Assembly (NCBI RefSeq): GCF_001544015.1
Contig: NZ_AP014924.1
Span: forward strand, 2,790,001 to 2,854,000
DNA from: Limnochorda pilosa
Lineage (GTDB): Bacteria; Bacillota; Limnochordia; Limnochordales; Limnochordaceae
Direction: 5' to 3'
Length of the DNA: 64,000 bases
This document shows positions 1-64,000 of the stretch, piece by piece. Within the stretch, counting starts at the first letter, position 1, and each line of letters starts with the position of its first letter. The translations under genes and the position numbers were made by a program. A model generated the notes under the pieces. The model had not been told where the DNA came from. It ran no database searches and saw nothing but the letters and a program-made list of their open reading frames with translations.

Positions 1-403
1 GATCGTCGCGGCCCAGGCGGGCGTCCGATAGGTCCGCTCCGGTGAGCACCGTCTTGCCCTGGGGGTCCTGGATCTCCAGCTGGGCTGTCTGCCCGATGAC
101 CCGAATCGCCTCGTGCGCGTCCTTCACCCCCGGGAGCTCCACGATGATCCGGTCGCGCCCCTGGCGCTGGATGATGGGCTCGCTGACGCCGAGGCCGTTG
201 ACGCGCCGCTCCACCACCGCCAGCGCGCCCTGCATGGCCTCGTCGGTCACCTCCGTCCCGGCTTCCGGCTTGGCCTGCAACACCACGTGCACGCCGCCCT
301 GCAGGTCCAGGCCGAGGCGGAAGGGCTCGAAGTAGAGCGCTGCGGCCCCTGCCACGACCAGGAGCAGGAGCGCGAGGATCTGCCAGCGATGAGGACTATG
401 CAC
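1..403 (-). CDS. secD: Protein translocase subunit SecD, N-terminal part (cut by window edge)
   Basis: This is the first ~134 residues of SecD, the membrane subunit that works with SecF and SecYEG to pull secreted proteins across the cytoplasmic membrane. A single hydrophobic segment (about residues 9-23) is followed by the family hallmark LGLDLQGG, then the start of the large extracytoplasmic domain (ELPGVKD and LEIQDPQG are visible). The GTG start at 403 is preceded by a GAGGGGG ribosome-binding stretch. The gene runs off the left edge. Its own promoter lies just upstream, overlapping the stop of the HD gene, although yajC sits nearby as in many Firmicutes. Confidence 0.93.
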   Translation of the reverse strand, partial: MHSPHRWQILALLLLVVAGAAALYFEPFRLGLDLQGGVHVVLQAKPEAGTEVTDEAMQGALAVVERRVNGLGVSEPIIQRQGRDRIIVELPGVKDAHEAIRVIGQTAQLEIQDPQGKTVLTGADLSDARLGRDD

Positions 404-458
404 GAGGTCGCCCCCTCGAAAGAGCACAGAGAAGCCCGGAATCCCGGGCAACACGCCC

Positions 459-488
459 ATTATACCGCCCGCCGCGAGGGCCTGTCAA
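459..488 (-). promoter_or_regulatory. SigA-type promoter for secD
   Basis: On the minus strand TTGACA (488-483) is followed after 18 bp by a perfect TATAAT (464-459), about 56 bp before the secD start. The -35 box overlaps the stop codon of the upstream HD-domain gene, so secD can be transcribed independently of the queA-tgt-yajC run. Confidence 0.75.
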
Positions 489-1204
489 AGGAGCTTCGCC
501 CCGTTGATCTCCAGGCGGAACCGGCAGTCCAGGAACTCCGCGGCCCGCCGGCACATCACCATCCGGCTGAGGAAGATCTCGAAGTACTCCATCACCTGGC
601 AGATCTCGGTCTCGATCTTGAGGGTGAGGGTGATCTCCTTGTGGGCCGGCTCCACGTCCAGGAACGAGTGGACCACCGCGTAGTTGACCCGGTCGTGGAT
701 GTCGAAGGTGGCCAGGTCCCGGTTTCGCACCCGGGAGCGGTGCACGTCGGTCTTGTCGGCCAGGATCACCGCCGCCGACACGTCGTTGACGGGAAAGCCC
801 TCGGGCTCCTCGTGGTTGCCGATGGCCCCCATGATCACCGCGATCTCAGGGTACGGCACCCCCAGCTGCTCGAGGATCTGCCCCACCATCACCGCTCCCA
901 CCACCCAGTGCCGGTCGCGGCTCGCGCAGTTCCCCAGGTCGTGGGTGTAGCCCGCGATCTCGGCCAGTTCCACCAGGCGGGCGGGCCGTCCCAGGCGGCG
1001 GAGGATGTTGCCGGCGATGCTCGACACGAGCCCGCAGTGGCGGTAGCCGTGCTCGGTGTAGCCCATGGCCGCCAGGTGCGTATCGGCCTGGCGCACGTAG
1101 GCGTCGATGGCGGGGTGCTGCCGCACCTCCTTCAGGGTGATGACGCCGGCCTCGGAGGGCGGCCGCTCCCCGCCGCCGTTTCGCCGTCCTGCCAACCTCT
1201 GCAC
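485..1204 (-). CDS. HD-domain phosphohydrolase
   Basis: A 239-residue soluble protein with a metal-binding HD domain. HGYRH (about residue 52) and GYTHDLGN (about residue 84) supply the His and His-Asp ligands, and GNHEEPEG and ILADKTDV supply later conserved positions. The family hydrolyses phosphate esters, often nucleotides; the substrate cannot be read from sequence. It lies between yajC and secD in a same-strand run, which suggests co-transcription but not function. The GTG start at 1204 has GAGAGGG almost touching it, so translation may begin slightly further in. The C-terminal ~90 residues match no domain I recognise. Confidence 0.8.
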   Translation of the reverse strand: MQRLAGRRNGGGERPPSEAGVITLKEVRQHPAIDAYVRQADTHLAAMGYTEHGYRHCGLVSSIAGNILRRLGRPARLVELAEIAGYTHDLGNCASRDRHWVVGAVMVGQILEQLGVPYPEIAVIMGAIGNHEEPEGFPVNDVSAAVILADKTDVHRSRVRNRDLATFDIHDRVNYAVVHSFLDVEPAHKEITLTLKIETEICQVMEYFEIFLSRMVMCRRAAEFLDCRFRLEINGAKLL

Positions 1205-1222
1205 CCCTCTCAGGGCCAGGGC

Positions 1223-1587
1223 TCAGGCTTCCTTGCCGCTCGAGCCGCTCTCGGCCTCGGACTCCTCTGCACCGTCCTCCTCCACCGCGGGAAGGGTCTT
1301 GCTCTCCAGGACCTGGTTGACGCTGCTGCGCGACAGGAGAAGCTCCACCCGGTCGGTCACCTTCAGCTTGATGGTCTCGTCGGTGATGCCCACGATCTCA
1401 CCGAAGATGCCGCCCACGGTGACCACCCGGTTCCCCTTCCGCAGGCTGCGGAGCATCTCGTTCCGCTTCTTCTGCTGCTGCTGCTGGGGGCGGATGAGGA
1501 GGAAGTAGAAGATCACGAACAGCAGGATGAACGGGAGCAGGCCCGTGATGAGGCTGGCCTGGCCCGCCTGGGCCTGGAAGTAGAGCA

Positions 1588-1588
<1 letters not shown>
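1223..1588 (-). CDS. yajC: Preprotein translocase accessory subunit YajC
   Basis: YajC is the small single-pass partner of SecDF in protein export. The 121 residues show one N-terminal hydrophobic helix (about 14-32), the typical FLLIRPQQQQQKKR junction, then a compact soluble domain (RVVTVGGIFGEIVGI) and an acidic tail. Its ATG overlaps the tgt stop codon (TGATG), which implies translational coupling with tgt. The tgt-yajC-secD neighbourhood is a long-conserved arrangement. Confidence 0.95.
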
Positions 1589-3860
<2,272 letters not shown>

Positions 3861-3880
3861 CCGCACCGCGTGCGCCCCCG

Positions 3881-4306
3881 CTACGCCCCGGACCCGGCCA
3901 GGTCTTCGGGGCCGAAGGCGTCGGGCAGGAGCTCCTCGAGCCGGCGGACCTCCACCGCACCCCGCTCGCCCGCCATGATCACCCGCATCCCTGAACCGAA
4001 CTCGCGCAGCACCTGGCGGCAGGCACCGCAGGGCCGGCAGGGACCGCAGGCACCACAGACGACGGCCACCGCCTCCAGCCGCCGAACCCCCGCGGCCACG
4101 GCGTGGAAGACCGCCACCCGCTCGGCACAAACGCCGAGGCCGTACGATGCGTTCTCCACGTTGCACCCCTCGAAGACCCGCCCATCGGCAGACCGCACCG
4201 CGGCGCCCACGGCGAAACCTGAGTAGGGCGCGTAGGCCCTCTCCCGGGCCCGGCGCGCGGCCTCGATCAGGGCCAGGTCGGCCTGGCTCGGCCCGTGCTC
4301 GTCCAT
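3881..4306 (-). CDS. cdd: Cytidine deaminase
   Basis: This enzyme deaminates cytidine and deoxycytidine to uridine for pyrimidine salvage. The 141 residues carry the substrate-binding NVENASYG, the catalytic CAERVA (zinc Cys plus catalytic Glu) and the second zinc site PCGACRQ. There is a local Cys-rich run (VVCGACGPCRPCGAC); the extra Cys residues are not needed for the standard three-Cys zinc site. The order ybeY-dgkA-cdd matches the B. subtilis locus. Confidence 0.96.
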   Translation of the reverse strand: MDEHGPSQADLALIEAARRARERAYAPYSGFAVGAAVRSADGRVFEGCNVENASYGLGVCAERVAVFHAVAAGVRRLEAVAVVCGACGPCRPCGACRQVLREFGSGMRVIMAGERGAVEVRRLEELLPDAFGPEDLAGSGA

Positions 4307-4363
4307 CCGGCTCGTCCTCCCCCCACGGCTCCCATGATAGCAGAAAGCCCCGGGCCGGGCACC

Positions 4364-4771
4364 TCACCGGCCCAGGAGCCGGAGGAGCGGGGGAAGGAAG
4401 AGGACCCCACCCACCAGCAGGGCCCCCACCGCCGCCACCAGGACGGCCGCGGCAGCCAAGTCCTTCACCTGCCGGGCTCCGGGGTGCTGCCGGGCCTCCA
4501 CCAGGTCCACCAAGCCCTCGAGCGCGGAGTTGAAGAGCTCCGCGCCGATCACGGCCGCGGCGGCCAGGGTCACCAGGGCCACCTGGACCCACGGCAGGTG
4601 CAGGGCCCACGCGGTCGCCACGGCCAGCACCCCCGCCGCCACGTGGATCCGAAGGTTCCGCTGGGTGCGCAGGGCGGCGGAGAACCCCTGCCACGCGAAG
4701 CGGAAGGACTCGGCCAGGGTGCGGGCCCGGTGCCACCCCACGCCCGCGGCTGCCGCCGGCTTACGTCCCAT
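4364..4771 (-). CDS. dgkA: Undecaprenol/diacylglycerol kinase
   Basis: A small integral-membrane kinase of the DgkA family. Firmicute members phosphorylate mainly undecaprenol for cell-wall lipid carrier recycling. The 135 residues include about three membrane helices, a family block ELFNSALEGLVDL, and VKDLAAAAVLVAA, which resembles the metal/nucleotide-binding segment. It overlaps the 3' end of ybeY by 11 bp, as expected for a tightly coupled operon. Which lipid is used is inferred from the phylum. Confidence 0.92.
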   Translation of the reverse strand: MGRKPAAAAGVGWHRARTLAESFRFAWQGFSAALRTQRNLRIHVAAGVLAVATAWALHLPWVQVALVTLAAAAVIGAELFNSALEGLVDLVEARQHPGARQVKDLAAAAVLVAAVGALLVGGVLFLPPLLRLLGR

Positions 4772-5237
4772 GGCGCGGGAGGCCCGCCCCTTCCAGGATC
4801 TCCTCCTGGAGTGCGAACATGCGGGCCTCCTCCCCCGGGCTGGCGTGGTCGTAGCCCAGGAGGTGGAGGAGGCCGTGCACCGCCAGGAAGGCCGCCTCCC
4901 GCTGCGGGCTGTGGCCGTACGCCTCAGCCTGGCGGTAGACGTGCTCCAGCGAGAGCACCACGTCGCCCAGCGCCAGAGGGACCTCGTCTGCGGGCAGCGG
5001 GTGGCCCGGCTGCGTCTCGAGCAGGGGGAAAGAGAGCACGTCCGTTGGGGCGTCCACCTGGCGGTAGCGCCGGTTGAGGGAGTGGACCTCGCCTGCGTCC
5101 ATCACCGCCAGGCTGAGCTCGGTGTCGGGGGGCAGGCCCAGCACCTCCGCCGCCCCCTCCAGGGCCCGGTGCACCGCGGGGGCCACCTCCCGCCAGCGGG
5201 CGGAGCCAGCCTGCGATCCGCTGGTCTCCACGTTCAC
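4761..5237 (-). CDS. ybeY: Endoribonuclease YbeY (16S rRNA maturation)
   Basis: YbeY is a zinc-dependent endoribonuclease needed for 16S rRNA 3'-end maturation and late ribosome quality control. The 158 residues show the defining metal site HGLLHLLGYDH near residue 120 and TDVLSFPL near residue 66. A GTG start at 5237 follows a GGGGGGCGATGAG stretch. It sits between yqfF and dgkA, the conserved Firmicute position. Confidence 0.95.
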   Translation of the reverse strand: MNVETSGSQAGSARWREVAPAVHRALEGAAEVLGLPPDTELSLAVMDAGEVHSLNRRYRQVDAPTDVLSFPLLETQPGHPLPADEVPLALGDVVLSLEHVYRQAEAYGHSPQREAAFLAVHGLLHLLGYDHASPGEEARMFALQEEILEGAGLPRHGT

Positions 5238-5270
5238 CTCATCGCCCCCCCTCGCCTCGCGGCGGGCGGC

Positions 5271-7442
5271 TCACGCGCGGCGGGCCTGCATCTCCTTCAC
5301 CAGGCGCTCCGGGTACTCCACCCGCGTGTGGTAGACGCCGTTCAGGACCTTGACGAAGGCGCCCGCGATCTTGTCCAGGTCCTTCAGGGTCAGCTCCGAG
5401 GAGTCCAGCTGCCCCGACTCCAGGCGGCCCTTGATGCTCCGGCGCACGACACCCTCGATCCGTCCCGGGGTGGGCCGGTTCAGGCTCCGGACGGTGGCCT
5501 CCACACCGTCGGCCAGCATGAGGATGGCGGTCTCCCGGGTCTGGGGCTTGGGGCCCGGATAACGGAAGTCCTTCTCCTCCACGGTCCCGCCCCGGTTGTT
5601 CTCCAGGGCCTTGTTGTAGAAGTAGCGGACCAGGTCGGTCCCGTGATGCTGCGCGATGAAGTCGACGACCATGGGCGGGAGCCCGTACTCCCGGGCGAGC
5701 TCGAGGCCGTCCCGCACGTGGGAGACGATGATGAGGGTGCTGAGGGAGGGCGCGATCTTGTCGTGCGGGTTCTCGCCCGAGAACTGGTTCTCCACGAAAA
5801 AGTAGGGGCGCCGGATCTTGCCGATGTCGTGGTAGAGGGCGCCTACCCGCACCAGGAGGCTGTCGCCCCCGGTCGCCTCCGCGGCCGCCTCGGCCAGGTT
5901 CCCCACCATGATGCTGTGATGGTAGGTTCCGGGTGCCTCCATGAGGAGACGCCGCAGGAGGGGCTGGTTGGGGTTGGCCAGCTCCAGCAGGCGGATGGAG
6001 CTGGTGATGCTGAAGGCCGTCTCCAGGTAGGGCAGCAGGCCCAGGGTGCCGACCGAGCTGATGAGCCCGTTCACCAGGCCCACCCACGCGAGGGGCACCA
6101 GCGCCGAGGTGCCCCGGGCCAGACCGAGGGCGAGGATGGTGACCAGTGCGGCGGCGCCCACCAGGAAGCCCGCCCGGGTCACGTCGGAGCGCTGGGAGGC
6201 CCGGGAGACGCTGAAGACCGCGGTCAGCCCGCTGGTCACGGCCACCACCGCCGGCTCCAGGGAGAAGCCGGTCATGATCCCGGTAAGGAGCGCCGTCACC
6301 AGGGTCGTGAGCACGGCCACCTGCGAGTCCACCAGGATGGTGACCAGCATGCTGCCCAGAGCCACCGGGATCAGGTAGGGGGCCCCTTCCCAACCCACCA
6401 CCGAGCCGATGCGGGCCAGGGTCGCCACCAGCCCTACCACCAGCGAGAGGAGCCCGAGCTGCTTCACGTCACGGCTCAAGGCCGGCCGGAACTGGTGGAT
6501 CGCGATCCCCAGCAACGCCACGAGCCCGAAGGCGGCCAGGGCCAGCCCCGCCCACGAGCGGTAGGGGCGGTCCGGCCGCAGGACGCCCAGGTCCTGCAGG
6601 ATCTGGACCGTCTCCGCCGTGGCCACGTCCCCGCGGCGCACGATCATCTGACCCTGCTGCACCATCACCTCGGGCACCGAGCGGCGTGCCTGGCTCTCCA
6701 CCCGCTGCACGGCCTGCGGGTCCAGGATCAGGTTGGGCCGCAGGTTGGCGGCCACCACCAGGCCCACCAGCCGGCGCTGGGCCTCGCTCAGGCCCTGATC
6801 GGGGAGGAACTCGCCCACCTGGCCGCGCACCGCCTCCAGCTCCTCGGTGGGCACCCGCCGCGTGCGCAGCACCTGCTCGACCGTCTCCCGGCTGACCTGC
6901 GCCAGGCGCTCCAACTCCCGCGGGCCGCCCTGCAGGACCGCCCGCACCGTGGAAGCGGGCAAGGGCACGCCGGCCTCGGCCAGGAGCCGGACCGCTTCCA
7001 CCACCTGGGTTTCGGTGGGCTGGGCCGGGGCGGCGTTCGGCGCCGCGTCCTGATCCTGGCCGGCCGGCGTCTCCTGGGAGGGCAAGAAGTCGGCCAAGCG
7101 CGCGTAGAGATCCTGGACGGCGTCGGATGCCTGGATGGCCACCGTGGCGTTGATCCGGTAGTTGGCGGGATCGTCGGCCGCGTTGCGGACGGCCTCCCGC
7201 GCGGCCTGCTCGCGCAGCTGCTCGGTGGCCACCCGGTTCACCACCGGCCGGGGCGCCTGGATGTCGCGCGAGGCCACCTGGCCCACCCGCAGGTCGAAGC
7301 CGGTGGGGCTCTTCACGGCCAGGATCAGCAGGAGCAGGAGACCGGTTCCGATGAAGAGCCACCAGCGACCGTCCGTGGGGCGGCGAACCCACCCCCCCAA
7401 GGCCCGGCCGTAGGCAGCCACCCGTTCGGTGAAGCGACCCAT
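5271..7442 (-). CDS. yqfF: 7TM-HD membrane phosphohydrolase (PgpH/YqfF family)
   Basis: Members of this family (PgpH) hydrolyse the second messenger c-di-AMP. The 723-residue protein has one N-terminal membrane helix, a large extracytoplasmic region (about 60-320), a group of membrane helices (about 330-500), then a cytoplasmic HD domain with HHSIMVGN, GALYHDIGKI and QHHGTDL metal ligands. The ATG at 7442 has GGGAGG seven bases upstream. In B. subtilis phoH lies between yqfD and yqfF; here that slot holds only ~300 bp of non-coding repeat-containing sequence. Confidence 0.95.
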   Translation of the reverse strand: MGRFTERVAAYGRALGGWVRRPTDGRWWLFIGTGLLLLLILAVKSPTGFDLRVGQVASRDIQAPRPVVNRVATEQLREQAAREAVRNAADDPANYRINATVAIQASDAVQDLYARLADFLPSQETPAGQDQDAAPNAAPAQPTETQVVEAVRLLAEAGVPLPASTVRAVLQGGPRELERLAQVSRETVEQVLRTRRVPTEELEAVRGQVGEFLPDQGLSEAQRRLVGLVVAANLRPNLILDPQAVQRVESQARRSVPEVMVQQGQMIVRRGDVATAETVQILQDLGVLRPDRPYRSWAGLALAAFGLVALLGIAIHQFRPALSRDVKQLGLLSLVVGLVATLARIGSVVGWEGAPYLIPVALGSMLVTILVDSQVAVLTTLVTALLTGIMTGFSLEPAVVAVTSGLTAVFSVSRASQRSDVTRAGFLVGAAALVTILALGLARGTSALVPLAWVGLVNGLISSVGTLGLLPYLETAFSITSSIRLLELANPNQPLLRRLLMEAPGTYHHSIMVGNLAEAAAEATGGDSLLVRVGALYHDIGKIRRPYFFVENQFSGENPHDKIAPSLSTLIIVSHVRDGLELAREYGLPPMVVDFIAQHHGTDLVRYFYNKALENNRGGTVEEKDFRYPGPKPQTRETAILMLADGVEATVRSLNRPTPGRIEGVVRRSIKGRLESGQLDSSELTLKDLDKIAGAFVKVLNGVYHTRVEYPERLVKEMQARRA

Positions 7443-7625
7443 GGGCAAACCTCCCGGGCCAGCCTGCTCCGCCGGCTGAAGGGCCACCAGGCCGTACGCC
7501 GGCCGGGGCGCCCGGCCCCGCCCGACCAGCCGCAGAAGCCTCTCGCGCACACGCCAACCTCCGTCCCCTTCGGGATCAAACCTACTGTAGACCCAAGCCG
7601 CTCGCCGGTCAAGCACCGGGGGAAG

Positions 7626-7745
7626 CCGTGGGGTCCTGCACGATGGACGCCCGCTTCGGCCCTCCGGGGCCCGTGCAGAGCGAGCGGAGGCCGGGAGGGC
7701 CGGAGCGAGCGCCCGCCGGGGAAGGGCCTGCGCCCCCACGCGGCG
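7626..7745. repeat. Dispersed intergenic repeat, copy A
   Basis: The 308-bp gap between yqfF and yqfD has no convincing gene. From about 7669 to 7742 it aligns, by eye at roughly 75-80%, with the reverse complement of 24866-24945: both share GGGGCCCGTGCAGAG, then GAGCGGA, GGAGGG and CGCCCGCC blocks in the same order and spacing. The left part (GGGGTCCTGC at 7630) also matches an arm of the other copy. Copy A looks like a decayed or internally deleted version of the palindromic copy B. Confidence 0.6.
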
Positions 7746-7750
7746 TCACC

Positions 7751-8938
7751 TCAGCGGTAGGGGACGAAATGGCCGATCTCTTCCAGGGTCTCCACGCGTA
7801 TCCGCACGCCCACCCGCCCCGGGCCGGGGCGGTAGCGTTCCACCGTCTCCTCGAGGAGCGTGGCACCGTCTCCGATCCGTTCCATGACGGCCCGGCGGGC
7901 CCTGGCCTCGGCCTCGGCCAGCGCCTCCTGGGGCGTGCGTTCCACCTGGTGGCGCACCACCGGCCAGCGCTCGTCCATGCGGAGGGCCAGGGGCAGCGCC
8001 AGCGGCCCCAGGTGGATCGGTATCCGCCAGGGCACCACGCGGGCGGGGTCTGGCCTGGGGCCCACCAGCACAGCGCGCCCGGCCACCTCCAGGCCGTAGC
8101 TCCGCCGGGGCCGGCCGGTCACCTCTTCGACCGTCTCCGCCAGCGGCACCTCGGCCTCGGCGTCGTAGCCCACCCGCGCCCGAACCACCCCTTCGGCGTG
8201 CACCACGGGCGAGTCGCCCGCGAGCACCCTCTGCTGGTGGTCAAGGCTTCCCGGGTCCAGCCGCCCGCTGACCAGCACCTGGCCCCGGGCCACCGTGTCG
8301 CCTGCCTTCACCTGAAGGCTCCCCTGGAAGGCCACCGCCTGCACCACCACCCCGTCGCGCAGGGCCACCAGGTCGCCGGGGGTGTCGCTGCCCAGAGGAG
8401 GAGCGGATCGTTCGGCCACCCGGATCTCCGCCCGGATTCCCTCCAGCCGCACGTCCGTCCAGGTGAGGAGCGGGTTGTCCAGCAAGAGGCCGTCCTCCAG
8501 CCGGCGGGGGTCCACGTCCCGGCGCAGGGCGCCCGGGTGCAGGCCTAGAGCCGCCGCCCCGGCCCGGATCTCGTCGGCGCTCAGGCGGTGGGTGCCCACC
8601 ACCTCCACCACCCACACGTAGGAAGAAAACCAGAGGAAGAGGAGGGCGGAAACCCCCATCCCCATCCAGAAAAAGGGGTGGCGTCGGGCGCGGGCCAGCA
8701 GGAAGGGAAGGCCCACCCGCTCCAGCAGGGTCACCTGAACGCCCCTGCGGCGGGCGATGGGCCGAAGCCGGCGGAAATCGTGGCGGGCCACCTGGCCCAC
8801 CGCGAGCCGCGGCCCGTGGCGTTTCACGCGGAAGAGGGGAACACTGCGGCTGGTCTCGTTCAGGAAGGCCTCCAGGCGGCCCCCGCGGAGGCGAAGGATC
8901 ACGTATCCCGTGAGGAAGCGGCGCCAGCGGTCGCGCAC
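7751..8938 (-). CDS. yqfD: Sporulation protein YqfD
   Basis: YqfD is a membrane protein made under SigE control in the mother cell of B. subtilis and needed for efficient sporulation; its biochemical role is not settled. The 395 residues begin with a soluble N-domain (RLRGGRLEAFLN), a single membrane helix near 90-110, a POTRA/FtsQ-like stretch, and a long C-terminal domain (TVARGQVLVSG, GVVRARVGYDAEA). The GTG at 8938 has GGAGGGCG upstream and starts one base after the yqfC stop. Confidence 0.93.
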   Translation of the reverse strand: MRDRWRRFLTGYVILRLRGGRLEAFLNETSRSVPLFRVKRHGPRLAVGQVARHDFRRLRPIARRRGVQVTLLERVGLPFLLARARRHPFFWMGMGVSALLFLWFSSYVWVVEVVGTHRLSADEIRAGAAALGLHPGALRRDVDPRRLEDGLLLDNPLLTWTDVRLEGIRAEIRVAERSAPPLGSDTPGDLVALRDGVVVQAVAFQGSLQVKAGDTVARGQVLVSGRLDPGSLDHQQRVLAGDSPVVHAEGVVRARVGYDAEAEVPLAETVEEVTGRPRRSYGLEVAGRAVLVGPRPDPARVVPWRIPIHLGPLALPLALRMDERWPVVRHQVERTPQEALAEAEARARRAVMERIGDGATLLEETVERYRPGPGRVGVRIRVETLEEIGHFVPYR

Positions 8939-8939
8939 G

Positions 8940-9269
8940 TCACGCCCTCCGGCCGGCGGGCGAAGGATAGTCGATCTGATCGATCCGGCCTCGGAGCACG
9001 AGCTCCTCGCCCGCCAGGCGCTCGATCTCCAGGCGGTCTCCCATGACGCGGAGCGGACCCAGCCGGCTCTGGACCACCACCTCATGGGCCGTGAAGCGGA
9101 CCAGGCCTCGATGGTTCTCGATCAGGCAGCGCTCCCGGCCGATCACGGTCGCCCGAGGCAGGTCGAGCATCACCTCTTCGGGCAGCTCGAGCCACCCTAC
9201 CAGGCGCTGCCACGGGCGCGCCAGGCCGTCGGCAGCCCGTCGCCCTGACCCCACGTTCGGACCGCCCAT
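8940..9269 (-). CDS. yqfC: Sporulation protein YqfC
   Basis: A 109-residue protein of the YqfC family. LPEEVMLDLPRATVIG and the IENHRGLVRF to GPLRVMG region form its small beta-rich domain. In B. subtilis yqfC and yqfD are co-transcribed from a SigE promoter; here they are separated by one base. The GC-rich tail YPSPAGRRA is probably unstructured. A candidate sporulation promoter lies 40-70 bp upstream. Confidence 0.9.
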   Translation of the reverse strand: MGGPNVGSGRRAADGLARPWQRLVGWLELPEEVMLDLPRATVIGRERCLIENHRGLVRFTAHEVVVQSRLGPLRVMGDRLEIERLAGEELVLRGRIDQIDYPSPAGRRA

Positions 9270-9305
9270 ACGACTCCCCCCACGGGCATGGGAGACAACC
9301 TTGCT

Positions 9306-9572
9306 CTAGGAGCCTATGCGGGGGGCCCGGAGGGCATGACGCGCCCCGGGCCGCCAGGGGCGCATGACCCGGGGCGCACCCAGGATCTCCGCCAGGAGCA
9401 CCGCCTCCGCGAGGCCGCCCGGCCGGCGCAAGAGCTGGCTCACCGATGCCCATGGGGGGCCGGCCCCGGGACCCTCGGCCAGGGCACGCCTCTCAGCAAG
9501 GAGCGGCCCCGGGTCCCGGGGTGGCATCAGCAGGTTCGAGGGCTCGCGGGCTCCGGCCAGACGCTCGTTCAC
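9306..9572 (-). CDS. Small conserved-looking protein downstream of floA
   Basis: An 88-residue reading frame whose GTG start overlaps the floA stop (GTGA), at the position occupied by yqfB in B. subtilis. I cannot assign a function. The middle ([22 protein letters not shown]) has the pattern of a folded helical segment, while the ends are rich in Arg and Pro. Overlap coupling with floA and the order floA-small gene-yqfC-yqfD support it as a real gene; base composition alone would not. The yqfC promoter candidate lies within its 3' end. Confidence 0.55.
9311..9340 (-). promoter_or_regulatory. Candidate SigE-like promoter for yqfCD
   Basis: On the minus strand GTCATG (9340-9335), a 16-bp spacer ending in CCCCCCG, then CATAGGCT (9318-9311), about 42 bp before yqfC. 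The -10 resembles the CATA-initial SigE/SigK element. Nearly the same -10 (CATAGGCA preceded by CCCCCCTG) sits upstream of spoIIP at 32795. Function is inferred from this sharing. Confidence 0.4.
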
Positions 9573-10579
9573 GATCGCGGGCCTTCCTTCTCAGGCTCGC
9601 CCAGGGCCTCCTCCTCGCCCCGGGAGGGTCCGGCCACGCTCTCCCGCATGCGGGTGTCGGCCAGGAGGTTCTGCATCCCGTAGTAGTCCATCACGCCCAG
9701 CTTCCCCTCGCGCAGCGCCTGGGAAAGCGCCTTCGGAACCTCGGCCTCGGCCTCCACCACCCGGGCCCGCATCTCCTGGACCCGGGCGCGCATCTCCTGC
9801 TCCAGGGCCAGGGCGGCGAAACGGCGCTCGGCGGCCTTGGCTTCGGCGATGTTCTTGTCGGCCTCGGCCTGGTCCACCTGGAGCGCGGCCCCGATGTTGC
9901 GGCCCACGTCCACGTCGGCGATGTCGATGGAGAGGATCTCGAAGGCGGTGCCCGCGTCCAGCCCCTTGGAGAGGACCGTCGCGGAGATGCGGTCCGGGTT
10001 CTCCAGGACCTGCTTGTGGGTCTCGGAGGAGCCTACGGTGGTCACGATACCCTCGCCCACCCGGGCGATCACCGTGGGCTCGCCGGCGCCCCCCACCAAC
10101 CGGTCGATGTTGGCCCGCACCGTCACCCGGGCCTTCGCCTTCAGCTCGATGCCGTCCTTGGCCACCGCGGAGACGATGGGCGTCTCGATGACCTTGGGGT
10201 TCACGCTCATCTGGACCGCCTCGAGCACGTTCCGGCCCGCCAGGTCGATGGCCGCGGCCCGCTCGAAGCTCAGGGGGATCTCAGCCCGCTGCGCGGCGAT
10301 GAGGGCGTCGATCACCCGGTCCACGTTGCCGCCGGCCAGGAAGTGGGCCTCCAGCTTGTCCAGGGCCGCGTCGAGCCCGGCCTTCTCGGCCTTGATCATG
10401 GGCAGGACGATGGCCGCGGGCGGCACCCGCCGCAGCCGCATGCCGATGAGCTGGACGATGCCCAGGCGCACCCCCGCCGCCAGGGCCGAGATCCAGAGGC
10501 CCACGGGGACGAAGTAGAAGAGCAGCGAGACGGCCAGGATGATCAGGACCAGGATGAACACGGGTGCGAAGAGCTCCAC
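9569..10579 (-). CDS. floA: Flotillin-like protein FloA
   Basis: FloA scaffolds functional membrane microdomains and affects membrane fluidity and signalling. The 336 residues show an N-terminal membrane hairpin (about 5-40), the SPFH/band-7 region ([31 protein letters not shown]), a coiled coil (about 235-285) and an acidic flexible tail. It lies 51 bp after nfeD, the standard partner, and overlaps the next small gene. Confidence 0.97.
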
Positions 10580-10630
10580 CTGTTCCCACGCTCCTTCGCT
10601 CGGATTTGGGGGCTGGGGCCGAACCGGCGC

Positions 10631-12034
10631 TCAGGACCCGGCCGGATGCTCCTCCTCGACCACCACCCGCAGCCCGTCCACCGCCACCACCCGCACGGGA
10701 CGCCCCGCCGCGATGAAGGCTCCCTGGCTCACGGCGTCCACGGGGTGCCCGCCGATCACCACGCTGCCCGAGGGGCGAAGCGGGGTGCGGGCCACGCCCT
10801 GCGCCCCCACCAGCTTCTCCAGCCCGAGGGCTGGCGCCACGTACCCCTGGGCCCGCTCCTGGCGGGTCATCAGCACCAGCCGCGAGAAGGCACTGGTGCG
10901 CCGGAACCGGCGCCAACCCAGGGCGACGAGCCCCCCCGCCACCACCAGACCCAGCAGGAGCACGGTGGCTCCCTGGCCGGGATCGGGGAAGGCGATCACC
11001 AGGCCCCCCAGAAGCGCCACGATGCCCAGGATCCCCAACACCCCGAACCCCGGCGTCACGAAGAGCTCCAGCGCCAGGAGCACCAGCCCCACCAGGAAAA
11101 GCGCCGCTGCCTCCCAGCCCGCCAGCCCCGCCACCATCCTTCCGCCGAAGAAGAGTGCCAGCGACCCCAACCCCACCGCCCCGGGAACTCCCACCCCGGG
11201 GGTGAAGAGCTCCACCACCAGGCCGGCCAGCCCGAGGCCCATGAGGAGCGCGGAGACCGTGGGGTCGGTGAGGAAGCGGGCCACCCGCTCGGCCGGTGTG
11301 GGGGCAAGCACCTCCACCGGCGGGTCCAGGAAGCCCAGGGTCCGCAGGAGCTCGTCCCGATCCGGTACGAGCCAGTCGGCCACACCCCAGCGGACCGCTG
11401 CCTCACCGTCGAGGCTCAGGATCTGCCCCTCGGCCACCAGGCCGGGAAGGACCACCCGGGCGTCCACCATGGCCGCCGCCACGTCCGCCGGCCGTCCCCG
11501 GGCCCGGGCGGTCGCCTCGAACTCGGCCCGGACGGCGGCGATGGTCTTGGCATCGGCAGGCCGGGGTTCGGCGGCGCCGATGCTCGCTCCCGGGGTGACG
11601 GCGACGGCCGGCGCGGCCAGGGCGATGAGGGCGCCGGCAGACCAGGCCCGATCGTGCACCAGGGCCACCACCCGCACCGGGGTGGCCAGCAGCACGTCCC
11701 GCAGCTCTGTGGCCGCGTCCACCCGGCCCCCGAAGGTGTCGATCTCCAGCACCACCAGCGGCGTGCCCCGGCGTGCGGCCTCGGCCAGCCCCCGCTCCAC
11801 GAAGCTGGCCAGCCCCGGCTCGATGGTGCCCTTCACCGGGATCACCAGCACCGGGCCCGCGCCCTGGGGGGAACCGGCGCCGGCGGCCGCCTGCGCGCCC
11901 GCCCCCGGGTGGGTCGCTCCGAGGGCCAGCGTCCCGGCCATGAGCAGGACCACCAGGAGCAACCTCCACCGGCCCAGTGGGATCACCTCCGGACGGACCC
12001 GTCGTCTCCCCGGCCACTCCTTAGTTTTCGCCAT
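10631..12034 (-). CDS. nfeD: Membrane-bound ClpP-class protease-like NfeD protein
   Basis: The long form of NfeD, partner of flotillins. A signal/anchor (about 18-40) is followed by a ClpP-class domain (VVLEIDTFGGRVDAATELRD; the putative catalytic Ser lies in AWSAGALIALA; SIGAAEP), then four or so membrane helices (about 245-370) and a C-terminal OB-fold (GAQGVARTPLRPSGSV). The ATG at 12034 lacks a close Shine-Dalgarno sequence, so the exact start is uncertain; any longer start would run into rpsU and its terminator. The role in membrane-domain organisation comes from family knowledge. Confidence 0.9.
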   Translation of the reverse strand: MAKTKEWPGRRRVRPEVIPLGRWRLLLVVLLMAGTLALGATHPGAGAQAAAGAGSPQGAGPVLVIPVKGTIEPGLASFVERGLAEAARRGTPLVVLEIDTFGGRVDAATELRDVLLATPVRVVALVHDRAWSAGALIALAAPAVAVTPGASIGAAEPRPADAKTIAAVRAEFEATARARGRPADVAAAMVDARVVLPGLVAEGQILSLDGEAAVRWGVADWLVPDRDELLRTLGFLDPPVEVLAPTPAERVARFLTDPTVSALLMGLGLAGLVVELFTPGVGVPGAVGLGSLALFFGGRMVAGLAGWEAAALFLVGLVLLALELFVTPGFGVLGILGIVALLGGLVIAFPDPGQGATVLLLGLVVAGGLVALGWRRFRRTSAFSRLVLMTRQERAQGYVAPALGLEKLVGAQGVARTPLRPSGSVVIGGHPVDAVSQGAFIAAGRPVRVVAVDGLRVVVEEEHPAGS

Positions 12035-12081
12035 GCGGGCCGCCGGCGCCTTCTCCCCCGCAACCACCGTCCCCCCAACGC

Positions 12082-12108
12082 AAAGAAGCCCGGGCGTTGG
12101 ACCCGGGC
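12082..12108 (-). terminator. Intrinsic terminator after rpsU
   Basis: On the minus strand a perfect 7-bp stem GCCCGGG / CCCGGGC with a seven-base loop is followed by TTCTTTG. It lies 18 bp after the rpsU stop and before nfeD, so rpsU and nfeD are probably separate transcripts. Confidence 0.75.
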
Positions 12109-12125
12109 CTCCATCAAGCCAAACC

Positions 12126-12311
12126 TTACTCCCCACGACGCCGCTGCTTCTTGCGGGCCGCCTCCGCCTTCTTCTTGCGGCGGACGCTCGGCTTGTCGTA
12201 GTACTCCTTGCGACGCGCGTCCGACATGACCCCGGACCGTCTCACGGTTTTCCGAAAACGCCTGAGGGCGTGATCCAGCGACTCGTTCGGCCCAACGCGA
12301 ACCTCTGACAT
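12126..12311 (-). CDS. rpsU: Small ribosomal subunit protein bS21
   Basis: bS21 is a small basic protein of the 30S subunit placed near the anti-Shine-Dalgarno region. The 61 residues begin [19 protein letters not shown] and end in a long Lys/Arg tail, as typical. A strong GGAGGGGGGAG element precedes the ATG at 12311. rpsU sits just before the nfeD-floA genes. Confidence 0.97.
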
Positions 12312-12592
12312 TCCATCTCCCCCCCTCCGGGGAGCAGCAGACCCTCACAGAACGAGGTCCGGGGTCCAAGCGGCTCCATGCCTCCACCGCCGGCAACGCG
12401 ACCGCCTGCGCACGACCACGGGCGGTGCCGTGGCCACCCGATAGCAGCGTGATTCGGCGTCCTGTTGCCCGATTCCTCCTGCATGGCGTGGAAGGCGCGG
12501 AAAGGCCCGGCGCCGCTGGTGAAAGACGCCTGCATCGCCTGCGAGGGAGCGGGGAGGGCCTGGGTCGTGTACGGTCGGGGGCCCGCGGCCCC

Positions 12593-12621
12593 TGGTGCCC
12601 GACCGAGGCGGGCGGTATAAT
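12593..12621 (+). promoter_or_regulatory. Promoter for phoU
   Basis: A perfect TATAAT at 12616-12621 lies 80 bp before the phoU start. The hexamer 17 bp upstream, TGGTGC, is a poor -35. The rest of the rpsU-phoU gap (12312-12592) holds nothing else I can identify. Confidence 0.45.
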
Positions 12622-12702
12622 GGGACCCATGATAGAAGCACTCCGGTGCCCGGCGGAAGGAACCGGCACCCGGCGCCCCGTGCGGGAAGGAGCTTGCTCA
12701 GC

Positions 12703-13425
12703 ATGCCCCGGGAAGCCTACGAGAACGAGCTGCAGCGCCTGAAGGAAGAGCTGTTGAAGATGGGTGGTCTGGTGGAAGAGCTCACCGCCCTCGCCACCCG
12801 CTCCCTGGCAGACCAGGACGAGGAGACCGCCCGCCGCGTCATCCGGCTGGACGACGTCATCGATCGGATGGACGACGAGATCGAGGAGCGCTGCATGCGG
12901 CTCATCGCGCTCCAGCAGCCCCTGGCCCGCGACCTCCGCCTCATCGGGGGCATCCTGAAGGTCGTGACGGACCTGGAGCGGATCGCCGACTACGGCGTCA
13001 ACATCGCCGAGATCACCCTGCGCATCGCCCAGGAGCCGCTCATCAAGCCGCTCATCGACATCCCCCGCATGGCGGCCATGGCGCAGGAGATGACCCGCCA
13101 CAGCCTCGACTCCCTGGTGCGGCAGGACGTGCGCCTGGCCGAGGAGGTCTGCCACGCGGACGACCCCGTCGACGAGCTCTACTCCAGCCTCTTCGACGAG
13201 CTGATCGGCTTCGTGCTGGAAGGCGGGGAGGCCCGCCGGGCCACCCAGGCCATCAACCTCATCTTCGTCGCCCGGTACCTGGAGCGCATTGCGGACCACG
13301 CCACCAACATCGCCGAGCGGGTGATCTACATCGTCACCGGCGAGCGGGTGCCCCACCAGCTCAAGGGCCACTACACGGGCACCCCCGGCGCCAACCCCGC
13401 CTTCAGGCGCCGGCAGGAAGGCTGA
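12703..13425 (+). CDS. phoU: Phosphate-signalling protein PhoU
   Basis: PhoU links the Pst phosphate transporter to phosphate signalling and limits uptake. The 240 residues form the duplicated three-helix PhoU fold: each half has its metal-binding signature, DLERIADYGVNIAE near residue 90 and YLERIADHATNIAE near residue 197. The ATG at 12703 has GGAAGGAG about ten bases upstream. No pst or phoPR gene is adjacent, so it stands alone with its own promoter, convergent with the metallophosphoesterase gene. Confidence 0.96.
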   Translation: MPREAYENELQRLKEELLKMGGLVEELTALATRSLADQDEETARRVIRLDDVIDRMDDEIEERCMRLIALQQPLARDLRLIGGILKVVTDLERIADYGVNIAEITLRIAQEPLIKPLIDIPRMAAMAQEMTRHSLDSLVRQDVRLAEEVCHADDPVDELYSSLFDELIGFVLEGGEARRATQAINLIFVARYLERIADHATNIAERVIYIVTGERVPHQLKGHYTGTPGANPAFRRRQEG

Positions 13426-13440
13426 ACCGGCTCCGGCCGG

Positions 13441-14160
13441 CTACGCCGGGGCCGGCGGCTCCAGGAGCGGATCCAGGAGGACCGGCTCAAAGGCCACCTG
13501 ATCCCCCGCGACCAGCCGGTAGCGGACCCCCCTCACCACCGGGGGCGGGGCGAGCCGTGCGGCGGGGCCGTGGAGGTGGCCGTAGACGCAGAGAGGCACC
13601 CGGAACTCCTCGAGCAACCGGGTGAAGAGGGTGGGCCAGCCCCGAGCGTCGCACGGGGGGTAGTGGATCATGGCCACCGCGGGCCTGAGACCCGCTTCGG
13701 CCGCCGCCTCCAGCGAGAGGCGGAGCCGCATGGCTTCCCGCTGGTACACCTTCTGGTCGTGCTCCCCGAGGCCGTCGGCACCGGGAATCAGCCAACCCCG
13801 GGTCCCGCAGACGGCGCGGCCGTCTCCCAGGGCGAAGCAGTCGTTCTGGAGGGCGTGCATCCCTTCCGGCAGCGCGGCCCGCACCCGCCCGATCGACGAC
13901 CACCAGTAATCGTGGTTCCCCCGCAGGAGGAGCTTCTTCCCCGGCAGCCCGCCGATGAAGGCCAGGTCCTCGGCGGCCTGCTCGAGGGTCATGGCCCACG
14001 AGACGTCGCCCGGCACCAGCACCAGGTCGTCGTCGCGCACCAACCGCCGCCAGTGCGCGGCGACGCGCTTCGGGTGGTCCTTCCAGGCCGGCCCGAAGAC
14101 GTCCATGGGCTTCTCCTGGCCTCCGGGCAGGTGCAGGTCGCCCAGGGCGAAGAGCCTCAC
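13441..14160 (-). CDS. Calcineurin-like metallophosphoesterase
   Basis: A 239-residue predicted cytoplasmic phosphoesterase. The dinuclear metal site is complete: GDLHLPGG near the N-terminus (Asp and His), PGDVSW, LLRGNHDYWW, MIHYPPCD and YGHLHGPA. The GTG at 14160 has GGAGGCGG upstream; the longer frame beyond it is unconserved in appearance. Substrate is unknown. It ends 15 bp from the convergent phoU stop; phosphate-related roles for both are suggestive only. Confidence 0.88.
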   Translation of the reverse strand: MRLFALGDLHLPGGQEKPMDVFGPAWKDHPKRVAAHWRRLVRDDDLVLVPGDVSWAMTLEQAAEDLAFIGGLPGKKLLLRGNHDYWWSSIGRVRAALPEGMHALQNDCFALGDGRAVCGTRGWLIPGADGLGEHDQKVYQREAMRLRLSLEAAAEAGLRPAVAMIHYPPCDARGWPTLFTRLLEEFRVPLCVYGHLHGPAARLAPPPVVRGVRYRLVAGDQVAFEPVLLDPLLEPPAPA

Positions 14161-14230
14161 CGTCCGCCTCCTTCCCCGCCCGCCGGCGCGCGGGCGGCCG
14201 AGCTCTCTCCCAGCGAGACGCACCGTCGTC

Positions 14231-15577
14231 CTAGAACTTGACGGTCACCGCCAGGGTTGCCTGATCGCTGGCGCTCATGTCGCCGAACTCGCTGTCCGCC
14301 GAGGCGCTCACCACCACCGCGCCCAGGCTCACCTCGGTGGTCTGGGTGAGCTTGTAGCGGTAGGTGGGCATCAGGATCAGCGAGTCGTCCCTGAGCCCGT
14401 CGAGGGCCACCAGATCCAGGGAGTGGGCCTCAGCGGGCGCGTAGGACGCCATCCCCACCAGGTACTGGCCCGCCCGGGCGGGGCTGGCCTCGTAGGGCCG
14501 GAGCAGGCTGCCCGAGCCGTTGTAGACGTACTGCAGCTCCAGCCGGAGGCCGCCCGCCAGCCGGTAGTCGCCGCCCAGGACGGCCTGCGCGTAGGGGTCC
14601 GCGGGCGAGAGGAGGCCCGTCGTCCCGCCGGAGCTCTCGGGCGGGAGCTGGCCCGGCACCGTGTAGGTCGCCTCGCCCCACAGGGTGAAGCCCCGCCACG
14701 TGGTGGCCGCGGCCACGCCCGCCTTCTGCTGGCGGCGCCAGGCGCCTTCGACTTTCAACGTGCCCGCGCTTTCCGTCAGCCACGCCGCCGGCTGGTCCTC
14801 GTACCCGTTGAAGTAGCTCAGGTAGAGGCTGGTGCCCCGGAAGAAGGTGTCGAACTGGAGGCCGATCTCGCCTTGGTTGGACGGAAGAGCCGGAAGATCG
14901 ACTGTGTCCGGGTTACGAGTCCACGGTTCCCCCTCCTCGGAGGCGCTCGCAATCCAGAGGGCCTTCACCTGCCCGTCGCTCAGCCGCTCGAAGGTCGGCA
15001 CCACCACCACGCTCAGGGTGCCCACGTTGAAGTAGGTGGCCGAGCGGAGCGCGGTGGCGGGGGCCACCAGCGTCCCCACCTCGCCGCCGGCCAGGTCCAG
15101 GGTCACGGGGGCGAAGTAGCTGGTGGGGTTGAAGCCGTCGGCGGTGCCCCAGGCGATCTTCTGGCGGCCGATGCGGAAGTCGGTGGACTCGGAGTAGAGG
15201 TCCACGAAGGCCTGGTCCAGCTCCAGGAAGCCGCTCTCGCCGTTGGCGGCGCCGGCCAGCTGCTCCACCACGCTGGCGCCCGCGTCGAAGTAGCCCTTGA
15301 GGGAGAGGAGGCCGGCCGCGTCGTAGCCGAACCGGCGCTCGAACTCAAGCCGGTAGTGGGTCCGGTTGACGGCCACCTGGCCCGCGGACCAGCCGGGATC
15401 GTCGCTCGCGTGATCCTCCAGGGCAAACCCCACCGTCTGCCCCACCTCGCCCCGGATGGTGACCGTATCCTGGGCGGCGGCCGGGCGTCCTGCCGCCAGG
15501 AGCAGGACGGCCCCCAGGGTCACGACCCGGAGCCAGGGAAAGGCGGGTTCACGGTGGGTTCGACGACGCACGGCCAT
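14231..15577 (-). CDS. Outer-membrane beta-barrel protein
   Basis: A 448-residue secreted protein with a signal peptide (about 1-35, ending in AAAQ) followed by alternating strands typical of an outer-membrane barrel (YRLEFERRFGY, DFRIGRQKIAWG, GLRLELQYVYNG, YRYKLTQTTEVSLGAVVV) and a last strand ending in VTVKF. A C-terminal Phe is the usual signal for Bam-dependent insertion. GRQKIAWG resembles DUF1302/porin-like proteins that accompany LolA-like and MMPL genes in Proteobacteria. AAGGAGG lies eight bases before the ATG. It is the third gene of the MMPL operon. The transported compound is unknown. Confidence 0.8.
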   Translation of the reverse strand: MAVRRRTHREPAFPWLRVVTLGAVLLLAAGRPAAAQDTVTIRGEVGQTVGFALEDHASDDPGWSAGQVAVNRTHYRLEFERRFGYDAAGLLSLKGYFDAGASVVEQLAGAANGESGFLELDQAFVDLYSESTDFRIGRQKIAWGTADGFNPTSYFAPVTLDLAGGEVGTLVAPATALRSATYFNVGTLSVVVVPTFERLSDGQVKALWIASASEEGEPWTRNPDTVDLPALPSNQGEIGLQFDTFFRGTSLYLSYFNGYEDQPAAWLTESAGTLKVEGAWRRQQKAGVAAATTWRGFTLWGEATYTVPGQLPPESSGGTTGLLSPADPYAQAVLGGDYRLAGGLRLELQYVYNGSGSLLRPYEASPARAGQYLVGMASYAPAEAHSLDLVALDGLRDDSLILMPTYRYKLTQTTEVSLGAVVVSASADSEFGDMSASDQATLAVTVKF

Positions 15578-15644
15578 CGGTGGATCCTCCTTCGTGCCCG
15601 TGAGGACGCTCACGCTCTCACGCAAGGGACGGTCGGTTCCAGGG

Positions 15645-16436
15645 TCACCGGCGCAGCTCCCGCACGAAGTTGGCGGGCACGTCGGTGCGCGAGGTGGCGA
15701 TCAGGTCGATCACCGTCTTGGTCTTGCCCAGAACGTTCACCATTTCGATGTGCCGCGCCTCCCAGTTGCCGTCGGCGTTCTGCTGGAAGTTGGAGTTCAG
15801 GAGCTGCTTCCAGAGCACCCCGTCCAGGTTGTGGAAGTCGATGCGCAGGGGCACGAACTCGTCTTTCCAGACGTACATCCGCAGGTAGGCGTAGGGGCTG
15901 TCCTGCGCCTTGGGCGTCAGCTTCAACACGTAGGCCGGCCGCCCGTCCCACTCTGCGTCGGGCAGGCGCTCGGCGGTGTAGTGCTCGGTGAACTGGCTGA
16001 AGCTCGTGATCTCGTCGTAGGTGAAGTCGGTGTTCATGAAGTTCTTGCCGCGGTCGGCCGCGGCGACCCGCCGCTCGCGCCCCAGCGCGGGCAGCCAGAG
16101 GAGGATGTCGGGGTCGCCCTTCTCGGGGGTGCGCGTGTAGAGCTTGGTGCCGGCCACGTCGGCCGGAGCCACGTACTCCAGGAGCTGCTCGGTCGCGTCC
16201 CCCGAATCCTTGACGAAGATCCGCATCTCGTTGGGGCGCTCCTCGCCACGGGGGTTCACCGTGGTCAGCCTCACCTGGGCCATACCCTGCTGGGTGCTCA
16301 AGGCCGAGTCACCCTTGACCCGTTCCAGGATCTGCGGCCCCGTGAGCGGATCGGCCTGCTGGGCGCCCGCCCACGCGGGCGCAAGGGTCACGAGGACTGC
16401 CAGCAGCAGCGCTGCCAGGCGATTCCTCCGGAACAT
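15645..16436 (-). CDS. LolA-like outer-membrane lipoprotein-sorting protein
   Basis: A 263-residue periplasmic protein with a clear signal peptide (about 1-28, cut near AGAQ) and the LolA/LolB-type half-barrel fold expected of the outer membrane lipoprotein-sorting group (KLYTRTPEKGD, ILLWLPALGRERRV, YDEITSFSQF, YVLKLTPKAQ, MYVWKDEFVPLRIDF). Such proteins carry lipid or lipoprotein across the periplasm, and this subgroup is typically encoded beside MMPL pumps. AGGAGG precedes the ATG at 16436. It lies between the pump and the barrel gene, suggesting a pump-carrier-barrel chain. Confidence 0.88.
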   Translation of the reverse strand: MFRRNRLAALLLAVLVTLAPAWAGAQQADPLTGPQILERVKGDSALSTQQGMAQVRLTTVNPRGEERPNEMRIFVKDSGDATEQLLEYVAPADVAGTKLYTRTPEKGDPDILLWLPALGRERRVAAADRGKNFMNTDFTYDEITSFSQFTEHYTAERLPDAEWDGRPAYVLKLTPKAQDSPYAYLRMYVWKDEFVPLRIDFHNLDGVLWKQLLNSNFQQNADGNWEARHIEMVNVLGKTKTVIDLIATSRTDVPANFVRELRR

Positions 16437-16532
16437 CGTACGCACCTCCTGAAGACCGCGCGTCCACCGGCGCCCCGCCGGGCCGCGGGGTCCTGCGTGG
16501 CACCCCGGCCGGCCGCCGTTCCCCACCCTGCC

Positions 16533-18845
16533 TCACCGGCTCGAGGCTCCCGGCGCCACCGGCACCCGGCTCCGCACCCTCGCCTCAGGCAGGAGGCTGA
16601 GAACGGCCGGGAGCACCGTAAGGGCGCCCAGCGAGCTCACCACCATCGTCAACGCCAGCAGCCATCCGAGGGTGGCCGTCGCCTGCAGGCCGGAGAACAT
16701 CAAGACGCCGAAACCCACCACCAGCGTGGCCGCGTTCACCACGACCCCTCGCCCGGTCCCGGTGAGCGTGGTCGCCAGCGCCTCCCCCTTCGTCGCGCCC
16801 CGCGAGACCTCCTGGCGGTACCGGCTCACCAGGTGGATCGAGTAGTCCACGCCGATGCCGATGGCGAGGCTGGCCACCATGGTCGTCACCACATCCAGGG
16901 GGACGCCCGCGTACCCCATCACCCCGAAGGTGACGGCCACGGTGAGCAGGAGGGGCACCAGGGCCACCAGGCCCAGAAGGGGCGAGCCGAGCAGCGCCGC
17001 GACGATCACCCAGACCACGCCCGCGGCCCAGCTCATGCTCCGCACCTGCCCCTCGGTGAACTGCTCCCCCAGGCGGAGCACCACCTTGGCCGTCCCGACC
17101 ACCTGCGGGTCGATCCCGCGACCCTGGAAACGGTCCCGCACCGAGCTTTCGACCTGGCCGATGATGCGGGCCAGCTCCGCGGTGCCCACGTTGGCGATCC
17201 GGGCCGAGAGGTTCACCTTGCGGTAATCGTAGGTCACCAGGCCGTCGAGCCCGGCTCCCCCGGCGAACTCGAACAGGAGGAGCTCCTGGGCCACCGCCGG
17301 TCGGGTGTCGGGGATCCGGTAGGCCGCCGGATCGTCCCCGTTCAGGGCCCGGTTCACCTGTGCCACCACCCCGGCCACGGAGAGGGGCTGGCTCACCCCG
17401 GGGATGGCCGCGAGGTCGTTCTCGAGCTGTGCCAGGCGGCCGAGGAAGGCCGGATCCTTCACCCCGTCGGGCTCGCCGCTGTCGACCACCACCGAGATGG
17501 GCGTCGTCCCGCCGAAGAAGCGCTCCACCAGGCGCGTCCCCTCCACCACCGGGCTGCCCTGGCGGAAGTAGGACATCAGGTTGGTCTCCACCTGGAGGGC
17601 CGGGATCCCCCCCAGGCTGACCAGGAGGATTGCGGCACCCAGCCCCGTGATCCAGACGGGGCGGCGATGGCAGCCGGTGCCCACCCAGGTCAGCAGCCGC
17701 CAGGACCCGCCCGCGCCGCCGGCCGCCGGCCGTCGAAGATGCGCGGGGATGGGCCGGCTCACCAGCACCGCCGGGATGAAGGTGAGGGAGACCACCATCG
17801 CGAACAGGATCCCTGCGGCCGAGAAAAGGGCGAACTCGCGTACGGGCTGGATGAAGGAGGTCAGCAGGGAGACGAAGCCGGCTGCGGTGGTGAGGGCCGT
17901 CATGATCACCGGAACGGTGATGCCGGCCATGGTGGCCTCCACCGCCTCCCGCGGGCCGAGGCCGCGCCCCACCTCCTCGTAGTACCGGTTCATCATGTGG
18001 ATGCCGGCCGCGCTCCCCATGGCGAGGAGGATCACCGGAATGATCATGGAGACGATGGTGAGGTCATAGCCGAGCGCGGCCATGAGCCCCACGGTCCACG
18101 TGACTGCGATGGAGACCGACGCCAGCGGCAGGATCAGGCCCCATGGGGTCCGGAAGGCCGCGAGGAGCAGGAGGATCACCGCCAGGGCCGCCAGGGGGGT
18201 GAGGACGCGCAGATCCGAGCGGATCACCCGGTCCGCATAGATTCCCATGTAGGGGTCGCCCACCAGGTACCAGCGGCCGCCCTGGCCCCGGTTCACCCGG
18301 GACTCCACCTCCGCCACGATCTGGTGAAACCGCTCGGGCGAGTAGGTGTAGGCTGGGTCCAGGGTGACGAGCATGGCCAGCGCCTCGCCGCCGGGAGATG
18401 CCAGCGCCCTTCCCTGCGGCGAGAAGAAGAGCCGCTCCCGGAAGCGGTCCACTTCGTCCTGGGTGCGGGGCACCTGGGCGGCAGCCGGCTCGATCTCGAT
18501 GCCCAGGTCGCTGCCGCGGACCACCTGGAGGTTGAGGGGGGTGGTGACCGCCTTCACGCCTCGGATGGCGCCCAGGTCGCGGGCGACCCGGTCCACCTCG
18601 GCCAGCGCGCTGGGACGGAAGACGTCCTCGGCGGCAAAGAGAACCAGGAGCACGTCCTGGGATCCGAAGTCCTCCACGGCCTGGCGGAGCTCATCGATGA
18701 CGGGATCGCCGCGGGGGAGCATCGAGTCCACGTCGGTCTCATACCCAATACGGGGGATGAAGGCGGCGAAGGCGAGGGTGATCACGACGATCGCCCCGAT
18801 CACCCACCTGGGGTGCGAGGCGACCCACCGACCGACGCGCTCCAT
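16533..18845 (-). CDS. MMPL/RND-superfamily lipid transporter
   Basis: A 770-residue pump with the duplicated RND design: helix 1 (about 15-32), a periplasmic domain, a block of helices (about 210-370), then the same pattern repeated (helix near 400, periplasmic domain, helices about 610-760). VDSMLPRGDPVIDEL and IGIGVDYSIHLVSRYR are typical of the MMPL/HpnN-like group, which exports hydrophobic compounds such as lipids or hopanoids. The ATG at 18845 has GGGAGG upstream. It is first in the operon behind a near-consensus promoter. The cargo is not known. Confidence 0.92.
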   Translation of the reverse strand: MERVGRWVASHPRWVIGAIVVITLAFAAFIPRIGYETDVDSMLPRGDPVIDELRQAVEDFGSQDVLLVLFAAEDVFRPSALAEVDRVARDLGAIRGVKAVTTPLNLQVVRGSDLGIEIEPAAAQVPRTQDEVDRFRERLFFSPQGRALASPGGEALAMLVTLDPAYTYSPERFHQIVAEVESRVNRGQGGRWYLVGDPYMGIYADRVIRSDLRVLTPLAALAVILLLLAAFRTPWGLILPLASVSIAVTWTVGLMAALGYDLTIVSMIIPVILLAMGSAAGIHMMNRYYEEVGRGLGPREAVEATMAGITVPVIMTALTTAAGFVSLLTSFIQPVREFALFSAAGILFAMVVSLTFIPAVLVSRPIPAHLRRPAAGGAGGSWRLLTWVGTGCHRRPVWITGLGAAILLVSLGGIPALQVETNLMSYFRQGSPVVEGTRLVERFFGGTTPISVVVDSGEPDGVKDPAFLGRLAQLENDLAAIPGVSQPLSVAGVVAQVNRALNGDDPAAYRIPDTRPAVAQELLLFEFAGGAGLDGLVTYDYRKVNLSARIANVGTAELARIIGQVESSVRDRFQGRGIDPQVVGTAKVVLRLGEQFTEGQVRSMSWAAGVVWVIVAALLGSPLLGLVALVPLLLTVAVTFGVMGYAGVPLDVVTTMVASLAIGIGVDYSIHLVSRYRQEVSRGATKGEALATTLTGTGRGVVVNAATLVVGFGVLMFSGLQATATLGWLLALTMVVSSLGALTVLPAVLSLLPEARVRSRVPVAPGASSR

Positions 18846-18919
18846 CCGCCAGGGCCTCCCAGACCGGCCGCTCGAGGGCATGTCCGGCCGGTTCAGTCAT
18901 CGTCGCGGGCACATGCAAA

Positions 18920-18948
18920 ACTATACCAACCCGCCCAGGTAGTGTCAA
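18920..18948 (-). promoter_or_regulatory. Strong SigA promoter for the MMPL-LolA-barrel operon
   Basis: On the minus strand TTGACA (18948-18943), exactly 17 bp, then TATAGT (18925-18920), about 75 bp before the MMPL start. It lies in the 140-bp gap after prmA, so the envelope operon is independently and probably strongly expressed in growing cells. Confidence 0.85.
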
Positions 18949-18985
18949 CCGGAGAGCGCAGGCAAAAGGGGTCCTTACGAGGTTT

Positions 18986-19879
18986 CTACCGCTCGGCCGC
19001 CAGGAGGCACCAACCGCCCGCGGTTTCCGTCTCCTGGACCCGCAGGCCGGCCCCTTCCAGCGCGGCGTGGGCCTCTCCCTCCTGCCCCGCCGCGATGCCC
19101 GAGGCCAGGAGGAGCCCCCGGGGTGCCATCAGCCCGGCGATGGGCCCGGCCAGCTCGGCGAGGATGGACGTGAGCAGGTTGGCCACCACCAGGCGGGCCC
19201 CTGCGGACCGCTCTCTCCTAAGGAGGGTATCGGCCGCTCCCACGCTTCCCTCCAGTACCTCCACCGCCCACTGGAGCCGGTTCTGCTCGACGTTGGCGCG
19301 GGCCACCCGCACGGCCACGGGGTCGATGTCGCACGCCACCACGCGCCGGGCGCCCAGGAGCGCTGCGGCCATGGCCAGGATCCCCGACCCGGTGCCCACG
19401 TCGATCACCAGGTCCCCGGGGTGGAGGTGGCGCTGGAGCGCCTCGAGGCACAGGCGGGTCGTGGGGTGGGTGCCGGTGCCGAAGGCGAGGCCGGGATCGA
19501 GGACGATGGGCCGGGTGCCGGGCGGCGGATCGGCCGCCTCCCAGCTGGGCCGGATCCAGATGGCCCCGATCCGGAGCGGGTGGAAGAAGCGTTTCCAGCC
19601 CTCGGCCCAGTCCGCGCCGTCCACCTCTTCCTGTCGCAGGCGGGGCGCCCAGGATTGCAGACCCGAGGACGCCAGGCGGCCGAGGAGCTCCTCCAGGCCT
19701 GCCCCCACCCGTGCCGCGTCCTCCTGGGGGAAGTGGGCGGACACCGTCACCTTGCCGTCCTGGGGGGCGCCGTGCTCGGTGCCCCCGGCCCCCAGCGACC
19801 GCAGTCCTTCGGCCGCGGCCTCCTCGGCCTCGGCGGCCACCTCCAGGTCCACCCGCACCCAGCGCTCGGGGAGGGTCAT
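18986..19879 (-). CDS. prmA: Ribosomal protein L11 methyltransferase
   Basis: PrmA trimethylates ribosomal protein L11. The 297 residues have an N-terminal recognition domain and a Rossmann methyltransferase with the SAM-binding loop VIDVGTGSGILA, the acidic residue in VVACDIDPVAV, LDPGLAFGTGTHPTT and NLLTSIL. It starts one base after the dnaJ stop, closing the hrcA-grpE-dnaK-dnaJ-prmA operon, the usual Firmicute order. Confidence 0.96.
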   Translation of the reverse strand: MTLPERWVRVDLEVAAEAEEAAAEGLRSLGAGGTEHGAPQDGKVTVSAHFPQEDAARVGAGLEELLGRLASSGLQSWAPRLRQEEVDGADWAEGWKRFFHPLRIGAIWIRPSWEAADPPPGTRPIVLDPGLAFGTGTHPTTRLCLEALQRHLHPGDLVIDVGTGSGILAMAAALLGARRVVACDIDPVAVRVARANVEQNRLQWAVEVLEGSVGAADTLLRRERSAGARLVVANLLTSILAELAGPIAGLMAPRGLLLASGIAAGQEGEAHAALEGAGLRVQETETAGGWCLLAAER

Positions 19880-19880
19880 G

Positions 19881-21035
19881 CTACTCCGCCTTCCGGAAAG
19901 CGTCGCGCATGCGATCGAAGAAGCCCCGATCCTCGTGCACCTGATCGCCGCCCGTGCGGGCGAACTGGCGGAGCAGCTCCCGCTGCGCCTCGGTGAGGTG
20001 GGTGGGCGTGACCACCTTCACCCGCACCAGCTGGTCACCCTTGCCGAAGCCGCGCAGGTCGGGCACGCCCTTCCCGCGCAGGCGGAAGGAGGTGCCCGTC
20101 TGGGTCCCCTCGGGAACCTTGAGCGTTACGGGCCCTTCCAGGGTGGGAACCTCGATCTCGTCGCCCAGGGCGGCCTGCACGAAGCTGATGGGGATCTCGC
20201 AGTGGACGTCGCGCCCTTCCCGGCGGAAGAACGGGTGCGGGCGGACGGTGACGAAGACGTAGAGGTCGCCGGGCGGGCCGCCCCGCTCTCCCGCCTCTCC
20301 CTCGCCGGCCAGCCGGATCCGCTTCCCCGCCTCGATGCCTGCGGGCACCTTCACCCGGATCCGCCGGGTGCGCTCCACCACGCCGGCCCCCTGGCACTCG
20401 CGGCACGCGGTCTCCGCCCACTTGCCCTCGCCCCGGCAGCGGGGGCAGGTCTGCACGTTGACGAAGCGGCCGAAGGGGGTCTGCTGCACCCGCCGGACCT
20501 GGCCCGTCCCCTGACACTCGGGACACGTGCGGATGGGCGTGCCCGGCTCGGCCTTGTTTCCATGGCAATGGGGGCAGACCTCGACCCGCGGCACGGAGAT
20601 CTCGGTCTCCACGCCGAAGGCCGCCTCCTCGAAGTCGATCTCCAGGTCGTAGCGGAGGTCCGCACCCTTGACGGGCCCGCGGGCCCGCCGCCGCCCGCCG
20701 CCGCCGAAGAAGGCGTCGAAGAGGTCCTCGAAGCCGCCCAGGTCGCCCAGGCCCCCGAAGGGGTCGAAGCCGCCCGGACCCGCGCCGCCCGGACCCGCCC
20801 CGGCGCCCTCGAAGGCCGCGTGGCCGAAGCGATCGTAGGCCGACCGCTTCTCCGGGTCCGACAGGACCTGGTACGCCTCGGTGGCCTCCTTGAACTTCTC
20901 GGCCGCCTGGGGATCGTTCTTGTTGACGTCCGGGTGGTACTGGCGGGCCAGCCGGCGGTAGGCCTTCTTGATCTCCTCGGGCCCCGCCGACCGGTCGACA
21001 CCCAGAACCTCGTAGTAGTCCCGTTTACCGGGCAT
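19881..21035 (-). CDS. dnaJ: Co-chaperone DnaJ
   Basis: DnaJ (Hsp40) delivers substrates to DnaK and stimulates its ATPase. The 384 residues include the J domain with its HPD motif (YHPDVNKND, about 33), a short Gly/Phe-rich linker, the zinc domain with four CxxC repeats ([31 protein letters not shown]) and C-terminal beta domains. The first zinc repeat reads CPHCHGNK rather than CxxCxGxG. Five bases separate it from dnaK. Confidence 0.98.
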
Positions 21036-21040
21036 TCCGT

Positions 21041-22928
<1,888 letters not shown>

Positions 22929-22936
<8 letters not shown>

Positions 22937-23627
22937 TGCCGTTGCCTCCTTCACCCTCAGGACCCTGCGCGACGCGCACCATGCTGGGACGGATCACTTT
23001 CGATCGAAAGAGATAGCCGCGCTGCAATTCTTCCACGACGCTCCCGGGCTCATTCTCCGGGGCCTCCACCCGCTCCACGGCCTCGTGGAACCTGGGATCG
23101 AAGGCCCGTCCCACGGCCTCCACCGGTTGGAGCCCCACCTTCTCCAGTGCCGCGCGAAGTTGATCGTAAACCATCTTCACGCCTGTGGCCAGGACTTCGG
23201 CGCCGTTTGGGTCGGGAGGGCTCCCCGCCGGAACCGCGGCCAGGGCGCGCTCCAGGTTGTCCAGGATCGGCAGGATCGCCCGCACCATCTCCTCCTCGGC
23301 CCGCTCCTGCCACTCGGCCCGCTCCCGCTCGGTACGCCGGCGGAAGTTGTCGAAGTCCGCCTGGAGCCGGAGGAACCGGTTCCACACCTGCTGCCGGGTG
23401 GCCTCCGCCTGCTCGTACCGGCGCTGTGCCTGTTCCAGCTCGGCCTGCAGCGCCTGCACGACCTGCTCCGCGCCGCGGCCCTCTCGGGCGCCGGACTCCT
23501 CCGGGACCTCGCCGGCTTCGTCCGGCTCCCCGGGGACCGGCTCGGGCCCGGGCTGGTCCGTCCCCCGCTCCTCGGGTGCGACCGGCTCCTCCAGGACCTT
23601 CGGACGCTCGTCACCCTGCTCCGACAT
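22929..23627 (-). CDS. grpE: Nucleotide exchange factor GrpE
   Basis: GrpE releases ADP from DnaK. The 232 residues have a long acidic, Pro-rich N-terminal region (1-65), a coiled coil (about 65-120) and the compact beta domain with [25 protein letters not shown] and [18 protein letters not shown]. The ATG at 23627 has GGGAGGG upstream. A hairpin with a U-run sits between hrcA and grpE. Confidence 0.97.
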
Positions 23628-23675
23628 GCGCTTCCCTCCCGTGAGGCCGCCGCCGTTCCGACCCGCGGCAGCCAC

Positions 23676-23697
23676 GAAAAAGGGCCCCGCAGGACCC
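23676..23697 (-). terminator. Terminator-like hairpin between hrcA and grpE
   Basis: On the minus strand GGGTCC-TGCG-GGGCCC forms a six-pair stem (one G-U pair) with a tetraloop and is followed by TTTTTCG. It lies 34 bp after the hrcA stop and 48 bp before grpE. It would partially end transcripts after hrcA or act as an mRNA-processing boundary. No promoter for grpE is evident downstream of it. Confidence 0.6.
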
Positions 23698-23730
23698 TGT
23701 CGCAGGACGCCCCTTCGCCCCGGGGACGGC

Positions 23731-24762
23731 TCAGGTCCGACCCCGGCGCCCCTGCTCGGCCAGCGTCTGGCTCAGCTCCTCGGCCACCAGGCTCACCACC
23801 GCCACCACCCGGCCGTAATCCATCCGGGTGGGGCCGAGGACGCCGATCTCGCCCACCACGCGCCCGTCCACCTCATAGGTCGCGGTCACCAGGCTGCACC
23901 CCTGGAGCGGGCCGGGCCCGTTCTCCTGCCCGATGCGGATGACGAGGCCGCCCTTGGTCCCCCCCGACAGGGTGCTCAGCAGCTCCTCCCTCTGCTCGAG
24001 GAACTCGAGCAGGGGCCGGAGCCGCTGCACGTCGCGGAACTCCGGCTGGTGAACGAGGTTGACGACCCCCTCCAGGTAGACCCGCTCGTCCCCGGTGTCG
24101 GCCAGGGCCTGCTGCAGGAGCGACGCCGCCCCCTCGAAGAGGTCGGGATCGTTCAGGGCATCGGCCATCTGCTGCAACACCGTGCGCCCCACGTCCCGGA
24201 GGGTGACGCCCTCCAGGCGCTCGTTGAGCAGGCCTGCCACCCGGGCCAGCTCCTGCACGGTCCAAGCCCGCCGCGTCTCCACCATGCGGTGCTCGACCAT
24301 GCCGGGGAGCGCCACGAGGATCACCAGCACGGCCCGGGGCTCCAGCGGCACCAGCTCCACCCGCCGCAGCACGGCGTCATCGATGCTGGGCATGACGGCG
24401 ACGCTGGCGTACCGGGTCAGCGACGCAACCACGTGGGACGTGGAGCGAGCCAGCTCCTCGAGAGCGGCCCGCCCGGCAAGCTCCGCCGCGACGGCGCGCC
24501 GCTCGGCCTCGTCCAGGGCCGCGGGCGACATCAGGCCGTCCACGTAGTAGCGGTAGCCCAGATCCGAGGGAATGCGCCCCGCGGAGGCGTGGGGCTGCTC
24601 CAGGTACCCCAGCTCCTCCAGGTCGGCCATCTCGTTCCGGATGGTGGCCGGCGAGACGCCGAGGCCGTACTTGCGCGCGAGGGTACGAGACCCCACCGGC
24701 TCCGCGGTGAGGATGTAGTCGTCGGTCACGGCCTGTAGGATGCGCATCTTGCGAGTGTCCAC
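23731..24762 (-). CDS. hrcA: Heat-shock repressor HrcA
   Basis: HrcA binds CIRCE and represses the class I heat-shock genes; its folding depends on GroEL. The 343 residues start with a winged helix (LQAVTDDYILTAEPVGSRTL, SPATIRNEMADLEELGYL, PHASAGRIPSDLGYR) and continue with a GAF-like domain. The GTG start at 24762 lies 19 bp from the CIRCE element, consistent with autorepression of the whole operon. Confidence 0.97.
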   Translation of the reverse strand: MDTRKMRILQAVTDDYILTAEPVGSRTLARKYGLGVSPATIRNEMADLEELGYLEQPHASAGRIPSDLGYRYYVDGLMSPAALDEAERRAVAAELAGRAALEELARSTSHVVASLTRYASVAVMPSIDDAVLRRVELVPLEPRAVLVILVALPGMVEHRMVETRRAWTVQELARVAGLLNERLEGVTLRDVGRTVLQQMADALNDPDLFEGAASLLQQALADTGDERVYLEGVVNLVHQPEFRDVQRLRPLLEFLEQREELLSTLSGGTKGGLVIRIGQENGPGPLQGCSLVTATYEVDGRVVGEIGVLGPTRMDYGRVVAVVSLVAEELSQTLAEQGRRGRT

Positions 24763-24781
24763 GACGGGCTCACCCTCGGCG

Positions 24782-24808
24782 CTAGCACTTGACGTGTGCG
24801 AGTGCTAA
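24782..24808 (-). promoter_or_regulatory. CIRCE operator of the hrcA-grpE-dnaK-dnaJ operon
   Basis: Plus strand: CTAGCACTT, nine bases, GAGTGCTAA. Against the CIRCE consensus (TTAGCACTC-N9-GAGTGCTAA) one arm is perfect and the other differs at its first and last bases. It is placed directly before hrcA, where HrcA binding would block transcription. Confidence 0.9.
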
Positions 24809-24865
24809 CGTGCTAGGGGCAGCATAGCATCGGGCCCCCACGCTGTCAAGGCGGGCGCCGCCGCG

Positions 24866-25008
24866 GCGCGTGGGGGCCGGGGGTCCTGCCGGGCGGGCGT
24901 TCGCTTCGACCCTCCAGGTCTCCGCTCACTCTGCACGGGCCCCGCTCCGCCATCCTGGCTCCGCCGGGCCCGTGAGGCCGCCCGGCAGGACCCCCGGCCC
25001 CCACGCGC
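24866..25008. repeat. Palindromic intergenic element, copy B (31-bp perfect inverted repeat)
   Basis: The gap 24809-25171 between hrcA and the DUF4058 gene holds no credible gene. Its core is a perfect 31-bp inverted repeat (24866-24896 and 24978-25008) around an 81-bp spacer, and the spacer contains a nested 9-bp inverted repeat (CACGGGCCC ... GGGCCCGTG). About 75 bp also occur in opposite orientation near 7669-7742. A separate imperfect hairpin (CCCCCGAGGAG / CTCCTCGGGGG) follows at 25070-25097. It could be a MITE-like or REP-like element; no target-site duplication was found. Confidence 0.75.
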
Positions 25009-25171
25009 GCGGCTCCGCGCAGGGGCAAATCGGTGGTTCGTGTTGGCCGTCCCGGCACGGCGCCGTAGGGTCCCCCGAGGAGGCTCCTCGGGGGGACGAT
25101 CGCACGGATCCGGTGGCGTGGTTCACATCCCTCCTCCTGCTCCCTGAAGAGATAACCAAGGCACAAGATGG

Positions 25172-25177
25172 TATAAT
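25172..25177 (+). promoter_or_regulatory. Extended -10 promoter for the DUF4058 gene
   Basis: TATAAT preceded by TGG (extended -10, TGn) 65 bp before the GTG start; no good -35 is seen. A run ACCGAGGAGGAGAAACGTCC supplies the ribosome-binding site further down. Confidence 0.55.
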
Positions 25178-25242
25178 GTCACCGATGGAACGCTGGAACG
25201 CGGCTGGCACGACCATATTCGAACCGAGGAGGAGAAACGTCC

Positions 25243-26070
25243 GTGCCTTCACCGTTTCCGGGAATGGATCCGTACCTGGAATCGCCCGAGTTCTGGCCCG
25301 GAGTACATCACCTCCTGATCAGCACGATTCTGGAGATCCTCAACCCCGCGCTCCTGCCGCGTTACGCCTGCCGCGTGGAAGAGCGGGTCTACGTCGCCCC
25401 GGACCCTTACCCCAGCCTGGCTCGGGTGCGGCTACCCGACGCGCACGTGGCGCCCGTGCTGGGAACCGGAGGTGGCACAGCGCCCTCAGGAGAGGCCTTC
25501 GCCGTCACCTCCGAGGGGGCTTCGTGGTTCGAGGTCGAGGAGACGACCGAGCCACTGCGCGAGGCCTATCTGGTGATCCGCACCCGGGACGGCAGCGACG
25601 TCGTCACCGTGATCGAGGTGCTCTCGCCCGCCAACAAGAACCCCGCCGCAGCCACTCGCGCCGAGTACCTGGAGAAACGGCGGGAGGTGCTCGAGAGCCA
25701 GGCCCACTTGGTCGAGATCGACCTGCTTCGGGGAGGGCGGAGACCCGTGCGGGTCTTCGGCCCTGAGGGCGACGTGTACGCGGTGTACGTGAATCTGGCT
25801 CCCGTGCGACGCAAGACGAGAGTCCTGATGTGGCCGGTCTCGAGACCCATCCCGGCGGTTCCGATCCCCCTCCGCGCCGATGACCCACCGGTTCAGTTGG
25901 ACCTGCAGCGGGCCGTCGCACTCACCTACGCACGCGGCGCGTACCACGCCTTGATCAAGTACCACAAGCCTCCCATCCCGCCTCTGGGGCCCGACGCCGC
26001 CGCCTGGGCTGAGAGACTCCTGGCGGCTCTTGACAAACCTCCAGGCGGTTTGGAGGGACCGCTTCAGTAA
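25243..26070 (+). CDS. DUF4058 family protein
   Basis: A 275-residue protein with the DUF4058 signature right at the N-terminus (PSPFPGMDPYLE) and later IEVLSPANK, EYLEKRREVL and DLLRGGRRP. The family is common in cyanobacteria, Chloroflexi and planctomycetes and has no established function. The GTG start at 25243 follows GGAGGAG. It sits alone on the plus strand between hrcA and hemW, genes that are neighbours in many Firmicutes, so it looks like an insertion. Its 3' end overlaps the convergent hemW stop by seven bases. Confidence 0.88.
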   Translation: MPSPFPGMDPYLESPEFWPGVHHLLISTILEILNPALLPRYACRVEERVYVAPDPYPSLARVRLPDAHVAPVLGTGGGTAPSGEAFAVTSEGASWFEVEETTEPLREAYLVIRTRDGSDVVTVIEVLSPANKNPAAATRAEYLEKRREVLESQAHLVEIDLLRGGRRPVRVFGPEGDVYAVYVNLAPVRRKTRVLMWPVSRPIPAVPIPLRADDPPVQLDLQRAVALTYARGAYHALIKYHKPPIPPLGPDAAAWAERLLAALDKPPGGLEGPLQ

Positions 26071-27293
26071 GCTTTCCGATCGTCCCGCAGGAAGGCCATG
26101 AACACCTGGTTGGCTACGGGCAGGCCCCGCCGGGAGAGCCGGATCCGCTCGCCCGTGTCCTCCAGCAAACCCTGCTCGCTCAGGCCCTGGATGGCCCCGC
26201 CGTACACCTCGTCCAGGGTGCGGCCGAAGCGGGCCTGGAACGCCCGGCGCGCCACCCCTTCCCGGGTGAGCCGGAGCCCCATCAGCATCGTCTCGTCCAT
26301 CTCCAGGTCGGGTGTCACCGGCTCCTCGGTGGTCAGGGGGAGCCGGCCGGCAGCCAGCGCGGCCTCGTAGGCGGGCAGGGGCCCCAGGTTGGCCCGTCGC
26401 ACCCCGCCCCAGAAGCCGTGCGCGCCCGGCCCCAGCCCCAGGTAGGGCCCGTTCCGCCAGTAGATCAGGTTGTGCCGGCACGCGTGGCCCGGGCGGGCGA
26501 AGTTCGAGACCTCGTACTGGGCCAGCCCCGCGGCCTCCAGGGTGTCGATGGCCTCCAGGTACATGGCCAGCTCCGCCTCCTCGCCCGGCAGGGGAAGCCG
26601 GCCCTGCTGGTGCCACCGGTAGAAGGGGGTCCCCTCCTCGATGATGAGGCCGTAGCAGGAGAGGTGGTCGGGTTCCAGGGCCAGGGCCCGGCGAAGGGTC
26701 TCCCGCCAGCCCGCCAGGGTCTGGCCGGGGAGGGCGAAGATCAGGTCGAGGTTGAGGGAGGGAATCCCGGCCTCCCGAGCAAGGGCCACGCTGGTTTCGA
26801 TCGCGGCCGCGTCGTGCTCGCGCCCCAGCCGCCGGAGGAGGGTGTCGTCGAAGACCTGGGCACCCAGGGAGATCCGGGTGACCCCCGCCTCCCGCAGGGC
26901 GGCCAGCTTCTCAGGGGTAAGCGTGCCCGGGTTGGCCTCCACGCTGATCTCGGCGCCGGGGGCCACGGCGAAGCGGTCGCGCACCATGCGGAAGAGGCGC
27001 TCGATCTGCCGGGGCTCCAGGGTGGTGGGGGTGCCTCCGCCCAGGTAGACGGTGTCGACAGCCGCGCGGCCCCCGGTCGCCCGGGAACCCCCTGCCGGCA
27101 CGCCCAGGCGCCCCACCCAGAGGTGCGCCTCCCGCTCCAGGTGGTCCAGGAACCGATCGCGCTCGGGCCCGCGCAGCCGGAAGGAGTTGAAGTCGCAGTA
27201 GTAGCACTTGCGGATGCAGAAGGGCACGTGGACGTAGAGCCCCCGCTCCGGGCGACCGAGCGCCCCCGGGGCGGCGGCCTGGCCCGGCTCCAC
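26064..27293 (-). CDS. hemW: Radical SAM heme chaperone HemW
   Basis: HemW is a radical-SAM relative of coproporphyrinogen dehydrogenase that binds heme and hands it to target enzymes. Near residue 25-30 lies YVHVPFCIRKCYYCDF with the three-Cys iron-sulfur motif CxxxCxxC; YLGGGTPTTL, ISVEANPGT, RISLGAQVFDD and NLDLIFALPGQT follow, with a HemN_C-type winged domain at the end. The start is uncertain; GTG at 27293 gives 409 residues, slightly long for the family. It begins 29 bp after the lepA stop. Confidence 0.93.
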   Translation of the reverse strand: MEPGQAAAPGALGRPERGLYVHVPFCIRKCYYCDFNSFRLRGPERDRFLDHLEREAHLWVGRLGVPAGGSRATGGRAAVDTVYLGGGTPTTLEPRQIERLFRMVRDRFAVAPGAEISVEANPGTLTPEKLAALREAGVTRISLGAQVFDDTLLRRLGREHDAAAIETSVALAREAGIPSLNLDLIFALPGQTLAGWRETLRRALALEPDHLSCYGLIIEEGTPFYRWHQQGRLPLPGEEAELAMYLEAIDTLEAAGLAQYEVSNFARPGHACRHNLIYWRNGPYLGLGPGAHGFWGGVRRANLGPLPAYEAALAAGRLPLTTEEPVTPDLEMDETMLMGLRLTREGVARRAFQARFGRTLDEVYGGAIQGLSEQGLLEDTGERIRLSRRGLPVANQVFMAFLRDDRKAY

Positions 27294-27322
27294 CCGGAGG
27301 GCGGCCGATCCGCCTGGCGCGC

Positions 27323-29122
27323 TCAATCGATGCGCAGGACGGCCATGAAGGCCTCCTGCGGCACTTCCACGTTGCCCAGGTGCTTCATCCGCCGCTTGCC
27401 CTCCTTCTGTTTCTCCAGGAGCTTCCGCTTGCGAGTGATGTCGCCGCCGTAGCACTTGGCCAGCACGTCCTTCCGCAGGGCCCGCACCGTCTCCCGGGCG
27501 ATCACCCGCCCCCCGATGGCCGCCTGGATGGGCACCTCGAAGAGCTGGCGGGGAATGACCTCCCGCAGCTTCTGGGTCAGCTGGCGGCCCCGCTCGTACG
27601 CCTTCTCCCGGTGGACGATGGCCGAGAGGGCGTCCACGGGCTTGCCGCCGATGAGCACCTCGAGCTTCACCAGGGAAGAGGCCCGATAGCCGTCGAAGCG
27701 GTAGTCCAGCGAGGCGTAGCCCCGGGATCGGGACTTGAGCCGGTCGAAGAACTCGAGCAGGATCTCGGCCAGGGGCAGGCGGTACTCCAGGCGGGCCCGC
27801 TCGGGCCCCACGTACTCCAGGGTGAGGAACTCCCCCCGGCGCTCCTGGCAGAGCTCCATGATGGGCCCGATGTACTCCTGGGGCGTCAGGATGGTCGCGT
27901 GCACGAAGGGCTCCTGGATCTCCTCGATGCGCGCCGGGTCGGGGAGCTCGGCCGGGTTCCGCACCTCCACCGTCTCGCCCTTCCGGCTCACCACCCGGTA
28001 GACGACGCTGGGTGCGGTGGTCACCAGGTCCAACCGGAACTCGCGCTCCAGCCGTTCCTGGATGATCTCCATGTGCAGGAGCCCCAGGAAGCCGCACCGG
28101 AAGCCGAAGCCCAGCGCCACCGAGGTCTCGGGCTCGTAGACCAGGGCGGCGTCGTTGAGCTGGAGCCGGGCGAGGGCGTCGCGCAGGTCTTCGAAGGCCT
28201 CGTTCTCCACAGGGTAGAGACCGCAGTAGACCATGGGCTTCGCGGGCTGGTAGCCGGGCAGCGGCTCCCGGGCGGGCCGGGCGGCCAGGGTGACCGTGTC
28301 ACCCACCCGGCAGTCGGTGACGTCTTTCATGCTGGCCATGACCGCCCCCACCTCGCCCGCGGCCAGCTCCTCCACCGCCACCAGCGCCGGCCGGAAGACG
28401 GCCAGGTCGCTCACCTCAAAGTCGCGCCCCGTCTGCATGAGCCGGATGGTATCGCCCCGCCGGAGGGCGCCCTCCACCACCCGCACGTAGGCCACCACAC
28501 CCCGGTAGCTGTCGAAGTGGGAGTCGAAGACCAGGGCCCGCAGGGGCGCCTCCGGGGCGCCTTTGGGCGGGGGGACCCGCTCGACGATGGCCTCCAGGAC
28601 CTGGTCTACCCCCTCGCCCGTCTTGGCGCTCACCCGGAGCGCGCCTGAAGCGTCGAGCCCCACGCTCTCCTCCAGCTCGCGTATGACCTTGTCGGGGTCG
28701 GCGTTGGGGAGGTCGATCTTGTTGATGACGGGGATGATCTCCAGGTCGTGCTCCAGGGCCAGGTAGAGGTTGGCCAGGGTCTGGGCCTCGATGCCCTGGG
28801 ACGCGTCGATCACCAGGAGCGCGCCCTCGCAGGCGGCCAGGCTGCGGGAGACCTCGTAGGAGAAGTCCACGTGCCCCGGGGTGTCGATGAGGTTGAGGAC
28901 GTACCCCTCCCCGTCGGGCCGCCGGTAGTTGAGGCGTACGGCCTGCATCTTGATGGTGATGCCCCGCTCCCGCTCCAGGTCCATGGTGTCCAGGACCTGC
29001 TCGGTCATCCTGCGCGGATCGATGGTGCCCGTCCGCTCCAGCAGGCGGTCGGCCAGGGTGGACTTGCCGTGGTCGATGTGGGCAATGATACAGAAGTTGC
29101 GAAGGCGCTCCCGTGACGTCAT
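27323..29122 (-). CDS. lepA: Elongation factor 4 (LepA)
   Basis: LepA is a ribosome-associated GTPase affecting back-translocation and subunit assembly. The 599 residues show G1 [10 protein letters not shown], switch [10 protein letters not shown]3 DTPGHVDF and G4 NKIDLPNA, then EF-G-like domains and the LepA-specific C-terminus ([24 protein letters not shown]). The ATG at 29122 follows GGGAGGG. A promoter with a perfect -10 lies 32 bp upstream. Confidence 0.98.
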
Positions 29123-29153
29123 CGAGACCCTCCCGCTCCGTCCAACGCGACCT

Positions 29154-29159
29154 ATTATA
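29154..29159 (-). promoter_or_regulatory. Extended -10 promoter for lepA (-hemW)
   Basis: On the minus strand TGC-TATAAT forms an extended -10 element 32 bp before the lepA start; the -35 position is not well conserved. The adjacent murJ gene reads the other way. Confidence 0.6.
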
Positions 29160-29258
29160 GCAGGAGTTCGTCCTCCCGGAGACGAAGCTGCACGCCCGGC
29201 GGCACGCGTGCGGGCGGGCGGCGGGAAGCCGTAGCCGGATCGGAGGAGCCGACGCCTC

Positions 29259-30839
29259 TTGAGTAGAGCAGCCGGGCTGGCCCGGGCGGCCAGCGGCACC
29301 ATGGTCCTCATCCTTCTCAGCCGCCTGCTGGGGTTCGTGCGCGAGCGGGCGGTGGCCGAGGTCTTCGGCCGCACGTGGCAGACCGACGCCTTCCGGGCCG
29401 CCTTCCACATCCCGGACCTCATGTACTTCCTCCTGGTGGGTGGGGCCCTGTCGGCCGCGTTCATCCCCGTCTTCTCCCAGTACCTGGCCACCCGCGACGA
29501 GGAGGAGGCCTGGCGGGTGGCCAGCTCCTTCCTCAACCTGGTGGTGGGCCTCCTGCTCCTCTTCGCCGTCCTGGGCATGCTCTTCACCCCGGCTCTGGCG
29601 CCGCTGGTGGCCTACCGCTTCACGGGCCAGGAGCGCGAGCTCCTCATCCACCTGATGCGCCTCATGTTCCCGGCGGTCTTCCTCACCGCGCTGGCGGGGC
29701 TGGGCATCGGGGTGCAGAACGCGTACCAGCGCTTCGTCTTCCCCATGCTGGGGCCCATCGTCTACAACCTGGGGATCATCCTGGGCGCGTACCTGCTGGG
29801 GCCCCGCATCGGCATCGACGGGCTGGCATACGGTACGGTGGCGGGCGCGTTCGGAAACGTCCTCATCCAGGCCCCCTTCGTGCTGCGCAAGGCCCGCTGG
29901 CGCCCCATCCTCGAGTGGGCCCACGAGGGCATGCGGGAGATCCTGCGGCTCATGGGGCCGGCACTCATCGGGCTCTCGGTGGCCCAGGTGAACCTCATCG
30001 TCAGCACCAACCTGGCCTCGGCCCTGAGCGAGGGGAGCATCACCGCCCTCAACATGGCGAACCGGCTCATGCAGTTCCCGCTGGGGGTCTTCGCCATGGG
30101 GATCTCCACCGTGCTCTTCCCCTCCATGAGCCGCCTGGCCGCCCTGGGCCGGGCGGACGCCCTGCGCGACACCTTCAGCCGGGGGCTGAGGATCATCCTC
30201 TTCGTCACCGTTCCGTCCGCGGTGGGGCTCGCGGTGCTGGGAGAGCCGCTCATCCGCCTGCTCTTCCAGGCAGGCGCCTTCGGTGCCCGCGACACCGCGG
30301 CCACCTACGAGGCCCTGCTCTACTATACCCCGGCGCTCATCGGCCTCTCGGGCGTCCAGATCGTCACCCGGGTCTTCTACAGCCTTCACGACACCCGCAC
30401 CCCCGTGCGGGTAAGCCTCTTCGCCCTGGGCACGAACACACTGCTCAGCCTCCTCTTCCTGCACCGTACCTCCATGGCCCACGCCGGCCTGGCCCTGGCC
30501 TACTCCATCACCACCCTGCTCAATCTGGGGCTTTATCTTCTCATCCTGCGCCGGCGCCTGAGACGGATCGAGGGCGGCAGGCTCGCCCGGGGCACCGCCG
30601 CGAGCCTGGCGGCCTCAGGCCTGATGGCCCTGGCGGTCTGGGGGGTGCACGGCCAGGTGGCCTCCCGGGTGGATCTGGCCACCCTGAGCGGCCGGTTGGT
30701 GGAGACGCTGGCCCCGGTGGCCGTGGGCGTGGTCGTCTACGGGCTGGCGAGCCTGCTCCTTCAGGGGGAGGAGACCCGCTCCCTTCTCAGGCTCGTCCGC
30801 CGCGAGAAGGTGACAGGAGCCCCGGAGGAGACCGGTTAG
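29259..30839 (+). CDS. murJ: Lipid II flippase MurJ
   Basis: MurJ flips lipid II across the cytoplasmic membrane for peptidoglycan synthesis. The 526 residues contain about 14 membrane helices with [39 protein letters not shown] and [20 protein letters not shown] (shown in parts), all conserved in the family. The likely start is TTG at 29259 with GGAGGAG about eleven bases upstream. It lies between lepA and spoIIP, which are adjacent in many Firmicutes, and reads opposite to both. Confidence 0.95.
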
Positions 30840-30901
30840 GAGCGGCCGGCAGCCGGCCGGGATCGGACCGGCTCCGGAAAGAGACGATCCGAAAGGAGCG
30901 G

Positions 30902-31333
30902 ATGGGCGTGGTGGTTTCCATCCACACGCTCGCGGGCGCCGCCCTGGGCGCCCTCACGGGCAACCCGCTGGGCGCCTTCCTCACCGGAGCGGCCAGCCAT
31001 GCAGCCCTGGACGCGGTGCCCCACACCGACTACCGCACCGCCGCCCCGGGGGTGGTGGACGGCCTCCTGGGTCTTGCCTTCCTCACCTGGCTCGCGCTCG
31101 TCCACCCCGGCGGTGCGGCCGGTACCGCGGCCCTCTGGGGCGGCATCGGCGGCATGCTCCCCGACACCGAGGTGGCCGTCTCGCACCTCTTCTTCAAGGG
31201 CCGCATGAAGATGCACTTCCCCAGCCACTCGGGGCTCACGCCCCACCCCCAGGTGCCTCCGCCCCGGGGCGTTTGGACCCAGGCGATCGCGCTGGTGCTG
31301 GCCGTCGTCCTGCTGGCGGCCCGGCTGGCCTAG
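30902..31333 (+). CDS. Small membrane protein resembling YdjM-type metal-dependent hydrolases
   Basis: A 143-residue protein with about four hydrophobic segments and spaced His/Asp residues: ASHAALDAVPHTDY near residue 30, GMLPDTEVAVSHLFF near residue 90 and MHFPSHSGLTPHP near residue 108. That pattern recalls the YdjM/LexA-regulated membrane-bound metal-dependent hydrolases, but the match is by motif only. AAAGGAG precedes the ATG. It follows murJ by 62 bp and is probably in its transcript. The end overlaps the convergent spoIIP stop by four bases. Confidence 0.65.
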   Translation: MGVVVSIHTLAGAALGALTGNPLGAFLTGAASHAALDAVPHTDYRTAAPGVVDGLLGLAFLTWLALVHPGGAAGTAALWGGIGGMLPDTEVAVSHLFFKGRMKMHFPSHSGLTPHPQVPPPRGVWTQAIALVLAVVLLAARLA

Positions 31334-32775
31334 GGCGTCTCCCGGCCCTCGGCCGCCGGTGGGCCCGAGCGGGCGCCCGCGGCCAGCACCGCTTCCGCCA
31401 GGCTCTCGGCCAGGAGCTCGGCGGCGGCGTCGGCCTCCTCCTGGGTGTTGTGGTACGAGCCCACCTCCACCAGCAGGGCGTGCGGGTGGAGCTCCTGGTT
31501 GTACCTCCGGCTGGGCACCTGCAGGATCCGGTCGAGCAGACCGGGCGTCCGCTCGTTCATCATCCGGGCCAGCGTCTGGGCGAACGCCAGGTTCTGCCGC
31601 CAGCCCGGGTGGGGCAAGCCGGACGTCACGGCGGTGGCCACCACCAGGGTGACCCGGGCCACCTTCCGGCCGCCCACGGTGGCCGTCATGTCCGCCGGCG
31701 TGTCGCGGTGGAGGTCGATGACGGCCCGGATCGACGGGTGCTGCCGCAGCAGCGCCGCCACGGCCCGGCCGGACTCCAGGTAGGCGCTGGGGTGGGAGGG
31801 GTAGTCGTAGACACCTGTGTCGTGCAGCGCGGGAACCCCGCGGGCCTCCAGCGCCTGAGCCAGAGCCGCGCCCGCCCGCACCACGCCCGTCTCGCGGCTG
31901 TTGAACCGGTGGTAGCTCGCGGCCGGCAGCAGCTCCCTGCCCGGCTCACGGTACGTTTCCGACGTGTGGGAGTGGTAGATGAGCACCAGAGGCTCCCCGG
32001 GCGCGCCGGGGACCAGACGCGGGGGTTCCGGCGCAGGCGCGGGCGGCTCAGGGGGCGCCGGTTGCCTGCCACCGCCCGGGAGATCCGCGCCCCCGGGCCT
32101 CTCGCTGACGGCCGGGGCGGCTGCCTCCCGGCTCAACAGGGGGAGTTCACTTATCAGCATCCACTGCGGAAGCCGCCTGGACACATCCCTCAGCCAGGCA
32201 CGCGCCTCCGCCCACACCCCTCCGGCCTCATCGGGGCCTGACGCCCCGCCGGATCCGACGCCCAGCGACGCGGCCCCCCCACCGGGATCCGCCGGCGGTG
32301 CGCCTGTGTGCGGGGCCGCCCGCGTCACCAGTCGGGCCGCCGTGGTGGCATCGGGATGGACCCACCGCGCCAGAGGTGCCCCCGTCGCCTCCCAGTAGGG
32401 TGCCAGGTGGCGGACCAGGGCGCCGTCCCCCAGGAAGGGCAGGACCAGGAGCGCCACGAGGGTCATCGCTGCCCAGGCGGGCACGGGCCAGGCCCGAAGA
32501 CGGCGCCGGAGCCGGGGCCTCAGGCTGCGAGCCAGCACGCCCATCCGGGCTCGGGGCCGGCCGGGCCGGCCGCCCCACTTCAGGGCGGGACGCCGGCCCG
32601 CCACCGGGCGGGGAGCCCAAGCCACCCGCGGGAGCGAGCGTACCCGCACCTGGAACTGGAACCCTCCGCGGCCGCGCAGGCGGCCGCCCGGGCGCGGCGC
32701 GCCCGGTCGAATCCTGCGGAGCACCCCCGCCCACTTCCTGGGGCGCAGGGCGCGGGAGGCCAACGCCATCCCCAT
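31330..32775 (-). CDS. spoIIP: Stage II sporulation protein P (amidase/endopeptidase)
   Basis: SpoIIP degrades septal peptidoglycan with SpoIID and SpoIIM during engulfment. The C-terminal amidase domain (about 265-470) holds the zinc-ligand motifs IYHSHTSETY, IDLHRDTP and LLVEVGSYHNT. A membrane anchor (about 103-120) and a Pro/Gly-rich linker precede it. The ATG at 32775 gives 481 residues with an unusual ~95-residue Arg-rich cytoplasmic extension; an internal ATG at 32544 would give 404 residues, closer to the usual size. The upstream start is favoured by a promoter-like motif 20 bp away. The mother-cell role is known from B. subtilis. Confidence 0.92.
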   Translation of the reverse strand: MGMALASRALRPRKWAGVLRRIRPGAPRPGGRLRGRGGFQFQVRVRSLPRVAWAPRPVAGRRPALKWGGRPGRPRARMGVLARSLRPRLRRRLRAWPVPAWAAMTLVALLVLPFLGDGALVRHLAPYWEATGAPLARWVHPDATTAARLVTRAAPHTGAPPADPGGGAASLGVGSGGASGPDEAGGVWAEARAWLRDVSRRLPQWMLISELPLLSREAAAPAVSERPGGADLPGGGRQPAPPEPPAPAPEPPRLVPGAPGEPLVLIYHSHTSETYREPGRELLPAASYHRFNSRETGVVRAGAALAQALEARGVPALHDTGVYDYPSHPSAYLESGRAVAALLRQHPSIRAVIDLHRDTPADMTATVGGRKVARVTLVVATAVTSGLPHPGWRQNLAFAQTLARMMNERTPGLLDRILQVPSRRYNQELHPHALLVEVGSYHNTQEEADAAAELLAESLAEAVLAAGARSGPPAAEGRETP

Positions 32776-32794
32776 CCCCCCCGCTCTTGGTCCA

Positions 32795-32823
32795 TGCCTA
32801 TGCAGGGGGGACGAGCCCCAGAC
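32795..32823 (-). promoter_or_regulatory. Candidate SigE-like promoter for spoIIP
   Basis: On the minus strand GTCTGG (32823-32818), 15 bp ending in CCCCCCTG, then CATAGGCA (32802-32795). The same CCCCCC-n-GCATAGGC arrangement occurs before yqfC at 9311. spoIIP and yqfD are both SigE-dependent in B. subtilis. Functional assignment is inference. Confidence 0.4.
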
Positions 32824-32992
32824 ACTTCCAGGGTGGTCCTGCCAGGCGGACTCGCCAAGTCCCGCCACGGACCCTCCCGGCGGGACGAGCACCTCTGCCC
32901 GGCACACCCTTCGACGTCTGAGGCATACCGGGGACCCGGGCCCCATATCTTCAAGCGGACGTGAGACAGGCACGGGAGGTCGGTGGAACGCC

Positions 32993-33973
32993 ATGGATCC
33001 CCGCGGCAACCGGCGGCTCATCCGGATGGTGGGGGCGGGCCTCCTGCTGGTCTGCTCGGCATGGACGGCGGCACCGGCGCTCGCCCAGGAGCCCGGCGAC
33101 GAAGCCCCTTCATACGGTCCGGGTGAGACCCTCTGTGGGGAACCAATGGTGCTGCGTCTGGGCGAGCCCGCCGCGACCGATCCCGACGTGCGGACCCTCC
33201 AGGAACGCCTGCGGGACCTGGGGTGGTACGACGGCCCCCTCGACGGGCACTTCGGACCCCAGACCGCCGAGGCGGTCCGGCGGTTCCAGCAGGGCGCGGG
33301 CCTGGACCCCACCGGGATGGTGACCGGCGCCACCTGGAGGGCGCTGGCCGGCGACATGGTCCTTCCCGCCGCGGCCGGCCCCTCCGAGGCCCCCCGGGGA
33401 GAGCTTTCGATTGTGATCGACACGAACGAGCGGACCCTCACGCTCTTCAGCGACGGCAAGCCGTACAAGGCGTACCCGGTGGCGGTGGGGACCGGGGAGA
33501 CGCCCAGCCCCGTCGGCGAGTGGCTCATCGTCCACAAGGACTCGGGGTGGGGGGACGGCTTCGGCACCCGGTGGCTCGGCTTGAACGTGCCCTGGGGCAT
33601 CTACGGAATCCACGGGACCAACAAGCCCTGGTCCATCGGCACGCGGGCCAGCCACGGCTGCATCCGCATGTTCAACCGGGACGTGGAGGAGCTCCACCGC
33701 TGGGTGCCCCTGCGCACGCCGGTGCGCATCGTGGGGCCCCAGCCCAAGCTTCGCTTCGACCGCGCCCTGCAGCCGGGCGCCACCGGCACGGACGTGGTCC
33801 AGGTGCAGCTGCGGCTGAAGGAGCTCGGGTTCGATCTGGGCCTCGCGGACGGGCGGTACGGGCCCAAGACGGAGGAGGCCGTGCGGGCGCTCCAGCGCTT
33901 CTACGGCCTTCCCGAGGACGGGCGGACCTACGACGACGTCTACTTCGTGCTGGGTCTGAGACGGGTGCCCTGA
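32993..33973 (+). CDS. L,D-transpeptidase with two peptidoglycan-binding domains
   Basis: A 326-residue exported enzyme that would form 3-3 peptide cross-links or attach proteins to peptidoglycan. A signal peptide (about 1-32, ending ALAQ) is followed by a PG-binding domain (VRTLQERLRDLGWYDG), a YkuD catalytic domain with IHGTNKPWSIG and the nucleophile motif SHGCIRMFN, and a second PG-binding domain (VVQVQLRLKELGFDLG). It stands between spoIIP and gpr on the opposite strand, so an envelope or spore-coat role is possible but not shown. The ATG at 32993 has a weak AGGTCGGTGG upstream. Confidence 0.92.
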   Translation: MDPRGNRRLIRMVGAGLLLVCSAWTAAPALAQEPGDEAPSYGPGETLCGEPMVLRLGEPAATDPDVRTLQERLRDLGWYDGPLDGHFGPQTAEAVRRFQQGAGLDPTGMVTGATWRALAGDMVLPAAAGPSEAPRGELSIVIDTNERTLTLFSDGKPYKAYPVAVGTGETPSPVGEWLIVHKDSGWGDGFGTRWLGLNVPWGIYGIHGTNKPWSIGTRASHGCIRMFNRDVEELHRWVPLRTPVRIVGPQPKLRFDRALQPGATGTDVVQVQLRLKELGFDLGLADGRYGPKTEEAVRALQRFYGLPEDGRTYDDVYFVLGLRRVP

Positions 33974-34010
33974 GAGGCGGGGCGCACCCGGTGGGAGGGA
34001 CGGCCGAAGG

Positions 34011-35402
34011 ATGGGTGCGGCACGCAGGATCGTCCGCGCAAGGAGTCTCGCGCCCTGGATCGCCCTCGCGCTCCTGGCGCTCGTGGGTGGGACCGCGGGC
34101 TGGTACGTCTGGCTCCGGACGCCACCCCTGGTGGTGGGCGACGTGGAGATCCGGCCCAACGCGCCCATCGACCCGCAGCGCACCTACCGGCTGGAGCTCT
34201 GGGAGGAGAACGTGGTGCTGTCCGGAGCCGGCACCACGTACCGGACCTCCCTGGAAGAGCGGGTGGAAGCCTTTCGCAAGAGCTACCCCAACGTGACCGT
34301 GGATGTGGAGCTCTTCCCGCCAGGAGAGGCCGCCGACCGGCTCCAGGCCGCCCTGGCCTCGGGGCGGCCGCCGGACATCTACGGCAGCCTCACCCCCCGC
34401 CTCTACGATCGGACCTACCAGGTTCCCGTGGAGCGCTTCCTGCCGAAGCCATCCCGAGAGGGCATGCCCACCTTCCTCCCTTCGGCCTGGCACGCCCTCT
34501 CGGCCGAGGGGCACGTGTGGGGATGGCCCCGGTGGGTCCGGTTCGTCACCTGGGCCGGCCACCGGGGGCTCCTGGCGTCCGCGGGCCTGGACGTGGACCG
34601 GGCCGCCCGGGAGGGCTGGACCACCCCCGAAGCGCTCTCCGTTCTCTCCCAGGTGGGCGAGGGCCGACTCCCCGGCCTCTTGGTCCACCCGACCGCTCCC
34701 GATCTCTTCCAAGGACTCATGGTGGCCGCGGGACAGGGGTCGGTGCTGGAGGCAGGGAGCCTGGCCTGGACCCGCGAGGCGATGGCCGATGCCGCCTCCT
34801 TCCTGCTGGCGGCCCGCGAGCGCGCCCGCATGCCCCGCTCCCTGGACACCGCGGCGCGGGAGCGGGTCACCCGTTTCGCCCAGGGGCGCGCCGGGGCCAT
34901 CGCCCCGGTGCCCCCCCAACTCGCAGCCCACCTGCTTCGGACGTTGTCCACCGAGGGCCTGGTCCTGCTGCCCCCGCCCCGCCCCGAGGGAGCACCCCTG
35001 CAGGTCCCTGGCGAGGTGTCCGCTTACCTCGTCTTCCGGCAGGCGCCCTATGCGGGGGACGGGCAGACCCGGCTCGCCATGGAGCTGGCCCGTTTCCTCA
35101 TCCAGTCCAAGGATGCGTGGGTGAGCGCCCAGTTCCCGGCGGTACCGGCCCTCACCGAGGACCTTGCCATCTGGCGGGACGAGGCGCCGTGGAACGAGGC
35201 CGCCGGCCAGGCGCTTCTGGGGTGGGCGGACGCGGCCGCTTACGCCTCCCTGGATCCGGCCGAGGCGACGGTGGAGGCGCAGGTGGAGAGCCAGGTGCTG
35301 GCCCCGGCCCTGCAGGAGCTCTGGACGAGCAACGACGCGGCCGCCTGGGCGGAGAAGCTTCGCCGGACCCTGGAAGACCAGGTGCCCGAACCCGGCGGCT
35401 GA
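34011..35402 (+). CDS. Membrane-anchored extracellular solute-binding-like protein (family 1), orphan
   Basis: A 463-residue protein with one N-terminal membrane helix (about 15-35), no lipobox Cys, then a domain resembling ABC sugar-type binding proteins: FRKSYPNVTVDVELFPPG, ALASGRPPDIYGS, EGHVWGWPRWVRF, MADAASFLLA. No permease or ATPase gene is nearby, so it may be an orphan sensor or scaffold instead of a transporter subunit. It starts 37 bp after the L,D-transpeptidase gene and may share its transcript. It ends three bases from the convergent gpr stop. Confidence 0.75.
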   Translation: MGAARRIVRARSLAPWIALALLALVGGTAGWYVWLRTPPLVVGDVEIRPNAPIDPQRTYRLELWEENVVLSGAGTTYRTSLEERVEAFRKSYPNVTVDVELFPPGEAADRLQAALASGRPPDIYGSLTPRLYDRTYQVPVERFLPKPSREGMPTFLPSAWHALSAEGHVWGWPRWVRFVTWAGHRGLLASAGLDVDRAAREGWTTPEALSVLSQVGEGRLPGLLVHPTAPDLFQGLMVAAGQGSVLEAGSLAWTREAMADAASFLLAARERARMPRSLDTAARERVTRFAQGRAGAIAPVPPQLAAHLLRTLSTEGLVLLPPPRPEGAPLQVPGEVSAYLVFRQAPYAGDGQTRLAMELARFLIQSKDAWVSAQFPAVPALTEDLAIWRDEAPWNEAAGQALLGWADAAAYASLDPAEATVEAQVESQVLAPALQELWTSNDAAAWAEKLRRTLEDQVPEPGG

Positions 35403-35405
35403 TCC

Positions 35406-36374
35406 TCACGAGAGGTAGCTCAGCACCTCGTCCATGTCCAGGGCGGGATGGAGGGCCACGTTGAGCCCACCGGCCACCACGTTGGCCAGGCTCTCCACCA
35501 GGTCGTCCACCTCGCGGGGCGTCACGATCATGGAGTTGAGGTAGGGCGCCAAGAGGCGCTCAGCCACGCGGCCCGTGGGCTGGCCCATCTGGGAGAGGCC
35601 GTCCTCCACCAGGGTGAGCGCCCGGACCACCGTGGGGACGCCCACGGCCAGCACGGGGATGCCCAGCGACTGGGGGGTGATCCCCCGGCGGCGGTTGCCC
35701 ACGCCGGACCCGGGGTGAATGCCCGTATCGGCGACCTGGATGGTGATCCCCAGCCTCCGGCTCTCCCGGGCGGCCAGCGCGTCGATGCAGATGACCAGCT
35801 TCGGATTCAGCCGGTCCACCAGCGCCTGGATGACCTCGCTGGTCTCGATGCCCGTCAGGCCGAGCACGCCGGGGGCGATGGCCGCCACCGGCCGCATGCC
35901 CCCCCGCTTCTCGGGCGGCACCATCCGGTGGAGGTGCCGGGTGATGGTGAGCCGGCCCACCACCTTCGGCCCTAGGGAGTCCGGCGTGGCGTTCCAGTTG
36001 CCGAGCCCCACCACCAGGGCCTCGTCCTCGGAGCCCACGCCCAGGCCCTGGAAGAAGCGCTGCAGCTCCTGGGCCAGCACCTGGCCGACCTTCTCTTCCG
36101 CCTCCACGCTGCGGCTGCGAAGCTCGGGCGCCTCCAGGGTGGAGTAGTGTCCCGGCAGCTTCCCCATCCGGCGGGCGCCCTCCTCGCTCTCGATGAAGAC
36201 GCGGCTCAGGGTGACGCCGTCCTGCTCCTGGGTGTCCACCGTGACGCCCGGGATCTCGGGCGGCTCCTCCTCCTTCACCAGGACCTGGTGCGCCTCCAGG
36301 GCCAGGTCCGACAGGGCCTCCCAGGTCTCCGCCTCCTCGAGCAGGCGACGCAGGGCGTCGTCGGCCACGCTCAC
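35406..36374 (-). CDS. gpr: Germination protease GPR
   Basis: GPR degrades small acid-soluble spore proteins at germination; it is made as a zymogen that removes its own N-terminal propeptide. The 322 residues include VVGLGNWNATPDSLGPKVV, ITRHLH, VAAIAPGVLGLTGIETSE, ICIDALAAR, VADTGIHPGSGVGNRR and GVPTVVRA, the family core with the conserved aspartates. The GTG at 36374 follows GGAGGTGG. gpr usually lies beside spoIIP and rpsT; here the L,D-transpeptidase and solute-binding genes intervene on one side and ~17.5 kb on the other. Confidence 0.96.
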   Translation of the reverse strand: MSVADDALRRLLEEAETWEALSDLALEAHQVLVKEEEPPEIPGVTVDTQEQDGVTLSRVFIESEEGARRMGKLPGHYSTLEAPELRSRSVEAEEKVGQVLAQELQRFFQGLGVGSEDEALVVGLGNWNATPDSLGPKVVGRLTITRHLHRMVPPEKRGGMRPVAAIAPGVLGLTGIETSEVIQALVDRLNPKLVICIDALAARESRRLGITIQVADTGIHPGSGVGNRRRGITPQSLGIPVLAVGVPTVVRALTLVEDGLSQMGQPTGRVAERLLAPYLNSMIVTPREVDDLVESLANVVAGGLNVALHPALDMDEVLSYLS

Positions 36375-36489
36375 GGGACCACCTCCGCGCGCTCCGGCCC
36401 AACCGCCCGCTGACCGGACGGGCTGGGCCGGAATCGATGCGATCGTCGCCGTTAGGCTGTCCGTGGCAGGGCCTGCCGATTCCCGGCCT

Positions 36490-39400
36490 TCAAAGGCCGA
36501 TCGCCCAGGTGATCTCGCCTTCCCGGTCGATCGCCACGTGGGCGCCCACGCTCAGGCCGATGGGCGTGCGGTAGCGGATGAGGAGCCCGCCCCCTGCCGT
36601 CCAGGCAGTGGTGCCCGTCTGCCCGGGCGGCCCCAGGAGTCCTTCCTCCCCGAAGGCCCCCCACTCGGCGAAAGCTCCCACCCGCACCGAGGGACCAAGC
36701 TCCCGCAGAACCTCCACCCCGCCCGAAGCGTAGGCCCTCGAAGGCAGCACCGGTGCAGCGATCCGCTGGCCGGTGGCACCCCCGGGCAGGAACCGCCGGT
36801 GGAAGGGCGTCGTCGCCGTGGCCCAGCCGCCCTCGGCCTTCAGGGCCAGGAGCCACGTGGCATCGGACGCCATGGGCCGGACCAGGCCCTGCTCTGCCTG
36901 CAGCCGGCCGAAGCCGGTACCGCCTCCCCCCAGCGGGTGGGCGTAGAACCCGTCGAGCCCGAGCCGGTATCCCGACGTGGGCCAGGCTGGCGTGTCCAGG
37001 CTGCTCCAGGTGAGGCGGGCGAAGGTCGCCCCCTCCTGCCCTTCCCGTAGCGCCTGGGCGGCCCCGCCCACCGTTTCCTCCACCCGCTCGTGGCGCCAGG
37101 CCACCCCCAGCCGGGTGCGCACCCGGGAGGTCCACACGGTCTCGGCGGCGCCGGTGGCCTGCCGCACTTCGCTTCGGACCTGGTCGCCCGCCCGGCCTCC
37201 CAGCTCGGCCACGACCCCGAGGGTGGCCGCATCCCAGGCCGCGGAGAGCTGGAAGGGAGCGAGCGTCCGCGCCAGCGCCGGAGGGGAGGGCAGCTCGACG
37301 CCCAGGTGATAGGAGGCCGGGCTCGTGCCGAAGCCGTAGGATCCCTCCAGGTTGATCCCCCGCCCCGCCAGGTTCTCGTAGCGGAGGCCGAGGCGGTGCT
37401 CCAGGGCCAGGGTGGCCGCCGTGACCGAGGCCCACTCCACCGGGTCCCGGTACCAGCCGAAGCCCTCGTGGACCCGCACGACTGCGTTCAGGGCCGTGCC
37501 GGAAGCCGCGGGCCCCTCCTCTCCAGCGGGAGGGCTCGCTCCGGCCGAACCGTTCTCTCCGGCCCGGCCATCATCGCCCGCACGCTCCAGGGGCACCGGG
37601 GTCACCCGCACCGTCTCGAACGCGCCGAGCTGCATGAGGCGAGCCTGGGTCAACGCCGCCGCCTCGGACTGGAAGGGCTCCCCCGGGCGCAGGGCGATGC
37701 GGGAGGCCACGAGCGCCGCATCGGTGCGGGCGGCGCCCAGCACGGTGATCCGCTCGATGGGCAAACCCTCGAGGGTCTCGGCCGGCCCTCCGCCCCGGCC
37801 ACCCGGTTCGAGGCCGCCCACTTCCTCCCGTCCGGTCACCTCCGCGCCCAGCCCGGCCAGCCGGTCCCTCGCCAGCTCCTGGAAGCGAGCCTCGGCGGCG
37901 ACGTCGGTGAGCGGCACGGCCAGGGCCCGCCCGTAGGCGTCGATGGCCTCGTGGCGGTCTCCCCGCGTCTCTGCGATGAGGCCCAGCCAGTACCAGGCCT
38001 CCACCTGGCGGTAGGGGTCCAGCGCCCGCGGCAGGCGGACCAGCCGGCGGAGGTACGGCTCGGCCGCCTTCCCGTCGCCCTCTCGGAGGTACGACCGCGC
38101 CACCAGCAGCAGGGCCGCCTCGCTCTCGGGGAAGTCGGCCAGGACCGGTTCCAGGAGCCCGCGTACCCGCTCCTGCTCCCCCACGCTCTGGAGGAACTCG
38201 GCCCGCTGCACCGCCCGCCAGGCCCGCTCCTCGCCCGTCTCCACGGGGACCGCCGGCACGCCGCCCAGCGGCTCGGCGGAGCGGGGCGGCAGCCCCAGCT
38301 CCCGGGCCAGGTCGAAGGCGTGAAGCGTTCCCTCGGCGGAGGTACCCGCCTCACTCACCACCCCCGCCCACATGCGGAGCCGGGAGGGGTCGAAGAGGGC
38401 GGTGACGATGGTTCCGGCGTTGTCGATCCCTCCCACCAGGGCCCCGCGAGCCTCTGCACCGCCCCGGTCGCGCAGCACGCCCGCGGCCTGGGGCACGTCC
38501 AGCCCGCCCCGCCAGCGGGTCAGGAGCTCCCGCAGGCGCCGGTCCCGGGCTTCGGAGGCGAGCCACCCCGCCTGCTGCACCTCGCGCATGAAAGGGGTCT
38601 CGTACCGGTTGGTCGCCCAGAGGAGGCCGTCCTCGGGCCGGCGCACCTGGTAGCGGTCCGCCGCCAGCTCGATCACCCGGGCGTCGGGAATCTTGCCGTC
38701 GGCCACCAGCACGTCGAGGCCGATGGTACGGGGCGCCCGCACGATCATCTCCACGGCCTGGTCGAGGGTGGAGGCCTGCTCCAGCACCTGGCGCAGGAGG
38801 AACATGAAGGCGATGCCGTCCGCGGTCACGTTCTCGGATGTGGCGAAGCTGTAGCTCATGCTCACGCTGATGCCGTGGACGTTCATCCCCTGCATCACGC
38901 CCACGTTGGCCGGGTAGGTGACGGTGATGAAAGGATACGCCCCTTCGGGCTCGTAGATGGCCACGAGGCCGTACCGGCCCACGGTCTGCATGGGAAGGTA
39001 GTCCAGGTTGCGCCCGTGGAGGAGCCGGCCGTCCGACGTGGCGACCCCGAAGGCGGCGAAGGAGGTGCACCCGTAGACGATGCCCAGCTCCTGGAAGACA
39101 TTGGGCAGGAGCACGGGCAGAAGGTTCCGCTCCCTCCCCCCGGACGCGGCCGCCACGAAGCCCTCCATCTCCTCCACGAAGGGCTCGGGCGTGTGCCGCA
39201 GGAGGCCCGGGGCGATCTTCGTCCGCATGTACGCGTCCTTGAAGGCCCAGACGAGCCGATCCCAGCCCTCGTGGGGCTGCACCGAAGGGTCGAAGAGCGC
39301 CCGGAGCTGCTCAGCCTCCTGGGCCAGAAGAAGGTAGTTCTGCGCGCCGATCTGGCGGTGCGTGCCCTTGAAGTGGACCACGGTGAGCCCATCCCGCACC

Positions 39401-39630
39401 TCGAGCCAGCCCTCGCCCGCGTACCGCCGCTCGCCCCGCACCTCCACGGCGGTGGGAAGCACCTCGGCCGGGTCCGCGGCACCTGGCCTCCCGGGTCCCG
39501 CGGCCCATCCGCCCGTTCCCGTGCCGATAACGACCAGCGCCGCGAGCACTCCGGCGATCCACCGGCGCATCGTGGGGCGCACGGCCCTCGCGGCCGAAAC
39601 GTGTCCGACGCGTCCTCCCCAGTCCCTCAC
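36490..39630 (-). CDS. Secreted C45 Ntn-hydrolase fused to TPR, POTRA and Omp85 barrel
   Basis: A 1046-residue protein (GTG start at 39630 with GGAGGTGG upstream; an ATG 20 codons later is the alternative). Domains: signal peptide (hydrophobic about 25-40); a C45/acyltransferase-type Ntn-hydrolase domain (about 55-460) with YGCTSFAAFG, where Cys ~188 would become the N-terminal nucleophile after self-cleavage, plus HGRNLDYLP and DNAGTIVTALFDP; TPR-like helices (about 465-595); one POTRA (ITVLGAARTDAAL, GEPFQSEAAA) with a low-complexity insert; and a C-terminal Omp85-type beta-barrel (about 740-1046, RFLPGG, ending WAIGL). This implies a hydrolase held at the outer membrane. The canonical (V/I)RG(F/Y) barrel motif is not clear. 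Confidence 0.85.
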   Translation of the reverse strand: MRDWGGRVGHVSAARAVRPTMRRWIAGVLAALVVIGTGTGGWAAGPGRPGAADPAEVLPTAVEVRGERRYAGEGWLEVRDGLTVVHFKGTHRQIGAQNYLLLAQEAEQLRALFDPSVQPHEGWDRLVWAFKDAYMRTKIAPGLLRHTPEPFVEEMEGFVAAASGGRERNLLPVLLPNVFQELGIVYGCTSFAAFGVATSDGRLLHGRNLDYLPMQTVGRYGLVAIYEPEGAYPFITVTYPANVGVMQGMNVHGISVSMSYSFATSENVTADGIAFMFLLRQVLEQASTLDQAVEMIVRAPRTIGLDVLVADGKIPDARVIELAADRYQVRRPEDGLLWATNRYETPFMREVQQAGWLASEARDRRLRELLTRWRGGLDVPQAAGVLRDRGGAEARGALVGGIDNAGTIVTALFDPSRLRMWAGVVSEAGTSAEGTLHAFDLARELGLPPRSAEPLGGVPAVPVETGEERAWRAVQRAEFLQSVGEQERVRGLLEPVLADFPESEAALLLVARSYLREGDGKAAEPYLRRLVRLPRALDPYRQVEAWYWLGLIAETRGDRHEAIDAYGRALAVPLTDVAAEARFQELARDRLAGLGAEVTGREEVGGLEPGGRGGGPAETLEGLPIERITVLGAARTDAALVASRIALRPGEPFQSEAAALTQARLMQLGAFETVRVTPVPLERAGDDGRAGENGSAGASPPAGEEGPAASGTALNAVVRVHEGFGWYRDPVEWASVTAATLALEHRLGLRYENLAGRGINLEGSYGFGTSPASYHLGVELPSPPALARTLAPFQLSAAWDAATLGVVAELGGRAGDQVRSEVRQATGAAETVWTSRVRTRLGVAWRHERVEETVGGAAQALREGQEGATFARLTWSSLDTPAWPTSGYRLGLDGFYAHPLGGGGTGFGRLQAEQGLVRPMASDATWLLALKAEGGWATATTPFHRRFLPGGATGQRIAAPVLPSRAYASGGVEVLRELGPSVRVGAFAEWGAFGEEGLLGPPGQTGTTAWTAGGGLLIRYRTPIGLSVGAHVAIDREGEITWAIGL

Positions 39631-39927
39631 GGCCAAGCCACCTCCCACGCTTTCCTGTATCAAGGCCGCCAGGAAGGCGTCCGCAGCGGCGCGCGCAGGC
39701 ACGGCGCCCCCTCCCCCGAGCCCACCGTACCCCGTTTCGGGGCGGCACGCACCCGGCGGCCGGGGAGAGGTGGAGCTCCCTGGCCGGGGAGGATGCTGCC
39801 TGGCCGGGTGGCCAGGGCGGGGGCAGAGCGTGGCCCGGGCTCGACGAGCCGCCCCGCGTATCAAACGATCTGCCCGGAGACGGCTTCGGCAGCCGCGGCA
39901 AGCCATCCTGCGCCGGCGCCCGCAGCG
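39631..39927. other. Intergenic stretch before the fluoride operon
   Basis: About 300 bp between the divergent C45-Omp85 gene and the fluoride-operon promoter. It contains GC-rich imperfect repeats (CTGGCCGGG occurs twice, near 39780-39808) but no reading frame, RNA or promoter for the minus-strand gene that I can support. Confidence 0.4.
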
Positions 39928-39956
39928 TTGACGATTCCCACCCGTGCCCGTATAAT
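39928..39956 (+). promoter_or_regulatory. SigA promoter of the fluoride operon
   Basis: TTGACG (39928-39933), exactly 17 bp, TATAAT (39951-39956). The transcript would start near 39963 and run straight into the fluoride riboswitch. Confidence 0.88.
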
Positions 39957-39977
39957 GGCGGCGTTGGGCAGACGCTG

Positions 39978-40066
39978 CCCCGGCGATGGAGCTCGCCGTT
40001 GCCCTCAGGCAAGGTCCCGGGATCCGGGTGATGGCTCCTACCAGCACGGTGGGGGCCTTTTCGTTT
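39978..40066 (+). promoter_or_regulatory. Fluoride riboswitch (crcB motif) with overlapping terminator
   Basis: The aptamer shows the conserved GGCGATGG-AGC-TCGCC element (39982-39997) and the 3' block GTGATGGCTCCTACC ending at 40042, matching the fluoride-binding crcB RNA. The last ten aptamer bases GGCTCCTACC pair with GGTGGGGGCC (40048-40057, three G-U-type pairs or fewer) around the loop AGCAC, followed by TTTTCGTTT. Aptamer and terminator are therefore mutually exclusive: fluoride binding should hold the 3' block in the aptamer and let transcription proceed into the DUF6062 gene, crcB, crcB and DUF190. Confidence 0.93.
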
Positions 40067-40089
40067 GTCCAGGAGCCCCCCGGCAGGTG

Positions 40090-40749
40090 ATGCTCGTGCT
40101 TTCGTGGCTGAGACGTCCCTTCGGGCCGCGTCCCTTCGACGTGGTCGATCTCGCCCTCGAGGCGGCGGCCGAGGTGCCGGGATGCGTGATCTGCTCGGCG
40201 GCCCGCCGTGCCACCGAGCGCAGCTTCGACGCTCTCCTCTGGGAGCTCGTGAACGACCCGGCGGTCCGCGGGCGGATTCGGGAGGCCCTGGGATTCTGCC
40301 CCCGCCACACATGGGAGCTGGTTCGCGTCGAGCGCACGAGGACCCGGAACGTTCTGGGCAAGGCCATCCTCTTCGAGGACATCATCCGGCACGTATCCGT
40401 CCTGCTTCGGAACCCGCAGCCCAGGCGGGCCCTGACGACTCGCCCGCCCTGCCCTGCCTGCGTCGATGAGCGCGAGGCAGAGCGGACCTACCTGGAGCGC
40501 GTTCTGCAGCTCGCGCAGGAGGGCCTCTCGAGGCACGTCACTCCCCCGACGACCGGATCCCTTTGTTCCCGCCACCTAGCTGCAGCCGCGAAGGGCCAGC
40601 TCGCGGATGACCTGGCCGGCTTCATCGACAAGCAGCGGTGGGACGTCGCCACCCCCCTCACCCCTGCCGAGCGGGCGAGCGTGCGGGCGGCTGCCGGATT
40701 CCTGGGCGGTGAGTGCGTGGTGCTGGACGTGGAAGCAGCGGGCCCGTGA
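40090..40749 (+). CDS. DUF6062 family protein, first gene of the fluoride operon
   Basis: A 219-residue soluble protein with paired Cys/His motifs: GCVICSAARRATE (about 34), FCPRHTWEL (about 70), PPCPACVDEREAERTYLERV (about 120) and LCSRHLAAA (about 160). The two CxxC plus CxRH pairs look like two metal or thiol-redox sites in a helical protein. This fits the DUF6062 family, which has no assigned function. It is the first gene after the fluoride riboswitch and is followed by two crcB genes, so it is probably induced by fluoride. No signal peptide or membrane helix is seen. Confidence 0.8.
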   Translation: MLVLSWLRRPFGPRPFDVVDLALEAAAEVPGCVICSAARRATERSFDALLWELVNDPAVRGRIREALGFCPRHTWELVRVERTRTRNVLGKAILFEDIIRHVSVLLRNPQPRRALTTRPPCPACVDEREAERTYLERVLQLAQEGLSRHVTPPTTGSLCSRHLAAAAKGQLADDLAGFIDKQRWDVATPLTPAERASVRAAAGFLGGECVVLDVEAAGP

Positions 40750-40798
40750 CCGGAGCCCGCGTTGTGGAGGACGCTCTGCTTCAGGAGGTGGACGAGCG

Positions 40799-41254
40799 GT
40801 GTGGAAACGTGTGGGGGCGGTCGGCCTCGGAGGCGCCCTGGGAGGCATCCTCAGGCAGGCAAGCGCCACGGCCCTGAGTGCCCCAGGATCGGTGCTTCCC
40901 TGGGGGACGCTGCTTGTCAACGCCGTCGGCAGCCTGGCGCTGGGAGCCCTGATGGGGGCGGTCCTCGAAGCCGGCTGGCCGCGCCCCGGCTGGCGGGAGT
41001 TCTGGACCGTGGGGCTCCTGGGCTCTCTCACCACCTACTCCACCCTGGCGGTAGAGACGCTGCGGGTCGGGGCGAGCTCGCCTATCCTCGGCGGTCTCAA
41101 CCTGGGGGGCAACCTGCTCCTTGGCCTGGCGGCGGCCTGGATCGGTCTCAGCGGCGGGAGGAACCTCGCCCTGCGCGTGCGCCACGCCCGGGGCGTGCCA
41201 AGGCCCGAGGAACTCCGAACCGGAGCGCGGTCCGCCCGGGAGGTCGCTGAATGA
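40799..41254 (+). CDS. crcB: Fluoride channel subunit CrcB/Fluc (first of two)
   Basis: Fluc proteins are small dual-topology fluoride channels; paired genes make a heterodimer. The 151 residues have four membrane helices with GTLLVNAVGSLALGALMG and GLLGSLTTYSTLAVE, the sodium-site and Phe-box regions of the family, here with Tyr and Leu in place of the common TTFSTF. A 30-residue charged tail extends beyond the last helix. The GTG at 40799 follows AGGAGGTG. Its stop overlaps the ATG of the second crcB. Confidence 0.93.
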   Translation: MWKRVGAVGLGGALGGILRQASATALSAPGSVLPWGTLLVNAVGSLALGALMGAVLEAGWPRPGWREFWTVGLLGSLTTYSTLAVETLRVGASSPILGGLNLGGNLLLGLAAAWIGLSGGRNLALRVRHARGVPRPEELRTGARSAREVAE

Positions 41255-41619
41255 ACCTCCGGACGCTCCTGCTGGTGGCCGTGGGGGCCGCTGCCGGCGC
41301 CCTGGCCCGCTACGCGCTGGGCGGCCTGGCGGCGCGGCGCGTCTCGAGCCGAATGCCCCTGGGAACCCTGCTGGTCAACGGCGCGGGCGGCTTCGTGGCG
41401 GGCTGGCTTGGAAGCAGCGCCTTCGTCGCGTCGCCCGCGATCGCTTCCCTGTTGGTGACGGGCTTCTGCGGGGGGCTCACCACCTTCTCCACCTTTGCGT
41501 ATGAAACCGTCATCCGATTCGTCGAGGGCTCGCGCGAGGAGGCGTGGGCCAACGTCATGTGGAACGTGATGCTGACGGTCGGGGCCGCGGCCCTGGGGGG
41601 CTACCTGGCCCGGACCTGA
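41251..41619 (+). CDS. crcB: Fluoride channel subunit CrcB/Fluc (second of two)
   Basis: The partner subunit, 122 residues: AAGALARYALGG at the N-terminus, GTLLVNGAGGFVAGWLG and the canonical GFCGGLTTFSTFAYE with both Phe-box phenylalanine positions. Four membrane helices. The ATG overlaps the first crcB stop (ATGA), so the two subunits are made in a coupled manner. This copy keeps the standard motif while the first deviates, consistent with an obligate pair. Confidence 0.95.
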   Translation: MNLRTLLLVAVGAAAGALARYALGGLAARRVSSRMPLGTLLVNGAGGFVAGWLGSSAFVASPAIASLLVTGFCGGLTTFSTFAYETVIRFVEGSREEAWANVMWNVMLTVGAAALGGYLART

Positions 41620-41652
41620 GCGGAGCGGGTGGCAGGGACGGGGGTGGAACCG

Positions 41653-42009
41653 ATGAAACGCCGCGCGCGAGGCAGGATCTTGCGCATCTACGTGGGTGAG
41701 TCCGACACCTGGCAAGGGGAACCGCTCTACCACGCCCTGGTGATGGCGGTCCGGCGGGAGGGCGGCGCCGGGGCCACCGTCTACCGGGGCATCGAGGGGT
41801 TCGGCGCCCACAGCACCGTCCACACCGCCCGGGTGCTCCGGCTCTCGGAGGACCTGCCCGTGGTGGTGGAGGTGGTCGACTCGGCGGAAAGGATCGAGCG
41901 GCTCGCCCGGATCCTCGAGCCCATGGTCTCCGAAGGCCTCATGGTGATCGTGGAGGACGTGCAGACCATCACCTTCTCGCGGGGCGGCCCCGAACCCACC
42001 GCGGGGTGA
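41653..42009 (+). CDS. DUF190 protein of the fluoride operon
   Basis: A 118-residue ferredoxin-like-fold protein of the DUF190 family, long known as a neighbour of crcB. Visible are RIYVGESDTWQGEPLYHAL, GATVYRGIEGFG, LPVVVEVVDSAERI and GLMVIVEDVQ, the family pattern. It lies 33 bp after the second crcB and is probably in the same riboswitch-controlled transcript. A GTG eight codons upstream is an alternative start. Its biochemical role in fluoride resistance is not established. Confidence 0.9.
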   Translation: MKRRARGRILRIYVGESDTWQGEPLYHALVMAVRREGGAGATVYRGIEGFGAHSTVHTARVLRLSEDLPVVVEVVDSAERIERLARILEPMVSEGLMVIVEDVQTITFSRGGPEPTAG

Positions 42010-42042
42010 CGCGATCAAGACACCCTCACGCGACGAAGGCAT

Positions 42043-42846
42043 CTACTCGCCACGGCTACGTTGCAGTTCCGGAATGAGTGCGTCTTCGTCATTGAACAGC
42101 CTGCGATACGACAGTCCTACCATCAAGAGGCAGCCAATGGCCACAGCCGCCGCGATCATGAACATCACCACGATCTGGTACCTCACCGCTTGATGAGGAT
42201 CCGCACCTCCTAGAATCTGTCCCGTCATCATGCCCGGCAGGCTGACCAACCCGACCACCATAAGGGAATTGATCGTCGGAGTCATGCCCGCACGAATTGC
42301 TTCTTTCACGTGCCGGCGCACCGCCTCCCATGGTTTGGCCCCAAATGCAAGGAGTTGCTCTACCTCGCCCGCATGTGCCCTGGCGGTACTGTATAGCCTT
42401 TCCAATGAGAGAGCGATGCCGTTCATGGAGTTGCCCAAGATCATGCCGAATATGGGGACGGCCACCCGTGCCGAGTACCAGGGATCTGGTCCGATGATCA
42501 GCCCGACGACGATCACGCCAACCAGGAAGGTACTTGCAAAGAGAGCCAAAAAGGCGAGAGCACGCGGGTACGCCGATCCGATCCCGGAGCGTTTCGTCGA
42601 GGCCCGAGAGGCGACCCACGTCATGAGAATGACAATCACCAGGATCAGCCAAACGTTGTTCAGGGCGAAGATGTACGTCAACGCGTAGCCAATCAGAGTC
42701 AGTTGCACGAAGGTGCGCACGGCTCCCCAAACCAAGGAACGCAAGAGACCGAGGCGAAGCGCGGCCGAGACACCCCCGGCCATCAGCAGGAGAAGGGCCG
42801 ACAGCGCCAGCTGCCAATCACTGATCGGCACCACACCCGAGTTCAC
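42043..42846 (-). CDS. fetB: Iron-export-type ABC permease FetB (UPF0014)
   Basis: A 267-residue membrane permease with about six to seven helices and family blocks GLLRSLVWGAVRTFVQLTLIG (in part), VPIFGMILGNSMNG, GAKPWEAVRRHVKEAIRAGMTP and GLVSLPGMMTGQILGG. FetAB of E. coli exports iron under oxidative stress. The GTG at 42846 follows GGAGAGGAGAG and overlaps the fetA 3' end by 29 bp. GC is clearly lower than in neighbours (33 of 60 at 42601-42660), suggesting recent transfer. Confidence 0.9.
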   Translation of the reverse strand: MNSGVVPISDWQLALSALLLLMAGGVSAALRLGLLRSLVWGAVRTFVQLTLIGYALTYIFALNNVWLILVIVILMTWVASRASTKRSGIGSAYPRALAFLALFASTFLVGVIVVGLIIGPDPWYSARVAVPIFGMILGNSMNGIALSLERLYSTARAHAGEVEQLLAFGAKPWEAVRRHVKEAIRAGMTPTINSLMVVGLVSLPGMMTGQILGGADPHQAVRYQIVVMFMIAAAVAIGCLLMVGLSYRRLFNDEDALIPELQRSRGE

Positions 42847-43507
42847 CAGCTCTCCTCTCCCTCCGTCCTGCCAGCTCCACGATCGTCGCTCGAGAGAAGC
42901 GTTCCGCGTCATCCGTGTGGGAGACCAACACCAGCCCACGTCCGGTCTCGCCGTTCACCCACCGGTCGAGGAGTGCCACGACGGCTTCCCGTGCTTCCGC
43001 GTCGAGCGCGCCCGTCGGTTCATCCAGAAGAAGTATCGACGGTCGTGCGAGAACGGCTCTCACGAGCGCCACGCGCGCCAACTCCCCACCCGAAAGCGTG
43101 CGTGCGTCCTGTGCCATCATGTTGGAGTCCAGGAGGACCGACTCCAACGTTTCGCGAGCAGTCTCTTCACTCGGTGGGGATTCTCCCCGGCGAATCCCCA
43201 GCGCGTAGGGGAGCATGATGTTTTCCAAGACGCTGCCTTGGAAGGCGACCGGTCGTTGGGCTACGTAGTGGACGTGCCGCCGCCACAGAGCAGGTGGCAC
43301 CTGATCCACGGGCTGCTGGCGAAGCCGTACGTCGCCGCTCTCGCGGCGTCTCAGTCGGGCCAAGACCCGGAGCAGCGTCGTCTTGCCGGAACCCGAGGGG
43401 CCTCGAACGAGCAAGAGGCCGCCCTCCGCCACCGCTCCGGACACGACGATTCGCCTGCCCCCGTCACTCAGTTCGTAGGTGAGATCCTTGAAGACAAGCA
43501 GATCCAT
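42818..43507 (-). CDS. fetA: Iron-export-type ABC ATPase FetA
   Basis: A 229-residue ABC ATPase: Walker A RGPSGSGKTT (about 35), Q-loop VAQRPVAF, signature LSGGELARVALVRA, Walker B ILLLDEPTGALD and switch His in LVSHTDD. It pairs with the overlapping FetB permease. Also could be called YbbL-like; the FetA reading comes from the permease family. Confidence 0.9.
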   Translation of the reverse strand: MDLLVFKDLTYELSDGGRRIVVSGAVAEGGLLLVRGPSGSGKTTLLRVLARLRRRESGDVRLRQQPVDQVPPALWRRHVHYVAQRPVAFQGSVLENIMLPYALGIRRGESPPSEETARETLESVLLDSNMMAQDARTLSGGELARVALVRAVLARPSILLLDEPTGALDAEAREAVVALLDRWVNGETGRGLVLVSHTDDAERFSRATIVELAGRRERRAGELGCGADQ

Positions 43508-43650
43508 TGACGTTCCTCGCCTTCCTGGCTACACCCGCGTTGCCCGTGCCTGGCCGCTCAGCAACCTGGTGAGGCGCCCCGCAACTGCTCCCGCCAGGAC
43601 CGACCGAGCCGCATTCAGCTTGAGGCGGAAGAGCGACACCACGGCACTCC

Positions 43651-43680
43651 GTTATAGCACGGGCCCGTGGCGTCGCGCAA
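43651..43680 (-). promoter_or_regulatory. Promoter for fetAB
   Basis: On the minus strand TTGCGC (43680-43675), 18 bp, TATAAC (43656-43651), leaving a ~145-base leader before fetA. The leader shows no structure I recognise. The 295-bp gap also carries the divergent promoter of the DUF4143 gene. Confidence 0.55.
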
Positions 43681-43767
43681 GAACGTGGCCAGTGCTGAGG
43701 GGGTGCTTGCCCATGCCCTGCCGAGCTTGGCCGCTCGGGCCGACCCCTGAGCTATCTCGCGTTTCAA

Positions 43768-43796
43768 TTGACAATCAGCCGGGAAGCGGCTAGGCT
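43768..43796 (+). promoter_or_regulatory. Promoter for the DUF4143 ATPase, close to its start codon
   Basis: TTGACA (43768-43773), 17 bp, TAGGCT (43791-43796). The ATG at 43803 is only six bases after the -10, at the expected transcription start, so the mRNA would be leaderless. Confidence 0.65.
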
Positions 43797-43802
43797 GAAG
43801 GC

Positions 43803-44972
43803 ATGATCCTTCCCCGGACCGCGGAACCGACCGTAAGACACCTGGCCCACGGCTACCCCGTGGTGGCCGTCACGGGACCCCGGCAGTCCGGAAAGACGAC
43901 GCTTGCCCGCCACGCCTTCCCGGAGAGGCCGTACGTCTCCCTGGAGGATCCGGACCAGCGGGAGTTCGCCATGGACGATCCCCGCGGGTTCCTCGCCCAG
44001 TATCCCGACGGCGCGATCCTGGACGAGGCGCAGCGCTGCCCCCAGCTCTTCTCGTATCTCCAGACCCGGGTGGACCACGATCCCCGCCCCGGACGCTTCA
44101 TCCTCACCGGATCCCAGCAGTTCCACCTCACCGAGGGGATCACTCAGAGCCTGGCCGGGAGGGTGGCCATGGTGGTGCTGCTCCCCTTCACCCTTGGCGA
44201 GCTGCAGGGAGCGGGGCGGGCCCCCTCCTCCCTGGAGGAGCTGCTCTTCGAGGGACTCTACCCGCCGGTCCATGACCGGCACCTCGACGCCCACGTGTGG
44301 TACACGAACTACGTGGGTACGTACGTCGAGCGCGACGTGCGCCTGATGGTGAACGTGCGCGACCTCACCACCTTCCAGCGGTTCGTCCGCCTCTGTGCCG
44401 GGCGCACGGGGCAGCTCCTCAACCTCTCGGCGTTGGCCGACGACGCAGGCATCGCCCACAACACCGCCCGGGCCTGGCTCTCGGTGCTCCAGGCAAGCTA
44501 CATCGTTCACCTCCTGCCGCCACACCACCAGAGCTTCAACAAGCGCCTGGTGAAGACCCCGAAGCTCTACTTCCTGGATCCAGGCCTTGCGGCGTGGCTC
44601 CTCGGCGTCCAGGAAGCGGCCCAGCTTGCCGCCCACCCCCTGCGGGGAGCCCTCTTCGAAACCTGGGTCCTTTCGGAGCTGCTGAAGGCGCGCTTCAACC
44701 GGGGGCTCGCCTCGAACCTCTTCTTCTGGAGAGACCGCAGCGGACACGAGGTGGACGTGCTCATCGAACGGGGCGACGCCCTGATCCCCGTGGAGGTCAA
44801 GCCCGGGCAGACCGTGAGCCGGGACGCCTTCGCGGCCCTCGAGCGCTGGCGCGCGCTCGCGGGCGACACTGCTGGACCGGGATGGCTGGTCTACGGCGGC
44901 GACCGGAGCCAGGAGCGGGGCGGCTTCCGGGTGCTGCCGTGGCGCGAGGTGGCCCAGGTGGGCGGGCCCTGA
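43803..44972 (+). CDS. AAA ATPase with DUF4143 domain
   Basis: A 389-residue protein: N-terminal AAA domain with Walker A VTGPRQSGKTTLAR (about 24), Walker B AILDEAQRCPQLF (about 75), sensor ILTGSQQF, then a DUF4143 region with a winged-helix-like part (ALADDAGIAHNTARAWLSVL) and a nuclease-like end (LFFWRDRSGHEVDVLIE, PVEVKPG), which resembles a PD-(D/E)xK core. Such proteins are widespread, frequently on mobile DNA, and their function is unclear. It is an isolated gene between fetAB and the SigY operon. Confidence 0.88.
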   Translation: MILPRTAEPTVRHLAHGYPVVAVTGPRQSGKTTLARHAFPERPYVSLEDPDQREFAMDDPRGFLAQYPDGAILDEAQRCPQLFSYLQTRVDHDPRPGRFILTGSQQFHLTEGITQSLAGRVAMVVLLPFTLGELQGAGRAPSSLEELLFEGLYPPVHDRHLDAHVWYTNYVGTYVERDVRLMVNVRDLTTFQRFVRLCAGRTGQLLNLSALADDAGIAHNTARAWLSVLQASYIVHLLPPHHQSFNKRLVKTPKLYFLDPGLAAWLLGVQEAAQLAAHPLRGALFETWVLSELLKARFNRGLASNLFFWRDRSGHEVDVLIERGDALIPVEVKPGQTVSRDAFAALERWRALAGDTAGPGWLVYGGDRSQERGGFRVLPWREVAQVGGP

Positions 44973-45040
44973 CGTCGGGGCCTACCTTGTCGGATGGACT
45001 CGCTCGCCCGTCGGTCCGGCCGGATTCCTTCCCCTCGTCG

Positions 45041-45066
45041 GCGAACGATGAAAGGTCACGAACGTT
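45041..45066 (+). promoter_or_regulatory. Possible SigY-type autoregulatory promoter
   Basis: CGAACG (45042-45047), 15 bp, CGTT (45063-45066), about 30 bp before the sigma gene. ECF promoters of the SigY kind combine a GAAC-type -35 with a CGT-type -10, and ECF factors often drive their own operon. Match is short, so this is a suggestion. Confidence 0.3.
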
Positions 45067-45095
45067 TTACCTCCGTGAGAGGGTGAAGCCGGGCG

Positions 45096-45635
45096 TTGGG
45101 GGAGCCGGAACGGATCCGCAGGGCACAGGCGGGCGACCGGGAGGCGCTGGGCGAGCTGCTGGCCGAGCACTATCCCCTGCTGATGGGCTACCTGACGAAG
45201 CTCACCCTCGACCGGGCCCTGGCCGAGGACCTCGCCCAGGAGACCATGCTGCGGGCGATCGTACACCTGAAGGGCTTCCAGCCCCGGGCTCGCCTCAGCA
45301 CGTGGCTCCTCACCATCGCGACGAACCTGGTACGGGACCAGCGCCGGAAGCGCGCTCGCCGCCCGCCGGAGTCCGAGCTGGAGGCAACGGTGCCCGATCC
45401 GGCTGGGAGCCCGGAGACGCAAGGCCTGGCGCGCCTCACGTACCGGGAGCTCCTGGAGATCCTCGGCGCGCTTCCCGAAGACCGGCGGATGATCTTCGTC
45501 TTGAAGCACTTCCACGGCAGGACCCACGCGGAGATCGGACAGATCGTGGGGTGCCCGGAGGGAACGGTGAAGTCCCGGTTGCACGAGAGCGTGGTACGGA
45601 TCCGCCGGGAGGTGGACAGGAGGGGCCTCAGATGA
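45096..45635 (+). CDS. sigY: ECF RNA polymerase sigma factor, SigY-like
   Basis: A 179-residue extracytoplasmic-function sigma factor. Region 2 (YLTKLTLDRALAEDLAQETMLRAI, in part, then RLSTWLLTIATNLVRDQRRKR) binds core polymerase and the -10; region 4 (LLEILGALPEDRRMIFVLKHF, HAEIGQIVGCPEGTVKSRLHE) contains the -35 helix-turn-helix. A TTG at 45096 is the likely start. The stop overlaps the next gene (ATGA), which carries a zinc-binding anti-sigma motif. Gene order sigma, anti-sigma-like, small YxlE-like membrane protein recalls the B. subtilis sigY operon. Confidence 0.88.
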   Translation: MGEPERIRRAQAGDREALGELLAEHYPLLMGYLTKLTLDRALAEDLAQETMLRAIVHLKGFQPRARLSTWLLTIATNLVRDQRRKRARRPPESELEATVPDPAGSPETQGLARLTYRELLEILGALPEDRRMIFVLKHFHGRTHAEIGQIVGCPEGTVKSRLHESVVRIRREVDRRGLR

Positions 45636-46081
45636 AGGAGCGCTGCCGGGAGGTTCAGGAAAGGCTTCTGGAGCTGTCGCCCGCGGAGCTTGCCTCCCGT
45701 CCGGACCTGGCTCGGCACCTGGAGGCCTGCCCGGAATGCCGGGATTTCTGGGGGGAGTGGGAGCACCTTGGCTCCGCCCTTCAGGCCGCCGACCTGGCGG
45801 AACCCGTCGACCGCGGCCGCATCGCCCTGGCCATGGCCCGGGCCGATGCCCGCGCGAACGAACGGAGGGAGGGCGACGAAGGCCGCCGCCCGCTCTCCCG
45901 CGACCTGGTCCCTTCCCTCCTGCTGGGCACCGCCATCCTTGGGCTCCAGGTGGGGTGCTGGAGCTTTTGGGGCCTGGTGGGCCTGGCAGGGCTTCAAGCG
46001 GTCTCGGCGCTCCTCCTGCCGCTGGCGGTGCTGGGCGCGGGCCGGAGCGACTTCGGACGAGCCGGGGGGGAGGACGCGTGA
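45632..46081 (+). CDS. Putative membrane anti-sigma factor with zinc-binding motif
   Basis: A 149-residue protein. The N-terminal cytoplasmic part has the anti-sigma zinc signature HLEACPECRDF (HxxxCxxC, about residue 30); two hydrophobic helices follow (about 98-135). Such proteins hold their cognate ECF sigma factor at the membrane. It overlaps the sigma gene by four bases and the next gene by four bases, a tightly coupled trio. Assignment as anti-sigma rests on motif and position. Confidence 0.75.
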   Translation: MKERCREVQERLLELSPAELASRPDLARHLEACPECRDFWGEWEHLGSALQAADLAEPVDRGRIALAMARADARANERREGDEGRRPLSRDLVPSLLLGTAILGLQVGCWSFWGLVGLAGLQAVSALLLPLAVLGAGRSDFGRAGGEDA

Positions 46082-46347
46082 ACCCGTGGCCGTGGGCGCT
46101 GGTCATCGCCCTGCTCGTCGGCCAGGCCACCTGGATCTTCCAGGACGCCCGGCGCCGGGGTGAGGCCGCCTGGCTCTGGGGCCCGCTGGGCCTGCTGAAC
46201 GTGCCCAGCTCCCTCATCGTCTATCTCCTGGTCACCCGCCGGCGGCAGAGGCCCTGCCCCGTCTGCGGCCGGCGAGCGCCCCGCGGCGCCCGCTACTGCC
46301 CGCATTGCGGGACGGCGCTGCGCGGCGAGGAGGCCACCGGGCCCTAG
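46078..46347 (+). CDS. YxlE-like membrane protein with zinc ribbon
   Basis: An 89-residue protein: two hydrophobic helices with WIFQDARRRGEAAWLWGPLG between them, the phospholipase-D-nuclease N-terminal pattern found in YxlE-type negative regulators of SigY, then a C-terminal zinc ribbon CPVCGRRAP ... YCPHCGTAL. The zinc ribbon fused to this helix pair is not present in B. subtilis YxlE. The GTG start overlaps the preceding stop. Probably modulates the sigma/anti-sigma pair. Confidence 0.65.
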   Translation: MNPWPWALVIALLVGQATWIFQDARRRGEAAWLWGPLGLLNVPSSLIVYLLVTRRRQRPCPVCGRRAPRGARYCPHCGTALRGEEATGP

Positions 46348-46395
46348 AGCTCGCCCCGGAACGCCCGACAAACGCTCCCTCACCTGCGTCTCCCA

Positions 46396-46431
46396 GGGCG
46401 CCCTGGAGACCGCGGGCGCCCTGGAGACCGC
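46396..46431. repeat. Two perfect tandem 18-bp repeats
   Basis: The unit GGGCGCCCTGGAGACCGC occurs twice head to tail in the 172-bp gap between the SigY operon and vapC, and part of it (GACCGC) recurs just after. The gap carries no gene I can support. It could be a decayed coding repeat or a protein-binding site. Confidence 0.7.
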
Positions 46432-46519
46432 CCGCGAGCGGGACCGCACTCGCTCCCTGAGCGCATGGAAGCACTCTACGAGGAACTTCGGGGCCCGGTG
46501 CCCATGCCCGCGTGACCCC

Positions 46520-46942
46520 TCACGACGGATCAGACAGGTTCTCGGAGGAACGGTCCATGAACTCCCGGGGGTTGGTGACCCCAACGCCTGGAAAGTGGGC
46601 CGGGTTGGACGTTGCGACGTCGAGCCCCAGGATCCGGGCCGCTGCGACCTGGAGCAGGTCGGGAAGGGCCACGGGCTTCCCGGCCCTCGCCTGATCGTAC
46701 CGCAACTCACCCGCGAGGCAGGCCGTCTCGAACGTGAGCGGCTGGAACTCGTACGCGCTCAGCTCCTCGCGGCGCCGGGCGCGCAGGTTCGGAGGCTCAC
46801 CGGCCAGAACCTCCGCCACCGTCACCGGCGAAAGCACCAAGCGGCTGCCCTGCTCTGCCTTGGCCTGCAGCCAGGCCACCGTTGCGGCGTCGCCGCGCAG
46901 CCAGTCGATCAGGACGGTGGTATCCAGCAGGTACCCGGTCAC
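46520..46942 (-). CDS. vapC: PIN-domain ribonuclease toxin VapC
   Basis: A 140-residue PIN-domain RNase. The acidic metal site is visible: LLDTTVLIDWL (Asp near residue 6), VTVAEVLAG (Glu), LPDLLQVAAA (Asp) and VATSNPAHF near the end. It starts at GTG 46942, overlapping the antitoxin stop (GTGA), as in coupled toxin-antitoxin pairs. The C-terminal Arg/Ser tail beyond the fold may be flexible. Confidence 0.88.
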   Translation of the reverse strand: MTGYLLDTTVLIDWLRGDAATVAWLQAKAEQGSRLVLSPVTVAEVLAGEPPNLRARRREELSAYEFQPLTFETACLAGELRYDQARAGKPVALPDLLQVAAARILGLDVATSNPAHFPGVGVTNPREFMDRSSENLSDPS

Positions 46943-47202
46943 GCGCCGGTCCCCTGATCCCATTCCTTCCGGCGCTCACGAACCCATGCGTCCGTTGCGT
47001 CGGCCGAACGCCACGCGGCGGGTTCCTCGGGGCTCAAGCTGCCCGCCGCTCCACGGATCACGGCCACCAACCGTCGCTTTCGAAGGTACTCCGCCAAAGC
47101 TTCCGTTACGATGGCGCTCCGCGACCGGTCCCCTGCTTCTCGGTCCAGCGCCTCGACGAGGCTCTTGTCCAGTCGCAGATGGACCAAGCGAGTATCACTC
47201 AT
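46939..47202 (-). CDS. vapB: Ribbon-helix-helix antitoxin (VapB-type)
   Basis: An 87-residue protein with an N-terminal ribbon-helix-helix DNA-binding fold (VHLRLDKSLVEALDREA, then RSAIVTEALAEYLRKRR) and a C-terminal toxin-binding tail rich in Trp and charged residues (AWRSADATDAWVRERRKEW). The ATG at 47202 has AGGTGA five bases upstream. It precedes and overlaps vapC, and the pair is probably autoregulated. Confidence 0.85.
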   Translation of the reverse strand: MSDTRLVHLRLDKSLVEALDREAGDRSRSAIVTEALAEYLRKRRLVAVIRGAAGSLSPEEPAAWRSADATDAWVRERRKEWDQGTGA

Positions 47203-47244
47203 GTGTATCACCTGATGCTATCATAGGAGGTCAGGCCACCACGG

Positions 47245-47415
47245 TCAAGGACCCGCGGGAAACGGCGCGCCTGTGGCCGGCCGAGAGGGCGCGCGGGTGG
47301 TGGCGCCCGCCAGGACGGTCCCCGCAGCGAAACCCAAGGCTCCCAGAAGGGCCGCCCAAAGGTACGGAAGGGCGGCGGGGCGCGCCCCACCCTCTACGCA
47401 AGAAGCCACCGGCAT
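47245..47415 (-). CDS. Possible small single-pass membrane protein
   Basis: A 56-residue frame beginning MPVASCVEGG with one hydrophobic helix (LWAALLGALGFAAGTVLAG, about 19-37) and a Pro/Ala-rich tail. GGAGTGG lies eight bases before the ATG. There is no family match I recognise, and GC-rich sequence yields such frames by chance, so this is tentative. It lies in the ~510-bp gap between vapB and pckA. Confidence 0.3.
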   Translation of the reverse strand: MPVASCVEGGARPAALPYLWAALLGALGFAAGTVLAGATTRAPSRPATGAPFPAGP

Positions 47416-47593
47416 GATCGCATCCACTCCGAGGCCGCGCCCGCACCGGCGCGGCGTATTCGTGCCTGTCCACCCACGATCATTGTAGCCGAGCCGCTGC
47501 CGGCACGCTCCGGTCAAGGGACGGGGCCGCATCCCCCCGGTGAGCCAGGGGGGACGCTGGTCAGGTGTCCAGCGTAGGGATCGCATGCGTCCC

Positions 47594-47615
47594 GGCGGGT
47601 GACAATTGTCCCGCC
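47594..47615. promoter_or_regulatory. Palindromic site upstream of pckA
   Basis: The perfect 10-bp palindrome GACAATTGTC is flanked by GGCGGG and CCGCC (one-base offset), about 106 bp before the pckA start. The AT-rich core in very GC-rich surroundings suggests a repressor operator or a hairpin. No regulator can be named. Confidence 0.4.
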
Positions 47616-47720
47616 CGATTGGAGACGCCCGCCCCTCGTGGGGAAGACTGCCACGTGGTACCATGTTCGCGGAGGTCCGCCCGGCCCTCGGGCCGGGCGG
47701 GCGCACAGGGAGGCGAGCGC

Positions 47721-49315
<1,595 letters not shown>

Positions 49316-49319
<4 letters not shown>

Positions 49320-50992
49320 CCCCCGGGGCCCCTTCCGGAGGTGGCCCGCTCGTGGGAACGGCGGTGGACCTGCTCTCGGCCAACCCCCTGCTCCTCCTGT
49401 TCGTGGTGGCCGGGCTGGGCTACGTGGTGGGACGGATCCGGATCCGGGGGTTCGGGCTGGGGGTGGCCGCGGTCCTCTTCGCCGGGCTGGCCGTGGGCGC
49501 GCTCGATCCCCGGCTGGCCCTGCCCGAGGTGGTCTACCAGCTCGGGCTGGTCCTTTTCGTCTACACCATCGGCCTGGCCTCGGGGCCCGGGTTCTTCGCC
49601 GGCCTCCGCCGCCGGGGGCTGCGGGACAGCCTCTTCGCCCTGGGGGTCCTGGGGGCGGCCACCGGGGCGGCCTGGGCCGCGGGGCGGCTCCTGAACCTGC
49701 CGGCGCCTCTCCTGGCAGGCCTCTATGCGGGAAGCCTCACCAACACCCCCGCCCTGGCCGCGGTCCTGGAGCGGCTCGGCGGCGCGGGTGGCACCCTGGC
49801 CCTGCCGGCTGTGGGCTACAGCCTGGCCTACCCCGTGGGCGTGCTGGTGGTGATCGGCGCCTGCTACGCCTTTCCCCGGATCTGGCGCGCCGGCGTGAGC
49901 CCGGAGGGCCGAAGGCCCGCGGGGGACGAGAGTGATGGCGAGCCGCCGGTCAACCGGGGGGTCTGCATCACCCGGCCGGAGGTGACGGGCGTTCCCGTAG
50001 AGCGGCTCTGGAGGGATCCGTCGCTGGTGACCGAGGACGCCCGCCACGTGGTGGTGAGCCGCCTGCGGAGGGGGGGCCACCAGCAGATCGTCACCGCCTC
50101 CACCACCTTCGAGCTCGGGGACGTGATCACCCTGGTGGGCGCGCCCGAGGCGCTGGATCGGGTGACGCCGCGCCTGGGCGTCCCCAGCGACGACCGGCCT
50201 GAGTGGGACCGCTCCGAGATCGACTTCCGCCGGATCTTCGTCTCCAACCGGGCGGTGGCGGGGCGGCGGCTGCGCGACCTGCGCCTGAAAGAGCGCTTCG
50301 GGGCCACGGTCACCCGCATCAAGCGGGGAGACGTGGAGCTGGTGGCGTCCGCCGGCACCGTGCTGGAACTGGGCGATCGGGTGCGGGTGGTGGCCCCGAG
50401 GGAACAGCTCGAACCCTTGGCCCGCTTCTTCGGCGACTCCTACCGCCAGCTCTCGGAGGTCGACGTGCCCAGCCTCTCCCTGGGGATCGCCCTGGGGCTC
50501 CTGCTGGGCCTGGTGCCCCTTCCGCTTCCGGGCGGCACCGTCCTCCGGCTGGGCTTCGCCGGCGGTCCTCTGGTGGTGGCGCTGGTGCTGGGGCTGGTGG
50601 GGCGCACCGGCCCCGTGGTCTGGGTACAGCCTCAGAACGCCAACCTCACCCTGCGGCAGCTGGGGCTGGTGCTCTTCCTGGCGGGGGTGAGCACCCGGTC
50701 GGGGTACGCGCTGGCCGCCACCCTCCGGGAGGCAGGTGGCGCCATCTTTCTGGGCGCCACCCTGGTGGCGCTGGTCTTCAGCGTGGTCGCCTTCGTCGTA
50801 GGGTATCGGTGGCTCCGGATCCCCATGCCCGTCCTCACAGGCATGGTGGCGGGCCTCCAGACCCAGCCGGCCACCCTGGCCTTCGCCACCGAGCAGGCCC
50901 GCTCCGAGCACCCCAACGTCGGCTACGCCGCCGTCTACCCCGTGGCCATGGTGGCCAAGATCCTTCTGGCCCAGCTTCTGCTGAACGGATAG
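49316..50992 (+). CDS. Aspartate:alanine/succinate exchanger-family transporter (YidE/AAE type)
   Basis: A 558-residue carrier with the YidE-type duplicated membrane halves (helices about 20-190 and 385-555) around a cytoplasmic pair of TrkA-C (RCK_C) domains (about 210-375; [31 protein letters not shown]). [14 protein letters not shown] and [15 protein letters not shown] are the paired family signatures. AAE carriers exchange aspartate/alanine or export succinate (SucE). Direct overlap with pckA suggests a C4-dicarboxylate substrate, an inference from context. Confidence 0.88.
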
Positions 50993-51077
50993 CTTGGCGA
51001 GCGGCAGGCATCGCTTCCAGGGGATGAAGAGCCTGCCGGCGGCGGCGCGTCGACCGGTCGGCGGCCGGCGGTGCAGG

Positions 51078-51434
51078 TCACCCGCCGAAGCTGTGCAGAA
51101 TCTCCAGCAGTCTCTCGGGTGGCTCCCCTTTGCTGGCGAAGGCGTCGGCCCCCGCCTGGACGGCGGCTTGCCGCGCCTCGGACCTGCCGCTCAGGGCGAC
51201 CACCCGCACCCCCGGCGCGACGCGGCGCAGCGCGGCCAGGAGCTGCCGGCCGCCGGGGCCGGGAAGCTCCCAGTCCAGGAGCACCACGTCGGGGTGGGTC
51301 TCCTGGACGGCCTGCAGCAGACCCTCCGCCTCCGCGGCCTCGGCCGCCACGCTCATGCCCGCCTGCTCCTGCACCAGCAGCGCCAGCGCAGAGCGCACCT
51401 CATGCTTGTCGTCCGCCAGGAGCACCCGGATCAT
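51078..51434 (-). CDS. Stand-alone receiver-domain response regulator
   Basis: A 118-residue receiver domain with nothing attached: acidic pair ADDKHEV (about 8), phosphoacceptor Asp in VVLLDWELPGPGG (about 54), Ser in VVALSGRSE and Lys in FASKGEPPERLL. All phosphorylation residues are present. It lies downstream of a sensor kinase and a DNA-binding regulator that lacks this core, on the same strand after a 176-bp gap, and could be the real phosphate acceptor of the system. Confidence 0.9.
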   Translation of the reverse strand: MIRVLLADDKHEVRSALALLVQEQAGMSVAAEAAEAEGLLQAVQETHPDVVLLDWELPGPGGRQLLAALRRVAPGVRVVALSGRSEARQAAVQAGADAFASKGEPPERLLEILHSFGG

Positions 51435-51610
51435 CGCCCAACCGCCTCGTTTCGCCCTTGGGGCTGCCGCCTCGACGCGTCCCTCTCCAGTCTACCGGGG
51501 CGTCAAGCCGGGGGCTCCGGGCACGGTGGGGGTCTCCGTCCTCGCCTGCCGGCCGGTCCTCACCCTGGCCAGGAGACCAGGGGCCGCCGAGCACCCCTTG
51601 GCGCACGCCT

Positions 51611-52036
51611 CTAGCCGCGGGGAGGTTTCAACAGGTGGTTCTGGATGGCCAGGGCGACTGCCTCGGTGCGGCTCGCGGCCCCCAGCTTGGAGAGGATGCT
51701 GGACACGTGGAACTTGACGGTGGACCGGCTCACCACCAGCCGCTCGGCGATCTCGGGGTTGCTCAGCCCCCCCACCATCAGCGCCAGGACCTCGCGCTCC
51801 CGTTCGGTGAGGTCGCTGCCGGGCTCGGGCTCCCGGGTGGCGGAGTCGATCAACACCTGGGCGGCCTCGGGCGCCAGGGTGGAGCGTCCGGCGTGGGCGG
51901 CTCGGATCGCCTCGGCGAGCTGGCCGGCGGTGACGTTCTTCAAGTCGTCGAAGGAGAGGAGGAAGGCCGACAGGCCGCTCCGCACCACCGCGTGGTCGTC
52001 GACGATCATCACCCGGATCGGTTGCTGCTCGCTCAT
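51611..52036 (-). CDS. NarL/LuxR-type response regulator with deleted receiver core
   Basis: A 141-residue protein. The N-terminus IRVMIVDDHAVVRSGLSAFLLSFDD is a normal NarL-type receiver start (quoted in part), but it jumps directly to LKNVTAGQLAEAIRAAHAG, which normally follows the YLLK block. About 65-70 residues, including the phosphoacceptor Asp and the Thr/Ser switch, are missing in frame. The C-terminal LuxR helix-turn-helix is intact (LTEREREVLALMVGGLSN, STVKFHVSSILSKLG). The ATG overlaps the kinase stop (ATGA). It may be phosphorylation-independent or use the stand-alone receiver. Confidence 0.88.
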   Translation of the reverse strand: MSEQQPIRVMIVDDHAVVRSGLSAFLLSFDDLKNVTAGQLAEAIRAAHAGRSTLAPEAAQVLIDSATREPEPGSDLTEREREVLALMVGGLSNPEIAERLVVSRSTVKFHVSSILSKLGAASRTEAVALAIQNHLLKPPRG

Positions 52037-53898
52037 CGCCCACCCACCCCCTGGTCTTCCTCCCACTCCACGACCACGTCGGTGCCCCGGCCCGCCTGGC
52101 TCTCGATGCGGATCCGGGCGCCGATGGCCTGCGCCCGTTCCCGCATGATCCCCAGGCCCAGGTGCTGGGGCGCCACGCTGGCCGGGTCGAAGCCGCGCCC
52201 GTCGTCCCGCACTCGAAGGGCGACGCCCCCCGGCGAGCATCGCAGGTCCACCTCCGCCCGGCCGGCCGCGGCGTGGTGGGCCACGTTGTTCAAGGCCTCC
52301 TGGGCGATGCGGTAGAGCGCTACCTGAACGTCGGGCGCCAGGCGGCGCTCGCCTTCCACACGGAGGTCCACGGGGATCCGGGCGCGCCCGGTCACGGCTT
52401 CGGCCAGGTGCCGCAGGAGATCCGGCAGCTTCGCCTCCACCAGGGCCGCCGGCCGCAGCTCCAGCAGGAGGGTGCGCATCTCGGCCAGGGCCCCCCGGGT
52501 GAGCTGGCGAAGCTCCTCCAGGCGACGCCACCCCTCCTCGGGCTTCCGCTCCCACAGGCGGGGGAGCACCTCCGCGATGAGGTTGGCCGAGAAGAGGGTC
52601 TGGGTGACAGCGTCGTGCAGGTCCCGGGCGAGGCGGCTCCGCTCGGCCGCGGCCGCGCTGGCCTCCGCCTGGCTGCGCAGCCGTGCGTTCTGGATCGCCA
52701 GCGCCGCCTGGTCGCCGAGGGAACCGGCGGTGGCCAGCTCTTCCTTGCTGAAGGTGCGGGGCTCGCGGTAGTAGAGAACGAAGCCCCCGTACACCTCCGT
52801 CCCCGCGGCGACGGGGAGGCCCAGGATGCCCCGGAAGTGGGTGACGAGCCCCTCCAGGTGCCTTCGGAGCTCCGGATCGGCCGCGAGCTCGGGGGGGATC
52901 ACCTGGGCCATGTCGGGAATGACCACCGGCCGGCGCTCCTGCATCGCCTTCCCCACCGCCGCCATTCCCACGGGCATGGCCATGGAGGCCACGTGCTCCT
53001 CCGGCAGACCCACCACCGCCTGGATGGTGGGCCCCCGCCCGTCGGGGTGGAGGCGGTAGAGCGCGCCCGTGTCGGTGCCCAGCAGGTCCGCCGCCTGGCG
53101 GACCAGGTGCTTCAGGATCTCCTCCAGGGGGCGGTCGGAGTTGAGCAGGGCCAGCGTGTCCCTCAGGCTCTCGGCCACCCGGCGCCGCTCCTCGGCCTCG
53201 CGCCGCCGCTCCCGCTCGGTTCGGTGAAGGCGGGCGTTCTGGATGCCCAGCACCGCTCCCGAGGCAAGCATGGAGAGGACGCGCTCGTCGACGTCGTCGA
53301 AGGTGCCCTCGATCTTGTCGGCACAGGAGATGGCGCCGACGGGGGTGGAGCCGGACAGGAGCGGCACGCTCAGGAGGGAACGGAAGCCGGTCCGCCGGTG
53401 TATCTCGGGGTTGATGCGGCGATCGCGGCGGGCATCCGCGATCCGCACCGGCTCGCCCGACAGCATCATCCGCCCCGTGGCCGAGCTGCGGATGGGCATG
53501 CGGAATCCCGCCACCGCCTCCGGCCGCTCTTCCCCCGACCAGACGGTGACGGCCAGGTCGTCTCCGTCCACCAGGAAGATGAGCGCCCGCCGCGCGCCCG
53601 TGAGGCGGCGGGCCTCGTCGGCGATACGCTGGAGGACGTCCTGCGGGTCGTCGGCGCCGGTGAGGGCCCTTTGGATCGCGAGGAGCGTGCGCATCTCGTC
53701 CGCCTGCCGCTGCGACGTCTCCAGGGAGCGGGCCAGCTCCCGGGTGCGTTCCTCCACCCGCTGCTCCAGGTCCTCGGGCCCCTCAAGCGCGCGCTCCGCC
53801 TGTCCCGCATCGCGCGCCAGCGCGAAGGACCGGGCGAAGAAGGCCCCGCCATGGGCACCGGCCTGGAGGGCAGGATGAGACGAGCTCACGGCGTTCAC
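52033..53898 (-). CDS. GAF-domain sensor histidine kinase (NarX/NreB class)
   Basis: A 621-residue soluble kinase. A coiled coil (about 40-75) leads to two GAF domains (about 80-225 and 260-405), then a HisKA_3 dimerisation domain with the phospho-acceptor in RSRLARDLHDAVTQTL (about 438) and an HATPase domain (IAQEALNNVAHHA, LRVRDDGRGFDP, GLGIMRERA). The second Cys-poor GAF suggests small-molecule or redox sensing but no ligand can be named. The GTG start is supported by family length only. It overlaps its regulator gene. Confidence 0.92.
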   Translation of the reverse strand: MNAVSSSHPALQAGAHGGAFFARSFALARDAGQAERALEGPEDLEQRVEERTRELARSLETSQRQADEMRTLLAIQRALTGADDPQDVLQRIADEARRLTGARRALIFLVDGDDLAVTVWSGEERPEAVAGFRMPIRSSATGRMMLSGEPVRIADARRDRRINPEIHRRTGFRSLLSVPLLSGSTPVGAISCADKIEGTFDDVDERVLSMLASGAVLGIQNARLHRTERERRREAEERRRVAESLRDTLALLNSDRPLEEILKHLVRQAADLLGTDTGALYRLHPDGRGPTIQAVVGLPEEHVASMAMPVGMAAVGKAMQERRPVVIPDMAQVIPPELAADPELRRHLEGLVTHFRGILGLPVAAGTEVYGGFVLYYREPRTFSKEELATAGSLGDQAALAIQNARLRSQAEASAAAAERSRLARDLHDAVTQTLFSANLIAEVLPRLWERKPEEGWRRLEELRQLTRGALAEMRTLLLELRPAALVEAKLPDLLRHLAEAVTGRARIPVDLRVEGERRLAPDVQVALYRIAQEALNNVAHHAAAGRAEVDLRCSPGGVALRVRDDGRGFDPASVAPQHLGLGIMRERAQAIGARIRIESQAGRGTDVVVEWEEDQGVGGR

Positions 53899-54066
53899 AC
53901 CCCGATCCCCACGGGGGCGCGCGGTTCTCGCGGCGGCCCCCCAAACCCCAAGAAGCGTTCCTGTCTTGACGTTTCACGCGTGCATCCACGGCTCCTTGAG
54001 CAAACCCTCACCAGAACCGGCCCAGCCATGGCCCAAACGTCCCTTGGGCCCAGCGTGAGGCCGCGG

Positions 54067-54095
54067 TTGAACCTGGGTGGGCGACGTGGTAGAAT
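54067..54095 (+). promoter_or_regulatory. SigA promoter for rpsT
   Basis: TTGAAC (54067-54072), exactly 17 bp, TAGAAT (54090-54095), about 36 bp before the rpsT TTG start. Confidence 0.82.
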
Positions 54096-54131
54096 GCATG
54101 CGGTTTGATCCACGCAGAGGGGGAAGTCTCT

Positions 54132-54431
54132 TTGCCGAACACGCGATCCGCAGCCAAGCGGGCCCGCCAATCGGAGCGCCGCCGCCAGCGCAACCAGGCG
54201 GTGAAGAGCGCCACCCGCACCGCTGTCCGCCGGACCCGGGAAGCCCTGGAGGGCGGCAACGCCCAGACCGCCGCTGAGCGGCTCCAGGCGGCTGCCTCCG
54301 CTCTGGACCGGGCGGCGCGCAAGGGCGTCATCCACCGGAACGAGGCCGCCCGTCGCAAGTCCCGCCTCGCCCGTCGTCTGAACGCCGTGACCTCCCAGGC
54401 CGAGCGCGAGGCCGGCGAATCCCAAACCTGA
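54132..54431 (+). CDS. rpsT: Small ribosomal subunit protein bS20
   Basis: bS20 binds 16S rRNA early in 30S assembly. The 99 residues begin PNTRSAAKRARQSERRRQRN and continue with the typical basic helices (AVKSATRTAVRRTREAL, ARKGVIHRNEAARRKSRLAR). The start is TTG at 54132 with GAGGGGGAAG upstream; an upstream GTG/ATG-type frame adds non-family residues. It converges on holA with six bases between the stop codons. In many Firmicutes gpr follows rpsT directly; here they are 17.8 kb apart. Confidence 0.96.
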   Translation: MPNTRSAAKRARQSERRRQRNQAVKSATRTAVRRTREALEGGNAQTAAERLQAAASALDRAARKGVIHRNEAARRKSRLARRLNAVTSQAEREAGESQT

Positions 54432-54437
54432 GCACGT

Positions 54438-55463
54438 CTATCCCAACGGGGGCAGGCGTCCCGCGCCCCCGCTCAGGCGACTGAGGCGAAGCACCAGCAG
54501 CTCCAAGGTCGTGGGCGCCGGCGCGCCCCCTTTCAGGTCCAGGTCCGCGGACGCGGTGAGTTCCACCGCCTTTGCGAGGCGCGCCGCGTCCCAGTGGATC
54601 GCAAGCTCCATCAGCTTGCGCGCCTCAAACGGACGGATACCCGCCGCCTGGGCGACCTGCTCGGCGCCCCCGCCCCTGGCCTCCGAGCGAAGCCCCTCCA
54701 CCATCGCCATCAGGTGCCACTGCCTGGCCAGCATGGCCAGGATCCGCAGGGGCGGCTCCCCCCGCCGGATCAGCGCGCGGAACCGCTCCAGGGCCGTCCC
54801 CGCGTCGCCCCGGCTTACCGCGTCCACCAGATCGAAGATGGCGTACGGCCGTAGCACCGGCCAGGCGGTGGAGACCAGCGCATCGACGTCGGCAGGGCTC
54901 ACCTCGCTCCCGCCGGCGGCGTAGGCGGCCAGCTTGCCCACCTCGCCGGGAATGAGCACCGCCTCGCCGTCCACGGCCTCCACCAGCCGCCGGGCCGACT
55001 GGGGTGAGAGCTTGACGCCCTCGGCGACCGCCTGCTCCTGGGCCCACCGGGCCAGATCCGCCGGGCGGGACGGGGGCGCGAGCTCCCAGGTCTGGGCCTT
55101 CTTCAAGGACTTGAAGAGGGTGGTGCGGCGGTCCGCCTTCTGCATCGCCAGCACCAGGACCACCCCTGGCGCTGGCGCCCCGAGGAACGAGGCCAGCACC
55201 TCCTGGGCCTCAGGGCTCAGGTCCTCCGCCCGCCGCACCAGCACCAGTCGGTTCGATGCGAAGAGCGACCCCCCGGCCACGGCGGCGAAGAGCTGGTCGG
55301 CGCCCGTGTCGCCCCCTTCCAGGTGGAGCTCCTCCCAGCCTGGATCCCCCTGGCGGATGCCGTGCGCCTTCCGGATGGTCTCCATCACCTGCGCCAGGAT
55401 CGACGGCTCCGCCCCCACCATCAGGTGAAGGGGGGCGGCCGGATCCGGCCCCGAGCGGGCCAC
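54438..55463 (-). CDS. holA: DNA polymerase III subunit delta
   Basis: HolA is the clamp-loader delta subunit that opens the sliding clamp. The 341 residues show HLMVGAEPSILAQVMETI (in part), GGSLFASNRLVLVRRAEDL, VVLVLAMQKADRRTTLFK and PYAIFDLVDAVSRGDAGTALE, the recognised three-domain pattern. The GTG at 55463 has GAGGAGGC about six bases upstream; an ATG six codons earlier is possible. It follows comEC by 46 bp, the classic comEC-holA-rpsT region. Confidence 0.94.
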   Translation of the reverse strand: MARSGPDPAAPLHLMVGAEPSILAQVMETIRKAHGIRQGDPGWEELHLEGGDTGADQLFAAVAGGSLFASNRLVLVRRAEDLSPEAQEVLASFLGAPAPGVVLVLAMQKADRRTTLFKSLKKAQTWELAPPSRPADLARWAQEQAVAEGVKLSPQSARRLVEAVDGEAVLIPGEVGKLAAYAAGGSEVSPADVDALVSTAWPVLRPYAIFDLVDAVSRGDAGTALERFRALIRRGEPPLRILAMLARQWHLMAMVEGLRSEARGGGAEQVAQAAGIRPFEARKLMELAIHWDAARLAKAVELTASADLDLKGGAPAPTTLELLVLRLSRLSGGAGRLPPLG

Positions 55464-55509
55464 AGGAACGCCTCCTCGCATGCCTTCCGTGGGGGCCCCG
55501 GCCTCCGCC

Positions 55510-57945
55510 TCAACGTCCGAGCGCCCGCAGGCGGGCCCATCCCTGGCCCACCTCCAGACGGAGGGCGCCGTCCCGGTCTGTACGGTAGAGGGCCACACCC
55601 AGCCGATCCAGGGCGGCGAGCGCCTGCGGGTGGGGGTGGCCGTACCGGTTACCCGCCCCTACCGAAACCAAGGCCACCTGGGGCGCAACCGCCTCCAGGA
55701 ACGGATACCACGCGCCCGACGCGGCCCCGTGATGTGCCAGCTTCACCACGTCGCTCCGCAAACCCTCCCGCCCCCAGCGGGCGAGGAGCTCCCGCTCGGC
55801 CGCTCCTTCCGCGTCGGCCAGGAGGAGAATCCGCACGCCGCCTCGCTCCAGCCGGAGCACCAGCGACGCGTCGTTCGCGTCCCGGTCGGGGAAGCCATCC
55901 GGCGGAGGGTGGAGGACCGTCAGGGTCACACCCGGTTCGAGCACGATCCGATCCCCAGCCGCCAGGGCCCGGTGGGGCACGGTTCGGGGCGCCTCCCCCG
56001 GCGGGCGCCCTCTGGGCGCGGCCCGCACCAGGCGGTTACCCTCCACCCGCCAGGGCCCCAGGATCCCCACGGGCCCGCCGGGCCTCACCCAGCCGTTGTG
56101 GAGCAGGAGCCCCACCGGGAAGGCGTCCAGCACCGCCCCGAGCCCCAGGGTGTGGTCCGCATCGGGGTGGGTGCTGGCCACCAGGTCCAGCCGGGTCACC
56201 CCCAGGACCCGAAGGAAGGGCACCACCACCCGCTCGCCCACGTCGGGGGGCGGCGGCTCCCGGCCGAAGGCGGGCCAGCCACCGCCGTCCAGCAGCAGGC
56301 GGCGACCCAGGGGCGTTTCCACCAGCAGGGCGTCGCCCTGCCCCACGTCCAGCACCGTCACCGTCAGAAGCCGTGGCCCCGGCCCCACCCCGGCCCAGGC
56401 CACGAGGGCGGCGACGGCGGCCAGCGCCAGCCCGCCCCGGCGGCGGGCGAACGGCCCGGGCAGGACCCGGGCTCCGGGCCGGGCTGCCCAGAAGAGCAGC
56501 GCCGCCGCCAGGGCGATCTCCCACGGGTGCGGGCGGGTCATGGTCCACCGGGCCCCGGGGAGCCCTGAGATCACGTCGGCGACGGCGAGGAGCCCCTTCA
56601 GCGTCAGGTCCACGGCGCCCGCGAGAAACACCGGGGCCACCCCACCGGTGCACGCCAGGACCAGGAGTCCCACCAGAACCACGGCCAGCAGCGGGGTCGC
56701 CACCAGGGTGGCCGGAGCACTCCAGAGGGCCACCTCCCCCAGGTGCCAGGCGGTGAGAGGGGCCACGCTCATGCCCGCCGCGGCCCCGTACCCGAGCGAC
56801 GTACCCACCCGGCCGGCCCGCCGTGCCAGGGCCGAAGCGAAGCGGGGGCCAAGGATGAGGATGCCCCCCGCCGCGGCGAAGGAGAGCTGAAAGCCCAGGT
56901 CCCGTGCGGCCTGTGGGTCCGCCAGCAGAAGGCTCAGCCCCGAGGCGGCCAGAACCTGGGCCGGATCGACCCCGCCTCGCGGCGCCCAGAGCCCCACCAG
57001 CGCCATGAGCACCGCCCGTCGCACCGAGGGGGCACCTCCGGTCAGCAAGGCGAGGAGCCCCAGCCACAGGGTGAGCCCCGCTCGGGCGCCGGCGCCGGCC
57101 CGGGCGCGCCGGCCTCCGACGAGCCACCAGGCCAGCCCCGCCAGGATCCCCACGTGCAGCCCCGAGACGGCGAGCAGGTGCCCCAGGCCCGCCGCCCGCA
57201 GGCGGTCTTCCAGGTCGTCCGTCAGCCAGCGCCGGTCGCCCAGGAGGAGTGCGGCGCCCAGGGCGGCCTGCTCGGGCGGCAGCGCCTGGAAGAGACGGCC
57301 GGCGCTCCACTGGCGCACGGCCTCCACGACGGCCGCGATCCCGCGCCCGTTCCCCACGGGCCGGAGGAAGCGGGGATGCGGCACCCACGCCTCGGCCGCC
57401 AGGCCCCGCCGCGCCATCAGGTCCCGCAGGGAGAAGAGCCCCGGGTTGCCCCCCGAGGGCGGCGGCCTAAGCTCCGCCCGCACCTCCACCCGGGAGCCGG
57501 CGCCCACGCCCAGCGCGTCCAGGGCCGCGGGCTCGGCCGGCGGGCCCTCCAGGCCGGGCAGCGTGAGGCGAACCTGCACCGCACCCGTGACCGGACGCCA
57601 GTCGCCCTCCAGGACCGCCTCCAGACTCAGCGGAAAGCGCCAACCGGCTCGCCAGGGCTCGGGGGGCCCGGTGATCACCCCCCGCAGCTCCAGCGGCTGC
57701 TGGCATGCGGTGAGCCTGGGAACGTCGCCCGGAAGCCGGGCGGCCTGCCACGACGCCAGCAGGCCGACCCCCGCCGCTCCCGCGAGGACCCGGGCGAGCC
57801 ACCGGCCCCGGGTGCCCGCCAGGGCACCGGCGGGCAGGGCCAGGACACTCCAGAGGGCGGGTGGGAGGCGGCTTCCCAAAAGGCTTCCCGCCAGCGCCCC
57901 CAGGAAGAGGGGAACCAGGGGCCGCGCTACTCCACCGTGATCCAT
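55510..57945 (-). CDS. comEC: DNA internalisation competence protein ComEC/Rec2
   Basis: ComEC forms the channel that passes single-stranded DNA across the membrane. The 811 residues contain an N-terminal soluble OB-like part (about 75-200), a bundle of about ten helices with LLAVSGLHVGILAGL, APSVRRAVLMALVGL and GFQLSFAAAGGI, and a C-terminal metallo-beta-lactamase domain (VLDVGQGDALLVE, STHPDADHTLGL, LAHHGAASGAW). The metal motif HPDADH is intact, suggesting an active nuclease. The ATG at 57945 overlaps the comEA end by 19 bp. Confidence 0.95.
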   Translation of the reverse strand: MDHGGVARPLVPLFLGALAGSLLGSRLPPALWSVLALPAGALAGTRGRWLARVLAGAAGVGLLASWQAARLPGDVPRLTACQQPLELRGVITGPPEPWRAGWRFPLSLEAVLEGDWRPVTGAVQVRLTLPGLEGPPAEPAALDALGVGAGSRVEVRAELRPPPSGGNPGLFSLRDLMARRGLAAEAWVPHPRFLRPVGNGRGIAAVVEAVRQWSAGRLFQALPPEQAALGAALLLGDRRWLTDDLEDRLRAAGLGHLLAVSGLHVGILAGLAWWLVGGRRARAGAGARAGLTLWLGLLALLTGGAPSVRRAVLMALVGLWAPRGGVDPAQVLAASGLSLLLADPQAARDLGFQLSFAAAGGILILGPRFASALARRAGRVGTSLGYGAAAGMSVAPLTAWHLGEVALWSAPATLVATPLLAVVLVGLLVLACTGGVAPVFLAGAVDLTLKGLLAVADVISGLPGARWTMTRPHPWEIALAAALLFWAARPGARVLPGPFARRRGGLALAAVAALVAWAGVGPGPRLLTVTVLDVGQGDALLVETPLGRRLLLDGGGWPAFGREPPPPDVGERVVVPFLRVLGVTRLDLVASTHPDADHTLGLGAVLDAFPVGLLLHNGWVRPGGPVGILGPWRVEGNRLVRAAPRGRPPGEAPRTVPHRALAAGDRIVLEPGVTLTVLHPPPDGFPDRDANDASLVLRLERGGVRILLLADAEGAAERELLARWGREGLRSDVVKLAHHGAASGAWYPFLEAVAPQVALVSVGAGNRYGHPHPQALAALDRLGVALYRTDRDGALRLEVGQGWARLRALGR

Positions 57946-58562
57946 GGTAGGAGCTGCTCCAGTCGCTTCTCGCCGATCCCCGACACCTCGGTGAGCTGCT
58001 CGGGTGCGGTGAACGGCCCCCAGCGCTCCCGGTGGGCGATGATCCGGGCCGCGAGCGCGGGGCCGATGCCGGGCAAGGTCTCCAGGGTGGCGGCATCGGC
58101 GGTGTTCACGTTCACGCGCGGGCTGGACGGTCCTCCGGGCCGCACCTGGGAGGAGGCGCCGCCGGGCGGTGCAGGGACGGCTCGGAGGTCTTGGGGACCA
58201 GCCTGTTGCTGCGAATCCTCGGGACGCGGGCAGTCGGCCTCCGGGGTGCGCGGGTCCGCGTGCGCCGAAGGCTCGGGCCCGCTGTCCGTGCTCTGGGCGT
58301 CTTCGGAGGCCGTCGGCTCGCCGTCCTGCCGGCCACCCACCGGTGCGCCGGCCGCCTCCACCACCGAAGCGGACGCAGGGCCCGGCGGCGATGGGGTCCG
58401 TTCCGCCAGACGGACCGCCGGTGGCGGCACGGCCGATTCCGCCGGGAGCTGCTGGATGAGGATGGGCGGCTGGCGCTCGAGGCCGCGCCAGGCCAGCGGC
58501 AGCAGGGCCAGGGCGCCCAAGACCAGCAGCGCCCGCCACCATGTGCGGAAAGACAGAATCAC
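57927..58562 (-). CDS. comEA: Competence DNA receptor ComEA
   Basis: ComEA binds incoming double-stranded DNA outside the membrane and passes it to ComEC. The 211 residues have an N-terminal anchor (about 10-27), a long Pro/Ala/Glu-rich linker (about 35-145) and two helix-hairpin-helix motifs (VNVNTADAATLETLPGIGPALA, shown in part; LTEVSGIGEKRLEQLLPW). The SLBB domain found in B. subtilis ComEA is absent and the disordered linker takes its place. GTG at 58562 follows GGGGGA. Confidence 0.92.
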   Translation of the reverse strand: MILSFRTWWRALLVLGALALLPLAWRGLERQPPILIQQLPAESAVPPPAVRLAERTPSPPGPASASVVEAAGAPVGGRQDGEPTASEDAQSTDSGPEPSAHADPRTPEADCPRPEDSQQQAGPQDLRAVPAPPGGASSQVRPGGPSSPRVNVNTADAATLETLPGIGPALAARIIAHRERWGPFTAPEQLTEVSGIGEKRLEQLLPWITVE

Positions 58563-58727
58563 CGGGCATCCCCCTTCCCCCCTGAGGGCAGGGCATCCCG
58601 GTGACTCGCTTCCCTATTCGATCCCGTCCCGCGAATCCCTACCACCGATCCAGGACGCCGGAGGATTCATTCTCGACAGCTGAAGGGTGCCTCTGGGGCC
58701 AAGAGCGCCGGGCGGCGCGCCCGCGGC

Positions 58728-59558
58728 TCAGTCCCGCGCCCCCTGGGGCAGGGGCTCCGGCTGCGGCACGTACTGCACCGACGGCCGGCGGGCGTCGGGC
58801 TGGGGGTAGAGCTCCATGAGCTGGTAGACCTCGTCGGGAAGCTCGCAGTGGACCCGAAAGCCCATCTCCCGCAGCATGTCGCAGGTGATGGGGAAGTCGT
58901 GGGTCCAGCGTCCTTCGGAGAGGGCCCGGGCAACGGGACGCACCCGCTCGGGCGGGAGCTGGTGGGCCACGAGCTCCGCCACCGTCTCCGCCACCTGGTG
59001 CACCGCCTTGCCGGCCAGGTCCGCCAGGATCAGGGTCTGGTCGTCGACCTTCTCGGGTCCCTTCCGGGCCACCGCCCGGAGGAGCGAGGCGGCCGGATAG
59101 TTGCCCAGTTGCGGGTCCACCGGCCCCAGCACGGCGTTCTCGTCCATCCAGATCTCGTCCGCGGCCAGGGCGATGAGCGTGCCGCCCGACATGGCGTAGT
59201 GGGGCACCATCACCCGCACCCGGGCCGGATGCCGGCGCAGGGCGTGGGCGATCTGCTCCGCCGCCAGCACCAGCCCCCCCGGCGTGTGGAGGATCAGGTC
59301 GATGGGCACCTCGGGCGGCGTGGCCCGGATGGCCCGCAGCACCTTCTCCGAGTCCTCGATGGTGATGAAGCGCCGTCCCAGCAGGGCCAGAAGCCCCGTG
59401 CCCTCCTGCCGGTGGATGAGGGTGATCACCCGCCCGCCCGTCCGGCGCTGCACCCGGCGGAGCCAGGCGAGCCGAGCCCGCTGGATCCGCTGCTGCTGCA
59501 TCACCGGCCAGAGGGAGAAGAGGATGAGGACCAACCAAAAGAGGCTGAAGACGTCCAT
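58728..59558 (-). CDS. Membrane-anchored SDH-family Clp-fold serine proteinase
   Basis: A 276-residue protein with one N-terminal membrane helix (about 5-22) and a Clp-like fold. DLILHTPGGLVLAAEQIAHAL (in part), the probable nucleophile Ser in YAMSGGTLIALAADEIWMDE, and AVLGPVDPQLG place it in the serine-dehydrogenase-proteinase (SDH_sah) group, related to SppA/NfeD-type membrane proteases. GGAGG precedes the ATG at 59558. The C-terminal ~35 residues are Pro-rich. Its substrate is unknown; the neighbours comEA and leuS do not suggest one. Confidence 0.85.
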   Translation of the reverse strand: MDVFSLFWLVLILFSLWPVMQQQRIQRARLAWLRRVQRRTGGRVITLIHRQEGTGLLALLGRRFITIEDSEKVLRAIRATPPEVPIDLILHTPGGLVLAAEQIAHALRRHPARVRVMVPHYAMSGGTLIALAADEIWMDENAVLGPVDPQLGNYPAASLLRAVARKGPEKVDDQTLILADLAGKAVHQVAETVAELVAHQLPPERVRPVARALSEGRWTHDFPITCDMLREMGFRVHCELPDEVYQLMELYPQPDARRPSVQYVPQPEPLPQGARD

Positions 59559-59654
59559 GGAGCCTCCGCTGCACTCCGCCATACCAGCCTACCGCTAGAC
59601 TTCCCCGCCGGTCCGACTGGCATCCGGGTAAGCCCCAGGTCCCCCAGCCCCCGC

Positions 59655-62126
<2,472 letters not shown>

Positions 62127-62221
62127 CGCCCTCACCTCACCCCGGTGGGTCCGGCCCGGCGCCCAGCCGCTCCGGCGCCGGCCCACCTGGAAGACTCACG
62201 CTGGAATCCGCGCCGACAAAC

Positions 62222-62522
62222 AAAAAAGCCTTCGTCGCTGCAGAGACGAAAGGCTCACCTTCCGCGGGACCACTCCGCTTGGCGGCTCAGGGCCGCCCAC
62301 CTCGCCCCCGCCCCCGAGGGGACGGGCCGGTGCATGGTAACGGGCACCCACCGGAAGAGCCTACCGCGGCAGAGGTCGCGCCTCCACCGCCTCGGTCTTC
62401 GGGCTCAGGGGCGAGTTCCCGCCGCTCCCGGACCGCTTCGCAGCAACCGGCGGCTCTCTGAGCCGGGGCTGCGGCGGTACTGCTCCCCGTCCACGCCCAA
62501 GGGCCACTCCGAGCAGATGTGT
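62222..62522 (-). promoter_or_regulatory. leuS T-box: Leucine T-box leader of leuS
   Basis: A ~300-base minus-strand leader. Near its 3' end is GGAGTGGTCCCGCGG (62276-62262), a T-box whose consensus A after UGGN is C, followed by the terminator AGCCTTTCGTC / GACGAAGGCT with TTTTTT (62227-62222). Upstream, CTC in the context GAACTCGCC (62415-62413) fits the specifier codon for Leu, and GCAGTACCGC (62481-62472) resembles the distal Stem I motif. Uncharged tRNA-Leu should prevent termination and raise leuS expression. Confidence 0.88.
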
Positions 62523-62528
62523 ACGGAT

Positions 62529-62557
62529 ATCGTAGCACAGCCCGGGGTCTGGGTCAA
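62529..62557 (-). promoter_or_regulatory. SigA promoter for the leuS T-box transcript
   Basis: On the minus strand TTGACC (62557-62552), exactly 17 bp, TACGAT (62534-62529). Transcription would begin near 62522, at the start of the T-box leader. The remaining ~110 bp before trkA show no further signal. Confidence 0.82.
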
Positions 62558-62668
62558 TCGGCATGATGCAACGCCGCCTGGGCGGAAGAAGGAGTTGGCC
62601 GTCCACCTGCGAACGGATGGGAGGGATCCGGGGTACGTCCCGGAGCGCGTGTGTCGAGCGGGGAGCGG

Positions 62669-64000
62669 ATGGGGTTGCAGGCCATCGTCGTCGGGGCGGG
62701 GAAGCTCGGGTTCGAGGTGGCTCGAAGGCTGTCGGACGCGGGGCACGACGTGGTGGTCGTCGACCGGGACGCGGAGGCGCTCGCGCAAGCGGCCGACCGC
62801 TTGGACGTCATGACCCTGGTGGGTCACGGCTCCTCCCCCTCGGTGCTCCGGAAGGCCGGGGTTGCATCGGCTCAGCTTCTCATCGCCGCCACCGACAGCG
62901 ACGAGCTCAACATCGTCACGTGCATGACCGCCAAGACCCTTGGAGAGCCGTTCTGCGTCGCCCGCATCCGGAACCCCGAGTACTCCTCCCCCGCCGGGGC
63001 GGCGCAGCCCGGCCGGCTCGACCTCGCCCGTCTGGGCATCGACCGGGTCGTGCGCCCCGAGGACCTGGCAGCCAAAGAGATCATCCGCATGCTGCGCACC
63101 CCCTCCGCTGCGGAGGTGGAGTACTTCGCGGGGGACCGCGCGGCCGTGGTCAGCTTCGCCGTGGACGAACACGCACCCGCGGCGGGCCGGAGCGTCACCG
63201 AGCTCGGGCTCACCCACACGGTGGTGGCGGCGGTCATCCGGGAGGCGGGCACGGTGGAGATCCCGAGCGGGTCCACCGTCATCCACCCCGGCGATCGCAT
63301 CTACTTCATGGGGCGCGCAGGCAACTTCCAGGAAGCGCGTCGGATCGTGGGGCGGGAAGAGCACCCCATGCGCAGCCTGGTGATCGTGGGGGGGAGCCCC
63401 CTGGGATACGAGGTGGCGCAATTCCTGGGGAAGATGCGCCGCACGGGTCTCAGCATCCGGATCATCGAACGGGACAGGGAACGGTGCCGGGAGCTGGCCG
63501 AGCAGCTGCCCCCGGCGGTCATGGTGCTGGCAGGCGACGCGGCCCGTCCCGACCTCCTCGAGGACGAACACGTGGCCCAATCGGACGCGTGCATCCTCAC
63601 CACCGGCGACGACCACCGCAACCTCCTGGTCGGGATGATGCTGAAGGGGATGGGGGTTCGCTACTGCATCAGCGAGCTCTCCCGGGAGGAGTACCTGCCC
63701 CTGGCTCACCGGGCCGGCATCGACGCGTGCGTGGTTCCCCGCCTGGTGACCGCCAGCTTCATCCTCCAGCTCACCCAGAGGAGGAACGTGCGGAACCTGG
63801 CCCTGGTGGAAGAGGGGAAGGCGGAAATCCTGGAGCTCGAGGCGGAGAGCGGATGCCCGGCCGAGGGGAGGCCCATCGGGGACCTGCGCCTGCCGCCTTC
63901 GGCCGTGGTGGGCATCGTGGTGCGCGAGGGCGAGGTGCTGATCCCCCGGGGTGCCACCCGCATCCAGGCAGGGGACCAGGTGCTCCTCTTCCTCCGGCCG
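62669..64000 (+). CDS. trkA: Trk potassium uptake regulator TrkA (cut by window edge)
   Basis: TrkA is the peripheral NAD-binding subunit that gates Trk/Ktr potassium channels. The visible 444 residues contain two RCK units: Rossmann motif IVVGAGKLGFEVARRL at the N-terminus with VVVVDRDAEAL, a TrkA-C domain (SGSTVIHPGDRIYFMG), then LVIVGGSPLGYEVAQFLG, IIERDRERC and a second TrkA-C (GATRIQAGDQVLLFL) at the right edge. The first glycine loop (GxGxxG) is intact; the second is GGSPLG. GGGGAGCGG precedes the ATG. The gene continues beyond the window. Confidence 0.94.
   Translation, partial: MGLQAIVVGAGKLGFEVARRLSDAGHDVVVVDRDAEALAQAADRLDVMTLVGHGSSPSVLRKAGVASAQLLIAATDSDELNIVTCMTAKTLGEPFCVARIRNPEYSSPAGAAQPGRLDLARLGIDRVVRPEDLAAKEIIRMLRTPSAAEVEYFAGDRAAVVSFAVDEHAPAAGRSVTELGLTHTVVAAVIREAGTVEIPSGSTVIHPGDRIYFMGRAGNFQEARRIVGREEHPMRSLVIVGGSPLGYEVAQFLGKMRRTGLSIRIIERDRERCRELAEQLPPAVMVLAGDAARPDLLEDEHVAQSDACILTTGDDHRNLLVGMMLKGMGVRYCISELSREEYLPLAHRAGIDACVVPRLVTASFILQLTQRRNVRNLALVEEGKAEILELEAESGCPAEGRPIGDLRLPPSAVVGIVVREGEVLIPRGATRIQAGDQVLLFLRP

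Follow-up and report, generated by a model that had tools for sequence, protein, structure and literature searches.

The operon and its three products

The window analysed here, a 64,000-nucleotide stretch (bases 2,790,001-2,854,000) of the complete, single-contig 3.82 Mb genome of Limnochorda pilosa, carries on its minus strand an operon of three genes that spans positions 14231-18948 exactly, from the -35 box of the promoter to the stop codon of the barrel gene. Read along that strand, the promoter is followed by an MMPL/RND pump, a LolA-like carrier and a beta-barrel. An initial annotation of this DNA had called a near-consensus promoter, an MMPL/RND pump, a LolA-like protein with a signal peptide and a secreted barrel ending in VTVKF, and we found all of them in place, next to a phosphoesterase gene:

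13441..14223, minus strand: calcineurin-like phosphoesterase, immediately 3' of the barrel gene
14231..15577, minus strand: outer-membrane beta-barrel, DUF1302-related, 448 aa, with signal peptide and C-terminal Phe
15645..16436, minus strand: LolA-like periplasmic carrier, 263 aa (PF17131, E 8e-36)
16533..18845, minus strand: MMPL/RND pump, HAE3-type; 770 aa if translated from the conserved ATG, 782 aa if from 18881
18920..18948, minus strand: promoter of sigma-70 type, TTGACA-N17-TATAGT, with TG preceding the -10 box

The promoter matches the consensus at 11 of 12 positions, and two promoter-like sites were found in 11.8 kb vs. a mean of 0.3 in shuffled sequence. L117, another genome from this genus, has identical boxes and spacer at the same place (L117 6284..6312) and keeps the full order dnaK-dnaJ-prmA-pump-carrier-barrel-phosphoesterase-phoU, with a pump 69% identical to the window pump. 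In the window, hrcA (assigned by Pfam), dnaK, dnaJ and prmA (names taken from translations) lie 5' of the operon, and the phosphoesterase and phoU lie 3' of it. The position of the phosphoesterase is kept within the genus; it had no match at the other loci searched and is probably not part of the machine.

The pump probably starts at the ATG at 18845 rather than at 18881, because this ATG and a GGGAGG site are both conserved in L117. It matches PF03176 (MMPL, E 2e-54), and its top NCBIfam match is TIGR00921 (HAE3; E 6e-92, 308.8 bits, short of the curated cut-off of 351.9). A search of genome contigs with a single MMPL protein as query returned only two relatives. As a rule, MMPL pumps have one signature Asp per half, acting as the proton site; the window pump has a single one, D679 in the C-terminal half (782-aa numbering), and an Ala at the matching N-terminal position. 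The same pattern prevails in an alignment of 29 pumps (the window pump, 26 from loci of the phylum sample, the Cytophagales pump L004 and the archaeal MMPL protein L005), where the C-half Asp is present in 28/28 bacterial pumps and the N-half Asp is missing in 24/28. Protons may thus use only the C-half site, the N-terminal half having no such Asp.

Among named lipid transporters, the pump scored 38.9 of the 1400 bits set for the BstA equivalog of the sterol transporter BstABC, missing the cut-off, and it is distantly related to HpnN (TIGR03480, E 1e-42; solved structure 6wu0). This kinship is what would speak for an HpnN-like export of hopanoids to the outer membrane, and the initial annotation had indeed considered the cargo perhaps hopanoid-like. 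The pump, however, misses both HpnN equivalog cut-offs (146.1 of 751.85 bits and 75.6 of 1100 bits), and the squalene-hopene cyclase C-domain (PF13243) had no match at E<=1 in the complete host genome (0/1 genome), in which a very divergent cyclase may be present. We accordingly dropped the suggestion and regard hopanoid export as highly improbable.

The carrier has a signal peptide without a lipobox (MFRRNRLAALLLAVLVTLAPAWAGA/QQ, with the cleavage site judged by eye). Besides PF17131 it matches DUF1329 (PF07044; 26.0 bits, above the cut-off of 23.1), as do 25 of 33 aligned carrier proteins at E<=0.01, and its closest solved structures are 3bk5, 9tp6 and 4z48. Canonical LolA (PF03548) was absent from the host genome at E<=1 (0/1 genome), and the window operon has an MMPL protein where Lol has a LolCDE-type motor, so that a canonical Lol pathway was rejected for this operon.

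The barrel ends in ...ATLAVTVKF. Its sole Pfam match is PF06980 (DUF1302), at 21.0 bits and below the cut-off of 23.2; 17/25 pump-type barrels match DUF1302 at E<=0.01, and the barrel of a paralogous locus in the same genome (L053) exceeds the cut-off (33.2 bits). A PDB sequence search with the barrel, both singly and as a profile, found no relative. An AlphaFold2 model built with 25 sequences (mean pLDDT 83.0, pTM 0.81) has about 18-20 strands, the final one terminating at the C-terminal Phe. The best VIA-align matches of this model are OprD-family porins, Wzi and MOMP (Z 20.2-20.4, where rows less than 1 Z apart are ties and a common fold does not show function), and the model superposes on Wzi with an rmsd of 3.2 across 278 residues. 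The barrel of a further locus of this genome, L054, which has an ABC motor, was modelled with 18 strands (pLDDT 90.5, best Z 22.2). Both modelled barrels resemble OprD/AlgE/Wzi barrels, and hhalign shows homology between MMPL-type and ABC-type barrels (99.9%, E 2e-33).

An outer membrane, and a carrier-barrel pair beside either of two motors

The host genome has three matches to Omp85 (BamA; best E 5e-51), and LpxB, LpxI, LpxD and the flagellar P-ring protein FlgI are encoded beside the best of them; because the genome carries bamA, lpxB/I/D and flgI, an outer membrane is supported, and with it the proposal of one operon reaching across three envelope layers. Among the genes that the initial annotation had proposed to look for, bamA was found, and the outcome that it had named as refuting its reading, a genome with no further outer-membrane genes, did not occur; LptD (PF04453) had no match in the genome; since the LptD model matched just 2/14 control genomes, we do not take the empty search as absence of Lpt. 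YqfD and Gpr, which the annotation had placed in this organism, are both encoded in the window. That Limnochordia are diderm, as it also stated, has been reported (PMC11456536, PMC11448272), and this part of the finding is therefore not new.

We compared the distribution of the carrier with that of Omp85 across 149 sampled genomes of the phylum. Relatives of the window LolA-like protein (E<=1e-5) occur in 26/149 genomes and Omp85 in 36/149; all 26 carrier genomes fall within the 36 with Omp85, vs. 0/113 without it (Fisher p 3e-21). The PF17131 family model matches 32/149 genomes, 29 with Omp85 and 3 without (p 5e-21), although both p-values overstate independence because the Omp85-bearing genomes are interrelated; at the family level a LolA-like protein is present in 15/20 Omp85-bearing families. 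The three carrier-positive genomes without Omp85 (G002, G085 and G130) have partial matches only, and the G002 protein is a solitary lipoprotein-like gene product. The view that ties LolA-like proteins to outer-membrane-bearing cells thus stands for the phylum sample (26/26 with Omp85) and fails for the family as a whole: archaeal control genomes also match PF17131, and a Methanosarcina stretch encodes three LolA-like lipoproteins (four at a looser cut) with no motor or barrel called alongside. Outside this phylum, PF17131 has no tie to the outer membrane.

From 27 genomes of the phylum sample, the window included, we collected 54 LolA-like loci, which account for 54 of 68 PF17131 matches; of the other 14, those of G002 and G085 were used for contrast, and the remaining 12, weak and partial, were left out. 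The motor is of one of two unrelated kinds, an MMPL pump at 28 of these loci and an ABC protein with FtsX at 25, and lies off the contig at one (two labels were hand-corrected, the first copy of L048 being assigned to ABC+FtsX by gene order, and the MMPL gene of L053 overlapping an over-long open reading frame). A homologous barrel adjoins 46/54 loci. As the barrel profiles were built partly from position-picked genes of the first 36 loci, we also give the count for the later batch of 18 loci, which lay outside profile building: a barrel was found in 11/18, and two of the seven loci without one are cut short by the contig end. The C-terminal Phe is present in 38/46 barrels; the other eight comprise five that are cut by the contig (judged by position) and one each ending in Tyr, Leu and Lys. 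At one locus (L039) the MMPL pump and carrier are paired with an Omp85 barrel in place of the usual one. The pump-type triad also occurs on a Cytophagales contig (L004) and on plasmids of two Fusobacteriota.

The host genome itself has four such lines, three with an MMPL pump (the window, L052 and L053) and one, L054, with an ABC motor that matches ABC_tran, MacB_PCD and FtsX in Pfam and is LolCDE/MacB-like. Four paralogous lines in one genome suggest several substrates. Beside pump-type loci, 10/11 small genes (chosen by size) encode TetR-type regulators, the miss being in L038, and these suggest ligand control; no TetR-type regulator adjoins the window copy.

These data bear on one alternative in particular, namely that the operon builds the outer membrane, with the carrier taking an envelope lipid or lipoprotein to the barrel in a Lol-like route that dispenses with LolB and relies on a proton pump where Lol uses LolCDE. 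Such a route would fit the use of the same carrier-barrel pair with an ABC motor and two FtsX proteins at 25/54 loci, one of them in the host, as well as the lack of a canonical LolA in the host and the operon's own promoter behind dnaK-dnaJ-prmA, which is retained in the genus. The Borrelia BBJ23-29 system, whose carrier likewise lies beside a LolCDE/MacB-like ABC motor, has been proposed to act so with an Omp85 barrel (PMC13078400), a pairing that L039 repeats. However, a full-length carrier gene is missing from 9 to 10 of the 36 genomes with Omp85, which argues against general outer-membrane housekeeping, and the several substrates suggested by the four lines of the host argue in the same direction. 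Moreover, diderm Terrabacteria are described as having no outer-membrane lipoproteins and, except for Halanaerobia, no Lol pathway (PMC11784454). We consider outer-membrane building rather unlikely as the role of the window operon.

Fusion of pump and carrier in one family

PF17131 was found in 61/72 genomes of the class Limnochordia, and in 12 of them the domain lies inside an open frame of 979-1063 codons. In 11/12 this stretch is a single frame of 1015-1030 aa, in which a complete MMPL domain precedes a complete LolA-like domain; L109, the twelfth, has the same layout and a break in the N-terminal part of the pump. The barrel gene comes next after the fusion in 12/12. Since the 12 genomes come from a single family (f93), the fusion may have arisen just once.

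Every junction keeps the ATG or GTG start of the carrier, a purine-rich, Shine-Dalgarno-like run before it, and a hydrophobic signal segment with an Ala-type cleavage site; in L122, a relative without the fusion, the pump has a stop codon of its own after this purine run. The C-terminus of RND pumps lies in the cytoplasm, and the kept signal segment would thus place the carrier domain in the periplasm. A permanently tethered carrier had been our first reading of the fusion. Because the start codon, the Shine-Dalgarno run and the signal-peptidase site are all retained, cleavage of a polyprotein or an internal start of translation explains the fusion no less well, and tethering is no longer preferred. 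Whether tethered, cleaved by signal peptidase or started internally, the fused pump and carrier are produced together.

Known relatives, direction of flow and a possible delivery module

The closest tested system is AmeABCD of Castellaniella defragrans, which consists of a DUF1302 barrel, a DUF1329 carrier, a YCF48-like protein and an HAE3 RND pump (PMC6394551). Its deletion lowered terpene tolerance and raised the Nile Red load, while real-time dye efflux was nearly equal with and without the genes (PMC6394551). The window operon resembles it in combining an HAE3-type pump, a periplasmic protein of the LolA superfamily and a DUF1302-type barrel in one gene set, with pump and barrel scoring below the curated HAE3 and DUF1302 cut-offs, and our three profiles match the AmeABCD-kind copy on plasmid 2 of Aromatoleum aromaticum (pump 406, carrier 44.6 and barrel 28.5 bits). 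It differs in that the carrier belongs to PF17131 and is not a full DUF1329 protein, in the order pump-carrier-barrel, in its diderm Firmicute host and in the fusion of the pump and carrier frames in some of its relatives; in addition, no YCF48-type partner (AmeC) was found in the operon and its neighbours or between its three genes. The initial annotation had inferred a lipid export line. Given AmeABCD as the closest tested system and the three profile matches to the Aromatoleum copy, we therefore think that the operon is, on balance, an AmeABCD-like three-part export line for amphiphiles or lipids, with a PF17131 carrier and no AmeC, for which we infer both substrate and direction.

The opposite direction deserves weighing, in that the barrel and carrier could import amphiphiles as nutrients with the help of the MMPL protein. 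In Pseudomonas putida, PP_0765 and PP_0766 encode a DUF1302 barrel and a DUF1329 protein that are predicted to be in contact, and the pair is required, with an RND-type partner, for growth on Tween 20, for which the authors suggest substrate transport (PMC10866462). These genes are like the window operon in being tied, by phenotype, to a membrane transporter (PP_2018/PP_2019), and unlike it in lying at two places and in having an additional periplasmic partner (PMC10866462). The Aromatoleum genes, moreover, sit amid genes of beta-oxidation, and the window barrel is similar to substrate-specific uptake porins of the OprD type. To our knowledge, on the other hand, RND/MMPL pumps of known direction export from the inner membrane, and none of the identified neighbouring genes in the window is catabolic for lipids. 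Deletion of AmeABCD, too, increased dye load and toxicity (PMC6394551). Uptake is less likely than either export or outer-membrane building, and we regard it as improbable.

In the favoured reading of an export line, the HAE3-type pump, driven by the proton gradient, would extract its substrate, a hydrophobic or amphiphilic molecule, out of the inner membrane and would pass it to the soluble carrier, whose hydrophobic half-barrel would shield it through the periplasm. The carrier would then dock on the 18-stranded barrel, acting as an outer-membrane acceptor that replaces LolB, and the barrel would either insert the molecule into the outer membrane or release it outside.

Such a carrier also occurs in other known gene sets. 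In Borrelia BBJ23-29 and in Halanaerobiales, where LolA occurs with LolC/D/E, the carrier stands beside a LolCDE/MacB-like ABC motor (PMC13078400, PMC5007114), which corresponds to the second motor type among our loci, whereas the motor of the window operon is of the RND type and the ABC+FtsX motor of the host belongs to the paralogous L054. Borrelia adds an outer-membrane barrel, but of the Omp85 type (PMC13078400); the Halanaerobiales paper mentions neither 'MMPL' nor 'RND', and its passages on LolA give no barrel partner (PMC5007114). On plasmid pHIC of Haliovirga abyssi (Fusobacteriota), adjacent genes are already annotated as MMPL, outer membrane lipoprotein-sorting protein and DUF1302 family protein; two of the products match our profiles (barrel 126 bits, carrier 189 bits), although the order is barrel-pump-carrier and the neighbours are other ones.

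Every part has a family name, the Haliovirga annotation has all three together, and the diderm status of the host was known already. Notwithstanding, in the open-licence literature we found no paper that describes the pump-carrier-barrel set in diderm Firmicutes, its interchangeable motors or a fusion of MMPL and LolA-like proteins. We tentatively propose, as a possibility that we hold with limited confidence, that the LolA-like carrier and the 18-stranded barrel form a self-contained module for delivery to the outer membrane, present in diderm Firmicutes and in other lineages and able to work with either a proton-driven MMPL motor or an ATP-driven, LolCDE-like one; this module would be a LolB-free counterpart, and possibly a forerunner, of Lol, and in one family of Limnochordia its carrier might be made with the pump as a polyprotein, whose internal signal peptide would serve as membrane segment thirteen and be cleaved to release the carrier.

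Where LolA came from is, according to a review of 2024, 'completely unclear' (PMC11784454). How outer membranes are supplied without lipoproteins or a Lol pathway is an unsettled question that this system could help to address. The carrier and barrel with either motor, spread over 15 of the 20 families that have Omp85 in the phylum sample, offer a concrete test system for LolB-free delivery from carrier to barrel, and the natural pump-carrier fusions are ready-made constructs for a structural study of the hand-over.

Omp85-family barrels

We found that one long open frame in the window carries an Omp85 barrel domain:

window 36490-40575, (-) strand: 1361-aa open frame with Ntn-hydrolase, TPR and Omp85 parts

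Within this single protein, an acyl-CoA:6-APA acyltransferase-like Ntn-hydrolase domain (PF03417) occupies residues 513-737, TPR repeats follow at roughly 820-888, and an Omp85 barrel domain forms the C-terminal part (residues 1068-1341); a 1077-aa frame containing an Omp85 match was found in a second genome of the phylum. At locus L039, the barrel partner of the MMPL/LolA-like pair is likewise of the Omp85 family, replacing the DUF1302-like type:

L039 (G117:C15) 7526-8920: Omp85-family barrel beside MMPL and LolA-like genes

Carriers within longer frames

The MMPL pump and LolA-like carrier are fused in-frame in L103-L114 (n=12 genomes, one family of the class); inside these frames the carrier still has a start codon, a Shine-Dalgarno sequence and a signal-peptide site of its own. 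Two other long frames hold partial matches to the LolA_like model (positions 66-178):

G117:C9:73340-73663: match in an 804-codon open frame
G039:C34:34873-35196: match in an 825-codon open frame

Neighbours of the L053 set

The third MMPL-LolA-barrel set of the L. pilosa genome (L053) is followed immediately by:

L053 11474-13168: RHS-repeat protein with DUF6531

A multihaem cytochrome-like gene lies a short distance ahead of this set.

Archaeal carriers

LolA-like proteins also occur in an archaeal stretch, with neither motor nor barrel called next to them:

L101 5923-10538: three to four tandem LolA-like lipoproteins, Methanosarcina

These lipoproteins represent the carrier fold used in a single-membrane setting.

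Follow-up and report, generated by a model that had tools for sequence, protein, structure and literature searches.

Introduction

Omp85 proteins are seen as insertases or translocases, and POTRA domains are periplasmic. The closest described counterparts of the protein reported here are PlpD and the other patatin-like Omp85 proteins (PL-Omp85, formerly "type Vd"), which likewise combine, within a single chain, a lipid-type hydrolase at the N-terminus with one POTRA and a C-terminal Omp85 barrel (PMC11116518, PMC4104836). The view of PlpD, as a secretion system or as an anchored periplasmic enzyme, has changed only recently: in 2024, lipidomics together with topology and cross-linking experiments placed its patatin domain, a dimer, exclusively in the periplasm and found that PlpD affects membrane lipids (PMC11116518). 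A barrel combined with an unusual N-terminal domain is also a trait of the Omp85 subfamilies (metallo, WD40, patatin, lipo, noNterm and others) that Heinz and Lithgow described in 2014. Nowhere does the main text of that survey use the terms hydrolase, acyltransferase or TPR, and C45 and S41 fusions were not found among its architectures (PMC4104836). The uncharacterized N-terminal types named in the 2024 paper are metalloprotease, WD40-like and patatin-like (PMC11116518).

Here we describe a C45 Ntn-hydrolase fused to an Omp85 barrel in Limnochorda pilosa, whose class, the Limnochordia, possesses an outer membrane (PMC11456536). Judging from its sequence, structural models and the analogy with PlpD, it is probably an amidohydrolase that activates itself and is anchored to the outer membrane on the periplasmic side. 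Fusions of an enzyme with an Omp85 barrel are already known as a kind, but the C45-Omp85 fusion seems to hold its enzyme at the outer membrane in a way not described before. The earlier note knew of no account of this combination, and a search of the open-access literature yielded none for a C45-Omp85 or S41-Omp85 fusion; titles and abstracts on Omp85 with S41, or on Omp85 in diderm Firmicutes, also contained no such fusions.

Gene layout

The window, that is, the whole stretch of 64,000 nucleotides that was analyzed, contains the gene as a single unbroken open reading frame of 1046 residues with its GTG start at 39630 and its stop codon at 36490, exactly the frame and coordinates (36490-39630) given in the earlier note. 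Third-position G+C is 0.84-0.95 throughout, and the codon-position G+C is evenly coding-like. The genome (3.82 Mb) is one contig. The features, in window coordinates, are as follows.

36490..39630, minus strand: whole gene, signal peptide - C45 Ntn-hydrolase - TPR - POTRA - Omp85 barrel, 1046 aa, GTG start
39641..39645, minus strand: GGAGG, resembling a ribosome-binding site, 10 nt ahead of the GTG (sequence)
39499..39570, minus strand: signal-peptide-like segment, residues 21-44 (MRRWIAGVLAALVVIGTGTGGWAA; sequence, helix in the AF2 model)
38299..39444, minus strand: C45/AAT Ntn-hydrolase domain, residues 63-444 (PF03417, NF040521, AF2 fold match); as far as residue 187 it is the predicted propeptide/alpha subunit
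39067..39069, minus strand: Cys188 codon, predicted nucleophile and self-cleavage point (G|CTS; invariance and structural alignment)
37852..38235, minus strand: TPR helices, residues 466-593 (profile and AF2 model)
37465..37761, minus strand: single POTRA, residues 624-722 (PF07244, weak here and over the cut-off in relatives; AF2 model)
37498..37584, minus strand: low-complexity insert within the POTRA, about residues 683-711, only in the L. pilosa genome (pLDDT below 50 over most of it)
37399..37443, minus strand: residues 730-744, predicted to form an amphipathic helix where barrel strand 1 would lie (both AF2 models)
36496..37395, minus strand: Omp85 beta-barrel, residues 746-1045 (PF01103; AF2 model)
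36751..36792, minus strand: degenerate loop-6 motif, FLPGGATGQRIAAP in place of GG..LRGY (family alignment A1)

The layout bears out what the earlier note had read from the letters, namely a PlpD-like plan with an unrelated hydrolase: a single chain that carries a C45 enzyme, one POTRA and an Omp85 barrel, with an AAT domain where PlpD has patatin. Unlike PlpD, this protein also has TPRs before the POTRA and a predicted self-cleavage, its hosts are Limnochordia and related Bacillota, and two-gene versions exist. The signal peptide noted earlier corresponds to a signal-peptide-like hydrophobic stretch that starts at residue 21 and is modeled as a helix. The TPR-like helices were likewise recovered, with TPR_14 at 29.1 bits (cut-off 23.5), TPR profile matches at about residues 500-573 and helices in the AF2 model. 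In a profile comparison (alignment A2) against solved structures, the matches were dominated by designed TPR proteins.

A predicted self-cleaving hydrolase

Two profiles place the N-terminal enzyme in the C45 group, as had been proposed from its GCTS motif: PF03417 (AAT) scores 80.1 bits against a cut-off of 23.2, matching at residues 88-422, and the NCBIfam C45_proenzyme model NF040521 is matched over its full length at 158.9 bits (cut-off 85). The AF2 model, numbered from Met21, has a mean pLDDT of 77.5, with most of the hydrolase above 85, and its hydrolase part has an Ntn fold that superposes on isopenicillin-N acyltransferase (2x1c, Z 34.2, 329 residues), NAAA (6dxw, Z 30.5) and acid ceramidase (5u81, Z 30.2). 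Cys168 of the model, which is Cys188 of the protein and the predicted nucleophile, in agreement with the earlier note, is the first aligned residue in the matches to mature chains; there it faces the N-terminus of the mature NAAA, acid ceramidase, penicillin V acylase and bile-salt hydrolase chains.

The catalytic set of Cys188, Arg207, Asn208, Asp210 and Asn341 is kept in all 19 clade members tested (12 of them fused, 5 split and 2 barrel-less). Because this set is invariant and Cys188 aligns with the first residue of mature chains, the self-activation claimed in the earlier note is likely, and sequence and model together strongly predict autocleavage ahead of Cys188. A hydrolase domain devoid of activity, with a role in binding or as a scaffold, is very unlikely: inactive forms do arise, since a barrel-less paralogue in one relative (L049 in G033) lacks the nucleophile Cys, but the Cys, Arg, Asn and Asp are retained by every fused, split and barrel-less homologue in the set above.

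The C45/AAT family, represented by isopenicillin-N acyltransferase and structurally by NAAA and acid ceramidase, shares the fold, a predicted propeptide and the Cys-Arg-Asp-Asn set with our protein, whereas none of the solved structures matched is described with a TPR, POTRA or barrel. These modeled fold neighbors suggest N-acyl amides as the substrate class.

A one-POTRA Omp85 barrel

The single POTRA claimed for this protein was modeled as such and superposes on the last POTRA of TamA/BamA (AF2 model). Its profile, PF07244, reaches 17.0 bits over residues 625-680, under the cut-off of 21.3 that is cleared in two relatives (30.2 bits in G066 and 26.6 in G183). The low-complexity insert that the earlier note had singled out within the POTRA is real, and most of it has pLDDT below 50 in the full-length AF2 model. 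It is missing from G183 and the other C45 relatives; since the G183 protein is 49% identical and lacks it, the insert is private to the L. pilosa genome.

The Omp85 barrel was also confirmed. PF01103 matches residues 753-1026 at 39.2 bits (cut-off 24) and gives 42.5 bits in the whole-genome search. When the C-terminal part was modeled separately (AF2, 28 related sequences; pLDDT 84.8, pTM 0.81), it formed one POTRA and a TamA/BamA-like barrel, matching TamA at Z 24.5 over 365 residues; Z is about 24 for TamA/BamA, and Sam50 is also matched over its whole length. DSSP called 15 strands in the barrel model, so that the 16 strands of the PlpD-type layout cited in the earlier note are not confirmed here. 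The model superposes on the full barrel range of BamA/TamA (423/426-806 in BamA) and has a helix at the place of BamA strand 1, where a hydrophobic pattern is conserved across the family alignment. Because of these 15 called strands and the modeled helix, the exact barrel architecture is uncertain.

The degenerate barrel motif reported earlier is also present: at loop 6, where the consensus is (V/I/L)RG(Y/F), the L. pilosa protein reads GGATGQRIAAP (GQRIA). The LRGY is retained in two fused relatives (G030 and G033) and degenerate in most others, and the two-gene family described below has IRSF, IRGF or LRGF. Given that LRGY survives in those two relatives, we regard the degenerate loop 6 as a graded feature of the family.

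BamA, TamA and Sam50 thus have a POTRA and barrel fold in common with the C45 fusion by whole-length superposition, and the fusion differs from them in its single POTRA, N-terminal enzyme, degenerate loop 6 and predicted helix at strand 1. The full-length structural match to TamA and BamA would suit a barrel that is primarily a protein-assembly or export device, a BamA/TamA-like paralogue whose hydrolase trims or acylates cargo. Both C45 and S41 enzymes could process proteins, and the strand-1 region and loop-6 motif are parts that insertases use. It is precisely there that this explanation meets its difficulties: strand 1 is predicted to be a helix, and LRGY is lost here and in most relatives. 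The genome also has a separate BamA-like Omp85, the strong one of two further Omp85 matches. We therefore consider such a device quite unlikely. Nevertheless, the Omp85 barrel might have an insertase function of its own, which would count against the anchor reading set out below.

Occurrence of fused, split and barrel-less forms

A search for the same domain string across genomes, suggested in the earlier note, covered 101 relatives, 73 genomes of the class, 398 of the phylum and GTDB contigs (alignment-based scan). At least 14 other genomes, most of them Limnochordia, carry the fused string, with a length of about 970-1080 aa. It is a single open frame in G016 (two copies), G030, G033, G050, G051, G061, G066, G069, G079 and G183, and a further MAG from the GTDB contigs has two copies, also as single open frames; in G025, G034, G042 and G062 it is broken off at a contig end or has one stop. 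The G183 fusion is 49% identical to the L. pilosa protein over 979 residues. A plasmid search returned only C45 matches, covering at most one third of the query.

Separate halves also exist. In one other family, found in five genomes, the halves are two genes, which adjoin on the same strand in G091, G306, G352 and G172. In the fifth, G205, a contig ends at each of the halves, and the downstream genes match those of G172, which is consistent with an adjacent split pair across a contig gap. Two members of the same order as L. pilosa (G004 and G010) have only the hydrolase-TPR half and show that the C45 hydrolase can dispense with the barrel. The gene split and the barrel-less ends share one boundary, 3' of the TPRs.

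These relatives bear on the possibility, raised in the earlier note, that two genes had been joined by an assembly or sequencing error, which separate halves in relatives would have betrayed. The separate halves proved real, as a two-gene family and as two barrel-less, same-order homologues that end after the TPRs, but the joining error did not: the fusion turns up independently in no fewer than 14 other genomes, among them the one with the full-length, 49%-identical relative. Its presence in at least 15 genomes altogether means that it is not a sequencing error. The fused relatives thus refute a joining artifact, whose probability we consider next to nil, and the fusion of hydrolase and barrel is real.

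The pairwise divergence of the two halves is correlated at r = 0.986 across 18 sequences, the best of 2000 permutations reaching 0.80. In the tree, the fused and split hydrolases fall into one clade with the two barrel-less ones (support 99/98), within which the split family, the L. pilosa group and the other fused group make a three-way fork. Co-divergence and a single clade together therefore indicate that the two halves have traveled together.

Probable placement in the periplasm and proposed mechanism

The order of enzyme, POTRA and barrel is that of PlpD, and it would suit type Vd-like export as first proposed for PlpD, with the hydrolase and TPRs threaded through their own barrel and displayed at the surface or released. 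The split pair of hydrolase and POTRA-barrel neighbors further resembles the TpsA/TpsB gene order. Several observations speak against such export, which we hold to be unlikely. The PlpD enzyme lies in the periplasm, and passage through the barrel would require its folded alpha/beta domain to unfold (PMC11116518). A TPR and Ntn domain is not a passenger of the beta-helical type. TpsB proteins have two POTRAs, whereas the models show one here; POTRA_2 is not matched at E up to 1, and there is no TPS domain match. The outer-membrane display or release claimed in the earlier note is not supported, given the periplasmic position of the PlpD enzyme (PMC11116518), and the cut at Cys188 would free only the N-terminal propeptide. 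Display or secretion was accordingly dropped as the first choice, on the strength of PlpD topology and the predicted tethering. The periplasmic reading is favored because the order of parts is that of PlpD, POTRA domains are periplasmic, and a folded Ntn domain with TPRs would be a poor passenger for a barrel.

Under the periplasmic reading, the protein would be exported by Sec through the signal peptide seen in the sequence. The C45 domain would fold in the periplasm and, as its fold and invariant residues suggest, cut itself before Cys188 to expose an N-terminal Cys, while the barrel would be inserted by the separate BamA of the genome. The cut propeptide may remain non-covalently bound, as in NAAA and acid ceramidase, and the catalytic subunit would stay covalently tethered to the barrel via the TPR and POTRA. 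In the Bam complex, BamD (TPR) docks on BamA (POTRA). The TPR/POTRA junction may be a docking joint of the same style, since in the split family the two halves are products of separate neighboring genes. The barrel would then act as an anchor or membrane-perturbing base for the enzyme and not as a secretion pore. Candidate substrates would be N-acyl amides at the inner leaflet; amide-linked lipids, N-acyl groups of lipid A or lipoproteins, and signaling N-acyl amides are our guesses.

Other hydrolases on the same barrel plan

The C45 enzyme is not the only hydrolase found on this scaffold. Eight genomes (G051, G054, G060, G067, G071, G125, G152 and G163) encode S41-POTRA-barrel proteins of 825-946 aa that begin with a signal peptide, the S41 part of those in G067, G071 and G163 being assigned by sequence motifs. 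A profile built from C45 fusions only gives 187.6 bits for the S41-fused barrel of G051, compared with less than 50 bits for stand-alone Omp85 barrels. With S41 in the same slot in eight genomes, the hydrolase looks like an exchangeable module mounted on an Omp85 scaffold with one POTRA.

Neighboring genes point the same way. An S41 gene adjoins the C45 fusion in G016 and G042, and in G091 an S41 peptidase is encoded upstream of the paired C45-TPR and POTRA-barrel genes; the corresponding pair in G352 has upstream of it a patatin-domain protein with a barrel-like C-terminus. The S41 fusions and the S41 or patatin neighbors therefore make the barrel look like a platform that received different hydrolases. 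We tentatively propose, at somewhat less than an even chance, that an Omp85 lineage in Limnochordia and related Bacillota has a barrel without an assembly or export role, its strand 1 turned into a helix, that serves as a general anchor for unrelated periplasmic hydrolases (C45 with TPRs, S41), fused or docked.

After patatin, the C45 and S41 enzymes are two further unrelated hydrolases on the one-POTRA barrel plan, whether fused or divided at a single boundary. They are independent natural replicates for testing if Omp85 barrels have been repurposed to anchor enzymes. The C45 fusion, in turn, offers a concrete, assayable enzyme for the outer membrane of diderm Bacillota, on which little work has been done.

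A conserved neighborhood was also considered as a clue to function and rejected, as the linked genes mostly differ from one family to the next. In one group, eight loci have beside the gene a 207-aa membrane protein that belongs to no known Pfam family and is absent from the L. pilosa window.

Second fusion type and other barrel-like proteins

The lineages that carry the C45 fusion also hold a second fusion type, found at eight loci, in which a signal peptide is followed by an S41 peptidase, one POTRA and an Omp85 barrel of the same family as that of the C45 fusion. The POTRA is weak or undetected in some of the eight.

S41-POTRA-Omp85 fusions in relatives' genomes
L105:7806-10643 (-)
L106:2810-5563 (+)
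L107:7848-10553 (+)
L143:1929-4403 (+)
L144:5284-8115 (+)
L145:4051-6798 (-)
L173:1356-4184 (-)
L174:1019-3838 (-)

In a stand-alone 392-aa protein of G026 (L108:6327-7502, -), a signal peptide comes with a POTRA recognised by the family profile, and the rest of the chain resembles a barrel; this protein may be a further free partner barrel. In G352, the gene pair for C45-TPR and POTRA-barrel is preceded upstream by a protein (L138:2881-4626, +) that has a patatin domain and a C-terminus resembling a barrel, and in which no POTRA was detected.

Altered homologues

The barrel-less C45-TPR paralogue in G033 (L049:8361-10052, -) has lost the nucleophile Cys, the Arg and the Asn, and is probably a dead enzyme. 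The fusion gene of G042 is split into two overlapping frames (L047:8778-9728 and 9709-11862, +), broken by a frameshift or a sequencing error.

Genomic surroundings

On the strand opposite the Limnochorda pilosa fusion gene, a 1219-aa open frame (window 37090-40749, +) overlaps it and, judged by homology, is mostly a high-G+C shadow frame. A spore protease GPR-like gene (window 35406-36374, -) starts 115 bases downstream on the same strand as the fusion gene; it was not found adjoining the fusion's relatives. A 207-aa membrane protein without a Pfam match adjoins the fusion gene at eight loci (L041:7762-8382, -, and equivalents in seven others), and an Rce1-like membrane protease also lies nearby at four loci. 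Close to the barrel-less homologue in G004 is a repeated CRISPR-like unit (L035:202-642), which translates as VSIPQWFDWN/SFNPTMVRLEP.
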